This document shows, in pieces, positions 1 to 64,000 of a DNA stretch of 64,000 bases (position 1 is the first letter of the stretch; each line of letters begins with the position of its first letter). Under the pieces are notes generated by a model, which saw only the letters and a program-made list of their open reading frames with translations, was not told where the DNA came from and did not search any database. Source of the stretch: Takashimella koratensis (Eukaryota; Basidiomycota; Tremellomycetes; Trichosporonales; Tetragoniomycetaceae); the NCBI GenBank assembly GCA_003116875.1, contig BCKT01000006.1, positions 248,001-312,000 of the forward strand, in the 5' to 3' direction. The position numbers and the translations under genes were made by a program.

Positions 1-2036
1 GTAACAGGTGACCAGCGGGAGCATACTTTGATCGACGAGGCTACGAGTCATGCACACCCCAATCGACGCAACAAAAAACAAACAAACAGGTCAGTCTCTT
101 TTCGTGATGCTGGTCCCAAACATCATCTTTTTGACAGCGCAATCATCGACCCTACTCACGTGAATCCCGAACCAGTGTACGACGCGACAATTTGGATGAG
201 TGAGAACCACTCCTTGCTAACTGTTGCCGCCTGTACACCTGGGGTCGCTTCGAACGCCTGATCCCAGAACCCAATCTGCGAGAAATAAATCACGAGAATG
301 ATAAACGGGATGAGCTGGAAGGCGAGGATGTAGCCAAACACGAGCCAGCTCAACAACCTGAGTGACCGGTACTCGACTCCACCGAGCTGTTCGAGCGCTT
401 CGTCGTCTAGCTCTTCAGTGAAAAATCGGCTGTTCCGTCCAATCACCAAATTCCCTAACGACTCTGGCATCCACTTTGCCGACTTGACACGTAACCAGCT
501 CCCTACTTCTTCCTCGGCGGTGTGCAACCTGTCGCCTAGACTCCCGCGCTCGCCGTCGTGCCTCTCGTCGCGGGTAGAGATGATCGTGAGTCGTTTCTCG
601 TCTCGAGTCAGCGCGCGGTGAAGCTGTTCTCGCGTTTTCATGGGGATCAATTGGCCGAGCATTTGGATAGGGTTAGGAAGCCCGCCAAAGCCAGTGTACA
701 TCCCGTCGTCGAGCGCCGGGATGGACCGGGTAGCAGAGAGCGGTAGCTGTCGAATCGAGCTAGGCCGTCGGTCCCGATCTCTATCATCAGAGTCGATTGG
801 CAGAGTCGCGGCATTGAAAAGCTCGAGTCGATTAGGAATCGGTCGGCCCACTGCTGTCCCGGGTTCACTCATGCTCATTGCCCGAGAGTGGTGGCGAATA
901 CGTTGTCTGATCGCGGCAGGCGAGTCGGGAACGGGTGGTTCAGCAAGTCGGATCGTGCGTTCTTGCCTCAGCGTCTTGTCATGCAATAGCGGCGCCTCCC
1001 ACTGACTCGACGACCGCGGAGGCGATTGGTGCATTGTTTCGTGGTGCAGGATTCCCTGGGGTGGGCGAGGCGGGGACTCATCCCTTCCAACACCTGAGCT
1101 ACTCGCGCTGCTCTCTGGGTTGCTCTCCTTCGATGACACAGGATCGGACTCGGGTAGCGTCTCGAGTGGGTCGACACCGTGGGGACCGCTGAAGACATCG
1201 TCGGGACCGAGGAAAGGTGAAGGGTGTTGAACAGAGGTCCGAAGGGCGGTAATTGGGAAACCGATAGAGCGGGGGGACGGCAGGTGGTCTGACCCGTTAT
1301 CCAAGCTCACGCGATGTTGTCGCTCTTCTACGAAATCAACAATTGGCCGGGCGTCTCGTGGACCCGAGATTGGTCCCAGTTTCGTCATAGTCGACCGCCG
1401 CTTATCGACCCCATTATTGTTGTTATTGCCAGACATGGTGAAAGCTCTATCGAAGATTGTGTTCTTTCGCTCCATGATGGTATTGGTTCGTTTGAAGTGG
1501 TCGGCCCGGAGTAGCTCGAAACAGTGTTGACGAAAGAATCGTTTACGGACCATTACGACAACGAGGGAGACGACAGAGTAGTCGCCCGCGATCATAAGGA
1601 TGACAAGGAGGACTTGTTGAAATGGATGTAGGGCGGATACACTTTGGTCCGGCGGTCAGCTTCAGATCAAGTCGGGTCTAACAAAGGAGTCCACTTACTT
1701 GACCGTTACAAGACCAGTCACCCTAGGTATCTGTCAGCTTGGAAGATTATTCAAACTTTGTAAAGGTTATATAGCACAGACTTGGAGCCAGACCAATATC
1801 TGTACTCACGTCATAGCAGAGTAACATAAGAACAGGGAATCAATAAAGTAGACTTTTTGAACCCCCAAATCGGTACTGTTTGCATTCCCACTGGCTGATC
1901 CGTTGGCCGCGTAGAAGATACAGGCAAAGACGAGCGGCGTGATGGTGAATACCAGCAAGTGGGTGCGGAAGAAGTTGAAGTGTTTGAGAACGCGCGAGAT
2001 CCAGCTCGGCGGCTCAATGTGAACGTCGATCGCCAT
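1..2036 (-). CDS. TRK1: TRK-type potassium transporter, 3' end beyond the left edge
   Basis: High-affinity K+ uptake protein of the plasma membrane (TrkH/HKT superfamily). The ATG is at 2034-2036. Inferred exons are 1810-2036, 1699-1722 (24 nt), 160-1641 and 1-40 (partial); all junctions are GT-AG and keep phase. Exon 1 encodes a basic start followed by a membrane segment (HLLVFTITPLVFACIFY) and the family signature around FLCYSAMT. The micro-exon gives VTGLVTVN, leading into SALHPFQQVLLVILMIAGD. A long hydrophilic Ser/Arg/Asp-rich loop of about 300 residues follows, as in fungal TRKs. Membrane segments resume at LSWLVFGYILAFQLIPFIIL, then EWFSLIQIVASYTGSGFT joins LVDQSMLPL across the last intron, matching the pore-proximal region of fungal TRKs. 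The remaining helices lie outside the window. It is divergently arranged with the FRA10AC1-like gene. Family assignment is firm; the TRK1 versus TRK2 name is a guess. Confidence 0.9.
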
Positions 2037-2618
2037 GGTGCCTGATGGTTATGGGTAGGTGATTGAGCAAGGAGAAAAGAAGAAGAGGCGAGTCGAGGTG
2101 GTGGACAAGGAGAGGAGGGAGGGTATAAGAAGGAACAAGACCGTGTGAGAGTTGGCTTGGCACGGGCTTGGAATGCCTTTGGGCAAGGACGTGGAGCGAG
2201 GCGTGGTGCGCTATGTCTCCATTCCAGGGGTCAAACGTGTTCAATGACCTCGGGGCATGGCGTTATCGAGCTGAGCGGAAGCACGATCGATGCGGTCAGC
2301 GCCCAAGGGGGATCTATAGAGAGCTGGTCGGGTGCTTGTCGACTTGGGCGGTGAATAGATGGGGACGAGTCGGTACGATGGCTATGGTGTGGATGTAAGA
2401 GCAAAGAGCAAAGTCGATGACGGGTAGCGCGGCAAGTGATCAGCACCAGGTCTATTTCGGTACCGACTATTCTCCGTCCCCAATCCAATCTACCCTTGCC
2501 AATTACTATCGATAGTTCCTTTGGTGCTATTAACCTTTTGCCATTCAACTAATCTGAACCTCGTTCAACCGCTTACATTGCCTCCCTTGCCACCAAACCC
2601 TCGCCCTCCGCCGCAACG
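2037..2618. promoter_or_regulatory. Shared divergent promoter region, TRK and FRA10AC1-like gene
   Basis: This 582-base gap lies between two start codons facing away from each other. No ORF in it has a supported start or family resemblance. CCAAT-like sequence occurs near 2480-2490. No clear TATA box is seen. Confidence 0.45.
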
Positions 2619-3812
2619 ATGAGCTGGAGAACAGCCGGAACCCTCATCTCCGGTCCTCCCTCAGCCTCTCAACCGACCTCCTCGGGCCCCTCCGGACCCG
2701 CCGGACCCACCGGCTCAAGCTCGTCATCTGCCCCGCTTGGACAAAAATTCCGGCCCAACTTAGGTGGACTCACCGCGTTTCAGCGAGAACGGCAACTCGC
2801 TGCTCATTATCGCAATAACCAAGGTGGTGGGAAAGTGAATGGGAGGACGGAATGGGACGTGTTAAGAGAGAACCACAGGTGAGTCTTACTAAGAGACAGG
2901 GCTTGGACCGGGACTTGGTCGCGGAAGCGGCGGTCAAGTGGACGTGGAATGGTGGGAAGCTGACCAAGATAGGTTTGTGAGAGATGATGAAGAGGCAGAG
3001 AATGTAAGCTGGGAAGAAAGGCTTGCACGAGCATACGAGAGTAAACTATTCAAGGAGTTTGCCTTGGTAAGTTCTCTTTCGTTCTATCCATATACACATA
3101 CATTTATCTACATGGGCACTAATCTCTCCTTCCTGACTTCACCCAGGTTGACCTGAAACACTACAAATCTAAACGGTTCGCATTGCGATGGCGGACCGCG
3201 CCCGAGGTTGTGGAAGGGATCGGAGACGAGACCTGTGGATCTCTGCGGTGTCGATACCACCGAGGAGTCCCGACTCGTTCCTCCCGCCCTTCTGAGATTC
3301 GGTTCGGCGGCGAAGAGGATGATGATGACGACGACGAAGATGAAGAGGGAAGGGATGAGGAGATGCCGAGGTTGAGAGCGTTCGAGTTGCCCTTTGTCTA
3401 TGAAGAAGGAGGGGAGAGGAAAGAGACTCTGGTCAAAGTTAGGCTGTGTGGGAGGTGTCAGAGGAAGTTGATGTGGAAGCCTGGAGAGGAGGGAAGGGAG
3501 AGGGATAGGGAGAAGGAGAGGAATAGTGGGAGGAAAAGAGATAGAGAGAGGGATAGGGACAGGCGAGATGATCGCGAGTCGAGGAGGAATAGGGAACGTG
3601 ACGTGTCGAGAGGAGAGAAAGAAAGGCGAGAGGTTAGGGAGCAGGATAGAGATCGAGACCGACGTGAAGACAGGCGCGAGTCAAGTCGACGCCATGTCGG
3701 TCGAGACAAGACGAGGTACCGAGACGATTCAGACTCACGAAATGAGAAGCCTCACCATAGAAGACGAGACGAGTCTCACTCACCAAGACGCGAATTAAGG
3801 CGGCTTGAATGA
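2619..3812 (+). CDS. FRA10AC1-like protein with charged Arg/Asp/Glu-rich tail
   Basis: Three exons (2619-2878, 2973-3066, 3147-3812) give about 339 aa. The conserved core of the Fra10Ac1 family is visible at residues 88-210. It contains AYESKLFKEFAL, then VDLKHYKSKRFALRWRT, then EVVEGIGDETCGSLRC, and ends with LVKVRLCGRCQRKLMW; the paired cysteines may bind metal. An acidic D/E insert (around 3315-3360) interrupts the core, and the last 100 residues are a low-complexity RD/RE/RS-like tail. Vertebrate FRA10AC1 is a nuclear protein associated with late spliceosomes, and the RE/RD tail here suits a splicing role; both points come from family knowledge, not the sequence. The N-terminus is a Ser/Gly/Pro linker. 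The start is the first ATG after a pyrimidine-rich leader. Confidence 0.85.
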
Positions 3813-4195
3813 TGCATAGGCTACATACATGTAGGCTGTGTACATGAAGTTATTGTTGTACATGAATATGCAGATGTACGTAGCACTTGATTGATCTGGA
3901 TAGGGAAAGGTGATGATGTAGAGGTATGATCGACTCGGTGGTATGAACGATAGGGGAGCAGAGGATGTTGCTTATGGATGGAGGGAGGAGGCCTGGAGGT
4001 TGAGACTCGGAAAGCGAAGGAGGGATTGAGAGATGGAGGATGGAGGATGGAGGGATCAGTGGTGATCAGTTGCGAGAGCATGAAGGCCATTGAGTGCCGT
4101 AAGTCTCTTTGAGTGGGTAAGTGTCGTCAGACGGTCGTTTTACCGGAATCGCTTCAGTCGTGGGGGTGAGGATCTTCGTGATATCTTGGTGGTGA
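3813..4195. other. Convergent 3' intergenic region
   Basis: 383 bases between two converging stop codons. It holds purine-rich GGATGGAG-type short repeats (about 3977-4060). No gene or RNA is recognised. Confidence 0.4.
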
Positions 4196-6374
4196 TTACC
4201 AGTCATTTTCGGTAACTGCCTGACAGCCTTCATCGTCAAGGTCGTCGTCCAGATGTTCTAGGTCATCCAGATCGTCGTTGTCGTCCATGTCATCCAGATC
4301 TTCCAGATCGTCGATCAGCTCTTCCGACCTCTTGTTGTCCGCCGGGTGGTGGGCGTACTCGTCGCCATGCCTGAGCTGAGAGTGGGGATCGTATTTGTCG
4401 ACGTCGTCTTGGTCGTTGCTATCGTAAGCATCGTAGTTGTTGATTTGGTTGTAGTAGCTGGAATCGTTGAACTCGAGTTGTGCATGAGGACCATGAGTCT
4501 CGTAGTCGTTGTGATCACCTTGGTAGTCGTATTCGTCATTCTGAGAGTACTCGTCTAAATGGCCGTCGGGTGTAACCCCGCCATATGAATCGGGTCGAGT
4601 GTCGATCACTGCGCTCTGGACCCGACGCCGAAGCCTTTTCCCTTGCCCTCGACCGTACCCGTCCTGTCTCTCCTCATGACTATCAAGGGTCGGCTGCATC
4701 ACGTCCCGTTCTTGGTACGGATCGCCCCATGTCTCTTCTGCCTCGAACGACTCGATGGGCTCGAATTTGATAGGAGAGACCAGGGACATCAAGTCTGCCG
4801 AGTAGGTCGTCCAATTCGTTCCGCACGGTGACGTGTACTGAAGCTTGCGTCAGCCGGTTCACTTATGATGAACAATAGATTGCCGGTGGCCAGGGTCGAC
4901 CCCGACACTGAACTCACAGACTGGGAAAACTCGTCGTCTAGGTCATCCAGATCCTTGACCATTTCCTCGCCCTCGTCAATCGACACCAGTCTGTCCGGGA
5001 CCAATGGCTCATACATCTCCATCTGAATCAGTTCGTCCTCCGTCACGTCGTCCATGAGGTTGACTATCCGAGGCCGTTTAAAATGTCCACGTTCGTTTGC
5101 TCCGTCTTGATCAGCGTCGATGTCTTCGTCGCTGAACTTTCGTTTAAGCGATTGCGGAGGAACGGGAGGGAGGGGAAGGAGTGATGTGTGAAAGTCGATT
5201 AGATGGGTTTCAGTGTTAGTGGGGAGGATAGAGGTCGGCTGAGATTCGAGATTGATGAGGTCCTTCCGAACGGGCGAGTGGGTATCTTTGGGAAGAGTTT
5301 GAGGGCGGGTAGGAACAGAGGAGTGTGGGGTTGAGCCTTCGGAGCCTTGGCTTAAATGAGACGAGGGGGGTGCGGAGAGACCGGGAGTGATGGAGCTGGT
5401 TGGCGAGCTAGTTGCTGGCGTGGAAGGACCAGGGGCGGGGACCGGGGAGGGACTAACCACGGGAGGTGAGATGGGCGCGGAGGTACTGGCGGTAGGTGTA
5501 TTGGCTAGAGGCGAAGGTGAAGTTGCGGCTGGGATAGCACTCGTTTGCGACTGGGTGATCGGGGCTTGCGACGGTGTACTGCATCCGTCTTTGGGACTGG
5601 ATCGGTCCTGGCTGCCTCGTTGTGCAGAGGTGCTAGGCTCGCCCTGACTCCCGCGCACACCCGAACCAGCCTGGGACTCTGTACCACTGGGTTTGACAGG
5701 GGCTTTACCTATTGTGAAGAAGAGACGACAGAGGCGGAGGACGCGCTCAAGATCTGTCGCATGGACCAGGCGAATCTGGAACTTTCCTACTCCCTAAAGC
5801 CCATTATCAGCATGATTATAACGTAGAGAAGCAATACTAAGTCGTCACCGACTTGTTGGACGGCAACAAACAGACGCGGAGATGAGGTTGGTGCTGCGAG
5901 ACTTACTCGGGGAGCCGACTTGGACGGGAAGGAGAACAGGATGAGAGTGTGCGAGGTGTGGGACAGAGTGACGATACGGTATCGCGGTGGAGAAGAGATC
6001 AAGGGTGCTGTGATGGTCGTCTGTGATGAAGCGGTCAAGAAACGCGAGAGAAGCGGGACGTCAGCATTTGCAGGCAGCGCCTGTGATGCTCAACCATAAG
6101 TAACTCACAATCGACTGCTCATCTTTGCGTACATCGATACTGATCTCTTTCTCATTCTGAGCTACCTGTATTCGAATTACTTGAACTCCGCTAGTCCTGA
6201 ACCGAAACCTCGTGTTAGCCAATCTCAGCGGGCTTGCCCTTTGCTCTCCCTCGTCCTGGCCTGCCTTGCTTGTATGTATGTATTGGGCCAGGAGTGGGAC
6301 CCACCTGTGAGCCCAGGACCACTGGATGCCGGGAGATGGTGGGGGTCGCCATAGGCTGACTTGGTTGATTGGGA
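4196..6374 (-). CDS. Acidic protein with REC114-like N-terminus (candidate meiotic DSB factor); 5' end uncertain
   Basis: Exons supported by phase and splice signals are 6305-6374, 6109-6196, 5907-6020, 4918-5793 and 4196-4837 (stop at 4196-4198). The first 130 residues have the layout of the REC114 PH-like fold: a Pro-rich loop then Trp residues (SPGIQWSW), alternating strands (TSGVQVIRIQV, ISIDVRKDEQS, YRIVTLSHTSHTLILFSFP), and a final helix after a FxIR motif (KFQIRLVHATDLERVLRLC), like the FxIQF...A..C...L ending of REC114. The middle 300 residues are disordered Ser/Thr/Pro. The C-terminal 210 are very acidic with DDLEDLDDM-like runs. REC114 works with Mei4 and Mer2 to activate Spo11 breaks. 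Identification is by pattern only. The start codon is not settled: an ATG at 6605-6607 with a 13-nt exon fits the phase but needs a 220-nt intron with a GTAGTA donor. Confidence 0.5.
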
Positions 6375-6907
6375 CTGAGGAAGGTGTGTTAGCGAAGAGG
6401 CGAGGAAGGTCAGATGGGAAGGAGGTTAGGAGGGATCAGGAAAAGGAGAACCTTGGGTTAGAGGGAGCTGGGCAGGGGTGAGAGGATGAAAGAGGATGTT
6501 GAACAGTAGTATGGGAGCAGGTCAGACAAGGAGTGAGGATGTAAGTAGGTAAGTTAGCTGGGACGGAGAGGGGGAATGGACATGGGGATACTACCCGTGA
6601 GTGACATTCTGGCTCAGCTCTTGACGCCCCAGTCTTGCGGGCTTGCGGCCTTCTGTGCCTCGCTTACGTTGCTTGTCCCGCCTCTGAGCCCGAGTCTAGT
6701 CGATAATGAAGGTGGAAGGGGTTTTGAAATGCTTGGGGTGCGGGAGGTGGGTCCAGAAGAGAGAGGGCGAAGAAGAGAGAGGAGGGAAGGTCAGAGTCAA
6801 CAGTACACGTCGCGTCAGGCACCGGTTCCGGCGGCAAGTAGAACAGCAACAGCAACAGCTCAACCTCAACCAACAACTTCAACTTGACATCTACCTCATC
6901 GTCATCC
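6375..6907. promoter_or_regulatory. Divergent region between the REC114-like gene and GPI18
   Basis: It probably contains the first exon of the leftward gene (candidate ATG 6605-6607) and the GPI18 leader. A CAACAG/CAACAA-rich stretch at about 6842-6880 lies just before the GPI18 start and looks like untranslated leader. A plus-strand ORF over 6706-7344 is a shadow of GPI18. Confidence 0.35.
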
Positions 6908-8567
6908 ATGTCCACCCCGTCCGGCCCCAGCGGCGCCTCACGCTCCATGCGGTCCCCTCTTCCCTTCTCCCTCCTCATCTCCGCCATCATTCTCGCGCTC
7001 GTCCCTCTCGTCCTCCTTCCTATCCTCGCTCAACTCCTTCCAGCATTCGACACCTCCCACCTTGTCTCCCAGCCCTCCCCCTTCTCCCTCCTCTCTTCCT
7101 CATCCGACACCCAGCTCCAACCCCAAGTTCTATCCGGACTCAGCGCATACTCAACTTCTTCTTCAACGATAAGATGGGACGCAATCCATTTCGCGGCTAT
7201 TGCGAGGGACGGGTACACCCACGAGCAGCAGGTCGCGTTTCAGCCCGGGTGGCCGGAGGTCATGGCTGCTGCCGGATGGGCAGTGAGACGTGTGGCCAAA
7301 GTCGTTGGAGATTCGATTGGAAGGCCAGCGATGGGAGGAAGTAGCAGTGAGAACTGGGCGCTGGAAGTCGGAGCGGTTGGGGTGAACCTGCTCGCGAGGA
7401 TAGGCGCAGCCGTCTTTCTTTACCTGTAAGCCATGCCCTTCCCCATCTGCCAACTTTCTATACGTAGATGATGGCAAAGTCATCCATCTCACTGATACAT
7501 ACACCCAGTCTCACCGTGCGCTTCACGTCCTCCTCTTTCGCCCGCGTCTCTACGGCATTCTACATCCTCACCCCTACTCCGGCCGTCCTCGCGGCACCCA
7601 ACACCGAGCCCACCTACGCCCTCTTCACATTCGCGGGCCTCTACCTCGCCTCGGTTGGGTGGGTATGGGCGGCCGCGGTACCCCTGGCGATGGCGACGTC
7701 GGTCCGTGCCACGGGAGTGTTCAGTGCACTGCCGTTGGCTGTTGTCGGCGTGTTTGGGGATAAAATGTCGATGCGGTTGAGCGTGAGTTGTGAGGCCAGG
7801 AGGGAACTGCTGCAGGCTTGCAGAGATGGATATGCGGATGGGTAGAAATTGACATTTATCTCTGAATCGACTTGGATGGCCGGACGTAGCGCTTGATCCC
7901 TCGAGCAGCGTGGACAGCTATCCCTTGCGTACTCACTGTCGCCCCCTTTGCCGCGTTCCAATACTACACCTACACCTCGCTATGTACCGGTCCATCTCAA
8001 CGCCCATGGTGCACCTCCCGCCTCCCACTGTCCTACAGCTTCGTCCAGGTTGAATACTGGTGAGCTTGACTCTGACCTGGCAAGTTGTTGACTCAGCTCA
8101 CGGCTCACAGGAACAACGGGCTGTTCAAATACTGGAAACCTGACCAGTCACCCAACTTCCTCATTGCGGGTCCTGTCCTCGCCGTCTCTCTGCGGGGGAC
8201 AATCACCTACCTCCGCACCTACCTGTCCACTCTCTCATCCATTCCCACCTCCACCTTTACTCGGTCGCCTACCCCGCGGCACATGTACGACAACCCCTTA
8301 CTCCTCCCTTTCCATCTACACCACCTCCTCCTCACCCTCTTGCTCATCTTCTCATCACACACACAGATCGCACTGCGCGTGGCTTCGGGCGATCCGGTGG
8401 TTTGGTGGAACGTGACGGCGATGGCTTTTGATTGGGACCGCCGCGCAGAGGGAGAAAGGGAAGGAACGGTGGCCATGAGGAGTTGGGGAAGAGTATGGGT
8501 ATGGTGGAGTGTCTTGTGGGGCGCGGTGTCCATCGTTCTTTGGGCAGGACATTATCCGCCTGCCTAA
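6908..8567 (+). CDS. GPI18: GPI mannosyltransferase 2 (PIG-V family)
   Basis: Adds the second mannose to the glycosylphosphatidylinositol precursor in the ER membrane, using dolichol-phosphate mannose. Four exons (6908-7425, 7509-7782, 7890-8059, 8111-8567), all phase-consistent, give 472 aa, a usual length for fungal Gpi18. Residues 16-40 form the first membrane helix. The family signature RWDAIHFAAIARDGYTHEQQ (about residues 91-110), followed by AFQPGWPE, carries the conserved Asp and His of the luminal loop. More helices follow (ALFTFAGLYLASVGWVW, VLTVAPFAAFQYYTY), and the C-terminal block FVQVEYWNNGLFKYWKPDQ is typical of PIG-V. The ATG at 6908 was chosen because the frame upstream offers only a TTG. 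The gene ends convergent with the MFS transporter. Confidence 0.93.
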
Positions 8568-8983
8568 ATTGCCTGGGGGAAACATGAGTCTAAAACACTT
8601 GTTGTACAGCTAGCTAGAGTGGATGTAGATCATCGTACTTATAAGGTCAGGCAGAGCAGTGAGTCGAACCAAACAATCCAAAACCTGAAATCAAGAGCAG
8701 TGGCTGCATTGTCCATTATAAGGAAATCTATGGTATGGGTTGTAGATTGATGTTTTCCTCGACAAGCTAGCTAGCTAGAAGGAGTGTCTAGTATATTTTT
8801 TCCTGCTTCAGTCGCTACAGACGGGATCGAGAATGCGCAGAATCGATTCTAACACGTTTATCTCATCTTCTCGTGTTCCTTCCTCACTCCTCACAGCTGA
8901 TGCCTCTCTCCTCGTTCCCCACCTCCGCTCTATATCATCTCATCCCCCCTCCCGACCTCCGCCGCCGGTGTTATGGTCCAAGT
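8568..8983. other. Convergent 3' intergenic region
   Basis: 416 bases between the GPI18 and MFS stop codons. A short GCTAG tandem (8766-8778) is present. No gene is seen. Confidence 0.4.
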
Positions 8984-11355
8984 CTAGGCGCGCTTGGCCT
9001 TTTCGTAACTGAACTGCTCGTGGAGCGATTCGAGGCGGAGACGCTCGTCGTCGCTGAGGTCGACCTCGTCACGGTCCGCGAGGGCCTCGTACTGCTCCCA
9101 CTCCTTGTGAGCCGGGTGGGACGGGTGAGAAGGGTGAGAGTGAGGAGTGGCTGTCGTCTCTGTGTTGGACTCGACTTTACCGAGCCCACCAGCCTGTTCC
9201 GCGGGGACCTCCTCGATCGGCTTCTCCCCATTCTGCACCTGCTCCTTCTCCTTGTTCGTCTCCCCTCCAGCGGGGGAAGGTGCAGCAGTGGCCGCCTCCT
9301 TGAGCCCGTTGACGCGCTTCTCCTCGTCCTCGGCCTCAGCACGGCGAGCGGCGATAATCATCATCATCGTCTTCTGAGCGTCCGCAGCGTACTTGCACTT
9401 GGCACGGATGGACGCGCCGTACTTGTAGAACAAGATCGGGAACGGCAAGCACGCGAGCGCGAGGAAACCAGGCAACGCCGCCGCCCAGTGGATACCGAGG
9501 TTCTTGTACATGTAGCTCGTGAAAAGGGGGAACGCCGCACCAAGGAGAGATCGGAGAGCACTGTTGGCAGCGAGAACAGAGGCAGCGTAGATGGTGTATG
9601 TGTCGACGAGGTAAGCGAGGACAGCGAGGAAGAGGACGACCATTCCGAGACCGAAGGGAATACCGAAGATGATAGGCGCAATCCAGTGGACGTTGGGAGC
9701 GTCAGTAGCGGCGAACCCAGCAAGACCGATGACGATGAGGACACCGGCCCAGATGGCAGGAGGAAGTCGGTCCTCGGGCTCAGGGCGTCCGCGCTTCTTC
9801 ACGGTCTTGAGGTACTGAGGGTTCACATGGAAGATGGCGACAATGACGGAGAGCTGTAGTTGGTGGTGAGTCAGTGATGAATCGAGTATAAACAGCAAAG
9901 GCAGCTTTCTACTCACGACAACACCAACGAGAATACCGAGGAAAGCGAGACCTTCCTCTCCTGGGTTCCAGCCACGGCCCTCCTCAAAGACGACGGGGTA
10001 ACCGGCAAACTGTAGAGACTGTTAGCCTTGAATACATGACAGAAGGCAGAGTGTCAGAGACTTGCGTTGAGGTAGAGGGTTCCGTAGATGATAGCGACCT
10101 GAAGACAATGTCAGTGATCAATTCTCAATCGCATAGACAGCATCCTTGACTCGTTACTCACGTAGATAGAGAGGAAGAGGACAATCGGCTCAAGGAACAA
10201 GAACTTCCAGGGACGAATGAGCGAAGTCTTGAACAGAGCAGTGATAACCATCGGCTTCTTAGCGTCGGCGCGGAACCTGTAGACCTTGCCGGTCGCCTGA
10301 GAGAGGGTTTGGGCGCGGGCGCGGAGAAGGCTCGGCGCGTAGGTCTCGGCACCGAAAAGGAAGAGGATGACGGTGATGACACCGCAGAAAATGGAGAGGA
10401 AGGCCTCGACCCATTTCCAGCCTCCAGCGTCTCCAATAAAGCCACCAGTGATCTGTGGATATCAGCAGTATTCAAAGTGGGAAAGGGAGTGCCACAAGCA
10501 ATCATCACTCACGGGACCAAGTGCCGGGCCGAGGAAGGGCGCAGCAGCGAAAAGAGCCATACCAAGACCACGCTGAGCGGCGTCAAGCAAATCAGAGATG
10601 GATCCACCGGCATTGGCGAGAGGACTCGAACCGAAGAAACCGGCCAGCGCACGGAACACGAGCACAGACCCAGGGTTCGGCGAGGCGATGGAAACAGCTT
10701 GCCAGAGAGTGAGGAAAAAGTAACAGAAGATGTAAACGTTTCGGCGGCCGTAGACCTCGGAAGCCGGAGCCCAGCAGAGCGGGCCGAAGGCGAAACCGAC
10801 AACGAACAGGGCTGAGGGCGAGCGTCAGTGACCGGTCCACGGGCGAGGCTAGGGATGCCTGTGGAATGTGACCAGGTGGCGAGGCCGAAGGACCACATGA
10901 TTGTTGCGTGATGGATGCTTCGGGGATGTGGAGGTGATGTGTGGAAGTGGAGGGATGTGGAGGATTTGGGTGGAGGGTAACTCACAAACACCCGCGGTCC
11001 AGAGTTCAGAGCTACCGCCCATTTCCGCGATGAGACTTTCGATAGCGCCCGAGAAGGCCGAACTACTCAGGGCGACCGCGAGGGTGGTTATACTAACCAC
11101 GGCGATCTGGGACCACTTGTATGCAGCCGGCCATCGTTGCGGGTCCTCGACGTCGGAAGGGAGCCAGTCGATGATGTACGGATCCTCCTCAGTCCCGCTG
11201 CCTTTGTAGTGGTGGTTGAGGATGTCCTCGAACGGCTGGGCGTATCGCCGCCACGGTCGGAGAGGGAGCGTATACGATTCGACAGGCTTGGCCGTCCTTG
11301 GCTCCGACGTCATAGCGGGGGAATCCACCTGCGTGAGAGTGGATGGTGTAGACAT
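8984..11355 (-). CDS. Major facilitator exporter, DHA1 (polyamine/multidrug, Tpo-like) type
   Basis: Proton-coupled exporter of the plasma membrane. Six exons (10986-11355, 10513-10811, 10162-10452, 10066-10098, 9917-10009, 8984-9853) keep phase throughout and give 651 aa, longer than usual through extended cytosolic ends. The hydrophilic N-terminus contains PYIIDWLPSDVEDPQRWP, typical of Tpo1/Flr1-like carriers, followed by helix 1 (WSQIAVVSITTLAVALSSSA). The loop 2-3 motif SEVYGRR and the DHA1 segment AGFFGSSPLANAGGSISD are present. Exon 4 is only 33 nt (VAIIYGTLYLN) and is followed by an intron starting with GC instead of GT. The last 130 residues are charged and cytosolic. The substrate cannot be told from sequence. 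A TATA-like ATAAATAC (about 11424-11432) lies some 70 bases upstream of the ATG. The ATG at 11353-11355 was chosen; upstream only a GTG is in frame. Confidence 0.9.
10010..10065 (-). other. Non-canonical GC-AG intron in the MFS gene
   Basis: Between the exons ending YGTLYLN and starting FAGYPVVF, the donor reads GCAAGT and the acceptor CTACAG; no GT donor keeps phase here. Length is 56 nt. GC-AG introns are a known minor class. Confidence 0.75.
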
Positions 11356-12633
11356 CTGCGTAGAGTAGAGAGGGTGACAGGGGGAGTAAGAAAAGGTCAC
11401 ACGCGCGGGTAGTGATGAATGGGGTATTTATGTAGGACTGGAACGAGACTAACCGCGGGTGAGTGGGTGCGGGGTGCGATGGAGGAAGCGGTGGCTACAC
11501 GACTTGTCCGGACGGGCAGAACCGAAGGGAAAAGTTTGGGAAAGGATGGAATTGGTGGGTTTGTTGTTGATTTTTTTTTTTCTGGGCTACTCGCCCTGAG
11601 TAACGCCCCTTTAAAACGAAAGCTGGAACACGAGTCGCTACGTACGATACCTCGGTCGCTCGGTGTTCAACGGCCGCACGAGGGGATCGGTCAAAGTTGA
11701 AACGCGGAATGATGAATGTGGATGACTCAACCAACCGCTGATTCAGCAACGTAGTAAAAAGCAAGACAGGGCCAAGAGTGAGTCGCGCGACAATGGGGAG
11801 AGCGAGATGGGTACCGGAATTGTTTTTAGAACGAGAATGCGAGTGGGAAGCGCGTTGGGATCTGAGCACGGCTTGGGTCTAAATTTCTATGCGAGAGGGA
11901 GGGGGAGGGGGGGCAGAGCGGGGTGGACGGGCGGAAGACGTATGCATCGGGGTTACGGATGTATCGGCGCAGTGGGGTTGCTAAGCATCATCAACGAGGT
12001 GAGCACAATGGCAGGCGGGGAGGGGAGGCCGAAAGGGCAGGGGGCATGGGGCACGAGGCGAGGGGGAAGAGGGGGGAACGCCACGGGGGCCAGTGACGAG
12101 CTCCCAGTGCCGTCATGTGTCGGCGAGTCGGTCTCCACCGTGACGGGTGATGATTTTGACTGTCGTTGGTGCGTTTGTACGCTCGTCTTTGTGTAGTGAA
12201 ATGGTACGATTCGTCGCCCATGCCGTGGCCGCCGAAAATGGGATGATGCTCACGGGCCGATGACTACGAGGTATGACACAACCGGCGTCCGGGAAAAAAG
12301 GGAAATAAAAATAGGAGCCAAAGGATGGGGATGGTCCACCCACGTTCCTGATTCCTGAACGCCCTTCCTTTGCCCGTCTCTCTTCCCTGAATTGGATAGC
12401 ATCGGGAGGGGCTCACTCAGCCTATTTCTTTACACATGCTGAATAAGGACCGCAACTGTCCTTGGCAAAGCAGCAAGAAACGGAGTGCATTCTCCGACAT
12501 CTCGGCGCCGAAGCTGAGTCGGGATCTGACCCAGCCCGAAGGGCCTGACACATGCCTCTTCGCTTCGCCCGACACATGAGTGCATGCATCTCGGACAAGC
12601 AGCGGAGATCCGAAACTACGTGTAGAGTATCGC
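11356..12633. other. Intergenic: MFS promoter and GTR2 3' region
   Basis: 1.28 kb with no supported gene. It holds the TATA-like element near 11424-11432, an 11-base T run (11571-11581) and G-rich stretches around 11900-12080. ORFs crossing it lack ATG starts or family resemblance. Confidence 0.4.
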
Positions 12634-14234
12634 TCAGGCCACTTCCATCAGGATCTGCCGCACACCTTGGCGTAGGAAAGTCAGGTTGTATTCGATCATC
12701 CCTCGTCTCGACTGCCACGTCTCTGTCCGCAACAACGCGACGAGGACAAGGTGTCTGAGTACCACAAGAGCGTGCCGTCAGCAACAAAGCCTTCTTTCCA
12801 TAGACGAAGAGCTTTGAAATCTTACGGTGTACACTGCCATAGCGCGATTGTCGTGTTTGGTAACAACCGAGTCGCCTGAGTCGTCCATGTCGCCTCGGGG
12901 TCCTCCTCGTCCCACCAACCTGCTTCCTGTTCGTCTCCATCATCACCATTCTCGTACTCCTCTGCCTCCTCCGCTTGCCCATTCGCCTCGGACTCGTCCT
13001 CGTGCGTGACGCCGTTCGTCTCAGGTCTCTTTAACGTTCTAAAACCAAGCTCAGCATACATCCCGACCGCTCTCCATCGCCAGCACTCACTTGTATAACT
13101 CCCGGAACTGGACGAAACGCAGCAGGTACTCGCTGACTTGCTCCATCGTGGCATCGTTCCTATGCCGGTTGTCTGTCGCCAAGACGACCCTGGTTCCAAT
13201 ATCGAACAAGTACGAATTGTCCATTCCCGAAGACTGAAGGGTAAACGATCAGCTACCCTTCCCGATTTTGAATAGCTGCAGTCAACACTCACCTCTGTGA
13301 AGTTGAGCAAGAGCGACTCGACAGCTGGCAATGTCTGCATGATCCCTTGGATGACTTTACTCCAAGCGTCTCGTAGAGACACGTCGTGCACGCTCGTCAT
13401 GTCAAACTTGATTTCGGAGACAAGGTGGTTGAACACGCTGTTGCACACGCCCGGGTCGGACATGTCGAGATGGGTCGCATACTGCTGTAGAGTCGAGTAT
13501 GGGAAATCCTCCAGCTCCTCCGTCATCGATCGTTGAATCTCGGTGTAGTTTTCTGCCAGACGACGTCGGGTCAGTATAAAATTGAGATAGGGCGTGGAAA
13601 CACCTGGGAAAGCGCTCACCTCCTCGGTAGTCCTCGGATAAGGCTTCGGCTTTGTGTATGAAAACTGAGAATCGCAGAGATGGGTTTGCAAGGTATGCTC
13701 GGAGTAGAGTACTGACTGCCTGTCGAATGATATCGTGGTACGAATCGTCTTGCTGAAAGTGTAACAAGTTGAGCTCTGTGCCAGACCTGTGAATTTTCTT
13801 TTTACTTACCTGCATGTCCATGACGTATATCAATGTTGAGAAGGACGTCAAGGGGACGTCTAGCTGGTCGAGATCAAAGTATGCTGGTGTGTCCCATATT
13901 TGCAAGGGCAAGATGGTGCTGTGGTCCTCATCAGTTACCGCTCCGCAATCCATCTCCAACCCGCCGACCTACTCGTAGTTGATCTTCTCAATTTTCTGGG
14001 TCACACCAAGGTACTGGGCCTCCTTGACGGAGACATGCTGGAACACTGTCTTGATACAGGACGACTTGCCCGCTCTAATGATATAGTTAGTGCGAGGTCA
14101 TGGAGGGACTGAGCGGCGAGTGCTTACTTTCTCCATCCAGTGACCAAGATACGGAGGCGGTGAGAGTCGTCTGCGGCGGACTTGGAAGTCGACGGCGCAC
14201 CTTGTTGATGCCTCGAGGGCTCGCCGGAAGCCAT
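12634..14234 (-). CDS. GTR2: Rag GTPase of the RagC/D type, EGO/Ragulator partner in TORC1 signalling
   Basis: Forms a heterodimer with Gtr1/RagA on the vacuole and relays amino-acid sufficiency to TORC1. Eight exons (14128-14234, 13973-14074, 13810-13918, 13620-13752, 13293-13552, 13091-13233, 12826-13038, 12634-12754) keep phase and give 395 aa. The P-loop is GWRKAGKSS (about residues 34-42). The switch II region has LQIWDTPAYFDL, then LIYVMDMQ, and the base-binding motif is FIHKAEALS, as in RagC. The roadblock-type C-terminal domain follows (SSGMDNSYLFDIGTRVVLAT) and ends HLVLVALLRTETWQSRRGMI. Unusual is an acidic, Trp-containing insert of about 40 residues in that domain (12900-13020, with EEAEEYENGDDGDEQE). 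The last exon is easy to miss because exon 7 reads in frame to a TAA inside the following intron. It shares a 390-base divergent promoter with MRC1. Confidence 0.93.
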
Positions 14235-14624
14235 GGCTAAGGGGTCGGGTGGGTAAGGGAGTGTCTAGGTGACAGACGACAGGAAAGCCAAGAACCAAAA
14301 GTGACGTTTACAAATGACCACTTGGTGAAACTGAAACTCTCCTCTCTCCTCAGTGGGATTTCAGGTTGAGTCAACATGGATGTCACGTGTGTGAAATGCA
14401 GCAGTTTACGTAATGTGTTCCACTCGACGCGTCTTCCTTGCGAGATTGATTTTCCTTTGGTTGCTTTTGATTTTCCCGCTTGTTTTCTCATTTCCATTTC
14501 TCATCTACCATTCAACCTCGACACAGTCCTCATCTACCTTCTCAACCCCATCCACACCCGTATCAACAGCCTAGCACACGCCTCGTCCGTTCCACTCTCC
14601 CCTCTCTTACTCCGCTCCGTCAAC
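14235..14624. promoter_or_regulatory. Divergent promoter of GTR2 and MRC1
   Basis: 390 bases between opposed start codons. An ACGCGT (MluI-box-like, MBF/SBF-type) lies near 14426-14431 (CGACGCGTC), the sort of element that drives S-phase genes such as MRC1 in yeasts; the regulatory role is inferred. The MRC1 leader is pyrimidine-rich. Confidence 0.45.
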
Positions 14625-17600
14625 ATGGACGCCATGGACACCACCCCGCGTCATGTCCCGCGTCGGACGTACGGACGCGCCGCTCCCCGACAAGTATCTC
14701 CTGACCTCGATGATGACTCGACGCGTATGACAACTGCCGCCCTCTTCCTCCCCGCATCCACATCGACCACCGCCCCGCACACATCGGCTATGATCGGTGA
14801 CTCGCCATCCAAAACACTCCTCAAGCGTTTCGGCGATGCCAGCGTGTCATGGCGAGAGTCGTTGTCCGGGATCGACGTGATCAGCACCAAGGACGACGTG
14901 GCAGCTCCAAGCGAAAAGACAAAACGGGATACCACGTACCTCATGGCACGGACAGATGACGACGCTCCTGAATCGGATGATATGGACGAGGAGGAAATCC
15001 GTCAAGCGATGGAGCGGATGCGAAAACAGCAGAGAGGCGAGTTGCCGCCTTCGAGTGATCGAGAGTTCGAGAAGAACGACCGGGTCGAAGCAGTCAAGGT
15101 CAACGCTGGTCGATCTCTCAACGCTTTTAGTTCGTCAACGCTTTCCGCTGTCCCAACGTCCCCACTTCGGTCGTCGCCTCCTCTCCAGAAGGAACCCGTC
15201 CACGAGGAAGAGACCATCCCCGTCCGGAAATCGGGAACTCGACCCAGCGGCCGCGCGAAACGTATCATCACTTCCGATGACGAAGACGACAATGACGACG
15301 CGGCTGTCGATCCAGAAGAGAATGACGAGAGTGATGGCGCCTCCTCTGAGACTTCCAAGGCTGGATCTAGGCTGTTCAGTCGGTCTCCAACTGCTACGTC
15401 CAACTCGGACCCGCGGGTGAAAGACTACTTCAGCAAGCTTGCGGACGAGGACGACGATGCGGAGACGGAGCCGGAGGGGGAAAAGAACATGGCTCGGTCC
15501 ATGGAGAGCATCGCGGACCCTGTGACCTTGTTTGACGAAGATGACGAATCGGGAGAGCAGAGGCAGAAGTTGTCCGCCAAGCCCAAGGTAAGTGGTCGAG
15601 GTTGGCGGTAGACTTCTACGCTAACGCTCGTTGTTAGGGGTTGAACAAGAAAGACCAAGTCGAACTTCAAAAGGACATTGCCCGAGCCTTGCGAGGTGAG
15701 TCAGATTGCTTTTACCTGTTTTCGGGCCGGTATCTGACATCTACTTCTCCAGAAAAACCTATTGCGGTTGTCAAGCCGGAGCACACTCGACGAAACATGA
15801 CCGACTGGCTCAAGATTGCTCAAGGCCTCATGGATGCAGACGGCAGGTAAGTTTTCAGCATTCCTATGATACAGACTCTTCGTACTGACTCATTCTAAAG
15901 GACACCTGAGAACCCAGGCTTATCCCGCGACGACAAGTCACCAGCGACCAGCCCAACTACGCTTACTCCCGCCGACGAGATTGCCCAGTTCACTCCGAGC
16001 TCCGCAGCCAACGCACGTGCCAAGCTCAAGTCCAGCATTCACGCCAACTCTGTCCCCGGCAACGGCCAAGCGTCGTCGTCGCCTACACCGCCTTCCCGAG
16101 TCGTCAACTCGCGAACTGATGTCGTCGTCCCGCCGACGTCTGAGGAAGACTTTGAGGACGAGCAGTATATGAGCATCCAGGAGATGATCGCAGCCGCCAA
16201 CGAGAAAGACCGTAAAGCGTTGCAATTGGCGGAGCAGAGAAGGCTATTGGAAGCTCGCAAGGCCGCAGCTTTGCAGAGCAGATCCAAGCTCCCCCTCGTC
16301 AAAGCCAGCGCCGAACAATTCGCCAACAAAATCCAAGACGATGACGAAGACTTCATCATCGTCCCCGACGAAGCGAGGGTGAAGGCTCCGATCGCTCAAG
16401 CGCCGATCAAGGGCCCTATCAACGCCGCTACGATGTTGAGAAACCACACCGCCGCGCCCGCGATCACCAAAAACCGACAAGCGTACGCCCAACGAGCAGG
16501 CAAAGTGATGCCCAAGGCCGGAACCTCGACCGAGACCTATGTCGACTTTGCGGCAAAGACGTTTGCGCACCACGGAACCAAAGACAAGAACGGCGGCGCT
16601 CGTCCGTCGGGACAAAAGAAGGGTCGAGAGGTCGCGATGAATCAAGCTCAGTTGGACGCGTTCATCTTCAACCAACATCTCAAGCAAGTCAAGGACGTCG
16701 CAGCGAAGAAGGAGATGCAGTATGGTAAAGGAAGAACGCTGCCTTGCAAGCAGGCTCTTGAGTTGACAATTACGTCGTCGGGTAATGAAGGGGAGGCGAA
16801 TGTTGATGAGGATGAAGACGATGGCGAGTTTGCCTTGGAGGATGACGAGGAATCGGCGATAGCGTACAGTGGTGCAAGTGAAGATGAGGGGGATGCTCAA
16901 GACGACGAGGAAGACGACGAGGAAGCTGCCGTGGAGGCAGAGGACGACGAAGAGAAGGAAAACGTCCCACCAGTTGTCTCATCGACCTCGGCCGACGATG
17001 ATGAGGAAGAGACCGTCGCCTTCATCAAACGACGGGCCCGTCCTTCCGCTCGGGTCGCCTTCGACTCTGACGACGAAGAGGCCCCACCTGCGAAAGCCAA
17101 ATCTTCATCACAACCTTTCGCAGGACTCAACTCTGAGTCCGTCACTACCAAAGCGGTCAAGTCGACGCCTCTCGATTTGTCCGGTTTCGATGACGGTAGC
17201 CAGGGCTTCTCACAGCTCTTCGGCGAAACCCAAGCGGGCTTTGGAGACGATGTAAGTCATCCGTGGTTTCTGGTTGGGCTTAGTATGGGTAACTGATATA
17301 TCCAGAACGGCGGGTTTGATGCAATGCGCGCCGACGAGCCCAACGGGCTCATACCGGGTTTTGCGCTCTTGCCAGAGGTCAATATTTCCAAAACCCAGGT
17401 GGAGAGGGACAACGCGCTCATCGCGGGCGAAGTAGAGATGGCTCGCGCAGAGCTCATGGAGACAGACGCTGCTCCCAAGAAGCAGTACCTCAACTCTCAA
17501 GGGTAAGTTTGCTCAACTAAATCCGTGACTTGGTGACTCACACAGCTTTAGATTCTTCACTCAGACGCGACCGAACGATATGGATGCGACACAGATGACG

Positions 17601-19113
17601 GATGACGAGGAGATCAGCGCTAGTTCACGCCGTGGGTTCAGCACCATTATTGGTCTCCCTCTTGTCAAGGAGTCGACAGCGACCGACGTCGATCCTACAA
17701 TGTCTCCAGAAATGACCGCCGCCCAGACCTTGCGGAACGAGACTCTTCCGAGCCCGACTCAGGACTCCCAAGTCTATTCTCGTCTGAAACGCCGCACTTC
17801 GCCGGCACTCCAGTTCTCACCTACCCAAGCGGGCAGCTCCGGAGCTGCCGAAGCAGCGCCAAACGCGTTTGACCTGCTGCGCTTGGGACAGCGGCGGGCG
17901 GAGAGGAAGCAGAAACGACCGTTCAACTCGGAACTCGTCGACGAGCAGGCTGAGGAGAGTGATGAGGATAACGCGTGGGGGATCACGGGTGGCGACGAGG
18001 ATGACGAAGGAGAGGACGAGGGTTACGTCCCGGATCTGTTGAACGACGAGGAGGTTTCTGAGGAGGAAAGGAAACGACTTGCCGAGCTCGCCGCTGAGAA
18101 ACACCGGTACGTTGACCGTGATTGACATTGCCAGTCCTCAAACCTCTCACAATGTTACCGAAAAGAAGAGCTGACTGGACCTTCTCACAGCGAGATTCAA
18201 GCTGCGGACGACGCTAAGCGAGAGGCCGAGGCGAAGAAATTGACAGAGGGCGCTTACCGGAATCGACGAAAGGGGAACGCGTTCCTCTCTGACGACGAGG
18301 ACGAGGATGAGGAAGGTCGACGACGTCGGTTGAGCAAGAAGCAGAGACGGGCGCGTAAGCTCGACCGGGAGGATGGGTTGAACAAGCTTGGTACGTCAAG
18401 ATCTTATCTAGGCTCTCAGCACGGTGTACTTCCATGGACATGAACTGACAAAAGTGCCTTTGTCTATGCAGAGGGAGAGGAAAACGCGTTCCGAAGGACT
18501 TATGACGAGGACCTCGAGTCTGATAACGAGTTTGAGGAGACTCCCCTCTCACCTGGCTTCGCACGCTCGCCTTCGCCTGACTACATGACCGGACGAGAGC
18601 GACACGAGATGCTCCGCGAGCGCGCCAGGATGAACAACGAGGTTAGTTCTGCGCCAGTCATTATATTCATCCGTGGCTGACCCGTTAAACCTATAGATGG
18701 ACATCGACATGCAAGAGCGCGTCCTTGAGCAACACATTGGGCAAGATTCCCGCGTGGTCGAACAATTCTCCATCTCCCGAACCGTTCGCACGACCACCTC
18801 TTTCACCCAATCCAATATCGAAAATGTCTACGCCCATAGGCAAGGCTCAACGACGTCGGTGAGATCCACGGAGAGCTTTGCAAAGTTCATCACGGACGAG
18901 TCGCAGAACCCGCGTCGAAGCGGGGCAGTAGGAGGGGGTGTGTCGGTCGTTGGGCACGGGACGTCGAGTAGGTCGGCGTCAGCGAGTGGGTTGGGAGGGA
19001 AGAGCGCGATGACGATGGCGGTGGGCGCCAAGGTGGGTGGGAAAACAGGGGCCGGGAAGCCTGTGGAGAGGCAGGCATCGATCTTGATGACCAAGAAGAG
19101 CGGGTTCATGTGA
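14625..19113 (+). CDS. MRC1: Mediator of replication checkpoint, Claspin/Mrc1 family
   Basis: Adaptor at the replication fork that links stalled forks to the checkpoint kinase (Cds1/Rad53) and helps fork speed. Nine exons (14625-15587, 15638-15695, 15753-15846, 15901-17251, 17306-17502, 17552-18106, 18191-18390, 18472-18641, 18697-19113) keep phase and give 1334 aa. The N-terminus has the family motif RRTYGRA. The interior has LNKKDQVELQKDIARALR, a helical basic block (MIAAANEKDRKALQLAEQRR), long acidic Asp/Glu stretches and scattered SQ/TQ sites suited to ATR/Mec1 phosphorylation. The conserved late part has ELAAEKHR, a basic KKQRRARKLDRED block and EENAFRRTYDEDLESDNEFE. The C-terminus is Ser/Gly-rich and ends ILMTKKSGFM. 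Low-complexity acidic tracts generate several antisense shadow ORFs. Confidence 0.88.
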
Positions 19114-19583
19114 TTGCTATTTCCTCTCGTGTCTAATTTCATTGAGCTCGTACAGATTGTGTGATACTTGGGTTACTTTATAGTTGTACATTCTTCTCCT
19201 GTGTGTTTGTCGTGTCTTTACGAGGGTCTTGATACGTTAATGTGTGTCGATACCATACAGTACCCATGCATGTCGCCAAAAACATTCCGAGGGCACATGA
19301 AAGTGCAAATCAGTCTGCATATGGAGCTAAGGTAAACGGAGTGGGGGTAAGTACTGTGGGTCTAGCCTAAAGTATGTTTGGTCAACTCTGCATCCAAACA
19401 CCGAAGAAAAGTACGGATCACGAGAGTTACGAGACAGTTCGACCCCTTTCCTTACTCTCCAGCTCTCTTCTGATTCTCTCAACAAGACTCAAACTTTCAA
19501 ATTGCAATCGAGAAATCATGGGAACGCGCAAACGGCTCGTCGGTGAAAAATCGATCCTTCGTTTGGCAAACGTCGGCGTGCTA
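19114..19583. other. Convergent region between MRC1 and the tandem array
   Basis: 470 bases. Its distal part (19369-19538) is one copy of a duplicated 3' flank described separately. No gene is seen. Confidence 0.4.
19369..19538. repeat. 3'-flank duplication, copy 1 (next to array gene 1)
   Basis: Matches 21323-21475 in the same orientation: both contain AGTACGGATCACGA, CAACAAGACTCAAACTT and an AGAAATCA ending. The two copies lie just downstream of array copies 1 and 2, so the duplication unit included 3' flanking DNA. Confidence 0.75.
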
Positions 19584-20705
19584 TCAATCAGGCGAGGGCG
19601 ACCGAGCAGTCGAAAATGGTTCCTGATCATTCTCACTCGTTGACGAGCGCGAATCTGATCCTCCACCGTCCGATTCATCGCTGTTTGGATCGTATATTGA
19701 GTCGTCCGATTCTGCTTCTTGCCTCTCGAGGTCATCCATGAGGAGTTCGAAAGTCACAATCGGTGGTAGGCGTGCGGGGCTAGCGGGGCTGTCCTCGGAT
19801 CCCGACGGCTCGGGATTGGCGCTCGCCGGCTTTGAGTGAGGCTGCCAAAACGTTTTCCCTATATGAAGGTTTTTGAGATTGGGGTCGGTAAACTCGAAGT
19901 TGGAGTAGTAAATGGGAAGGAAAGGAAAGGTGCAATTGTCTTCCGGTGTGTCACCCACGGTGAGGCAACCTGTCTTGAGAAAGGATTTCTCGGTCGGAGG
20001 CAGGTGACCCTCGATTTTCGCGTTCTCGCAAAGTGAAGAGATGCGCAAGTCCGGGTCCTGGTGAGAAGAGGTGCCAGACATGGAGTAGAAGAGTCGGACC
20101 GAAGGCGTGTCTGTTGTGCCCGCCCAGCTACAGCAGAGCCCCTTGAGCCGAAGGGAGGAGTCGTCAGTCGGCTCCGCCGGCTGGAGTTCCCCGCTTGTCT
20201 CCCGAACTGCCACTCCCAGGCACGCCCGTCTGCAGTTGTCAGCTCTCCAGGAGCAAAGTTGAGGATCCGTCCACTTTTCCTTCTCCGACAGCTCCAACAC
20301 ATTTCCAATGGCCCGAGACTCGGTAGAGATGTTGTTCATGCTGACTTTTGGATCGTCAGGTATGAACTGTAACTGTGTGGGGTCGAATATGGTGGGATCG
20401 ACCGCGTTGATGTCTCCGATCCACGTGAACGAAGAGAGTTTCCTATCGGTATGTTTGGGGCGGTCCACAGTGTAATTCCACGAGCCATCCACTTCTTCGA
20501 CCTGGAACCTCGTCTCAAGCTCGGACTGAGAAAGCACCGACAACGCTTCGAAGAGCGAGAGATGGTCTGGGGAAGGGGCTTGGGTAGCCGTCGAGGCAAC
20601 GTTTGGCGCTGTTGGGGTATCGTCCAGGAGGGTCGGGCAAAGATCCGACACGTCGGACGTCGGCTTGTTGTCGACGACGGCAAGTGGCTGTGCATTGGCG
20701 TTCAT
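19584..20705 (-). CDS. Array gene 1: unknown protein family, intact, 373 aa
   Basis: Single-exon gene with its ATG at 20703-20705. I do not recognise the family. By comparison with its neighbours it has a variable N-terminus, a first module (about residues 50-140: LFEALSVLSQSELETRF, then VDGSWNYTVDR) and a second module (about 160-300) with LRLKGLCCSW and GKTFWQPHS at the positions of the L+G..W and FW+PP motifs of the other copies. The tail is acidic and Ser-rich (ESDDSIYDPNSDESDGGG). No signal peptide or membrane segment is seen. It is the most divergent intact copy. It has the conserved two-part upstream module at 20804-20907, about 100-120 bases before the ATG. The function is unknown. 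Confidence 0.8.
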   Translation of the reverse strand: MNANAQPLAVVDNKPTSDVSDLCPTLLDDTPTAPNVASTATQAPSPDHLSLFEALSVLSQSELETRFQVEEVDGSWNYTVDRPKHTDRKLSSFTWIGDINAVDPTIFDPTQLQFIPDDPKVSMNNISTESRAIGNVLELSEKEKWTDPQLCSWRADNCRRACLGVAVRETSGELQPAEPTDDSSLRLKGLCCSWAGTTDTPSVRLFYSMSGTSSHQDPDLRISSLCENAKIEGHLPPTEKSFLKTGCLTVGDTPEDNCTFPFLPIYYSNFEFTDPNLKNLHIGKTFWQPHSKPASANPEPSGSEDSPASPARLPPIVTFELLMDDLERQEAESDDSIYDPNSDESDGGGSDSRSSTSENDQEPFSTARSPSPD

Positions 20706-20803
20706 GGTAGTGGTGGAGTAGTGGGGTGGTGCGAAAACCTGCTGATTGGTATGGGAGTTGTAAAAAGTGAATGAGAGGTGGGGAAGAAAAAAAAAGGCAG
20801 AAA

Positions 20804-20907
20804 CCCCCTTAGTATATGTGACAGGCCAATCGACTGAGCAGTCTCTCCCCTCGCATTCATCTTTTGTACCGTGTGGAAGGCGCACCCAAGGGTCTTCAAA
20901 GGAGAGG
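20804..20907 (-). promoter_or_regulatory. Array promoter module of gene 1
   Basis: On the plus strand, box 1 reads CCCCCTTAGTATATGTGACA (20804-20823; on the gene strand it holds CACATATAC, TATA-like). Box 2 reads TCTTTTGTACC (20860-20870), and box 3 reads TTCAAAGGAGAGG (20895-20907). The same three boxes in the same order recur before other array copies. Confidence 0.75.
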
Positions 20908-21322
20908 TGCGGCATGCTGAGGGAACGGAGCATGAAGAGCAAGAGAGAATGTGCGAGAATGTGGCAGGGGTAGGTAAGCCACATACTGTAGAGTGTGGGA
21001 TAGCTAGACGTCCGAGTAGGTGAATCCAGGCGTTCAAGTTGAGAATGTGTGAGTTGGCATTCTAGCCGCACGGCCTTACCCGATTGATTCTTAATGTCAC
21101 TACAACACTTAGCTCTGGATGACAGCACAGACTGATCTTCAGAGATTCAGGCCGTCTCGGCATACTGTACGGTAAGTACTGTCAGACACTGTGGCACACA
21201 GTTGCGAGACTGAGTTTTTATTGCATTCGCTCACCACATGGAAGCACCCTAAGCCGCCCACCATGGGAAGATACGGACATTCTGCATACTGATCGTGACC
21301 TGACAGAAGGGATACGGCTACC

Positions 21323-21475
21323 CAAAGTAGGCTTGGTCATCTCTGTATCGGAACATGAAAGCAAGTACGGATCACGAAGACAATTCAACTCCTCTCCTCG
21401 CTCGCTTCATCTTCTGTCATCCTCCCAACAAGACTCAAACTTCCAAATCGAGAGCAAGAAATCACGAACTCGCGG
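21323..21475. repeat. 3'-flank duplication, copy 2 (next to array copy 2)
   Basis: Partner of 19369-19538; shares AAGTACGGATCACGA and CAACAAGACTCAAACTT with small gaps. Confidence 0.75.
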
Positions 21476-21600
21476 GGACTGATGATCGGTCGCTGGGCTT
21501 TGGTCGAAACGCATCGTGAACCTCGGTGTGACGTTCAACGAATGACCAAGAACTCGAGACTCAAACATCGGTCATTGGACAGTCTTCATCGTCTGTTTTC

Positions 21601-22044
21601 TCAGCGGACAATCTCATCGTCGGAATCGTCCGCGCCATGCTGGACATCTTCCTCCACAAAGAAGTCGACGATGCTTGTCGGCGCTTCAGGACCGTCTCCG
21701 CCCGAGACAGTTATACCGGAGAGCTTGGAGAGGGCATCTGCGGTGATGAACGGAGGTCGCCAGAAAGCAAACCCAACATAAGAGAGATCGCTGGCAGCGT
21801 TTGACAAGTAAAAGTCGGGTAAAAACCCCGTGACCACCATCATTTTGCATGTGGTGTTGTCGGCTTCCGGACTCTGCACAGTGACGCGACATTGGATGAA
21901 GGACAGCTTCCCATTCGAAAGCTCCGGGCCCTCGATGGCCGCCTTTTCGTACGGGGGGGACACGGTCCAGTGCCGGTCTGAAGCCTCGGAGTTGTGGCTG
22001 AGGACCCTTCTCGCTGGCGAACAATGTGGCACTACCGTACACAC
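21601..22044 (-). pseudogene. Array copy 2: 5'-truncated remnant
   Basis: Open frame of 147 codons that begins without an ATG (GTG at its 5' end). It encodes only the second module: RHWTVSPPYEKAAIEG, a C-x-x-x-V strand pair, CKMMVVTGFLPDF, GFAFWRPPFITADALSKLSG and an acidic end (GADDSDDEIVR). This part is closely similar to array gene 5 (CTLLVVTGFLSDV and WTFWRPPFMTARDLSKL). The first module is missing, yet an orphan upstream module lies at 22226-22277, about 180 bases away. The simplest reading is deletion of the 5' half of a once complete gene. A transcript from an unusual start cannot be excluded. Confidence 0.75.
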
Positions 22045-22225
22045 GAAGAGAGAAAACCGAGGCTAGTAGAATGGGAAAGGGAGTCGCTGGAAACCCGCAT
22101 GGGTAAAGTACATGTCACAGTCCGCTTCAACCAGTAGTAGTAGTTCTCTCATGAGAAAATGAGTGTCATAGCGTCGTACTATACTCTCGTTAGCCTACTG
22201 TAAAGGTCTCTTACCTTCCTTTTGG

Positions 22226-22277
22226 TCTTTTGTACCAGTGTACCGAGTGGAGCCCTCCTTCCACGCGGTTCAAAGGA
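22226..22277 (-). promoter_or_regulatory. Relic array promoter module for copy 2
   Basis: TCTTTTGTACC (22226-22236) and TTCAAAGGA (22269-22277) match boxes 2 and 3 of the other copies. Box 1 is not recognisable. Confidence 0.6.
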
Positions 22278-22317
22278 TTGTTATTTCAACATGAGACGGG
22301 GAAGGAAACTCATGACA

Positions 22318-23451
22318 TCAAATGCACAGTATGGCAAGGGGTATGGAAAGTCGCGGAACAGGAAGAGTTTGGTATTCACACAGAGGCGACAAGGCTGATA
22401 GATCGCGAAAGACGAACTTATGGCCCGAAAACTGTGGTAAAGGTTGTTTGAGATAGCCTAACAGGGCGATTGCGGACTGAATATATCCACCCTCCGGGTC
22501 GTAGAGCAAATCGAAGTGAGTCTGGCTTTTGGTCGGAAACAACCACGAGGCGCTTCCTGTTGACGGTTCGGAGGTGCTGGTGTCGAAGGGGCTAGGGGTG
22601 ATTTGAACGGTGCCGCTGAACCCCGAAAACATGAGAAGATGAAAGTCGGCGACCTGCTTGTCTTTTCCCGATGCCGACATGGTGCAAGACACGTGTGCGA
22701 GGACGTATTCGGAGGTGAGATCGGGCATCTCACCAGTCGTGGTCAAGAAACCGATGTTGGAATGAGGTGAGATGGTCCATTGTATCGACCTTGGCTTCGA
22801 GTTTTCAGCCGGTGTCTGATCCGAGTTTCGTGTATCGGTGTGTATGACTTGCGCGAAGATTTGGACTCGGCTCGGGGCGTGGAAAGGGTCGGAGGAGTCA
22901 TTCCGGGACCACACGATCTCCTTGAGTCTCTTGAACTGCGAAAGTGCATTCCCACCCACTTCGGTCGTGACGCTGATATCGCCGATCACGATGCCGTGAC
23001 CAGAAGGTCTGACGACGGTGGCTTCGAAGTAGTGGTCTCTCTTCGGCGGAAAAGAGGGGCCGTTCTTTGACATCTCAGAAAGTTCCCCCTTCTTTTCTGA
23101 CACGAACGAGTCGATAGGTTCCGAGTCGATGTCAACCTCGTCAACCTCCAAGTCGGTGTCAAGCTCGTCACGCTTGACAAGTGGGGCGAGCTTGAGAAGC
23201 GTGGCGAGCTCGAGTAACTGTTCAAGCTTGGGTGTGATCGCGGCGATAACCTCGTTGTCTTGAGCATCCCATCGGAGGCGCTTCAGTGGATATTCGTTGT
23301 GATACTTGGGTTCCTCTGTGTCACGTCCGGGAAAGTCGAGCTCGAACTGGAGCGTCCCATCGAGTTCTTTGATGTCGGGGTACGCGGCTCGCAATTTGTC
23401 AACTGTGAGGGACGAGAGAGTTTCGAGATCGAAGGAAGGCCGAGACGCCAT
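22318..23451 (-). CDS. Array gene 3: unknown protein family, intact, 377 aa
   Basis: Single-exon gene, ATG at 23449-23451. The first module has ETLSSLTVDKLRAAYPDIKE, then LDGTLQFELDFPG and a polar-helical stretch (ITPKLEQLLELATLLKLAP). The second module has GIVIGDISVTTEVGG, FKRLKEIVWSRNDSSDPFH, VQIFAQVIHTD, QWTISPHSNIGFLTT, ADFHLLMFSGFSG and SWLFPTKSQTHFDLL. The C-terminus (about 55 residues after GGYIQSA) has no counterpart in the other copies. The family is not recognised. No signal peptide or membrane helix is seen. The second module is the closest relative of the downstream half of the chimeric copy 6. The function is unknown. Confidence 0.8.
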   Translation of the reverse strand: MASRPSFDLETLSSLTVDKLRAAYPDIKELDGTLQFELDFPGRDTEEPKYHNEYPLKRLRWDAQDNEVIAAITPKLEQLLELATLLKLAPLVKRDELDTDLEVDEVDIDSEPIDSFVSEKKGELSEMSKNGPSFPPKRDHYFEATVVRPSGHGIVIGDISVTTEVGGNALSQFKRLKEIVWSRNDSSDPFHAPSRVQIFAQVIHTDTRNSDQTPAENSKPRSIQWTISPHSNIGFLTTTGEMPDLTSEYVLAHVSCTMSASGKDKQVADFHLLMFSGFSGTVQITPSPFDTSTSEPSTGSASWLFPTKSQTHFDLLYDPEGGYIQSAIALLGYLKQPLPQFSGHKFVFRDLSALSPLCEYQTLPVPRLSIPLAILCI

Positions 23452-24092
23452 GTCGGTGTGATAGTAAGTGATTGGTTGAAGTTGAAGAATTCGTGCAAGA
23501 TGTGGGCTGTACAATGTTGCAGAGGAAAAAACGCGAGTGAGTAGGGGGATGAAACGAAACCCTGGGAGTAGACTGTCTGCTTAAGTGACAGCATGAGCGA
23601 CCAAACCCTTTCCCGGTCAGGTCTGCTCTTTTGTATCAAGTGGAGTAGGCCGCCGAAGCTTTTGAAAGGAGAGGTACATTGCCAGAGACTGAGAAAGAGA
23701 CGAAGAGAGAAAACGTGTGCTTAGGTGAGAAGGCAAGCGACATGGCTACAACGCAGCTTGCCTTTCAGCTGTTCGAGGGAGCACCAAAGGATTGACTCAT
23801 AACTCCCCGGCTGTGACGCCTTCCCTCTTTCACACACCTCTTGCCCTTTTTCTACTAGAGAACGTCACATAACATGTCCTCCTCCTTGGCAATATCTTTT
23901 CGGCGAAATGGAGCGCAATGATGACGCAGGACAGTAAGGAGATGGCTTGTGATTGAGACACTGAGCGCAAAGAAAAGCAAAAGTTGTACAAGGAGTATGC
24001 AGAGTACAGAAATTGATCAGCAAGGCCTCATTTTACAGAAGTCTGGTTGTGAATTGGAGAATACGACATGACAACAAGGCGGAAATTTAAAA
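23452..24092. other. Intergenic, array copies 3-4
   Basis: 641 bases. It holds the promoter module of gene 3, and further upstream TTGACTCATAACTCC (about 23793-23807), which recurs in similar form upstream of gene 5 near 27121-27138. No gene is seen. Confidence 0.4.
23585..23675 (-). promoter_or_regulatory. Array promoter module of gene 3
   Basis: GTGACAG (23585-23591; the TATATG part is changed to TTAA), TCTTTTGTA (23627-23635) and TTTGAAAGGAGAGGT (23661-23675). Order and spacing are as in the other copies. Confidence 0.65.
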
Positions 24093-24934
24093 TCAATTCA
24101 TCCAGCTTTTCCATTCAGGATCTTCGACTATCGCTAAAGCATCGGGATCATCCTCGCCGTCATAGTTGTCGCGCTCGAATCCGGTGGCGATGAAGAACTC
24201 GGATTGCACCCTTCCCGTGGAAAACGCCTGAATGCTGAACCGAGGTGGTACAAACCTTCCGAATGCAAGTTGCCCATGAAGCCTGATACGACCAGGAGAA
24301 TGCATTTCGCGCTGTGGCCGTCGGGTCCGTTCGCGATGGAACACTTGACGAGTGAGGGTGTCGACGTCGGAACTATCGGCTCGGCGTGTACAGTCCCATC
24401 GAGGGCGATTCCGGAGATGAGCCAGTCCGTCCGATCGTCAGACGGAGAGTTAGATGCCGCATGAATCAGTTGAGGACTGTCGCAGTGACCGTCTTCTCCC
24501 ACAAGACCCCCTTCAGCTTGTTGAGGAGTGAGTAATTGGCAATGTTTCCATTGGACTCGGTTACCTCGACATCACCCATCACACAGCCCCCAAACGCTTT
24601 AAATGCTTCGTGGACATCCGACATCCCAGCTCTGGAAAGTGGGATCCAACCAGTCCCTTCCCTTCCTGCCAAAAGTGAGACCGGATCCTCCAAAGTCCAG
24701 GGTGAAGGAACCGCCTTCGAGTTCAGCCCTGGTGTGTAGTCGGCTGGACAGCTCGTCGGCAATGTCTTCTGTTGTCGTCCAGGTACGATGAAACAAGGCA
24801 TATTGCTCATACTCGCCGTCGAACGTGACCGTAAGGGTGCCATTGATCGGCCCGTACATCTTTTCCAGTACTTCCAGAGGCACGGATGCGAATGAGTCCA
24901 CAGTGGGATGCGAAGGTGAGTTAGGAGATGGGAT
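24093..24934 (-). pseudogene. Array copy 4: start codon lost, several frameshifts
   Basis: Aligned with copy 6, the expected start falls at 24932-24934, which is ATC, not ATG (IPSPNSP here against MPSPAYP there). The first module is clear (VPLEVLEKMYGPINGTLTVT, ALFHRTWTT). Reading then shifts frame near 24640 (into EAFKAFGGCVMGDVEVTES and LLNKLKGVLW), again near 24500 (into DSPQLIHAASN, AKCILLVVSGFMG), and once more near 24220 (into VQSEFFIATGFERDN). The three shifts and the lost ATG make a functional product unlikely. The long apparent ORF over 24466-25326 starts without ATG and is an artefact. Its promoter box at 25047-25066 is partly kept, 113 bases upstream of the ATC. Confidence 0.75.
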
Positions 24935-25046
24935 GCTGGTGAAGCGAGCTGTATAATGGATCGTTGGCTGATCGTGCAAAATGTCGCTTGTATCTTGATA
25001 GCGATACCGAAGTTCAGTTGGGAGAGAAGCCAAAAATCAAGATATA

Positions 25047-25066
25047 CCCCCTCGTGTAAGTGACAG
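25047..25066 (-). promoter_or_regulatory. Array promoter box 1 before copy 4
   Basis: CCCCCTCGTGTAAGTGACAG, matching the consensus except that TATAT is altered. Boxes 2 and 3 are absent at the expected distance, where the tandem repeat lies instead. Confidence 0.6.
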
Positions 25067-25106
25067 AGCGAGCAAGTATGCAGTTCTGCTGTCATGAATT
25101 TACACA

Positions 25107-25235
25107 ACTCGACCACACCTACTTGACTGCATGTCCTCGACCACACGTACTCGACTGCATGCACTCGACGACATGCCTTCAACTGCATGACCTCAATCAC
25201 ATGCACTCGACCATACGTATTTGACCACACGTACA
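25107..25235. repeat. Degenerate tandem repeat, unit about 15-16 bp
   Basis: About eight imperfect units built on CTCGACCACACGTACT and CTCGACTGCATGCA. They sit where boxes 2 and 3 of the copy 4 promoter would be expected. There are no unique spacers, so this is not a CRISPR array. Confidence 0.65.
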
Positions 25236-25559
25236 AACAGATGCATTTGTTGAACTTGTAGACATTTATGAAGGCTGCCTGTCTGTATGCTTGGAATACT
25301 TTTTCCAAGAATCTAAAACTATTCATCTGTTACACTACCCAAGGCTCCCGTTACTGCTTGCCTTGCCGTGCACACTCACCTCACCTGTTATCCTTCCAAG
25401 TCCATGCATACTCCGCTACTGTCCTGACCAGTCACGCATACCTAGCACTTTGCCAAACCTTTACTGTCCACTTGTCTCTTGTTGCCTGTCCCTTGCAAGG
25501 GACAGGACCGTAAAGAAGAGGAGGAGAAAGGGGGGGGGAGAGGTTTAGAATTGCGAGCA

Positions 25560-25625
25560 CCCGTTAGTACGTGTGGCAGCCCAGACGACTTGAAACCCTC
25601 CTCATCCCCGTTTGACCTTTTGCTC
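25560..25625 (-). promoter_or_regulatory. Orphan, decayed array promoter module
   Basis: CCCGTTAGTACGTGTGGCAG (25560-25579) resembles box 1 (CCCTTAGTATATGTGACAG in gene 1), and GACCTTTTGCTC follows at 25614-25625 like box 2. No array coding remnant follows at the expected distance. It is either a relic of a lost copy or the displaced upstream part of copy 4. Confidence 0.4.
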
Positions 25626-25816
25626 TCAGTGCAACCATTTGCAAAGGCGACTGAAAGGAGGGGAAAATCTGTATCAGACGGAGAATGAAAACTGTTTAGT
25701 AAAGAGAGGGTGCTAGAACAGTGCAGCGCAAGGCGCAGAGATAGGTAAGCATGAGATGTCTGAACAAGGAGGCCCAAAGATTGAAATCCGTCATCCTAGT
25801 CCATGATGTTCGACGA

Positions 25817-26812
25817 CTAAAGAGTCGAGGCCGATTCTTCGGTCAAGTCGTCGTCCGAACCCCCTGATTCATCACTGCTGATACCCACAACCCCGTCAGT
25901 CGGAACACTTTGGTCGGACAAGAGCTCAACAAAAGGTTGCAGCCGTTCAGGCTCTCCTCCTGGGAGTTCTGTGCCCGTCAACTTTGACAAGTCCCTTGCC
26001 GTCATAAACGGCGGCCTCCAGAAAGTCCATCCTTGATCGGTGAATTGTTCGCCGGATGAGTTGCTGAATTTGACGTCGGACAGAAAGCCTGTTACCACCA
26101 GAAGGGTACATGTAGTGTTCATTGGTAGATCTGGTACGTTGAGGCGGCATTTGATGAGAAACGGGTCTGAACTTGTGGGCATTGGATCCCCTTTTATCTC
26201 GATCTTTGCTCCATCATAAGAACTCAGGACGGTCCAGTCGGCAATCGGACCGTTGCACGAGAGTAATTCCGGTCGAGGATCCTGCCCCGCGCACCACCTG
26301 ATACCCTTTAGTGTCTTCTGCGTCCTGTCAACAGTTGTGAGGGTTTGGCTATTCCCCACCAACAGTCCCAGATATGCCATAACACTGTGTTCGGTGTCCC
26401 AAGAGCACACTCCACGATCTTTCCAGCCAGGCATCCACTCTGTTAGTTTGCCCGAACCCTTGGATCTGAAGACTAAGTCGTCTGCGTCGTCGTGACGCTT
26501 CTCAAGCGAGAGACGTGAGTCATTAAAATATCCGAGAAACACTATTGGGTCAGTGACGTGCCATTTGTACTGATACAAATTGTATTCCTTCTTCTTGTAT
26601 TTGTCATCACACGTGATGTTCAGAGTTCCATCGATCTCCTGGTAGACTTCCGTTAGTTTGTCCGTAGACAATGACGACAAGACGTTGTAAAGGGGTCGGT
26701 CCCATTGAGGGTCAGAGAATGTTGGGGGAGTTGGCGGATCCCTTGATTCCATCGATGAAGTGTCTCCAGGGGAGAGTGGAGGGGTCAGGTCATCCATCGA
26801 TGCGTCTTCCAT
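25817..26812 (-). CDS. Array gene 5: unknown protein family, intact, 331 aa
   Basis: Single exon, ATG at 26810-26812 (the frame is open further upstream but offers only a TTG). The first module has NVLSSLSTDKLTEVYQEIDG, then TLNITCDDKYKKKEYNLYQY and KWHVTD. A CSWDTEHSVMAYLGLLVG segment parallels CSWRADNCRRACLGVAV in gene 1. The second module has LKGIRWCAG, ADWTVLSSYDGAKIEIKG, LIKCRLNV, CTLLVVTGFLSDVKFSN and WTFWRPPFMTARDLSKLTG, followed by an acidic Ser-rich tail (SSDESGGSDDDLTEES). It is the clearest representative of the family and closest to copy 2. The predicted composition is mainly beta strands, with no signal peptide or membrane helix. The function is unknown. Confidence 0.82.
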   Translation of the reverse strand: MEDASMDDLTPPLSPGDTSSMESRDPPTPPTFSDPQWDRPLYNVLSSLSTDKLTEVYQEIDGTLNITCDDKYKKKEYNLYQYKWHVTDPIVFLGYFNDSRLSLEKRHDDADDLVFRSKGSGKLTEWMPGWKDRGVCSWDTEHSVMAYLGLLVGNSQTLTTVDRTQKTLKGIRWCAGQDPRPELLSCNGPIADWTVLSSYDGAKIEIKGDPMPTSSDPFLIKCRLNVPDLPMNTTCTLLVVTGFLSDVKFSNSSGEQFTDQGWTFWRPPFMTARDLSKLTGTELPGGEPERLQPFVELLSDQSVPTDGVVGISSDESGGSDDDLTEESASTL

Positions 26813-27349
26813 GCTTGTAGCGATAGTCGTTGAGCGAAAGCTGGCAAATTTGTATGAGTGTCGCGGTTTGTGAATGGGTGGGGGAAAGAGAGATAGCCCC
26901 AAAAATCACCCTGTCCGTATATGTGACAAGCTAGACGAGGAAAAAGTCTCCTCTTCAGATCGATATTTTGTAGGTGATTTGGCCCCGAGGATCAAAGGGG
27001 TCGTGCGCACCCTCGAGACTGAGTTCGAACATGAGGTAGGTAGATCTTGCGAGAAACGGATAGCGAGCAATGTGGCAGTACACAGGACACAGGCGAGAGA
27101 GGTTGTATGTCTGTAATGTCTGACTTACTCATAACTCCTCGAAGCCGGTGGTGTTCTGTCAGGATATGTGATATCTCGAACAATGTGACGGGTACCATCT
27201 CGCTCCCACATCTCGGGGTGCACGGAAAGCCCTGTATACAGCGTGGTACATGAATAGATAAAACCCATAGATTATCCCAAGCTCCCCCGAGTGGCATCTG
27301 TGAGGAAGTCTGCAGACGTCGTTGCATGCATCCCCAGAGCATCAGAGAC
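26813..27349. other. Intergenic, array copies 5-6
   Basis: 537 bases with the promoter module of gene 5 and upstream sequence resembling that of gene 3 (TTACTCATAACTCC near 27125-27138). No gene is seen. Confidence 0.4.
26907..27000 (-). promoter_or_regulatory. Array promoter module of gene 5
   Basis: CACCCTGTCCGTATATGTGA (26907-26926, followed by CAA), TTTTGTAGG (26965-26973) and ATCAAAGGGG (26991-27000). Box 1 is 95 bases from the ATG. Confidence 0.65.
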
Positions 27350-28700
27350 CTAACACCAGCCTCCATCATCAAAAAGGAACTCGCACGTCGCGGTCGGAAA
27401 CGGCCAGAAGGCATGCCCTTTCATCTCTTCGTCGCCCTGGCTCAAGCCTCTGAAAACGACATTCGCATCGAAGCCCGGGACGAAGAGGAGGTCGAAATCG
27501 GCAATGTGTACATTTTGACCGGACACCACGGTTGTCAAAATCGCTTCGGAGAGAAAGCAACCTGAGTTGTAGGATCGCTCGTCGAAAGGGGTTGTCAAGA
27601 ATGCCTGGTCGGAATGTGAGGAGATGGTCCAACCTGTGGGGCTGTCGTCCGGATTTCTTTTCGGATCTTTTGTTATGATAGCTAGCACCTTATAGGACGT
27701 AGTATAGCAACCCCTTCATACCAAAAGACCAGTCCGTTATTCTCCTCTTTCTCGCATGTACTCATTACTCTCTAGCTACCCGATTGGCTAGTTTAACATC
27801 TTTTGCCGGGGCGAGGACGACTTGAGCAAACAATTCGGTGTCTTGGAAACTGCTCAAGGGGTCCTTTTTGTCTTTGGTTCGCCAGACAACCCCTCTGAAA
27901 CGTTCGAGCTGTTCACGACTCTGGAGGCTCCCGCCGATGGAGATGCTGACGGGGCCACACACGAATGCAGCCACGTATTCAGCGGACCCATCGGTACACA
28001 AGAAAGCGACCAAACCCCGGAATCCGCCGCCGACAAGGAGAGTACATTTGGCGGTGTGACCAATCTTCTCGTTCGTGATGGAGCACTCGACAAGAGAGGG
28101 TTTGGAAAACGGGATTTCCTTCTGGCTTTGAACGGTTGGCTCATCTACCTCGAAGCAGCTCCAGTCCGTCTCAGGGCTGGTCGGATCGTTCGAGGAAGCG
28201 TACACGAGCTGGACAGCACCAGGGCCAACTCGGGCACTCCAAAAAATCCCTTTGAGAGAGTTGAGTGGGGAGTCATTGATCTTGTGGTTGCTGTCATTGG
28301 TGAGTGTGACTGTGACTTTGCCAATGATGTAACCTCCAAATGCACGGGAGAGGCCCCTTGTTAGCTAGGTATGCGAGTAAACGGTCTTCACCAATCTCCC
28401 TTCTTTCAACCCCTCGAATCGCTCTCCATTACAGCGCCATTCCTGTCCTTTCCTCTCTAAGAGAACCCCTGGCCTCATCAGAGACGAGCTAACTTCGGTG
28501 CGATTCGCTGTGAGAATTCCTGAGATCGCTCGAGCGGTAGCGGGGTCCGAAGTCCAGGTATGATGGGCCAAGGGGTAAGATTTCTCGTCAATTTCAACGG
28601 TTACCGCCATCGTGTTCTCGACGATCCCGTACAAGGCGACCAAGTCGTCCAGAGTAGCAGATGCCAATTTGTCGAGGGTTGGGTAGGCGGGACTTGGCAT
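27350..28700 (-). pseudogene. Array copy 6: chimeric double-module gene with an amber stop
   Basis: Starts at ATG 28698-28700 (MPSPAYPTLDKL). The frame runs through a first module (ATLDDLVALYGIVENTM, HHTWTSD) to an in-frame TAG at 28365-28367. It then continues in the same frame with LSRAFGGYIIGKVTVTL, LNSLKGIFWSARVG, QLVYASSND, CTLLVGGGFRG and directly into a second copy of module two resembling gene 3 (CGPVSISIGG, FRGVVWRTKDKKDP, TELFAQVVLAP). After a 91-base interruption (27689-27779) it resumes with IITKDPKRNPDD, GWTISSHSDQAFLTT, ADFDLLFVPGFDA and AFWPFPTATCEFLFD. So it is a fusion of two copies, with one nonsense codon that no canonical intron removes. It could still give a 111-residue short product. 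Confidence 0.7.
27689..27779 (-). other. Interruption in copy 6: young intron or small insertion
   Basis: Read as an intron it runs GTAGCT...ATAAG and splices in phase (CGG to GTG). Read as an insertion, the coding frame resumes exactly if the DNA between two CTAGC copies (27681-27685 and 27787-27791) plus one copy is removed (106 bases), as for an element with a 5-bp target duplication. Paralogue gene 3 has no interruption here. Confidence 0.5.
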
Positions 28701-29468
28701 GTTCGAAAGGTCGAAGTGTCGGTCGGAGCGGTGGTTGTTGAAATTTGGTTGGTAAGTGCGAAATGTGAGAGAGTGGGGGAAAAGAGAAAGAGTTGGGAGA
28801 CAATCCCCCTCAGTATATGTGACAGCACGAGTAGCCGAAAGCCTCACCTCACCAGGACTGGTCTTTTGTGCCCTGTGAAGCCCAGTGGAGCCAAGCGCCG
28901 ACACCTTGAAAGGATCAGTTCCACGAGTCACGTCTGCCACATTGTCACAAAGCCTGCCACATTGCACTTCATGCATGGTGTATTTCGAGTCACATACAAC
29001 TCGTGCACAAGGCAGAGAACGGGTACGTACGAATAATTCGCCCGAGAGGCGATGGTATAGAAACGATGGTAGTGAAGAAAATAGGACAAAACGTAATGTA
29101 GGGACCCCAGAGAGGAACGAGAGAAAGAAAGTAGAGAAGGACGAGTAGGAGATGAGATGACAAGAACAGGATTTATCGACATCATCGTGAAGAACCCGGA
29201 GAGATACAAGACGATGAATGCACAACGTGTGGCGTTTAGCGTTTGACGAAAGGGATGTGGAGACGATTTCAACTTTTAGGAAGCGACGTGAAGAACGTGG
29301 GTGTGAAACCGGGAAGGGAAGAGAGAAAGAGAAGCAAAATGATGCTGAGAGGTCGGGATTTTATGGTACAACAAGGACATCTTTCGTGGGTTGTGTGTGC
29401 AAACGCCTAAGAGAAAGCATAGCAGAAAGAGAAAAGAGGAAGATTTGGTAGTCGGTACTAGGAAGAGA
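28701..29468. other. Intergenic between the array and RIM15
   Basis: 768 bases: the promoter of copy 6, then the RIM15 3' region. No further array coding remnant is recognised. Confidence 0.4.
28805..28914 (-). promoter_or_regulatory. Array promoter module of copy 6
   Basis: CCCCCTCAGTATATGTGACA (28805-28824), TCTTTTGTGCC (28862-28872) and CTTGAAAGGA (28905-28914). Box 1 is 105 bases from the ATG. It is the best preserved module although the gene is broken. Confidence 0.7.
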
Positions 29469-32400
29469 TTAATGACCCGCGATCACTGCACTGGCCGACT
29501 GCGGGGGAGCAAGTTCGCCGGTCGCTGCTGAACTGAGCACGAAACCAAGTTTGCCGAGACATTTGACCAGGTCGGCTCGAGAGACGGGTTTTGCGAGAAC
29601 GGCAGAGAATACGGTCCCTTCTTCAGTGATAGACTGGTGTTGCTCATAAGAAGTCGCCGCGATAACTAGGGAGTTGTCAGACTTGATATCTCAGGGCGCA
29701 GAATCTCGTACAAGGGAGACCAGCGTGACACTCACTTGGCGTATTTTGGTTGTGGTTGTTTGTGGATCGAATCATACGTGCCACTTGTTCACCACTAACA
29801 ACGGGCATATGGATGTCGCAGATGATCACGTCAAACTCTGCGAACATGGTCAATACGAATACAAGCGGATGAAACCGATAGTAAGCGGGAAAAAATCACT
29901 CACTAATACTGCCCATCGTAGCGGCCAAAGCGCCCGGCCCATCCTCGACGCAGATACACCGGCACCCCATCCTCGTGAGTAACGTCTCCAAGATCTATTC
30001 AAAGCATCAGCACAACTCTCAAAACCTTCAACCGTCTCATCCTCTAACTCACCTTTTGAGAGATCGGATTATCCTCAGCAATCAACACGTCCAAACCTCT
30101 ATCCGCATAACTCCTCTCCGACAACGGTCTTGCAGACACCGGGCTATCCTGTGAATGCGACGACCCAACAGAAGACGAGACGATGGTATCCGCATTCAAC
30201 GATTGTTGTCTCCTCTGGCGCCAGAGTTCCATGCTCGCGCTTCGGTCAGACAGACTCGATCCTGATCCTGCTCGAATACGCGTAGGCGCCGAGTTACGTC
30301 GGAGGACGTCTTCCTCTGCAGAGAGTTTGACGCGGTCCAGTGCGTTGAGCTCCGAGGTTCGGCGGAAGTGCTGCGGCATGATCGGTAAGGACCCCGGAGT
30401 AGACGGCGGGATACTCGCGCGCGATGGTGTCGAAGCCGCAGACGACGTGGAAGTCGTTGGCGATGGGGGTCCAATGTGCGTCAGATCAGCCGGGCGTCCG
30501 AGGGAGCGGTTCCGCATCTTCGACGAGAGACTACGAGGGCGTGCAGCACGTAAAACCGGTGCAGCTTCGAGCGTCTGACCAATAGCAGCCATAGAGTCTG
30601 TTCGGAGTTTCCGAATCACGTCGTCATTGGCTTGTTTGAGGACCGGCAAGTTCTTGAAATTGAACGTCCCGAAATCGTCTTGCTCCGGATCATCCACAAT
30701 CGCATGTTCACTCGAACTGTGGTCGTGGTCCGTAGGAGTGGCTTTGATGTCCCCGGCCTGCTTGAAGACTTGGGGCAAGTCGTCGTCGTGGAAGTGATGA
30801 GACGCCCCGCGCGTGTCAAAGTAGTCGGTCGCCTCGGGGTCGGACAAGTTCGGCACAAAGCTCGGGACAGTGGTCGTGATTGTGTTCCAATCAACGCCCG
30901 TGAAGAACGCGTGTTGCTTGACCTCGTCGGCACCTCGTGCGCCGAGACGCTGTTTCGCATCGTAGCACATCAAACGGTCCATGAGGTCGTGTGCCTCTGC
31001 CGAAATCTCCATCACGTCCTCGTGCCAGTCAATGCGTCGAGAGATGACGTTATCAAACACTTTTTCCGGCGAATCGGCGTGGAATGGTGGGATACCGTAC
31101 AGGAACTCGTAAAGAACTACACCGAGAGCCCACCAATCGACCATGCGATCATCGGTCCCGATACCCAGGATACTCTCAGGGGCGAGGTAATCTGGCGTCC
31201 CGACGAACCTGGGGGGGTCCGGCCCTGTGACCGATGGAGTATCGAGGTTTGAGCCCGACTGCTTGGCGCGGTCCGATTCGTGTCGCATGTGTTTGGGGAT
31301 GATCCCGTTAGATTCGGAGCCGCTTGACTCGTCTGCGGATCCAGTGTCGGGGATCTGCGGGAAGTACGACTGGCTAAGGTGCGATAGTTGCTGGTGAGTG
31401 GGGTAATCGGGTGACATCATCGGCGAGTCGGTGGATGAAACCGATGTTGTACGCTGAGCCGAGGGTCGGCGGGTCGTGCCTTTGCTACGAAGGGATGTGC
31501 CTCTGAGGTACGCGGGACGCGGTCCACCAACTTGACGATTGAGCAAACCAATCTTGGACAAACCAAAGTCTGTCAACTTGAGATGTCCACGAGAGTCAAT
31601 CAACAAATTGTCCGGCTTGATATCACTGGCCATCGATGTTAGCACAAGTTTCATTCTTCTCAATCCTGGAAACTCACCGATGGACGACATTGCGGGCGTG
31701 GAGGTACTCGAGACCCAAAACGACTTCTGCAGTGTAGAATTGCGCCCAATCCTCGCGAAGCCCTCCAAGCTGCTTGACGAGTGTCGCCAGGTCTCCTCCG
31801 TTCAAGTACTCCATGACCAAGTACAGGTAATCTTTGCTCTGGAATGAGAAGAACAGCTTGGCGACGTACGGCGAGCTGGCCTGGTTCATGAGAATCGTTC
31901 GCTCGGCTTTGACATTGGTGATTTGATTCTTTGCGATCATGTCCGACTTCTTCAACGCTTTGATCGCGTAATAATCGCCCGTTGCCACTTTCTTGGCCAA
32001 GTAGACGGATCCAAACGCGCCTCGACTGATCGGCTTGATGATCTTGAAATCCTTGATAGAGGTTGACAATGCACGAGGCGGCAGAGCGGCCGACGGGATG
32101 CGAGGGGAGAGCGGGCCCTCTCGGAGAGCCTTGGAAGTCGAGACGCGGCGATGGTGGCCCATCTTCTCGGTCGGCGCAAGTAACGGCGAAGGCGTCTTCA
32201 CCTCTGACCTGGGTAGGTCGGGGATCGGCTCCACCTCCAGCGGCGGCGGCATCGTCTCCGGTGGCGCGAGGTGCAAAGTCGGGGTCGAAGTCTGTGCCGG
32301 AGTCGCGGTGATCGTATTGACACCCGTGTTGTTCACAGAGAGTGTTGACCCGTTTCGCCCTTCTCGCGTGGACGGTCGTTGTGGATGACCCTGGGTAATC

Positions 32401-35400
32401 GGTAGTCGAGCCTGGGGAGCGATCTTTCGGTGACCCGGGGGCGAGTTCTCCGGCTGTGTAGCTTGAGCAGGTGTCGCTGGTTCAACGGGTGAGAGTGCTC
32501 CTGCGTCCGCGCCATCTGATCCAGACTCGGAAGGACTCGTCTCTTCCCTTTCTGCAAGCATCTGGTTGACCTTGTCTTCCCATTCGTGCCTCGTCTTCTC
32601 CGAGTACCTGATCGTACTGACCATCCGCGTAATGGCCTTCTGCTTGCGCCGGAGCTGCTCCTCGACCTGGCTGAAAAGGAGGGCCAAGGCACGATCCGAA
32701 GTCGGGGGGCGTTGCCATCGCATGATCATCGCGAGCTTGTCCTCCGATTCGGTGGAGAGGTAACTCTGCATGTTGAACGGCATATCCGCTTCGTCGTCCT
32801 GCACCGATGGAGTCTCAATCTGCTTGGCGACCTGGAGGATACTCAAGACGTCTTGCAAGTGCTCGTGTGCGACCTTTCGAATCTCGACCCCGACCGGTCC
32901 ACCAATCGGCGGTACCCCGTCCTCAGTTGCCAAAGAATCGGGTAAAGTGAAGAACAGCACGCCCTGGTACTGCGCTGGCTGGTTCACGTTGTCAATCTCG
33001 GCATTGATTTTGACAACCGTCTGGTAGAGATCGTGGATGCATTCGTTGCGAGCCGCAATCTCCGCCTCGAGTCGATGGACAGCGTCACAGGTTTCGTTGT
33101 GTTTCTCGAAGAACCAAGTGACGATTTCTCTCTCGCAGATTCGGCACAGAACGCCCTCTGTCGAGATCATCCCGTTGTGAGGGAAAAGTGCGTCGGAGAG
33201 GACAGCGTCGGAGATGGTCGCCACTTGAGCCATGACGGGCTTCATCACCCACATCGTATGTGACGGCTGGTCGTCTTCACGGATGAGCATCCCCACGCCC
33301 TCGAGTTCGATATACATCGGTCCAGGCTGTCGTGTATCGTCTTCTTCCTCTTCGAGCGCGTGTACCTCGAATCGGAATCGCAGTTGGACAGTGTTACTAT
33401 CATCCTCGAGGAGTTTCTCCGTTGCTTCGGCGAAATGAGACATGTCGGCTGGAGCGAGCAGATCAGAAATCGGATTGTCCATGACGTCCTCGGGGTCGCG
33501 CCTGCGTTCAATGACGTTAGCACGAGAAAGGATGTTCATGTCGAAATAATTCCCACTCACCCAGTGACTTCAAGTATCGCGTCATTGACATAGAGAATAT
33601 CCTCTCCTTGCAGACTGAGCTCCATGACGATATTTACACTTTTCGCGTGTTCAGCGAGGAATCGCAAGTCGTCAACCGACTGATCATTGGGGCTACGAAG
33701 GGGCACATCGAGTTTAGCCGTCTGCGGTCCGGCCGTGATCGACGACGACGCCTCATTACTGATCGCCGAGGCAGGCTCCGTCAACCCTCCTGCCGAGACT
33801 GGCGCGGAAACGCTCCTTGGCTGGATAAAGTCCTTGTCGACCTCAAACGACGGTGTATCTCGAGTTGGTTTGAGGATGAACATCAACCCATCATCGTCTT
33901 CGTCTTCTTTATCAAAGTTCCAGAACCCGCGTTCGGCCTCCCACCAATCGAGGACTCGACTGAGGTTCGCGACAGCCATGAGGATATCGACGTACCAGTC
34001 GCGTCCGGGCCAATCGTCGTGGTCGTCCCAACTCTGGCCAGTTTTCTGGAGCTTTTGGATCACATCGGTGCACGCCGAGGGACGGGAGATGAGCACATTG
34101 ACGGACATGTCCAAGACGTCGGTGGCGAGAACAATGAGTTCCTGGAGAGCAGCGAGGAACTGGCGGTCGGCCTCGACAGCGACGTCGACGCCAGTGGAAG
34201 TGGAGTGGAGCAGAGGGCGAGAAGGGGGCATCGGTGAACGGGATCGAGATGTCGACCGCGAGCTGGACGCAGACTGTACAGACTGTGTTCTGTCAAGCGA
34301 CATGCTCATGCTCGCAACAGCAGTGCTGCGTGCGCTGCGCGGGACATTGCTTGGTCGTCTTCGAACCATGGACCGCCGCGGACTAGCGGGAGGTAGCGCG
34401 GTTGTTCGCTTAGACGGACTCGACATGAGCGGTACCGACGACAACGACATTGATCCTCGTCGACTCGGCCCTCGCGACGTAGACACTGCAAACGACTTTG
34501 TCAGCGTCTGTCAAAGAAATTGTTAGGTAGTCACACATACCATTTCTTGAACGCGGCCATTCGTCTCCCGTCTCTGCCTCCGAGTCGAGCCCCGCATCAA
34601 GCAACGGCGACTCATTGGCACCATCAAAGTAATCTTGAGGCTCGTCATCCGCTGCATTCCTCCTTTCTTCCGCAAACTTGGTAATCGCACCAATCGTCTT
34701 TTTCAATGTCGCATCACATTGTTCCTTGGCGGCGTTGAGACGATGCTTGACGTGTCGACGGACTGAGGAGATGGTCAAATCGGCACCAGGTGCGACGGGT
34801 CGATTCTCTCGCTCTTCTCGTGAGTCGGGTTCTCCGTTGAGAGCGAGTATAGGAGACGGCGTCTGTTCCCATCGAGGTAAACCTGGGGTTAAACCTGGTC
34901 CTGAATATCCAAACGACGACGACCTTGACGCGATCCCGAGAGGCTGGACACTGATCGGTCCCTGGGGGCCATGCGACCCGCTCGACCCGGTCGCGTGGGA
35001 GCTCGGCGTGGGCTGAGAGCTCTGGTGCGAGGCAGTCCGCGGCATGAGGACTGACGGTTCAAGCTCGAGTCGTAGTGACGGCTGCTTTCTCCGTGCTTCG
35101 AGGCTACTACCTGGCCGACCCTGGGACGTTCGCTCCTCCGAGATCGTCGATGTGCTCCGTGCCATCGTCATCGACGGAGGCGCAGCGAGTTCCACTGACT
35201 TGCGTCGATTGAGGCTGCTTATATCTGCCGAGGTGGACGGGACGATCCCAGCTGGGACTCGCGGCTCCTCGTGGCTTAGCGGATCTGTGGGACTTCGAAG
35301 CTCGACATTGGACAGAGCCTGGCGTAGGGAGCGAACCGAAGTCGCTGATTCGCGCCGCAGCGGTTCAGGGTGGAACCCAGGCAGAACCAAACCGGCTTTA

Positions 35401-37514
35401 TCGCTTCCTCGTCGACTCTGAGGTGCCGACGGGATCCGAGGCTGAGGGTACAGCCCGCCTTGGTTCGGTCGAGAATTCGGATGTTGCGAGACGGGTGTGA
35501 AATTACTCTTGACAGAGTTCCACCATCCTTCCATCTTATTAACGAGGTTCTTCTTCTTCTTGACGGCCTCTTGGGTCATGGGGTCGTACGAGCCTGTAGA
35601 GGAGGTCGAGACGATGCGCATGGATCCACCGGAGAGTTGGCGCGTGCGCTCGGCACGATCAGCGGTCCGACTTGATCGCTTGAGTGTGGGTGACATCCTA
35701 GGATCAATGGCGGACATAGTTGAGCGAATTGACAGGCTCCGACGACGGAACGATCCACTGCCGTAATTGGGTGCCGGTTGAGGACCGTTGTTCCCGCTGT
35801 CGTCTCTCGAAGTGACGGGGGTGAGCTCGATTGCGCTCGAAGTGTCTACACCCAGCGCGAGTTCAGGTGGAGACGGCCGCCGCTCGTGCCTCTCCCGCGT
35901 GGGAGAAGGGTGCGAACTCGACGGTGCCGACTTGTACATCCCGCTCATGTCAATTGACGCCACTCGAGCCTGAGTATCTGCTCGAATCTTCTCCTCCTTG
36001 TACTTCTTGTAACAGTCGTACCAGTCGACCCATTCGATTTCGCCGGCGACACCAGCTGAAGATGCCTCTTTCTGCATAGGGACGCCTCCCATACCTCCCA
36101 TCGAGAAGCGGGAGAGGCCTGCGTTGGCGGCGATAGGTGACGGGCCCATGGTACGGTCGCCTAGTTCGCCTTGAGGGAGGGGCGGTTCCAACTCAGGAGG
36201 AGGCATGGATTGCCCCGGCGTTCCCGATGCCTGCGCTTCGTCCTTTAACCCCCACTGAGCTTGCCGCGAGGCCCGAGGCGCCGCCAACATCGCCGGTGTC
36301 CCCGTCGTGGTTGATCGCGAGAACGTTGGTGGTAACGGTCCAGCGTTGTTCGATTGCTGTATTTGTCAGCTTTCAACACACGGTTCTCACAGCTGTCACA
36401 ACTTACCCCTCCACCCGCGCTGCTGGGTCGCCAGCGCTGCACCTTTGCTTGTCGACTCTGCATGATCATGCTCGCGTGACTTGCCGCATCTCCGATTGCC
36501 GCCGAGACCCCTGCCAAATCCATCGCTAGTCCTCCTTTCCCCGTGATCGACCTCATCCGAGGACGCGATGGCATCCCTGGTTCACCTGGTGTGAGGCTAC
36601 CAGATGCAGAAGTTGATGCACTGAGATATGAGGGTCCTGAGGGCATGTCCAGCCCGAGCCCAAAGGACGAGCCCGCTGCTTGTCCAAAGGCGTCTCCTTC
36701 CGACGGTGGGGCGCCTACAGGGGGAGACGACATGAGGGGCTTCAAGGTCGCCTCGTGCATCGAGATCCGGAAACGCTGATGCCGCTGCGCCGCTGTCATC
36801 GGTTCTGACGCTGGACTCGGGTCTAATGGCAACGACGGGCGGGGTCGAGGAGGCAAGGGGGCTTTGAACGCGGATGGAGGCGGAGGAGGGACGACGAACT
36901 CGCGTAGTCGGGGTTCGCTGGGGTTAAGAATAGGAGAAGAGGTCACAGACGACTCATTGGGTGTGATATTCCGAGTAGCCGCGGGTGTGTCGGGGACCGA
37001 GCTTGCTAATCGCCCGTTTCCAAGATCCAGCGAGGCAGTCGCGGTGGATTTGAGTCCTCCGACGGGCATGGAAGAGAACCCGCCAATCTCGCGAGACGGG
37101 GGGATGGGAGATTTCGGGTTAATAGGACCGTATGGCGGGCTACCACCGATAGGCGAAGGGTTGGGCGTCGTGACCGCCGTTGCAGCCGCGGCAATCATCG
37201 GGTCCGCGTTTGTCGTATTCTTGATCAACTCCGCTGCCAACCTAACGCTCGTGGGAACGCGATTGAGGCGAATCGCACCGCCGGCTGAAGACCCCGTTGT
37301 CACGGAAGACATGTCGCTGCTCATACTGTTCGACGGGCTGAACGTATGAGGTATCTCGGTCGGCCAAGGGGAAGGGAGCGGGTTGAGGGGCGAGATCATG
37401 GACGCTGAAGATGAGAGAGTCGCGGGGGCTGTACGACCACCAACGACCGGCATTTTGCGCATGTCCAGTGAGGAAGGGTGCAAGAACTCCGAGGCGCGCC
37501 GTTGGCGAGAAGGG
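29469..37514 (-). CDS. RIM15: Rim15-type protein kinase: PAS-like, AGC kinase and receiver domains
   Basis: Greatwall-related kinase that integrates TORC1, PKA and nutrient signals for quiescence and stress entry. From the ATG at 37460-37462, eight exons (36407-37462, 34541-36356, 33561-34485, 31678-33501, 30053-31625, 29904-29994, 29736-29837, 29469-29665) keep phase and give 2527 aa. A long Ser/Pro N-terminus contains WVDWYDCYKKYKEEK (about 460). A PAS-like region (about 1230-1340) has ILYVNDAILEVTG. The kinase (about 1745-2130) has ISRGAFGSVYLAKK, HRDIKPDNLL and LTDFGLSK, then a long activation-segment insert before GTPDYLAPES, as in Rim15/Greatwall. The C-terminal receiver (about 2386-2510) has VLIAEDNP, phospho-acceptor Asp in VIICDIHMP and LAKPV. 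The exon may begin at 37514 (SPSRQRRASEF) if it is spliced to the ORF at 37763-38862; the listed end reflects this. Confidence 0.9.
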
Positions 37515-37627
37515 CTGTAATGATGGGATGAAGAGGGAAAAGGGAAATGAGTAAGAGAGAGGTAGCCGGAGGAAAAGGGAGGTGGAGGGGGGAGGGGATG
37601 TTGAAGTGGTGGGGGATTTGGTAGAAA

Positions 37628-37653
37628 GGGGGAAGGGGGAAGGGGGAAGGGGG
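37628..37653. repeat. GGGGGAA tandem, about 4 units
   Basis: Polypurine on the plus strand, polypyrimidine on the RIM15 strand, inside the proposed first intron or leader of RIM15. Confidence 0.6.
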
Positions 37654-37743
37654 ATGAGCGGGATAAGCGCAGTGGGGGAGAGAGAAGGGGGGAGCAATTT
37701 ATCGTCAGCACTTTCCCTCGGCAATCTTCACTTTCTCGATTGT

Positions 37744-38862
37744 TTATCCTTTGCCTGCTGACCTTGTTGCAATTCCCACAGGTGCGGTCCTTTCCCTCTC
37801 TCGCCTTGGGCTAGGTGGTCCAAGGATATCCTTTCCTTTCCCCTTGTCTCTACTTGCCGTCGACGACCCAGAGGGGGAAGACGACTCCCAGCTGGGTGTT
37901 GTTGATAACCAGCCTAGACCGAGGAGGTTGGCGTCTTTGTTAGGTGAGGAAGATGCAGCGGATTGTGGTCGAGGTACAGCGTCGCCTCGCATCGGTTCGA
38001 GCTCGGGGCTGCCGAATGCTAGCGGGCTGACACCGCCTGTGGTTTCGGAGACAGCGCCGAGCAAGCTGGCGCTGCTCCCACTGCCGCTGCGTGAGTGACG
38101 GCTGGACGAGCTGGTGTCCCGAGAGAGAGACTCGAGACGTTCCCGCGAGAGCGCCTCGACACGCCGCCCAGACTGAGTCGGCGATTCCTTCTTCGGCGCA
38201 GTGGGTGACCTTGGAGGTGATTGGCGACTGGTAGTGGTCGAAGTGGTGGCTGTCGTTGCGGTCGTTGTAACAGGGGCAGGTGTGGCGAGCAAGGACCCGC
38301 CACTGCTAGAACGCTTGACTCTGCTCATCAACAACGTGCCTGGTGTCACGACCTCGGGGCGATTGCGAGACTGGCCGGACGATGGGCTGTTGGGCCGCGA
38401 CGGACCCTGCCTGCTGGATCCGCTGTCTGATCTGCTCGCCGGACTACTCGTTCTCGGCCGAAGCTGCTCGGTCCCCATCCTCGGCGTCCCGCTTGAATGT
38501 GAGGGAGGCCCATCATTCTCATCGTCCGAGTTGGCGGGGGAGGAATGCGAGGACGAGGAGGATGTGTCTGAATGGGATGGGACAGTGATTGCTTGAGCCA
38601 AGGGGGACGGGAAGGAAGGAGTTGCCGCGAAAGCGCCGCCTTTTCGGTGTTGTGGTTGAAATCCCTGGGGCTGGGGAGCGAGGAGCGCCTGAGGTGGGAC
38701 CTGAAGCGACGAGGGGGCGGGTATACTAGAGGAAGGGACAGCAGAGGTGGACGGTGATGTCCGGGATGGCTCGCCAGCGAGCGGAGGTGGCGAGGGTTGA
38801 GGCGAAGTGACAGGGGATGCGTCCTTGTCCTCGTCGAGGTAGAATACCCCGCCGTCGGACAT
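37744..38862 (-). CDS. Ser/Pro-rich ORF: probable first exon of RIM15, otherwise a separate hypothetical protein
   Basis: Begins at ATG 38860-38862 with MSDGGVFYLDEDKDASP and reads 372 codons of low-complexity Ser/Thr/Pro with several RxxS sites and the segment ANLLGLGWLSTTPSWE. It is probably an exon: a donor at 37762 (AAG, then GTCAGC) and an acceptor before 37514 (CATTACAG) join it in exact phase to the open RIM15 frame, giving GIATSPSRQRRASEFLHPSS upstream of MRKMPVV. The intron would be 248 nt and pyrimidine-rich, and the exon would be 37763-38862. RIM15 would then be about 2911 aa. If it is not spliced, only 281 bases would have to hold this gene's terminator and the RIM15 promoter and leader. 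It resembles no domain I know. Confidence 0.55.
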   Translation of the reverse strand: MSDGGVFYLDEDKDASPVTSPQPSPPPLAGEPSRTSPSTSAVPSSSIPAPSSLQVPPQALLAPQPQGFQPQHRKGGAFAATPSFPSPLAQAITVPSHSDTSSSSSHSSPANSDDENDGPPSHSSGTPRMGTEQLRPRTSSPASRSDSGSSRQGPSRPNSPSSGQSRNRPEVVTPGTLLMSRVKRSSSGGSLLATPAPVTTTATTATTSTTTSRQSPPRSPTAPKKESPTQSGRRVEALSRERLESLSRDTSSSSRHSRSGSGSSASLLGAVSETTGGVSPLAFGSPELEPMRGDAVPRPQSAASSSPNKDANLLGLGWLSTTPSWESSSPSGSSTASRDKGKGKDILGPPSPRRERERTAPVGIATRSAGKG

Positions 38863-39883
38863 GATGAAAGACGTTGATGTGTCCTCGATGTGTCTGATTG
38901 AACCGCGTCAGCGAAATGGAATTGGTGTTAGGTTGAGTCCGGCGGGTAGGGTGGAGACTGACTTGGGATGAGTCACCGAGATTAGGCAAAAGTGAAGGCG
39001 ACAACGACGCTTAGTGGGTGGAGCCGAACAAGGATGCGAGGTAGGAAGGAGGCAAGGCAGTGTAGGCTGAATGGATGCCGAGGGGGAGAGAGGACGAGGA
39101 CGGAGAGAGGGGAGAGGAAGGGGAAGAGCGTGATTGAGCAATCAATCAATAGTTGATTATTGATGATTCGCGGGTTGGGAAAAGTTGGGGTCAAATGTCT
39201 GTATCTAGCGGCGGGAGAGACGAGGGGAGAGAGACAGAAAGATCAGCGCGTGTTCGGGCAAGAGACAGTAGGTAGAGTCTGTGCGGAGAGGGATATGAGG
39301 AGGGTGGGCGCAGAGGAGGAGGGTAAGGGGGGCAAGGTGATGGACAACTTCTTGGTTGAGGAGAGAACGCGCTCACCAGATCGTTCAAGGGCTGTCTGTC
39401 TCCGGTCGAGCCGCGCCCTCAACACATGATGACAGATCACCTCTCGCGTCGTGGAATGAAGGGGGGGAGGAATGGACCGAGGGTGATAGAAGCAAGCGAG
39501 GAGAGGAGGTGTTGATGGAGTCGACGCGATCCGTTTGAGCAATAGCTGTGCGTGATGGATGGGTGTCGTTGAGTAGGATGTGGGTTGAGGACGAAAACGA
39601 CAATGGCCGACGAGGCCGCAGAACGCACAGCTGTGACCTGGGCGCCAAAGAGTCGCAGAAGCCCGCAGCGAGAGTGACCGAGGTTGAGTAGGTCTAGTCC
39701 AGGATAGGATACGCTTTTAATGGACCTCCACCAAAAACCAAGGGATGAAATTCACACGGTCGATCGGGATCGGGGTCGGGCCCTGATCGGTGCAGCGTCG
39801 AGAGCGGGAGAGGATGGACCGAGTACGGAGGGGAACGCGACGACCAAGGGGTCAACGATAGCGAGCGGGTAAGAGAGGTAGGT

Positions 39884-39922
<39 letters not shown>

Positions 39923-41210
39923 GGGATGGACGGTGGGTTGGGGGGTCAAGAAGTGAGGTTGAGCAGCGTACGAACCGGTCGTCGACGCTAGAGATTGCGA
40001 ATTAGGAGATGAATTAGGAAAGGAGGAATGGGGGATTAGGAAGTGGGAGGCATCTGATTAGGGAGAGACTACGGGGTTTAGCTTGGTTGGGTTTATGTAA
40101 AGGCTAAGGGCTTCCCTGATGGACTATCAGGTGTCTCGTGGCACGTCACGCTGCAACCTGCAATTTGCCACCCTGCGGCCTGGGTTGAACTAAACTAAAC
40201 CACCGATCCCTTGCCCTGGGTCACCCCTGCCCGGCGTCGTACGTACAGTATGAACCCGTACCTGGCCACCTCGGGTCTCCGAGCCGGATGCTTGCTACCT
40301 CGCTCCTTCGTCCGACTACACGTCGGTCCCGATAAGCAATGCGCAAGGATACACGAGTAGGAAAAGAGGACAGTTATGGTGCTGTAGCAAAAATGTATCT
40401 GAGATCCAAGTGTTACATCCATGCATAAGGTCATTGTCATCGTTGCTTCCTCGCAGTTGTTCTAGCTGACAAGATGCGAGGTAATACAAGTTTGAACAAT
40501 GGTCAATGAGGCAGGGCAGCACGGCCCAGTTAACCAAGTGAGTGCAAGTGACAGTCTGATTGAATGTATCTGACTGAATATGAATGAGCCACCAGGACCG
40601 GTCAACAGAGTCCACCAGCGGGTGCATTTGGTAATTACAGTAGGTGTTCATCTGACAAGGGCTGTACGTACATGCTTCCTCCAGTGTGTGAGTGCACAGT
40701 CGTCGTCGTGTATGCTTGCACCGCTTGCGAGGGGCTTGTCGTTAGCTCTGACCCGCGACGGCGCTGTTGCTCAGTACAAAGCAAATAAAAACCAGCAGTC
40801 TGTGGGCTTCCCCACGGACGCGATTCTCCGACCTCTGCCCACCATCCATCCACGTTGTTGTCGCTGGATGCCATTCTTATCCAATCTCGTCTGACCACAT
40901 GACGTCTTGAAAACGGCTCTGTGTCCTTATTCCTTCCCCTCATTTAAACCGGGAAACCTAACCTCTGACGTTGCCAAATTTGCTTCCGCGTCTCCGTTGA
41001 TTGCTTGATGTTTTTGTTTTCGCCGGTTGACACGAGGAGCCAGGGGTCAGGTTGTTGACTCTTCTCTATCCTTTGTCCCCATTTGCCGCTCACTCTTTCT
41101 TGACTCATCACCTCACCTCACTCCATCCTCCTTCTTCTCATCCTCCTACCGCCTCATCTCTCCAGCCCCCATTCCTCGTTCTCGCGCACTGGTCGACTCG
41201 CTACATCGCG
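38863..41210. other. Long gene-free divergent region
   Basis: 2.35 kb between the Ser/Pro ORF (leftward) and the SAP-like gene (rightward). It contains a G homopolymer (39884-39921) and GGA-rich tracts on the plus strand. ORFs in it are short, lack supported starts and have no recognisable family. It probably acts as a large promoter for the kinase gene and the SAP-like gene. Confidence 0.4.
39884..39921. repeat. G homopolymer, 38 bases
   Basis: Uninterrupted run of G, bounded by GGT and TGGGA. The exact length in the genome is doubtful because such runs are hard to sequence. It may form G-quadruplexes. Confidence 0.9.
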
Positions 41211-43474
41211 ATGCAGGCCATCCGGCCATACGCTAAAGAAGAGCTCCAGAGCTTGAGGCGAGCAAACTTGCAAAACCTCTGCAAAGTAGGTCCCGGTCCC
41301 CATCCAAACCTTGTTCGAATTGTGTCAACAATAAACCTGCCGAAAGCCTAGAAACGTTTCATCCCCGTCTCTCACCCCGACTCTGACTTGACCTATCTCC
41401 CTCCACCTCCCTCCAAATCCAACACCTGCTTGACACGCCTCGCCACCCCATGCTGACTCTAGCTTAGATCCACAATATCAAAGGCGCGAATGCAAAGACC
41501 GATGTCCTGATCGACTTGCTTACCGATTTCTACGCTTCACCGGGGTACCTCACTTCCACCGCTTATACCAAATACCAAGCTGCTGTTGCCGAGGCTGAAG
41601 CTGCTCGCCGACCTTCCTCCTCATTGTCCAAGTCGCATCCTACGACTGTACCTGCCCGTGCTGTTGTAAAGCCACGGATACCCCCTGCTAGTGGCCATGC
41701 CACCCACGCACCGGGCGCTGTTGCTCGTCGGGTCGTTACCAAGCCTCAGCCCCCCACCACAGCCTCGGCAACGGCGGCGGCGGGGAGACCCCGTGTACCT
41801 ACAGGAACCGACGGCGCCAAGACTGCTCCGGTCCCGAAACGGCCAACCCAGACTCCCGTCGACCGAACAGAGAACGATGGCCACGGCAAGACAACAGGGG
41901 AAGGTCAGGTCGATGAGAAGATCCTCGAAGCGATCAAGCAGCGCGAAGCGGCACTCGAGCAGAGAGAGGCATGTTTGAAACAGCGCGAGGAGGAGTTGCA
42001 TGCCGCGTGGGCTAGGCTGAGAGCGGTGTTTGAGCAGCACGTCGGTGAACTGGTGAGTAGCGGAGTACCGCCTTTGCATTCTTCCCGAATGACCTCGAGG
42101 GACGCCTATGGTCTACCGCGGCATTCTATCATCTACAAGACTTGTTCATCGTGCTCTCACGGCTTGACTGACCACACACAGCCGGAAGCTCTCATCAGCG
42201 AGCCTTTCCTGCAGCCCCTGGCTCCATTCAACGTCCAGCGAGACGCCGCTACCCCCGTCTCCCCACCCGACATGCCCGCGAGCTCCACCCGCTCCTCTGC
42301 CCGACTGGGCAAGCGCCACACGCGATCCACCCCCCGCGCTAGCGCCGACGACGACGATGAAGACGCCGACCTGCCATCCTCTCGCCGACCAGCCAAACTT
42401 CCTCGCCGCGCTAGCCTTATCAGAACGCCGAAGACACAAACACCGACTGGCATCGACGGCCCCGCTCAACTCCTGGGCTCACCACATACCCCGCCGGCGT
42501 CGTCAGCACGAGCAGGGCGCGGCGTGCTCCCCCCTGATTTCACAGTCCAACCTCCTTCAAGCTCAAATCAGTCCGCGGCCGCGGTGCCCCCCACTGCGCA
42601 TGCGTCCGGCCGCGGGCCGGAGACGCCGACCCCGCGTACCCCTTCACCAGGACACCAAGGAGTTACCGCCGACAATTCGATGACGCCCGCTGTTGTCTCT
42701 GGCGACTTCTTCGCCAACCCTCCTGGGCTGTACGAGTCGGGTAAGAAACGAGCAAGGAGTACGCCCGATCTACCATACCCAATCTTCGCGACGGCTCCGC
42801 GCCCTACCGAGCCGCAGTCCCCGACAAACGGGATCCACGGTCCCGCCCGGACCACAGGGGACGGGACAGCGATGTTAACTCCCGGGAGAGCACCGCCGCC
42901 GCCTGCCGCGCTACCGAGGAGGGCCGGGGGAGCAGATCCGACACCGAGAAAAGTGTCAAAGGCGCATTTGGATCTCACGACGATTACGGAAACGACGGAA
43001 GACCCGCACGCTCGAGCTGAATCTCCGATAGACGCACCGACACCTGCGTCTATCCTCGGTCCCGAACTTGCCCGGGCACGCACTACGACCCCACCTGCAC
43101 TTAGCCCGTCCCCTTCCATCGGTGGTGACAACTTCACTTACACCCCTCTTCCTCGCCCACCGGCTTCGTCTGCGGCAATGGCAGCAATGGCCAATGCGGC
43201 TTCCTCCAACTCCAACCCGAACGCAGCGGCTCGAGCACGGTCACGCGCACTCAACTCGTCCTCGCCTGCAAGGGAATACATGGATGTCGCTCTCCATGGC
43301 CTGAGTAACCCGCAGGACTCGCCGAGTGCACTGGCGACACCCACGCATAGGACAATGTTGGGAACGGAGAGGTATAGAGATACGAGGTTTGGAGACGAAC
43401 CAATGGTGCCGTGGGGAACACCGACGGTGGATTTGGATTCGGGGTACCCAGCGACCCCGGGAGGGGGGTGGTGA
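41211..43474 (+). CDS. SAP-like domain protein with coiled coil and disordered tail
   Basis: Three exons (41211-41285, 41468-42052, 42182-43474) give 650 aa. Residues 9-48 (KEELQSLRRANLQNLCK, then IHNIKGANAKTDVLIDLLTD) form a SAP-like helix-hairpin-helix, a motif usually binding DNA or chromatin. The first intron (182 nt) splits it. Residues 165-220 are a Glu/Arg-rich heptad-like segment (EKILEAIKQREAALEQREA), probably a coiled coil. The rest is disordered, with basic patches (RPAKLPRRASLIRTPKT) and many TP/SP sites suggesting CDK targets. It is probably nuclear (inference). I do not recognise a named orthologue. The second intron (42053-42181, 129 nt) is a multiple of three and free of stops, so it may be optionally retained. 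Confidence 0.75.
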
Positions 43475-44656
43475 GGGAGGGAGGATTGGTTCGAGGTGGT
43501 CCCGATGCCATGTGGATGAAAAGGAGGAGAAAGAGGTGGGAGGATATCGGGCTGGTCTTGGGAAGTGACCATTGTAAGACTGCTATGGCCTGGTGATCCA
43601 AGGTCCTACCCGACTCTTCGACGATCGACTATCGGACTCGACTGGTTCTTGTCTGAGCACTGTGTCTATCATCGGCAAATCTTGTATACTTGTCGGATTA
43701 TCAGATATCGCCATAAACGTGTCAAAGGACCGTCGTCTACGCTTGTCCAACATTGTCTTGTACTTGCTCACATAGCCCTACCCCCTCCGTTCTGTACAAT
43801 CCACGTCGGCTGAGTCGGCGTTTGTTGCTATCGGGGTATCGGAGTGTTGCTTGTCGTTTACCATGTCGTCCACGATGTTCGCAATGTCGAAAGTCCAGAG
43901 AAGGAGGAGAGGTGTGTACCTCGCTGTAGTCTGTTGTCAAAAAGTCAGAAGTATAATGAATTACCCCATTCATCCATGTAGACAGAAGGAAGGGGAGAGA
44001 TACCGCCTCAGTCTGAGCGTATCAGGCGCAATTTGACGTGCTCGGGCGTGTACTGGTGGATCGAGAAAGAGTATCCGAAAGACTCGGACCGTTGTGTTCA
44101 CGGACCGTTGAGTATGGTCAATTTCCCGACACCTCTACGTGATCGCACGCCGACGGCCGATACTCCTACTCCTATGGCATTCCATTCCCACCTTGTCGGC
44201 GAATAGCGAACGGGGGGGAAACGATTAAGAAATCCTGACTTGAGGGATTAGGAACCCCCCCCCAACCCCCAACCCAATAAATCCGAATACAAGAGACATA
44301 ATGTCGCAATCTCACTTGGGATGACAAACAGGATTTGGGTTGTGCGATAATCTCGATTTTTCCCCTCCACTCACCCTCCACTCTAGCACGCCTCGTCCTC
44401 GCCCTCATCACCCCCTCGTCGCACAGGTACCTACCTACCTGCCTACCTACCCCTACCTCAGTGGACACTCCATTTCCCAGCGAGTCGCTGTTGTTCCCCT
44501 GCCCTGCTCACATCTCTTTCGACTTGACTTGATCACCTACTCCCTTTCCCTCGTCTCAACTCTTCCTCTTTCCACCAATCTCGCCCAACCCTCCTCCTCC
44601 AACCCTCCCTACCCTCCCCTTCCAGCGCACCACCCATCACCCACCACCCTCCGACC
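43475..44656. other. Intergenic, SAP-like gene to glutamate-cysteine ligase modifier
   Basis: 1.18 kb without a supported gene. It contains a C-rich tract (44254-44275) and, nearer the next gene, a CT-rich leader. Minus-strand ORFs here lack ATG starts or homology. Confidence 0.4.
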
Positions 44657-45988
44657 ATGCCGACGCTCATCATCCTTACGACCTCCCAATCGCCTCTTGC
44701 CATCCGTCACCCTCACCCTACCTCCCCTTCCCTCGTCCTCCCTGCTCTCGTCCACCGAGCCCTCCACACGGCTCTCGACCTCACCCCTCCGTCGTTATGC
44801 ACCTCTGCATGTGCTGGCAAACTCACGATCCCCCATCCCGAGGTTATCGCGCGTCCTTCGGAAGAGGTTGATGGGGATACCGAAGTGACTGTCAAGCTCC
44901 ACCTCACCACGGGCGGAGCGGGGGCAGGGGCAGGGGCAGTTGGGATCGAGGCGACCGAGGTCTCGGAGAAGATGCTAGGGGGGGTCCGTGAAGCCCTCGA
45001 CGCGCTGGATTCGTGCAAGGGTATCAAATACGCCGATACCCTTCTCCTAGGATTTCAGGGGATCGATTACCGTGGTGAACGTGCTGAGGGAGGGAACTTT
45101 GGGATCTTTGGAAATGGAAACTGCGACGGAGCGGCGGGATCGAGTAGCAGTGTTTCTAGTGCCGAGGTGGTCGAGCCGGAGATGGAAGAGCTCGTCAAGG
45201 CGGTATGGGCCGGTGTCGATCAGGCTGCATCAGCATCAGCATCAGACAAACCAACAGCCGCAATCGCAGAGTCACAGACGAAACCTCGAGTGGGCGCGTT
45301 CGGGACACTTTACCTCCCTCAACTTTTATTATCGAAACTGATCCCGATTCGAACCCCACGAGCCAACGCCTTGGATACACCGGATTGTCATACCCTCCCG
45401 AGAAGTTATACGACTTTTGCACGCGAGAATGGGATCGAACTGTGGGCAGGAGGAGGTGGTGAAGGTTCAGGTGAGTCTTGGCTTTTGTCCTGGCCCTATC
45501 TATAGCTTTGTGCTTCAACTCTGTCCTTTGATTGGTTTTTCCTTCATCACGATTCACTTGCTGATGTCTTTTTCTTCCTCGATACACCTAGACCCCCTCC
45601 CGTCGGCAGAACTACACAACATCTTGCAGGAATTCGCACCCCAGCTCGCCGAGTCCCTGCCCGTTCCCCAAAGTCTGGACGAGCTCTTACCCCTCTCTGC
45701 GGACGGGGCGGGTTACGAGGGTAAACCTGCCGTATCTACTCGCTGGGTCTTGAGTGTGAGTAGGGGTTTCTCTGCGTTCCATCCGCTTTTCCTTCCGATG
45801 CCACTCTACTGGCCCCAGGCAGGACTTGCGCACCATTCCCTTTCTTTTGTTTTCTTTGTCTAAATGGCATGATGTTCGGGAAGACTTGTTGCTGACTCGT
45901 TTATTTTCTGTGATTGCAGTACGCAATCTTCTCACGAAGACGCAACGTTGTCAAGGACAAGGGATACATTGTCTGCGCAGATGTTTAG
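44657..45988 (+). CDS. Glutamate-cysteine ligase regulatory (modifier) subunit
   Basis: Light chain of the enzyme for the first step of glutathione synthesis; it lowers feedback inhibition of the catalytic subunit and has an aldo-keto-reductase-like fold without that activity. Three exons (44657-45470, 45592-45755, 45920-45988) give 348 aa. Family signs are the barrel strand segment YADTLLLGFQGIDYRG, GAFGTLYLPQLLLSKL, the block FARENGIELWAGGGGEGSDP, and the characteristic C-terminus RWVLSYAIFSRRRNVVKDKG followed by YIVCAD. The AKR fold lacks an evident catalytic Tyr set, as expected for this family. A Gly/Ala-rich insert (around 44915-44945) and a Ser/Ala insert (45225-45260) expand surface loops. 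S. pombe Gcs2 and animal GCLM are the comparisons, from memory. Confidence 0.85.
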
Positions 45989-46253
45989 ATGCGAAATTGG
46001 ATCTTGTGAACAAGGGTGATCAGCCCATGTTGTCAATGCACACGACGACGAAGGATGATGTGCAAGGAAGGCCTGGGGCAAAATCGCACAGGGGTTGTTG
46101 GGTTGTCGTGTTGTCGTAGAATGGGAAATCAATTGTCGTAGAGAGGACAAAGAGACGAGGACGATCTCGGTGTATGCACTTGACATAGCCCGGTGCTCGT
46201 AGGTTGCTCCTTGGCGATGCTTGACCCAAGCGATGAGCTTTGCGCTGCCCGCG

Positions 46254-47649
46254 TTAGGCCGACCAAAGCGCGCGCTCGTCATCCATGCTCTTGAGCAGGG
46301 CAAGCATCTGTTCGATGTCAGCTATGTCTCTGTCGATTAAGGCGGCTCGACTACATTCGACTCACCGCTGCATGTCGCTTCTCGCCTTCTTTTCGACCCA
46401 TCTCGGTCTATCTTATCAGCCTCATTCTCATCATTCCTCAATCGTACACCCCCTCACCCTGTTCAACTTACCTTCATCCTATCTTTGACCTTGAGCAATT
46501 TATCATAAAAGTGACCTTCGCAACTCGAACTATCCTCCATCCCTACTTTTTCTTCCTCAGCGGCTAGTGGTCTTCCTCGGACCCCACTGAACGCCGCACA
46601 GCGCATGACCCCAATCGCGCCGATCGCGTCTAACCGGTCCGCATCCTGAACCGCGTGCAGCTCGAGACAGGTGTCGTGCCATTGCCCCCAGGAGCCAGAG
46701 GCTCGGAGCTTGGTCTCGGTGGAGTAGGAGACAGAGGGGACGATGGACAGGATAAGGGAGGTTTGGGAAGGAGTGAGTGTGGATGAGGAAGGGTGAAGCA
46801 GGAAGGGAGAGAGAATAGTCTCAAGGGAGGAGGAGGAATTGTATTTAGCTATAGGGTAAGTAGTCAGTCGTTGGTACTATGAAGGAGGGTGACTTGAGAT
46901 ACTGTAGCATGACAGCTGGTTTAGGCAATGAGAAGGGAGTGGGATGGAGAAAAGGTGTAAAGTCTTTGTTGTGGGTCAAGTGAAAGTCTGAACATGACTC
47001 ACCATCCGTTAGGTCATGGAAGAGCGCAGCGAGCTCAACTACCAATAAATCCGGAGAACCCGGAAGCGACCTCGCTATCTTGACCGCGACATTCCGAACC
47101 CTATCGACTGTGAGATGATCAACGGCATCGAACCGCCTCTTGCGTCAGCTCGGTTGACAACGCCGGTCGCTCCCGTGGCCCGCTCGGGGCGTTCAGGAGT
47201 GAGAAAATTCGAGAAGGGTAGAGTCAAACGAGAGGCGTGGAGGGGGTGGGTGTAGCAGGTCAAGGACGGAAGCGTATTGTGCTTGCGGACGATAAGGTGC
47301 GGTGTGGACGAGCTAGGGACGGTAGAGGAGACGGGACACAGGGGACACGGGGAAGAGCGACTTACCATGTGCCCAGTCGTGCGAAGGGTCATACCTGATG
47401 AAGCAAGTCAGAAATCAACCAACTCGGCCGTCGTCCGGACTCTCTCCGACCGTCTCCGGCTAAGAGGCGCTGGCTGAGGCCAACGTTGGTCAAGGATAAG
47501 CAAGCTCGAGCCTGGACTAGGCCCACCGTCGCCAAGGTAGCATGAACCGCCATGACCTTGGCCGCCTTCCCCTGGGTGACAGACTGTGCGACTCACTTTG
47601 CCATATGGTCCTTGACGAGGCGTTCCGCCACGTCGATCATGGGTGTCAT
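46254..47649 (-). CDS. HD-domain phosphohydrolase (YedJ-like)
   Basis: Metal-dependent phosphohydrolase of the HD superfamily; the substrate is unknown. Six exons (47597-47649, 47366-47394, 47003-47107, 46472-46848, 46366-46407, 46254-46307) keep phase and give 219 aa, a usual length for this soluble family. The metal-binding set is visible: His in YDPSHDWAHVDRVRNVA, the HD pair in VVELAALFHDLTD, and Asp in LHAVQDADRLDAIGAIGVMR. The C-terminal part (HFYDKLLKVKDRMK, then TEMGRKEGEKRHAAM) is the helix pair typical of YedJ-like proteins. Start at 47649, with an alternative ATG three codons later. Exons of 29 and 42 nt and a 202-nt intron explain why only fragments appear as ORFs. Two introns carry non-homologous open stretches. 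Confidence 0.85.
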
Positions 47650-48201
47650 TAATCGCAGGGGGAGGGAGAGGGAGCGGAAGGGGGGTAAAGGCGAGCAGGG
47701 ATATGACGCAAGTGGGTGATGCGTGTGTGTGTGTGTGTGTGGGTGGGTGGGTGGGTGTGTATGGCTGGTTGAGCAGGACGCGGATGTATCAAAGCAGTCA
47801 CGGGAAGCGAAAGGGGGGCGGAACCAAATTCCCCTTATCCCAGGCAAAAAACAAAGTGATGACGCTCAGGCACGGCATGCTTTGTGCACAGTTCGACCAG
47901 ACAAGAAAAAACAAAGGTGGCAAAGGTGGTGACGTCAATGGAATGTCAATCTGATTCCACACGGTACCACGGTACACCGCACGCCCGCACGCCGCAGCGA
48001 GAGATAACCGGCGAGCACGAGGATGGAACGTGTGTGAGCAAGGAAGGAAGGAAGGTGGGTCGCTGAGTCCACTTGCAAGATATATAAAGGCGTCTAGTTC
48101 GCCGCTGATTCTTCTCTTCTCCTCATCACCAACAACAACAACAACAACAACACTACCACTCACTACACCAACGCAACCAACCCACCAACAACTCATTCAC
48201 A
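47650..48201. promoter_or_regulatory. Promoter of the CsbD-like gene, with TATA box and stress-type elements
   Basis: TATATAA at 48081-48087 lies 121 bases before the ATG. CCCCTT (about 47832-47837) and AGGGG sequences match the yeast stress element (STRE) core. A TG/GGGT repeat occupies 47723-47760, and the leader carries a CAA run (about 48130-48152). The distal part is also the promoter of the HD-domain gene. Stress regulation is inferred. Confidence 0.55.
47723..47760. repeat. TG dinucleotide run followed by GGGT units
   Basis: (TG)9 then four GGGT units and TGT; G-rich on the plus strand. Confidence 0.85.
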
Positions 48202-48947
48202 ATGTCCGACCCCTCCAAGACCAACGGCCAGGTGAGTACGACTTCTTCACCTCATCCACCTCGCTACCTCTCCACCTCGCCACAACCCTCTCCACCTTCC
48301 GCTCTTCGACTCTCACCCCACTCTACAACTTCCCTCACCTATTCCTCTCCTCTACCTCGTCTTCCCTCTGCCTTCCCTGCTAACCCCACCAGATCAACTC
48401 CGTCCTCGGATCTGCCAAGGAGCTAGTCGGCAGCGGTATTGAGGCCGCCTACCAGGCCGTCGGCGGCTCCACCGAGCCCTCCTCGTGGTGAGTCGACCTG
48501 GCTGATTTCCGCCCTATAGAGTTACAATTGCTGATCAGCCGATTCTCTCGACAGGACCACTGCCGGCAAGGAGCAGCACGCCAAGGGTGAGGCCGAGATC
48601 AAGGCCGCCCAGGCTCAGGGCTACGCCGAGGGGTGAGTTTCGTCTTTCTCCTCACTCCCACCTCCCAACCCCCAAGCTTCCACCCACCTTCCACCCACCT
48701 CACCATTCGCACATACTCTTATTCAATCTGAGCTTTGGCTAACCCTATCCAGCCTCGGTGACCGTATCGAGGGCAAGAAGGACTCCATCGTCGGCGCCAT
48801 CACCGGCGACAAGACCCAGCAGGCCTCTGGTAACCTCCAGCACGACAAGGGCGAGGCTCAGGTGAGTAAAGCTCTCTTCCATCACTCATCTCTTGAGCTC
48901 TCCGCTGATTCAGTATCTAGATGAACGTCAACGACCCCACCAACTAA
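48202..48947 (+). CDS. CsbD-like small stress protein
   Basis: Five exons (48202-48231, 48393-48487, 48555-48632, 48753-48861, 48921-48947) give 112 aa. It is a very hydrophilic, Lys/Gly/Ala-rich protein. Residues 12-30 ([20 protein letters not shown]) and 66-103 ([20 protein letters not shown], then [15 protein letters not shown]) match the CsbD helical repeat, in which A/G-N-x-x-x-x-K-G-E motifs recur. CsbD proteins are induced by general stress in bacteria, and fungal homologues are abundant in stationary or stressed cells; the molecular role is not established. Codon use is strongly biased to C-ending codons, which with the clear TATA box suggests high expression. Introns are unusually dense for so short a protein. 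Confidence 0.85.
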
Positions 48948-49375
48948 GCGTTAGCGTGTCAGCGTGACCGCGTCGTCGCCTTCATTGGGTCTTTCCGTAC
49001 TCCTCTCTAGCTTCCTCTGACGTTTCTTATGATGCAACCCGTGACGAATATGACTAGGACCCGGAATACTTGAGGGAGGTACTGATGCAGGTTGTTTGCG
49101 GATTGATCGGTCGGACTGGGTACTGACAGTCGTTATTGACACTGACTGCTGACAATCAGTATCCAATATCTATACTGTACGATACATCAAGCAAGCAAGG
49201 ATGCCAATGATATAAGCGGCGTGCTTGGGCGATGGCGGAAGGAAGCGTCGCACGTCGACGCGTCGCGAGAGTGTGGGCAGGTAGGTCGTAATAGGTACAG
49301 CAGGTAAATTGTAGGCAGTTCAGATACAAGAAGTTGATACAGCATCAAATCCCAACTCGACTTTCGAAAGTCTGG
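48948..49375. other. Convergent 3' intergenic region
   Basis: 428 bases between the CsbD-like stop and the stop of small-family gene 1. Nothing is recognised. Confidence 0.4.
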
Positions 49376-49937
49376 TCATCTTCGCCGGCGGTACCCTCTC
49401 AAGTCCGGCCGAGGAGCGAGGTACGCGTGCGCAGCCGAGGCAGGGGCGTAGTACATCGTATTGACAAGGTTGTCCTCTGGTGGAGCGTCTCGGTAAAATT
49501 CCCATGCCCTGGAGGAGGTCAGCGGATGCCACGTGAGGCGAGGAGTCCAGCCTGGGTGCGGACAGTGGGAGTCGGGGAATGGGGAGTGACTGGAAGGAAG
49601 GTGAGGGAGAGAGAGGGAGCTTACGGTGGGTCAGCACCAAATCGTACGTTCCGGACTGGCCGTTGTTGCTGGGCAGAGGTCAGAACGAAATGAGTGATAT
49701 TGTGGAGGGAAGAATGGTTGGGAGGATAGAGGACATACCATGGAGAAGTCGCCTCTGTAGTGTCCGCCGAACGGACCTGGTTGGACAGTGTATGGCTGAT
49801 TGGTATAGTGCTGGTGCGCGTATTGCTAGGTCGCGTGAGCAACTACGTAGAACAGGGTACACCAAGCGGAACGAACGGAACAGGCGGTGAGAGTGTGTGA
49901 GGGGTCAACTTACAGGTCTCGCTGCGCAGTTGCCCAT
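49376..49937 (-). CDS. Small conserved-core protein, paralogue 1 (95 aa)
   Basis: Four exons (49914-49937, 49739-49825, 49625-49668, 49376-49508) keep phase. The start MGNCAARP has Gly2 and a nearby Cys, a possible lipidation signal (N-myristoylation/palmitoylation; inference). The middle is Tyr/Gln/His-rich with PFGGHYRGDFSM. The core is VRNVRFGADPP joined across an intron to AWEFYRDAPPEDN, followed by a Tyr/Ala-rich end and terminal RRRR. A paralogue at 53363-54020 shares the FGGH-x-x-GDFS and VRFG..PPAWEFYR.APPEDN blocks and the same positions of the last three introns. No known family is recognised. The shared intron positions show a common origin and make this a real gene although every exon is short. 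Confidence 0.72.
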
Positions 49938-52900
49938 GATGGCGACGGAAGAGGTGAACTTGACCTAGAGCTGAAATGCAGAAGGCTAGAAGTATGGAGC
50001 AGAGTCGAAGGTTGATGTTCCGCCCCCTCGCTGCTAAGGACGGGCAATGAAAATAGAGGTCAGCGGGAAGTTCTAAAAGTCCTTTAGGAGAGTTCCCGAT
50101 AACCAAGCAACGACTCGCGTGCTCTAGAACAAGTTTCGCACTTTCTCACACTTTGAAAGATACCGAGACGGATGCTTTGGAGGCGAATAAGGAAAGGCAG
50201 GAAGGGTAAAGGGTAAGGGGGGTAAGGTAGGGGTGATCGGGGTAAACGAGGGGCGGTGGGACGTGGTGGTCTGTGCAAAGCAAGAGTAGGGGAAACTGTA
50301 TTGGAAAGGGTGGGGGTTGGGAGAATGGGTGAAAGTGAGGATAGAAGGGGAGTTGGACGGCTAGCGTTGCGGCAAGGAAGGGTGGACTCGCAGCTGGTCG
50401 TGCGGCGTCAAATGGTGGTTGTCGGCGTGGTGAAAAAGGACAAAGCAAGGACAGTTGGTTGTGAGAAAGCGAGTACGACGTCACCGACACTGAGCAAAGA
50501 GAAATGGATCCTTTGTCGCGGGAGACAAAGAGAAAGAGAGAGAGAGAGAGAAACAGAGAGTACAAAGGAGTGAACCAGTGGACCGGACGGTACATGTAAT
50601 AAGTATCAAGAGCGTGGGTATGAGTGGTAGATATGTTATGCAAGGGGAGAAATTAGTGAGCAAGTACTATTGGCAAGCACTTTCGAAGCATTCATTCTTC
50701 ACCTTGGACGTTCTGGTCGATGTGAAAAGTCGGATGGTCGATGAGACGTTGGTGTTCTTCCGGTCCTTTGAGATCTTACAATACGACCCCGCCGAGGTTG
50801 AATGACTGAATAAGAGGTCAGGGATGAATCTTCCATCTGGACAGCAACCAACAATAGCTCACGAGCGGGGCCAAGTGGTCGGTCCAGTGACCTTGAGTGT
50901 TCTTGGAGGCCCACGAAGGCTCGGGTTGGACAAAGGGCTGAATCGATGGTTGATTGAGTTTTGGGAAAGAATCAGACCAAAGAATTTTGGAAGAAGGAAT
51001 CGCCCAACTCGTTCTGGGTGGAGGGAGAGATCCAGCAGGAGAAGGAAGAGGTGCTTCACCCCAGGAGTCGTCGAATCGATGGTATCCCTACAACAAACGA
51101 AGGTTAGTCATGACCCTTTCTCAAATTCACAGAACTAGGAAGGGGTCTTGTACGGTGGATATGCTCACTTGCATGGAGTAGTAGGCGGGACTATGTTCAG
51201 GTCGACACAAGAGACGGAGCACAACCCATTGCGCCTGGTTATAGAAGAACGTAGAGATCAGTTGCGGCGTTTACGAGTGGAGCAGGTGTCACAACGAGGT
51301 TGGGGATTGTGGGAACTGAGAAACCAACGGAAAGAGATATTTACCTTGCCTTTGTACCGAGTGACCCGAGCTTTACTGAGTATAGACCGCGGCCACATCG
51401 GTTCACCCTCAGCTCACACCTAGATATGTGGGTGGGTGTGGGTGGGCAGAGAAAGTAGACGACGATGGATGCGGCTGCAAATTTGCAGAAGTGAATCGAG
51501 GGCAAGAGCAGAATGGGTTGAGTTGGGTACGAGGGAAAGGACGGAGCGACGAGGGGGAAGGCGATCAATCAGTCAGTCATCATGTGAATCGGGTCTTTAT
51601 ATTGTACAATGAGAGATCAGCAAATGCGTTCACAGTTCTCATTCCAACGGTCAATAGATTGAAGGGACAACGGTGCTAACTTTGAGAACATCTTCTTTGA
51701 ACCGAAATCACACCACGAAAGCATGTTGATTGGCGAAAGCAAAGTAAGGGGACTTTGTATAGATTCTAAACTACTAAGCTAGTGCAAGTCAGTGAGGTAA
51801 AGAGAGGAAAGCGGGCTGATATTGCTGCTTCTTATATTCGACGACGATCATAGGACAACGATAGGATAACAAGGAAAGGAGAAGAGGTCGAGTTGAAGAA
51901 AGTACATAGTTGGTGTCCCGCGTGTAAGAGGCGTGAGAAGACGAGATTGGCGGTGCAGTCTAAGCTGAGCGTGGTAATTCGACAATGAGGCGAGGTATCA
52001 AAAGAATACGCATTGGAACAGAGAGGTCTGGATAGGAACAAGGCGGCGATCTGCCCGCATCGAGGACGTGGGTGGGAGTAGATCGAGGGAGGAGAATGGG
52101 ATAGGAGAGGAGGTGTGGGATTTGTTTGGCGTGTGGGCGTGGGAGTGGGCGAATCTCGTGTTTGAACAGTGGACCGAAACTTCGCGGCGAGATGGGAGCG
52201 TCGCGCGAGTGAGATTGACGACAGTGACTGTTTGTGGGTCGTGAGGTGAGAAATCAGCGAGAAAGGAAGCTTGGAAATAAGGACCCAAATAGGGACACCT
52301 CATTACATTTCGGCTTGGTTGAAGCCAAAGGATGAGGGTAGGGCGGCACGAGCGGCGAGGCGAGCGAAGCTGATGGTGAATGGAATCAAGACGACTTCAG
52401 ACTGATTGTTCGAAGCGACGGATGTGGGTTTAGGTGCGTTCTGATGAGATCGCATCTTTCGGACGAGGAGAGCGGGAGGTGCGAGGCGGTGAGTAGTGTG
52501 GTGTTGTTGGAGCGTTCTCTTGTTGGAGTCCGGACGAAGCGGTTGGACCGAACCCCGAAGGGCGCAGGTTCCGATGCCGCAATCAAACACAAGCGAAAGA
52601 AGTCAGAAGCAATCGGTGAATCGGAAATGGACTACGGAGCGTTACTTACTTACTAACGAAATGGAAGGAAGCCAGAGGCGAGGAGAGAGAAGGCGGCGAT
52701 TCGCCCGATGGGTCGTCAAAGTGAGGTCATGCATGCGATGTGTTTCAAAATATGCAATAATCAACGGCGTTCGACCCACAAACCGGATCATCAAGTTGAA
52801 TGAGCCTTGGAGATTGTTTTATATCCTGAGTGAGACCAACACTGCGATACATAACCCTCCAACGAGGGGAACGAGGTCGGCTCTCAGTGAAGCAGGATGG

Positions 52901-53362
52901 GTTGGCAGGCTGTCTTGTCCGTGGCCATGCGAAAGGTGAAGACCGGCATCGGCGAGCAGAGCTGCCTGACGTCATGAAGTTCATAGCCGGGCTCGAAAGC
53001 CTTTGTGTAGAGTGAGAACAAAGGAGTGGGCAAGTTGGATCTGAGAGGGGTGTGGGAAAAACGGGTAAAGCGGCGAAGTCAAGCGCCGTCAAATTTTGTC
53101 CGTCAAAAGAGTGAGAGAGGAGATAGTATACGCTGCGTGAGGGTGGTGGGCCTGAGAGGGAAAGACGAGTCAAAGGCTAGAGGCAGAAGTGAAACTGTTG
53201 CATGATCTGTTGGGTATTCTACATGGAAACTGAGAGCAGAAGCATCAAGTACAACACACGGCAAACTGAGATGAGATCAGTCAACAGAATCTTTCCTTCT
53301 CGATACGATGTCAGGGTACAGTGATAAGGAAGACAGTTCCGTAGGTCGGATAGGAGTAAACC
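49938..53362. other. Gene-poor 3.4 kb between the two paralogues
   Basis: No ORF here has a supported start, splice pattern and family resemblance together. It contains a GA microsatellite (50528-50560). Weak open stretches on the plus strand (50824-51138) and minus strand (52303-52590, 52745-53173) were not accepted. It may hold long UTRs, non-coding RNA or a decayed gene. Confidence 0.35.
50528..50560. repeat. GA microsatellite
   Basis: AGAAA followed by a run of about ten GA units and AAACAGAGAG. Confidence 0.85.
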
Positions 53363-54020
53363 TTATCTGTTCCAAACAACCAATGGCCCACGTTTTCCCG
53401 GGTGAGCAAAGTAGACAGGCGGGGGAGGCGCGTAGGTTGCGGGTGCAGGAGCAGACGGCAGGTATCGCGTGTTGGCGGTATTGTCCTCTGGTGGGGCGTT
53501 GCGATAGAACTCCCAGGCCCTGTGAAGATGTTCAGCAGTGGTACGGATTCTATGGCGTTACTAGCTGGAAACAAGTAATGGATTAGACAGTGGTAGCTTA
53601 CGGTGGAGGAGGGCCAAAGCGGACCGACTTGGTCGTGAGTGAACGTGAGGGTGACCGATTGCGAGGAGGAGCAGGGTGTGAAGGCGTCGGGGGGAGAACC
53701 TTGTTCGTGTTGGGTTTCTTGGAGCGCTAGAGGCGTGAGCAAAGGCTTGGGTTGGCTAAGAGAGAGGGAAGTGGAAGGGACAGGAGAGAGGGCTTACGCG
53801 AAGCGAAAAGTCACCGAGATGGTGTCCGCCAAACAGAGGGCCATCGAGAGGACGTGGCTGCGAGCAGTTGAGAGGGGCCAAGGACTTTATGGAACCTTGA
53901 AGAGAACATAGAGAGGGTTCGGCAGACATCGGGTGGGAATGGGTGATAGGGTAAAGAGGTGATACTCACCTGGTACGCCTGGTACGTATAAGTCGTCTTG
54001 GAGCTCGCGTGCCACCACAT
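53363..54020 (-). CDS. Small conserved-core protein, paralogue 2 (130 aa)
   Basis: Four exons (53970-54020, 53798-53857, 53602-53726, 53363-53519), phase-consistent. The start MWWHASSKTTYTYQAYQ differs from paralogue 1 and lacks Gly2. Exon 2 has LFGGHHLGDFSLR, exon 3 is a longer basic/Pro linker (SKKPNTNKVLPPTPSHPAPP) ending SVRFGPPP, and exon 4 begins PAWEFYRNAPPEDN followed by a Pro/Ala tail. Intron positions and phases (0, 0, 2) match paralogue 1, so the two arose by duplication and diverged outside the core. The function is unknown. Its upstream region carries a GA/GT microsatellite. Confidence 0.72.
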
Positions 54021-54083
54021 GAGGAAAACAATTGAGAAGGTCGTGGAGTGGGTGAGGTGATTGGTCTGAACTCTCTGAAGGGG

Positions 54084-54084
<1 letters not shown>

Positions 54085-54115
<31 letters not shown>

Positions 54116-54138
54116 AGAGAGAGAGTGTGTGTGTGTGT
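54085..54138. repeat. GA then GT microsatellite
   Basis: Mixed GA/TA, then about twelve GA units and about eight GT units. Confidence 0.85.
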
Positions 54139-55412
54139 TGAGTAAGTGGACGAGGAATGATAATGCGTAAAGTTATGACGGATACTGACCTACACGTTTG
54201 GTGCAGACGGTTAGTGGGGAGACGAGTCCGGAGGCTCGGTGAGAGTGGGGCTAAATACGCAACCAGAGCCTAGAGAGTGAGCGGCGGGACATCGTCAGCA
54301 GAGAGTTGATCCCCCGGACGGGGGAAGTGAGTAAAAGGAGAGACAAAGTGGAGTGGAGATCCTTTGTGCGGGTAGACCGCCGGGATCTGGGGATAGTAAG
54401 CGGAGTTAGAGAGCGGGTGAGCGGGGAAGGGGGAAGCGAGGGGTAAGAGGTCGGTGGTGGGGCCGAGGCAGTAAAGCTGAGAGTCAGTTGACGATTGGTC
54501 AAAGGCCTGGAAGGTCAAAGCGAGGGGTAAGTGAGAAAGCTAGCCGCAGCCTACAGTACGGCATTTGGCGGTAGTCGGACGCTGGTCATGAGCAGATCTG
54601 GGGTGAAGGAGGTCCGAGTCGGCTGTTTGGTCCTTTACTGAGAGTGAATTGTCAGCGTCCGTAAGTGGGAGAATGAGGCTGAGAGATTTATCGTAAGGAT
54701 TGGCTATCAGGAGGAGGGGGGAGATTGCTGTTGCCTCATCTGGTGACGAGAAAAGTGCTGAAGACGACGTGATATCAAAGATATCGGGTCAGTCATCAGA
54801 CCGCAGTGTCAAAGGCTTTGAGAGCACAGTGCGGCAATACTGGCCGCTGGCGAGGCACATGACAGCGGTCGGTGTGAATTCGGCGAGAACTCGTCGAGAG
54901 TAGCGTGAAACAAGATCAAGATCAATCTGAAATGGAACATTGCGATGCCGACGATTCTCGACCTCCACCAGGGGTTGATAGTTCGGGGGTGCTATTTCGG
55001 ACGAAGGGGCAGTGGACCATCGTTCATGTCCGAAAGACGAGGTACCGGGGCGGGCGGGCCGCGAGCGGTAAACGCGGTATAATGGACAATCCACGGGGGG
55101 CCATGATGGGGGTGGGGGAGGGGAAAGGGAAAGAAGAGGAATGGGAATTACCCAAAGGGGTAGCAAGGGACAGGCTACAGCCATAGCCGGGGGTCAGCGC
55201 GGAAGCAAACAGGGTGTTGATTAGGATTGCGAGGGGGATCCGATTAGGATATGTTAGGAGATTGATAATGCATTCCCCGTGGCAATTAGGAATGGCTGTG
55301 ACCCTCTTTCGTGTTACTCTCTCCATCTCATCCATCTCCCAACCTCCTCCTCCTCCTCTCCTCCCCCTGTCCCCTCCCGGCCCTCATCTCGTGGGTCCCA
55401 TCCTCTGCCCGC

Positions 55413-55440
55413 TTCCCCTTCCCCTTCCCCTTCCCCTCCC
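55413..55440. repeat. TTCCCC tandem, about 4 units
   Basis: Pyrimidine tract in the leader of the Zn2Cys6 gene. Confidence 0.75.
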
Positions 55441-55836
55441 CCACCCGTCTCATTTAAATCCAGTCCCTCGTCCTCTCGTCCCCCGACGTCGGACCTCGAT
55501 AGGAACTTATTCCTCACTAGCGCTTCGCATCGATTCGTTTCCACCGCGATCCAGAGGAGAGAAAAAAAAAGAAAGCAGCCCAACGAAGCCAATTCAAATC
55601 CCATATCACCACAAGGTCGCCCCTCTGTTACTCCTCTTGCCCTTCCCCAGTCTGATCGCCAGCTTCATTAGTAGCCCCCGTGACGGATTCCCAAGCTTCG
55701 GAGCTGATCTCGGCGTAACTTGTCAACCCGCGGCGGATCTTTGGACCACAGCGAACCCTTGGTCGCCTCCGTCGCTTTTGCCCCCCGAAGCACGTCTTCT
55801 TCTACTCCCCCCTCCGTCCACTCTTACCTCTCACTT

Positions 55837-58800
55837 ATGGACGGGCTGGACGCCGCTTTTCGTGCTCGCTCCTACTACACACCCTCGTCCGCTACCGCAC
55901 TCCCATCGTCTCGCTCAATTTACAACCACAATCACAATCAACACCACCATCACCTCATCAACCACAACAGTAACGCCGACCATCGCGACTCGGCATCCAT
56001 CTCACCGACAGCCAACAGCATCACTGCGACCTCTCCTCCCAGGTCGTCATTCTTCACCTACACTGGTCATCGGCCTCATTCGCCGACATCTCCGCGACTT
56101 GCACCCCTCACGCAATCTCTTCACAACCAGCAACAGTCTCCAGAGTTCACCATGAATCCAGCGTTCACGAGACTGCCGCCGTCTAGCTCGGCGCAGTCGC
56201 TCGACCGACTCCTTCAGCAGCGCAACTATGGGAACGGAGGCCAAGACAACTATTTCAACGGTACTGGCTTCCGCGCAAAGGAGGAGCCAGACAGGCGGGA
56301 CAGAGATCACTTTGCCGGCCATCAACAAACGAACAATGGTGGCGTTTCTTCCCAGTCTGCTCAATCGCAGTCAGCGGCTGCGACAGCCAAGCGAGGAAGC
56401 CGAGCCTGTGTAGCTTGTGAGTAAAATTCTTGTCTCTTCATCCTCGACCTTTTGAAGGAAGATTTCGGAAGCGGTCGCTGACCCTTGTTCTCTCAGGCCG
56501 CAAAGGAAAGAACAGGTGTGAAGGCGACCCGTCCGGAGCGCAATCTTGTCGCCGATGTCTTCTTAACGGCATCCAATGTGTCTACGAGAAAGTCGCCGAG
56601 CGCAGGGAGGGCCGCGCTCGTGCCGAGAGCACCTCTGAACCATGGACGGGCGAAGCAGAAGGCCGCGTGTCTAATCTCGAAAAGAGCGTCCGCGACCTGG
56701 CCAGCGGTCAGACGCAGATCCAGAATGCTGTGAGTATGACCTCTTCATCGTCGAGCGCACCATTGCTGACATCGGTCTCAACGATATAGCTGCAACAAAT
56801 CCTCTCAATACTCCCTCAGTCCAATTCTCTCCCGACACCAGCCTCCTTACCCACTTTCCTGCCCAGCACCGACTCGGTCGTTCCCATACCTAATGTCTTC
56901 CACCAGTCCGCGACTCCGCCTTCTGTCTTCTCGAACGCGTCCCCGTCAGTCGCCGCTCCAGGCGTCGCGGTCAACATCGCCTTCCCTCCTGTCGTGAATG
57001 ATGCGCCTAGCTCGCCTCAGAACACCGCAAGCGACAGGCGCTCCGAGCCGAAAGACAAGTCAGGGGACAAGAAGAAGTTCCCAAAGCTGCCTGGATTTGC
57101 GCCTCCTGTATGTAAAATCTCCCTCTGTCTGATAGCTACCAAGCTGACAACTATTCAGAACCACCAGTTTGGAACGTACGGGATCATCCCGCTATCAAGT
57201 GCCCCACCGTCTCCCAGTCACTCTCGGCACTCCTCGCGCTCGTCCTCGGCTCACTCGGTCACTTCGGACGCGGCATTACCTCAGTCATCGATGGGAGCTC
57301 CTATCCAAGCGTTGCAAGCCCTAGCCAACGCTGCAGACCAGGCAGCAGCTCTCGTTAACGGTGGACCGGACGATATCCCGACCGAGGAGACTACCCGCCC
57401 CACGTCCTCGGACGGACCTAGACCAGAGAGCAACGGCGATGAAGAGAGAGGTCGGAGCAGGAAGCGCAAACAGGTCACTATCGACGGTCATAGTATTCAC
57501 TTGAGGGTTAAGAAGAAGACCAAGCCGGACCCGACACCGAGAAATCCGTTCCCTGATGTGGTCACCAAGGGCCTAGTCAGCGATACCGAGGCGCGAGAAT
57601 TGTGGGACATGTAAGTTTGAGAATTCTCGTAGGCGAACGCATGCTGATGAGTCTTGCTCCAGCTTTTTTAGCGGTTGTCATTACTTTGTTCCCCTGTGGG
57701 ACAAGAAGTACGACACCTATGAGACATTCATCGAGCGTACCCCATTTTCGACCAATGGTGAGTGGAAAGCAACACGTTGGCGAGTGCCAGCAACTCATTA
57801 CTGTCTCAGGTCTCCTCGCTGTCGCCGCCAAGATTCGCGCGGGCAACGGACCGCTCGGTCAAACCTTCCACCGATGTCTCGAAGAAGCGCAAGGTATCGC
57901 TCGATCGACATTATTTGGGCCCATCGTCCGGAAGGAAGCCGTCATGGCAATGCTTATCCTCTCGGTCTGGTCGCAGAACGGTTGGCTGCCATGTGGCCAT
58001 GCCCTGCGCATGGGACTGGATATGAACTTGCATCGCGCGTTGGATAAGCTGGCGGACTCGGCTGAGGAGAGGAGTGAAGCTGAAGAGCGGGATTTGAGTG
58101 AGTGACTTTGCTACGAGGCCCGTGACAACGTAGCAAAGCTGACCAGATCAGTCGTCTCGGCGAGAATATGGCTCAACTGCTATATGCACGAGCACTTGTG
58201 AGTAATGGATTCAGTAGATGTCGCATAGTGCTAACACTGTGCTCAGGGTCAGCTTGGGTACCGGCAAGCCAACTTTGCTTCGAGACGACTCGTCTGTCCG
58301 AGCTGCTCGGTCGCTTCTGTCCCACCCCATGGTCTCGGAAACCGACACCAGTCTGGTCGCAAGAGTGGAACTCGTGAACATCCGAAGTAAGTCAGAATGA
58401 CAACTGAAGTAGTTTGGTCATGCTGACCTCTCAACCAGTTCGCACACTTGACCACCTCACGCCCTTACACGGCAAGATCGACGACGACACGATCGCGTAT
58501 GTAAACGGCGTCCTGGTCCAGCTCAAATCATGGCATGACGAGTGGGTCACCGCTTTCCGCGCTCGAGGGTACCACGACGATAGCGTCCTCATCCGACTTC
58601 TCGAGGTGGACTTGGTGTACGCCCAGGTGTGGACTGTCTGTGTCGCCCTCCGAGGGTGCTCATGGGATAAGGTGAGAGCTACTCAACCTCTCACATCATA
58701 CGTCCCTACTGACTTGACGTTCAGCTGTCCGAAGAGCAGAAGCAGCTCGCGTTCCAAGGGAAAGATGCGGCCATCCGTTGCTTGCAGATCTTCTTGCAAT

Positions 58801-59677
58801 CTTCAAACTTCCGTGCCCACCTCAAATGTGAGTTGAGTTACTGCAAAAGCATGATCTCATTTGGGCATTTCGTTGACTTCCCAACAGACGCAACGCACGA
58901 GCAGCTCGTTTCTGCCGCTTTCTCCGCAGTGTTCCTGCTCAAGATCGCCATGCTCTACCCGAACGTCATCACCCTACCCCAACTCAACAGCCAAGTCTCC
59001 GAACTCGCGCACGTCCTTTCGTCCGAATGCTTTGCCGAGCGGTACGCGCTTACCCTCAAGCTCATGCTCGCCCACTTCCGGCGAAAGACCGGTGCGCTAT
59101 CTACTGTTCCTGGTACCCCACGCATGGGCAGCGGGATCTCGGGAAGTCTACCGAACGTCCCAGGTGTTAACGGGGCGGGCGCAGTTGGCGATCTCGAAGG
59201 AGGACTGCAGAGTCTGTTGAGCCTGCCCCAGATGGGCGACGAGCCGCTCGGAGATGGGTTGGCGAATCCAGAGCAGTGGCCGTTGTTTGGTGATGAAGGG
59301 AATGGGTTCGCTTGGCCCACTGAATTTAGCCCAAGTAATCTCCCAACTTGGCTCCAGGACAACGTGAGTAACAGGATGACAGGATGGTGGCAGATCAGAC
59401 CTGGCTGGGGGTTTCTTGCTTGAATTTGATGCTGACGATGTAAACAGAGTCTGGCGGATCTTGGTTTGCCTGCAGATGGCTCAGACTCGCTGTTCCTGCC
59501 CCTCGAGTAAGTCAGGAGTCTGCGAGGTAGAACGCGAGGACATGACTGCAGAGAAAGTCTGATGCTGACCGGAATCACAGATTGGCGAACATGTTCCTTC
59601 CGTCGGGTACCACATCAAACGCGATGTATCAGTTTGCGCTGCCAGACTCGGCAGACGGTGGAGGCGAGGCGTGGTAG
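55837..59677 (+). CDS. Zn2Cys6 fungal transcription factor (Leu3/War1/PrtT-like layout)
   Basis: Nuclear DNA-binding regulator. Thirteen exons give 1039 aa: 55837-56416, 56497-56729, 56790-57107, 57159-57610, 57663-57757, 57810-58097, 58152-58197, 58247-58386, 58439-58671, 58725-58827, 58888-59363, 59448-59506 and 59581-59677. All phases agree. Six cysteines at about residues 191, 194, 201, 211, 214 and 221 (RACVACRKGKNRC, then CRRCLLNGIQC) fit CX2CX6CX9CX2CX6C. A short coiled coil follows (VSNLEKSVRDLASGQTQIQ). A regulatory domain starts near ELWDIFFSGCHYFVPLWD and has IVSARIWLNCYMHEHLVSLG before TGKPTLL, typical of the fungal_trans family. A basic segment (SRKRKQ) may be a nuclear signal. 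The N-terminus is His/Asn-rich. The target genes are unknown. The ATG at 55837 was chosen because the open frame upstream offers only a TTG after a stop. Confidence 0.88.
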
Positions 59678-60199
59678 TTGCGACGTTCAAGCGCGGGAGA
59701 AGGGTATGCTGTCACGAGACTTGGGAGGGTTGTGATTGTCGTCGTTTATCGAGGTGTCAATGGTGGTCAAGTCAGAGGAAAACGTATTTAATGAGTGCAG
59801 GGAATCTTGGTTTTATCTTGGTATCGTTTGAGGGTTTCGATGTTTGGGCATCCTTAGCGGGTGTGGATAGCTAGTGTCTTGCTTGCTGCTTGCGTCTTGT
59901 GATCTATGACTTGATGTATGACTGTGCATAGTCAAAGCGGGGGCTAGTGCGCTGGCTGCAACGATGAAGGATAAGCAGAGATGTCGTTGTGAGCTTGTTG
60001 GCTGCCACAGGCACAGTAACACCATCCGTTGCCACGGCCAAGTTCCCCCTCAGCTAACGCGACCCTCAATCTCCATTCACTCATCCACATTCAACCCTCA
60101 ACTCATCCATCAACACACAACACCACCTCATCGACCAAATACTGTGCATCGGCTTGTCTCACCCACCTTACTCCACCTCACTCACCATACGCACACACC
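59678..60199. promoter_or_regulatory. Tandem intergenic region and CLASP promoter
   Basis: 522 bases: the end of the transcription-factor transcript, then a CA/CT-rich leader (60060-60199) before the CLASP ATG. No gene is seen. Confidence 0.4.
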
Positions 60200-63100
60200 A
60201 TGTCGTCTACCGAGGTGACCGAGACCGAGGTCGAAGAGTGGTTGGTAAAGCTCAAGGAAGGAGGTGAGTTGATTTCGGCTGTTTTTGTTTGGCGCCCAAA
60301 CCTCATCACTAGAATGGATGTGGAGACGGTTACTGTCAATCACGATGGATACACCGTCGAGATTGAGGTCCACTGCATTCGTGCGGTCAGAACATTCTCT
60401 AGAGCTGTGATAGCTTCACCTACCATACCGCAACTCTGCTGACAACCTGATTCACCGTGTTTGTTTGTCATAATCTCTCGTCTCCTTCCCACTTCTTGCC
60501 CGGACTACCACTCACAGACATCGACAAGAAAGTCAACCTCATCCAATTTTGGGGTCTCAAACTTGAGACCGCAACCTCTCTCCCCGACCGCAGCTTTGAC
60601 GCCATCACCTTGACCGTTTCCCCTTTCCTCCGTTCCTCCTCCCACCTGCTGGTCACATCGACCCTTGCGTCTTTCCTGCCTTTCTATCTCCCGCACTTAC
60701 CAACTTCCCCCCACTCCACGGCGGCCCCACACCTCCGTCTCGCGCTGAGCCAGGTGCTCCCGGTGTTGCTGGAGAAGCTGAACGACCCGAAAGACCGGAT
60801 CCACGCGCCGGCCAGCACATGTGTCGCACTCCTCGGGAGTAAGAGCTACGAGGCCGACGCGAGCGCAGGACTCTCCACCAGTGGGTCAACAGCAGCATCA
60901 GGGGCAGCAGGTGGGAAAGGGAAAGAGAAGGAAGGGCTAGCGCAGGTTTGGGAGACAGCGGTGAAAGAGACTCTGGCGAGTAAAGCTACCAGAGCAAAGA
61001 TTGAGATCTTGAAATTGCTCGTGGTGATGAGAGCAGAGACGAATAAGATCCCACTCAAGCCGTGGATGCCGAGTCTGGTTGATTTGCTAGAGGACGGCGA
61101 CGGTAGCGTTCGTGACCAAGCACGAGAGGTATGTCCTGTCATTCATCCCGCTTCCACGCTCTCCCAGTCCCCTTGCCATTCCCGTCTCGCCCCACCACGA
61201 CCTGGTATGAACAACTTGTTTCCTTCCGCTAACTCTGACAACAGTCCGTCGTCGCGCTGTTATCGCCCGCCAGCACGCCCGCTGCCGCGCGATCCGAGCT
61301 GAAGAAGCTCCTTCTCGCACGAGGTGTGCGCAAGACCATCTCGGACAACATCACGCATCGGATCTTTGGTGGCCAGGCGACACCCACGGGTATGTCGACA
61401 CCGACACTGGAGACGCCGCCGATTGCGCCGGGCGAGGACGCGGCGAGTGCGAGCGTAGGTACAGGAGTGGCTGGTGCTGCTCCACTAGGGCTGGAGAGGT
61501 CAGCTGCGGCCACACCGGCAGCCGCAGACGACGTCGAGGTGGTCTATGTGAGTGGAGATCGAAGAGAAGTGTGGACCAAGCTGATGGGTGCAGATTGCTA
61601 GTGTCCGAGACCTAGAGAACGAATTCGCGTCCATGGCCCCCCATTTTGAGGTAAGCTGGCCTTGCTGTCTACGGATATCGAATGAGTGCTGACGACGGCT
61701 CAAGGGCAAAGAGACCGAGCTCAATTGGGCGCCGAGAGAAAAGTCGCTCGTTCGGATCCGAGGCATGCTTCGGGGCCAGGCGTTTGTGCAGTTCCCAGAC
61801 GCGTTCATGCCTAGCTTTAGAGCGAATGCGCTTGACGGCGTTGCCAAAACGGTGAGTTCAACCGCCCTGCGTGAAGTGCTAGCAGTCATCTTTCAATTCT
61901 GATGGCTCCAGCTGTTGAGTTTGCGGACAACGGTCGCGCAACAAGCCTGCGCAGTAGTACAAGAGCTCGCAGAGTATACGGGCTCTGCGTTCGATCCTTG
62001 CGTCGAGCACCTCCTTCCAGTGCTAGGCAAAATGGCGTGAGTAATGAGCTTCCGGGCACATTACTGATCTTTTACAGAGGTTTCACCAAGAAGATCATCG
62101 CGGAAAAGTCTCAAAAAGCGCTCACCGCCATCCTCACGCACACAACCTGTGCCCCGAAACACTTTATTGCCCACATCATGGCTGCTACGGCGGACAAAAA
62201 CGTTCAGACTCGGCAATACGGTATGAGCCACTTGAAGATGTTCTGCACCATCCAAGGCACCCGGGCCAAGTCTGCGATCGAGAGCACACACGGCGGACTG
62301 GAACAATTTGAAGCGGCGATCAAGAAGGGGCTCGCAGATGTGAACCCGCAGGTGCGCGAGATGACGCGCGCGGCATTTTGGGCATTCGAGGCTGTCTGGC
62401 CGACACAGGGTCAGGCGCTCATGGGCGAGCTCGACGGGATGTCCAGAAAACAATTAGAGAAGGCGAATCCGAATGGAGCGGATAGCGGATCAGCGGCGAC
62501 AGGGAAGGCGGCGGCACCGAGGACTAGGCAACCGTCAGCGTCGAGCGCGATCTTGGCCATGAAACGAGCTAAAGCGGCGGAAATGGCAAATGCACGCGCC
62601 GCCGCAGACCGCGCTGTGACCTCCCCGATCCCAGGGTCTCCATCGATCCCATCAGCAGAGACAGTTACATCTCCGACCCCAGCCACGTCGCACATCCCGC
62701 GATCGACGTCGAATTCCTCAGTCCCACCATCAGAGAAACCGTCGCCTGCAAAGCCGCTCCCGAGGACATCGGCCCAGCCTCTTCCGCGAAGCAGTGTTAC
62801 ATCACCTATTGGCTCCGGCTCACCGAGTCTGAGCAACCGGACCTTGCCTCGGCCAACGCCTACAACGACTCCTCGTCCGCTCGCACACTCCACCCTGACC
62901 TCGCCTCGCGATCCGTTCGGTGTCGGCGCACCTCGCTCGCGGTCGTCTAGCCTCGCAAGGACGCTGTCGCACAGCCCGCCGTCGTCTCGCGACTCACCGA
63001 CGAGCAAGACTTCTCCGTTAAGGCAGACAACAGCAATGCCGCCAGCGAGTATCCGCTCGACGGCATCGTCCTCTGCCACTTCGGCAAACGCCACGTCCAA

Positions 63101-64000
63101 CGCGACCTCCCTCCGCACACCTGTGCAGGCCCGGCACCCGCTCCCTGCGAAACTCGTCCATTCTCCCCGGACTTCAGGCGGTCTCAGTGGGGAATTCACC
63201 AATGGGAGTGGGAGTGGGATCGCCCGCGCTCGTGTACCGACGGGGGGATCAGCGGCCTCGGACGAATCGAGAATCGATATCGCGGTTTGGAGCCAGTCCG
63301 TCACGCCCGACCGACCTACTGCTACAGTCTCGGGTGCTGTCGCCTCTGACCCTGTTGACGAAGCTCGCCGTGCGCAGGCTGCGCAGGGCATCTCTGCCGC
63401 TCAGCAGCTGCTCGAGTTCACACACGACGGGCAGCCGGCCGCGCCGAGTTTCCCAATCACCCCAGTACGACCTAGCGGGTCGAACGGGGCCATGGGCGGG
63501 ATTGTGCAGGGTCTGAGAACGCCGGGACTCAGAACGCCGGGGCTCAGGACTCCAGGCTTAAGAACGCCGACGACGAATGGGCAGTGGGAGCCCTGGCAGG
63601 ATTCACCAAGGACCATGTCGCCGAAGATTTTGAAAGATCTCAAAGCGAGGAATTCGGAGCGCAGTTGGTGGAATAAACGCAAACAACGTGAGTCCAGGTG
63701 TTTGCTGCATCGGCACTAGTATCACTATTATAACTCGCGAGAAGATGGAAGAGAGCGACGAGTGTCCATCTTGAGTGATTGTGGAGCGTTGCTGATACTC
63801 GCTCCTCCAGATGTCGCCGCGGCCACGCCACTGAAATCAACGACTCTCTCTGGTTCGCCGACGCTCGAACCAGACATTGCCGCACTGCAAGCTGGGAAAC
63901 CCGTCAAGAACTCGATGCTGCGCCTGATCGCGTTCTCGCAGACGAACAAGATCACCCTCCCGTCAGAGATCACGGACGAAGAGACCCTGGCGGAGGAGAA
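60200..64000 (+). CDS. CLASP/Stu1 microtubule plus-end protein, 3' end beyond the right edge
   Basis: Stabilises microtubules at the spindle and cortex through TOG-like domains. Eight exons lie in the window (60200-60263, 60518-61128, 61245-61547, 61594-61650, 61705-61851, 61912-62036, 62078-63687, 63811-64000 partial), with constant phase. The start is [20 protein letters not shown]. The first helical-repeat domain has [30 protein letters not shown] and [18 protein letters not shown]. The CLASP_N domain begins near [18 protein letters not shown] and continues with [40 protein letters not shown] and [21 protein letters not shown] Ser/Pro/Arg-rich linker (about residues 650-970) follows, with four tandem GLRTP units. 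The frame remains open to the window edge (CLASP C-terminal repeats expected). Confidence 0.87.
63511..63570 (+). repeat. Four 15-bp units encoding GLRTP repeats in CLASP
   Basis: Units start at 63511, 63526, 63541 and 63556 (GGTCTGAGAACGCCG and variants). In-frame; the third unit is the most diverged. Confidence 0.85.

What the first reader, a model, noticed from the sequence alone, without database searches (positions are those of the whole stretch)
19584..28700. Six-copy tandem array of an unrecognised, fast-decaying protein family
Six same-strand copies in 9.1 kb share two modules (an xxLxxLSxDKLxxxY..IDGTL segment, and an L+GxxW ... C-LLVVxGF ... FWxPPF segment) but match no family I know. 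Three are intact single-exon genes amid intron-dense neighbours, and three are broken in different ways. Low similarity among intact copies, acidic tails and frequent loss point to birth-and-death evolution, as in recognition or conflict gene families. The function is unknown and that comparison is inference.
Basis: partly seen in the sequence, partly recalled or inferred. Interest (0 to 1): 0.88.

Follow-up and report, generated by a model that had tools for sequence, protein, structure and literature searches.

The report
Fast-evolving unknown fungal gene family
A genome that looks fungal carries several tandem clusters of one-exon genes for an unrecognised, fast-changing protein family, some sharing a private promoter; the reported array is one such cluster, and what the proteins do is not known.

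Summary
The array is real but differs from the report. It has six loci and seven domain units, because locus 6 is two units fused; locus 6 is also cut by a 128-bp repeated element, and loci 2 and 4 are broken. Units pair as 4~6N/6A, 3~6B and 2~5, so in transcription order it reads as a three-gene block twice (6A,6B,5 / 4,3,2) plus copy 1. It is not the whole family: chained whole-genome protein searches and profiles reach a second tandem cluster on contig C9 (seven units) and a pair on C11. Left out in turn, 12 of 12 tested members are recovered (E <= 6e-4). A promoter module lies upstream of copies 1, 3, 5, 6, of a gene-less stretch in the array, and of one C9 gene on another contig. Pfam, PDB sequences (one weak chance-like row) and fold searches give no convincing match; two word-based protein searches with array sequences found nothing, but C9/C11 members were not searched there. 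The modelled domain is all-beta, modest confidence. Birth-and-death evolution is well supported within this one genome. The recognition/conflict role stays untested inference, and lineage restriction could not be properly tested.

The parts
19584..20705 (-). Copy 1, intact single-exon ORF, 373 aa, acidic tail
20812..20867 (-). Type I promoter module upstream of copy 1
21604..22020 (-). Copy 2, C-terminal half only; nearest to copy 5
22318..23451 (-). Copy 3, open single-exon ORF, 377 aa, B-type domain, unrelated C-terminal tail
23579..23634 (-). Type I promoter module upstream of copy 3
24096..24937 (-). Copy 4, pseudogene in pieces (24602-24937, 24490-24612, 24200-24481, 24096-24203) in changing frames; nearest to 6N/6A
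25540..25670 (-). Type I-like promoter with no coding unit of its own directly below it ('ghost')
   Evidence: z 8.4 to the copy 6 promoter, 7.6 to copy 1, 0 of 200 shuffles as high
25817..26812 (-). Copy 5, intact single-exon ORF, 331 aa, acidic tail
26917..26971 (-). Type I promoter module upstream of copy 5
28368..28700 (-). Copy 6 N-module, ending at an in-frame stop
28002..28364 (-). Copy 6 A-domain; nearest to copy 4
27798..27980 (-). Copy 6 B-domain, first piece; nearest to copy 3
27671..27798 (.). 128-bp repeated element inside the copy 6 B-domain, TG...CA ends, flanked by TCTTT on both sides
   Evidence: six other places in the genome at 78-99% identity
27353..27661 (-). Copy 6 B-domain, second piece; nearest to copy 3
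28813..28869 (-). Type I promoter module upstream of copy 6

Best explanation
The array is one of at least three clusters (C6, C9, C11) of a single fast-diverging gene family. Members are one-exon genes for soluble proteins: a short beta-rich N-module, one all-beta domain and in some an acidic tail. SHOWN by sequence: homology of the members; a type I promoter shared by the array and a gene on another contig, and a second promoter type within C9; paired units that fit the doubling of a three-gene block; fusion, frameshift and mobile-element damage. INFERRED: the genes sharing a promoter are expressed together, and unequal exchange between copies makes and destroys units. The proteins most likely act as intracellular binding modules whose surfaces diversify on a kept core, as in recognition or conflict repertoires. 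The evolutionary part is about 0.9 likely; the recognition/conflict role about 0.25.
For: Leave-one-out profiles recover 12 of 12 tested members, E 2.1e-45 to 5.2e-4. Chained whole-genome searches link the clusters. Trees: 2+5 at 99/99, 3+6B at 99/98, N-modules of 4+6 at 97/97. Type I promoter pattern: four places in the genome, each upstream of an array copy, reversed control 0; the C9_899 promoter matches it at z 6.7-15.1, 69-85% over 84-132 aligned bases to copies 1, 3, 5 and 6. Frameshifts and element insertion. No leader or membrane segment by hydropathy. All-beta domain model, best pLDDT 71, pTM 0.60.
Against: No result tests recognition or conflict. No expression data. dN/dS 0.30-0.37 in six of nine pairs (three saturated) shows constraint on average, not positive selection. 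Links between clusters by the array-only profile are partly weak: E 4.7e-12 to 2.4 for the nine outside ORFs, and C9_899 was reached by no single-protein genome search. The five domain models disagree (mean pLDDT 71, 71, 63, 44, 36). Copies 4 and 6A are not resolved as a pair in the domain tree.
Confidence: 0.5

Rival explanations
1. An ordinary lineage-specific paralogous family that serves one growth stage or stress, diverging under loose constraint, with no recognition role.
For: Shared private promoters suggest one expression programme; dN/dS about 0.3; short, orphan, stage-regulated genes are common in fungi (lineage-specific genes of Neurospora, PMC10684091, abstract and passages).
Against: Does not by itself explain why so many copies are kept and so many lost.
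Confidence: 0.4
2. A decaying relic: the copies are mostly dead or dying and no longer matter.
For: Of 15 loci, six are impaired: copies 2, 4, 6, C9_898 and C9_903 are broken, and C9_907 shows no in-frame ATG ahead of its domain.
Against: Nine loci keep open frames with an ATG; type I promoters stay alignable across contigs where the proteins hardly are; dN/dS well below 1.
Confidence: 0.15
3. A secreted effector-type cluster, as known from smut fungi (recalled).
For: Tandem, single-exon, fast-evolving genes.
Against: No hydrophobic leader: best 10-residue hydropathy near the N-terminus 0.56-0.80 for copies 1, 3, 5 and at most 1.88 among 12 sequences. Hydropathy only; no signal-peptide program was run.
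Confidence: 0.04

Closest known systems
Fungal NLR repertoires (PMC4986451, passages seen)
   Same: Multi-copy intracellular proteins; birth-and-death evolution.
   Different: No NACHT or NB-ARC match in Pfam; small one-domain proteins; polymorphism between strains not tested here.
Lineage-specific genes of Neurospora (PMC10684091, abstract and passages)
   Same: Short genes without recognised domains, in local groups.
   Different: There most lie near telomeres with HET-domain genes; here C9 and C6 clusters lie well inside 1.28- and 1.51-Mb contigs and the C11 pair about 70 kb from a contig end, and copies form one tandem family.
MATH-BTB and F-box type expanded families of plants and nematodes (recalled)
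   Same: Expanded genes with a diversifying binding domain.
   Different: No MATH, BTB or F-box match in Pfam; fold comparison inconclusive.

Membership tests
Tandem birth-and-death gene family | Homologous neighbouring copies | tested here: met
Tandem birth-and-death gene family | Pseudogenes beside intact copies | tested here: met
Tandem birth-and-death gene family | Copy gain and loss between strains or species | not testable with these tools
   No relative of this genome is held
Fungal NLR | NACHT or NB-ARC domain | tested here: not met
   No such Pfam row
HET-domain proteins | HET domain | tested here: not met
   No such Pfam row
Secreted effector cluster | Signal peptide | tested here: inconclusive
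   No hydrophobic leader by simple hydropathy; no signal-peptide program run
Galectin, lipocalin, tudor or MATH-like beta folds | Fold match | tested here: inconclusive
Pheromone-responsive genes of smuts (element ACAAAGGGA, PMC3248468, passages seen) | The element upstream, at most one mismatch | tested here: not met
   2 sites in 12 upstream regions, 1.1 expected, 32% of 200 random draws as high

The most novel reading that the evidence does not exclude
An undescribed family of small intracellular all-beta proteins that serves as a diversifying recognition or conflict repertoire in a fungus, built on neither the NLR nor the HET plan, and switched on together by a private promoter.
Probability: 0.2. 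Interest if true: 0.78.

Novelty: new member of a known kind. Interest (0 to 1): 0.5.

Why it matters
The family is easy to miss because its members are so unlike: three intact copies searched alone see only their own array. The shared promoter gives a second handle: it ties clusters together and predicts joint expression, which one RNA-seq series could test. If the copies vary between strains and affect fusion or virus spread, this would be a new kind of fungal recognition repertoire.

Tried and rejected
(1) Own-genome searches with copies 5, 3 and 1 alone: array only at E <= 10.

(2) Word-based protein search with copy 5 (3083 candidates) and with the array alignment A2 (7998 candidates, a capped list): none at E <= 10. 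Control: the RIM15 neighbour finds 279, the ten best 64-69% identical, so the set holds relatives at that distance but perhaps none nearer.

(3) NCBIfam, three array proteins: one weak row, P2X E 0.11. PDB sequences with copy 5: five rows, the best SRP43 at E 0.002 over residues 109-139, with two more SRP43 rows; judged chance because it is a short linker stretch and the alignment A4 of 11 members gives none at E <= 5.

(5) A viral-collection hit for one C9 protein, 30% over 68 residues, E 3e-4 against candidates only: judged chance after reading the ORFs there.

(6) C9:901399-902283, an ORF inside the C9 cluster that looked alike by eye: not significant, not counted.

(7) Introns as the cause of the breaks: by eye no room at the three frame changes of copy 4; one break of copy 6 is a genome-wide repeat; the in-frame stop of copy 6 was not resolved. 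Solo LTR or MITE is undecided: the 5-bp duplication is clear for copy 6 and by eye for the C10 copy, not for the others; of four fetched neighbourhoods, three show one match each and the C1 one shows a second, partial match of 48 bases about 2.7 kb away on the same strand, which could be part of a longer element.

(8) Smut pheromone element: not met. Six other short words were counted; only AAAGGA and ACAAAAG were never reached by 2000 background draws, and promoters that share descent are not independent.

(9) Papers: listings and passages of three papers; no title or abstract listed there names this family. The species was not identified; 'fungal' rests on the RIM15 neighbour and the look of the genome.

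Full report
OBSERVATION. The window lies on contig C6 of a 25.1-Mb, 24-contig genome, taken to be fungal from its RIM15 neighbour (names); the species was not identified. The reported array is real. Copies 1 (19584-20705), 3 (22318-23451) and 5 (25817-26812) are open single-exon frames on the minus strand. phmmer with these against all window ORFs finds the other units, although copies 3 and 5 find each other only weakly (E 0.14-0.23). Pair scores against 200 shuffles: z 33 for 2~5, 27 and 22 for 4~6A and 4N~6N, 12-18 for 3~6B, 16.5 for 1~5.

ANATOMY. Read in three frames, copy 4 changes frame three times with no room for introns by eye and has no ATG ahead of its domain. Copy 2 keeps the C-terminal half. 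Copy 6 holds an N-module, an A-domain and directly behind it a second (B) domain, with an in-frame stop between N and A. The B-domain is interrupted at 27671-27798 by 128 bp with TG...CA ends and TCTTT on both sides. That stretch matches six other places in the genome at 78-99% identity, one of them over 55 bases only: a mobile-type repeat, solo LTR or MITE undecided. Copy 3 ends in a tail unlike the others.

BLOCK STRUCTURE. A tree of 16 domain rows joins 2 with 5 (99/99) and 3 with 6B (99/98), leaving 4 and 6A unresolved. The N-modules of 4 and 6 join at 97/97 in a five-row tree that carries a long-branch warning. In transcription order the array is 6A,6B,5 / 4,3,2 / 1: a three-gene block twice plus copy 1, with 6A and 6B fused. 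By hand count, three pairs on six positions fall in this order in 1 of 15 ways, so it is suggestive. A type I-like promoter at 25540-25670 without a coding unit of its own hints at a lost unit (inference).

THE FAMILY IS LARGER. Copies 5, 3 and 1 alone find only the array in the whole genome at E <= 10. A copy 6 A/B piece weakly finds C9:898340 (E 0.07) and C11:1119402 (E 0.89). Chaining from these gives C11:1121594 (2.5e-8) and C9 matches between 903 and 910 kb (3.7e-13 to 0.011; 7.5e-36 to 1.4e-6). In the fetched 40 kb of C9 and 30 kb of C11 an iterated profile gives seven C9 and two C11 units (E-values inflated by self-inclusion). The array-only profile against the same 2781 ORFs gives C9:898166 4.7e-12, C11:1119021 2.1e-6, C9:903203 3.1e-5, C9:909054 2.4e-4, C9:906240 8.3e-4, C9:907620 7.5e-3, C11:1121480 0.025, C9:904208 0.077, C9:899178 2.4. 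Leaving each of 12 out in turn, 12 of 12 are recovered at E 2.1e-45 to 5.2e-4; fragments 2, 4, 6A and 6B were not among the 12. Open frames with an ATG: copies 1, 3, 5; C9_899, 904, 906, 909; C11a, C11b (nine). C9_898 and C9_903 change frame within overlapping ORFs; C9_907 shows no in-frame ATG ahead of its domain.

PROMOTERS. Upstream regions of copies 1, 3, 5 and 6 align at 61-67% in five of six pairs. A pattern of two blocks, ACAAAANA and YTGTCACWTAWRC 20-40 bases apart, occurs four times in the genome, each upstream of one of these copies, and 0 times reversed. It was written from these promoters, so the point is that it occurs nowhere else. The promoter of C9_899, on another contig, was not used to write it and matches them at z 6.7-15.1 (100 shuffles), 69-85% over 84-132 aligned bases: support for one family that does not rest on the proteins. 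C9_904, 906, 907 and 909 share a second type (z 8.7-18.5). AAAGGA occurs in 11 of 12 upstream regions, 16 sites against 3.1 expected (one of six words tried). The smut pheromone element is not enriched.

PROTEIN. Pfam: 3, 8 and 11 sequences, two weak rows only, E 0.26 and 1. No hydrophobic leader or membrane segment by hydropathy; pI 4.3-5.8 in 12 sequences. Copy 5 domain model: nine strands and one short helix, best of five pLDDT 71, pTM 0.60, from nine rows; two of the five models are poor. Fold searches give no match. The fold is all-beta and unassigned.

SELECTION. Of nine aligned pairs, six give dS 1.34-2.09 and dN 0.44-0.73 (ratio 0.30-0.37); three are saturated. The units were under protein-level constraint for much of their history; positive selection cannot be judged.

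READING. Shown by sequence: one family, three clusters, repeated loss and a fusion, shared promoters. Inferred: joint expression and turnover by unequal exchange. A recognition or conflict role is plausible by analogy with fungal NLR repertoires (PMC4986451, passages), but no result here tests it; a stage-specific family under loose constraint is at least as likely. Whether the family is confined to this lineage is open: two word-based searches found nothing, but near relatives may be missing from that set and C9/C11 members were not searched.

CHECK. On re-reading the calls I mended the account of the second element match in the C1 neighbourhood, the acidic ends of the C11 genes, the SRP43 row and several ranges; none of these changes the odds.

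Noticed in passing
window 19366-19544 and 21321-21490: Noncoding stretches downstream of copies 1 and 2 are 69% identical over 179 bases, more alike than the coding parts; on the + strand they read like a gene leader ending in ATG in one copy only.
   Followed up: partly
window 25108-25233: Array of 14/28-base repeats between copy 4 and the gene-less promoter.
   Followed up: no
L045 6483-7430 (C11b): C-terminus with repeated EIIDSP and EIIDLTEDD, like a SUMO-interacting motif (recalled, untested).
   Followed up: no
G000:C9:901399-902283 (L041 6399-7280): An orphan 295-aa single-exon ORF sits inside the C9 cluster; it resembles the family by eye but not by any score.
   Followed up: yes
window 27671-27798: 128-bp repeated element, 99% identical to a copy on C10 and so probably recent in the genome.
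   Followed up: partly
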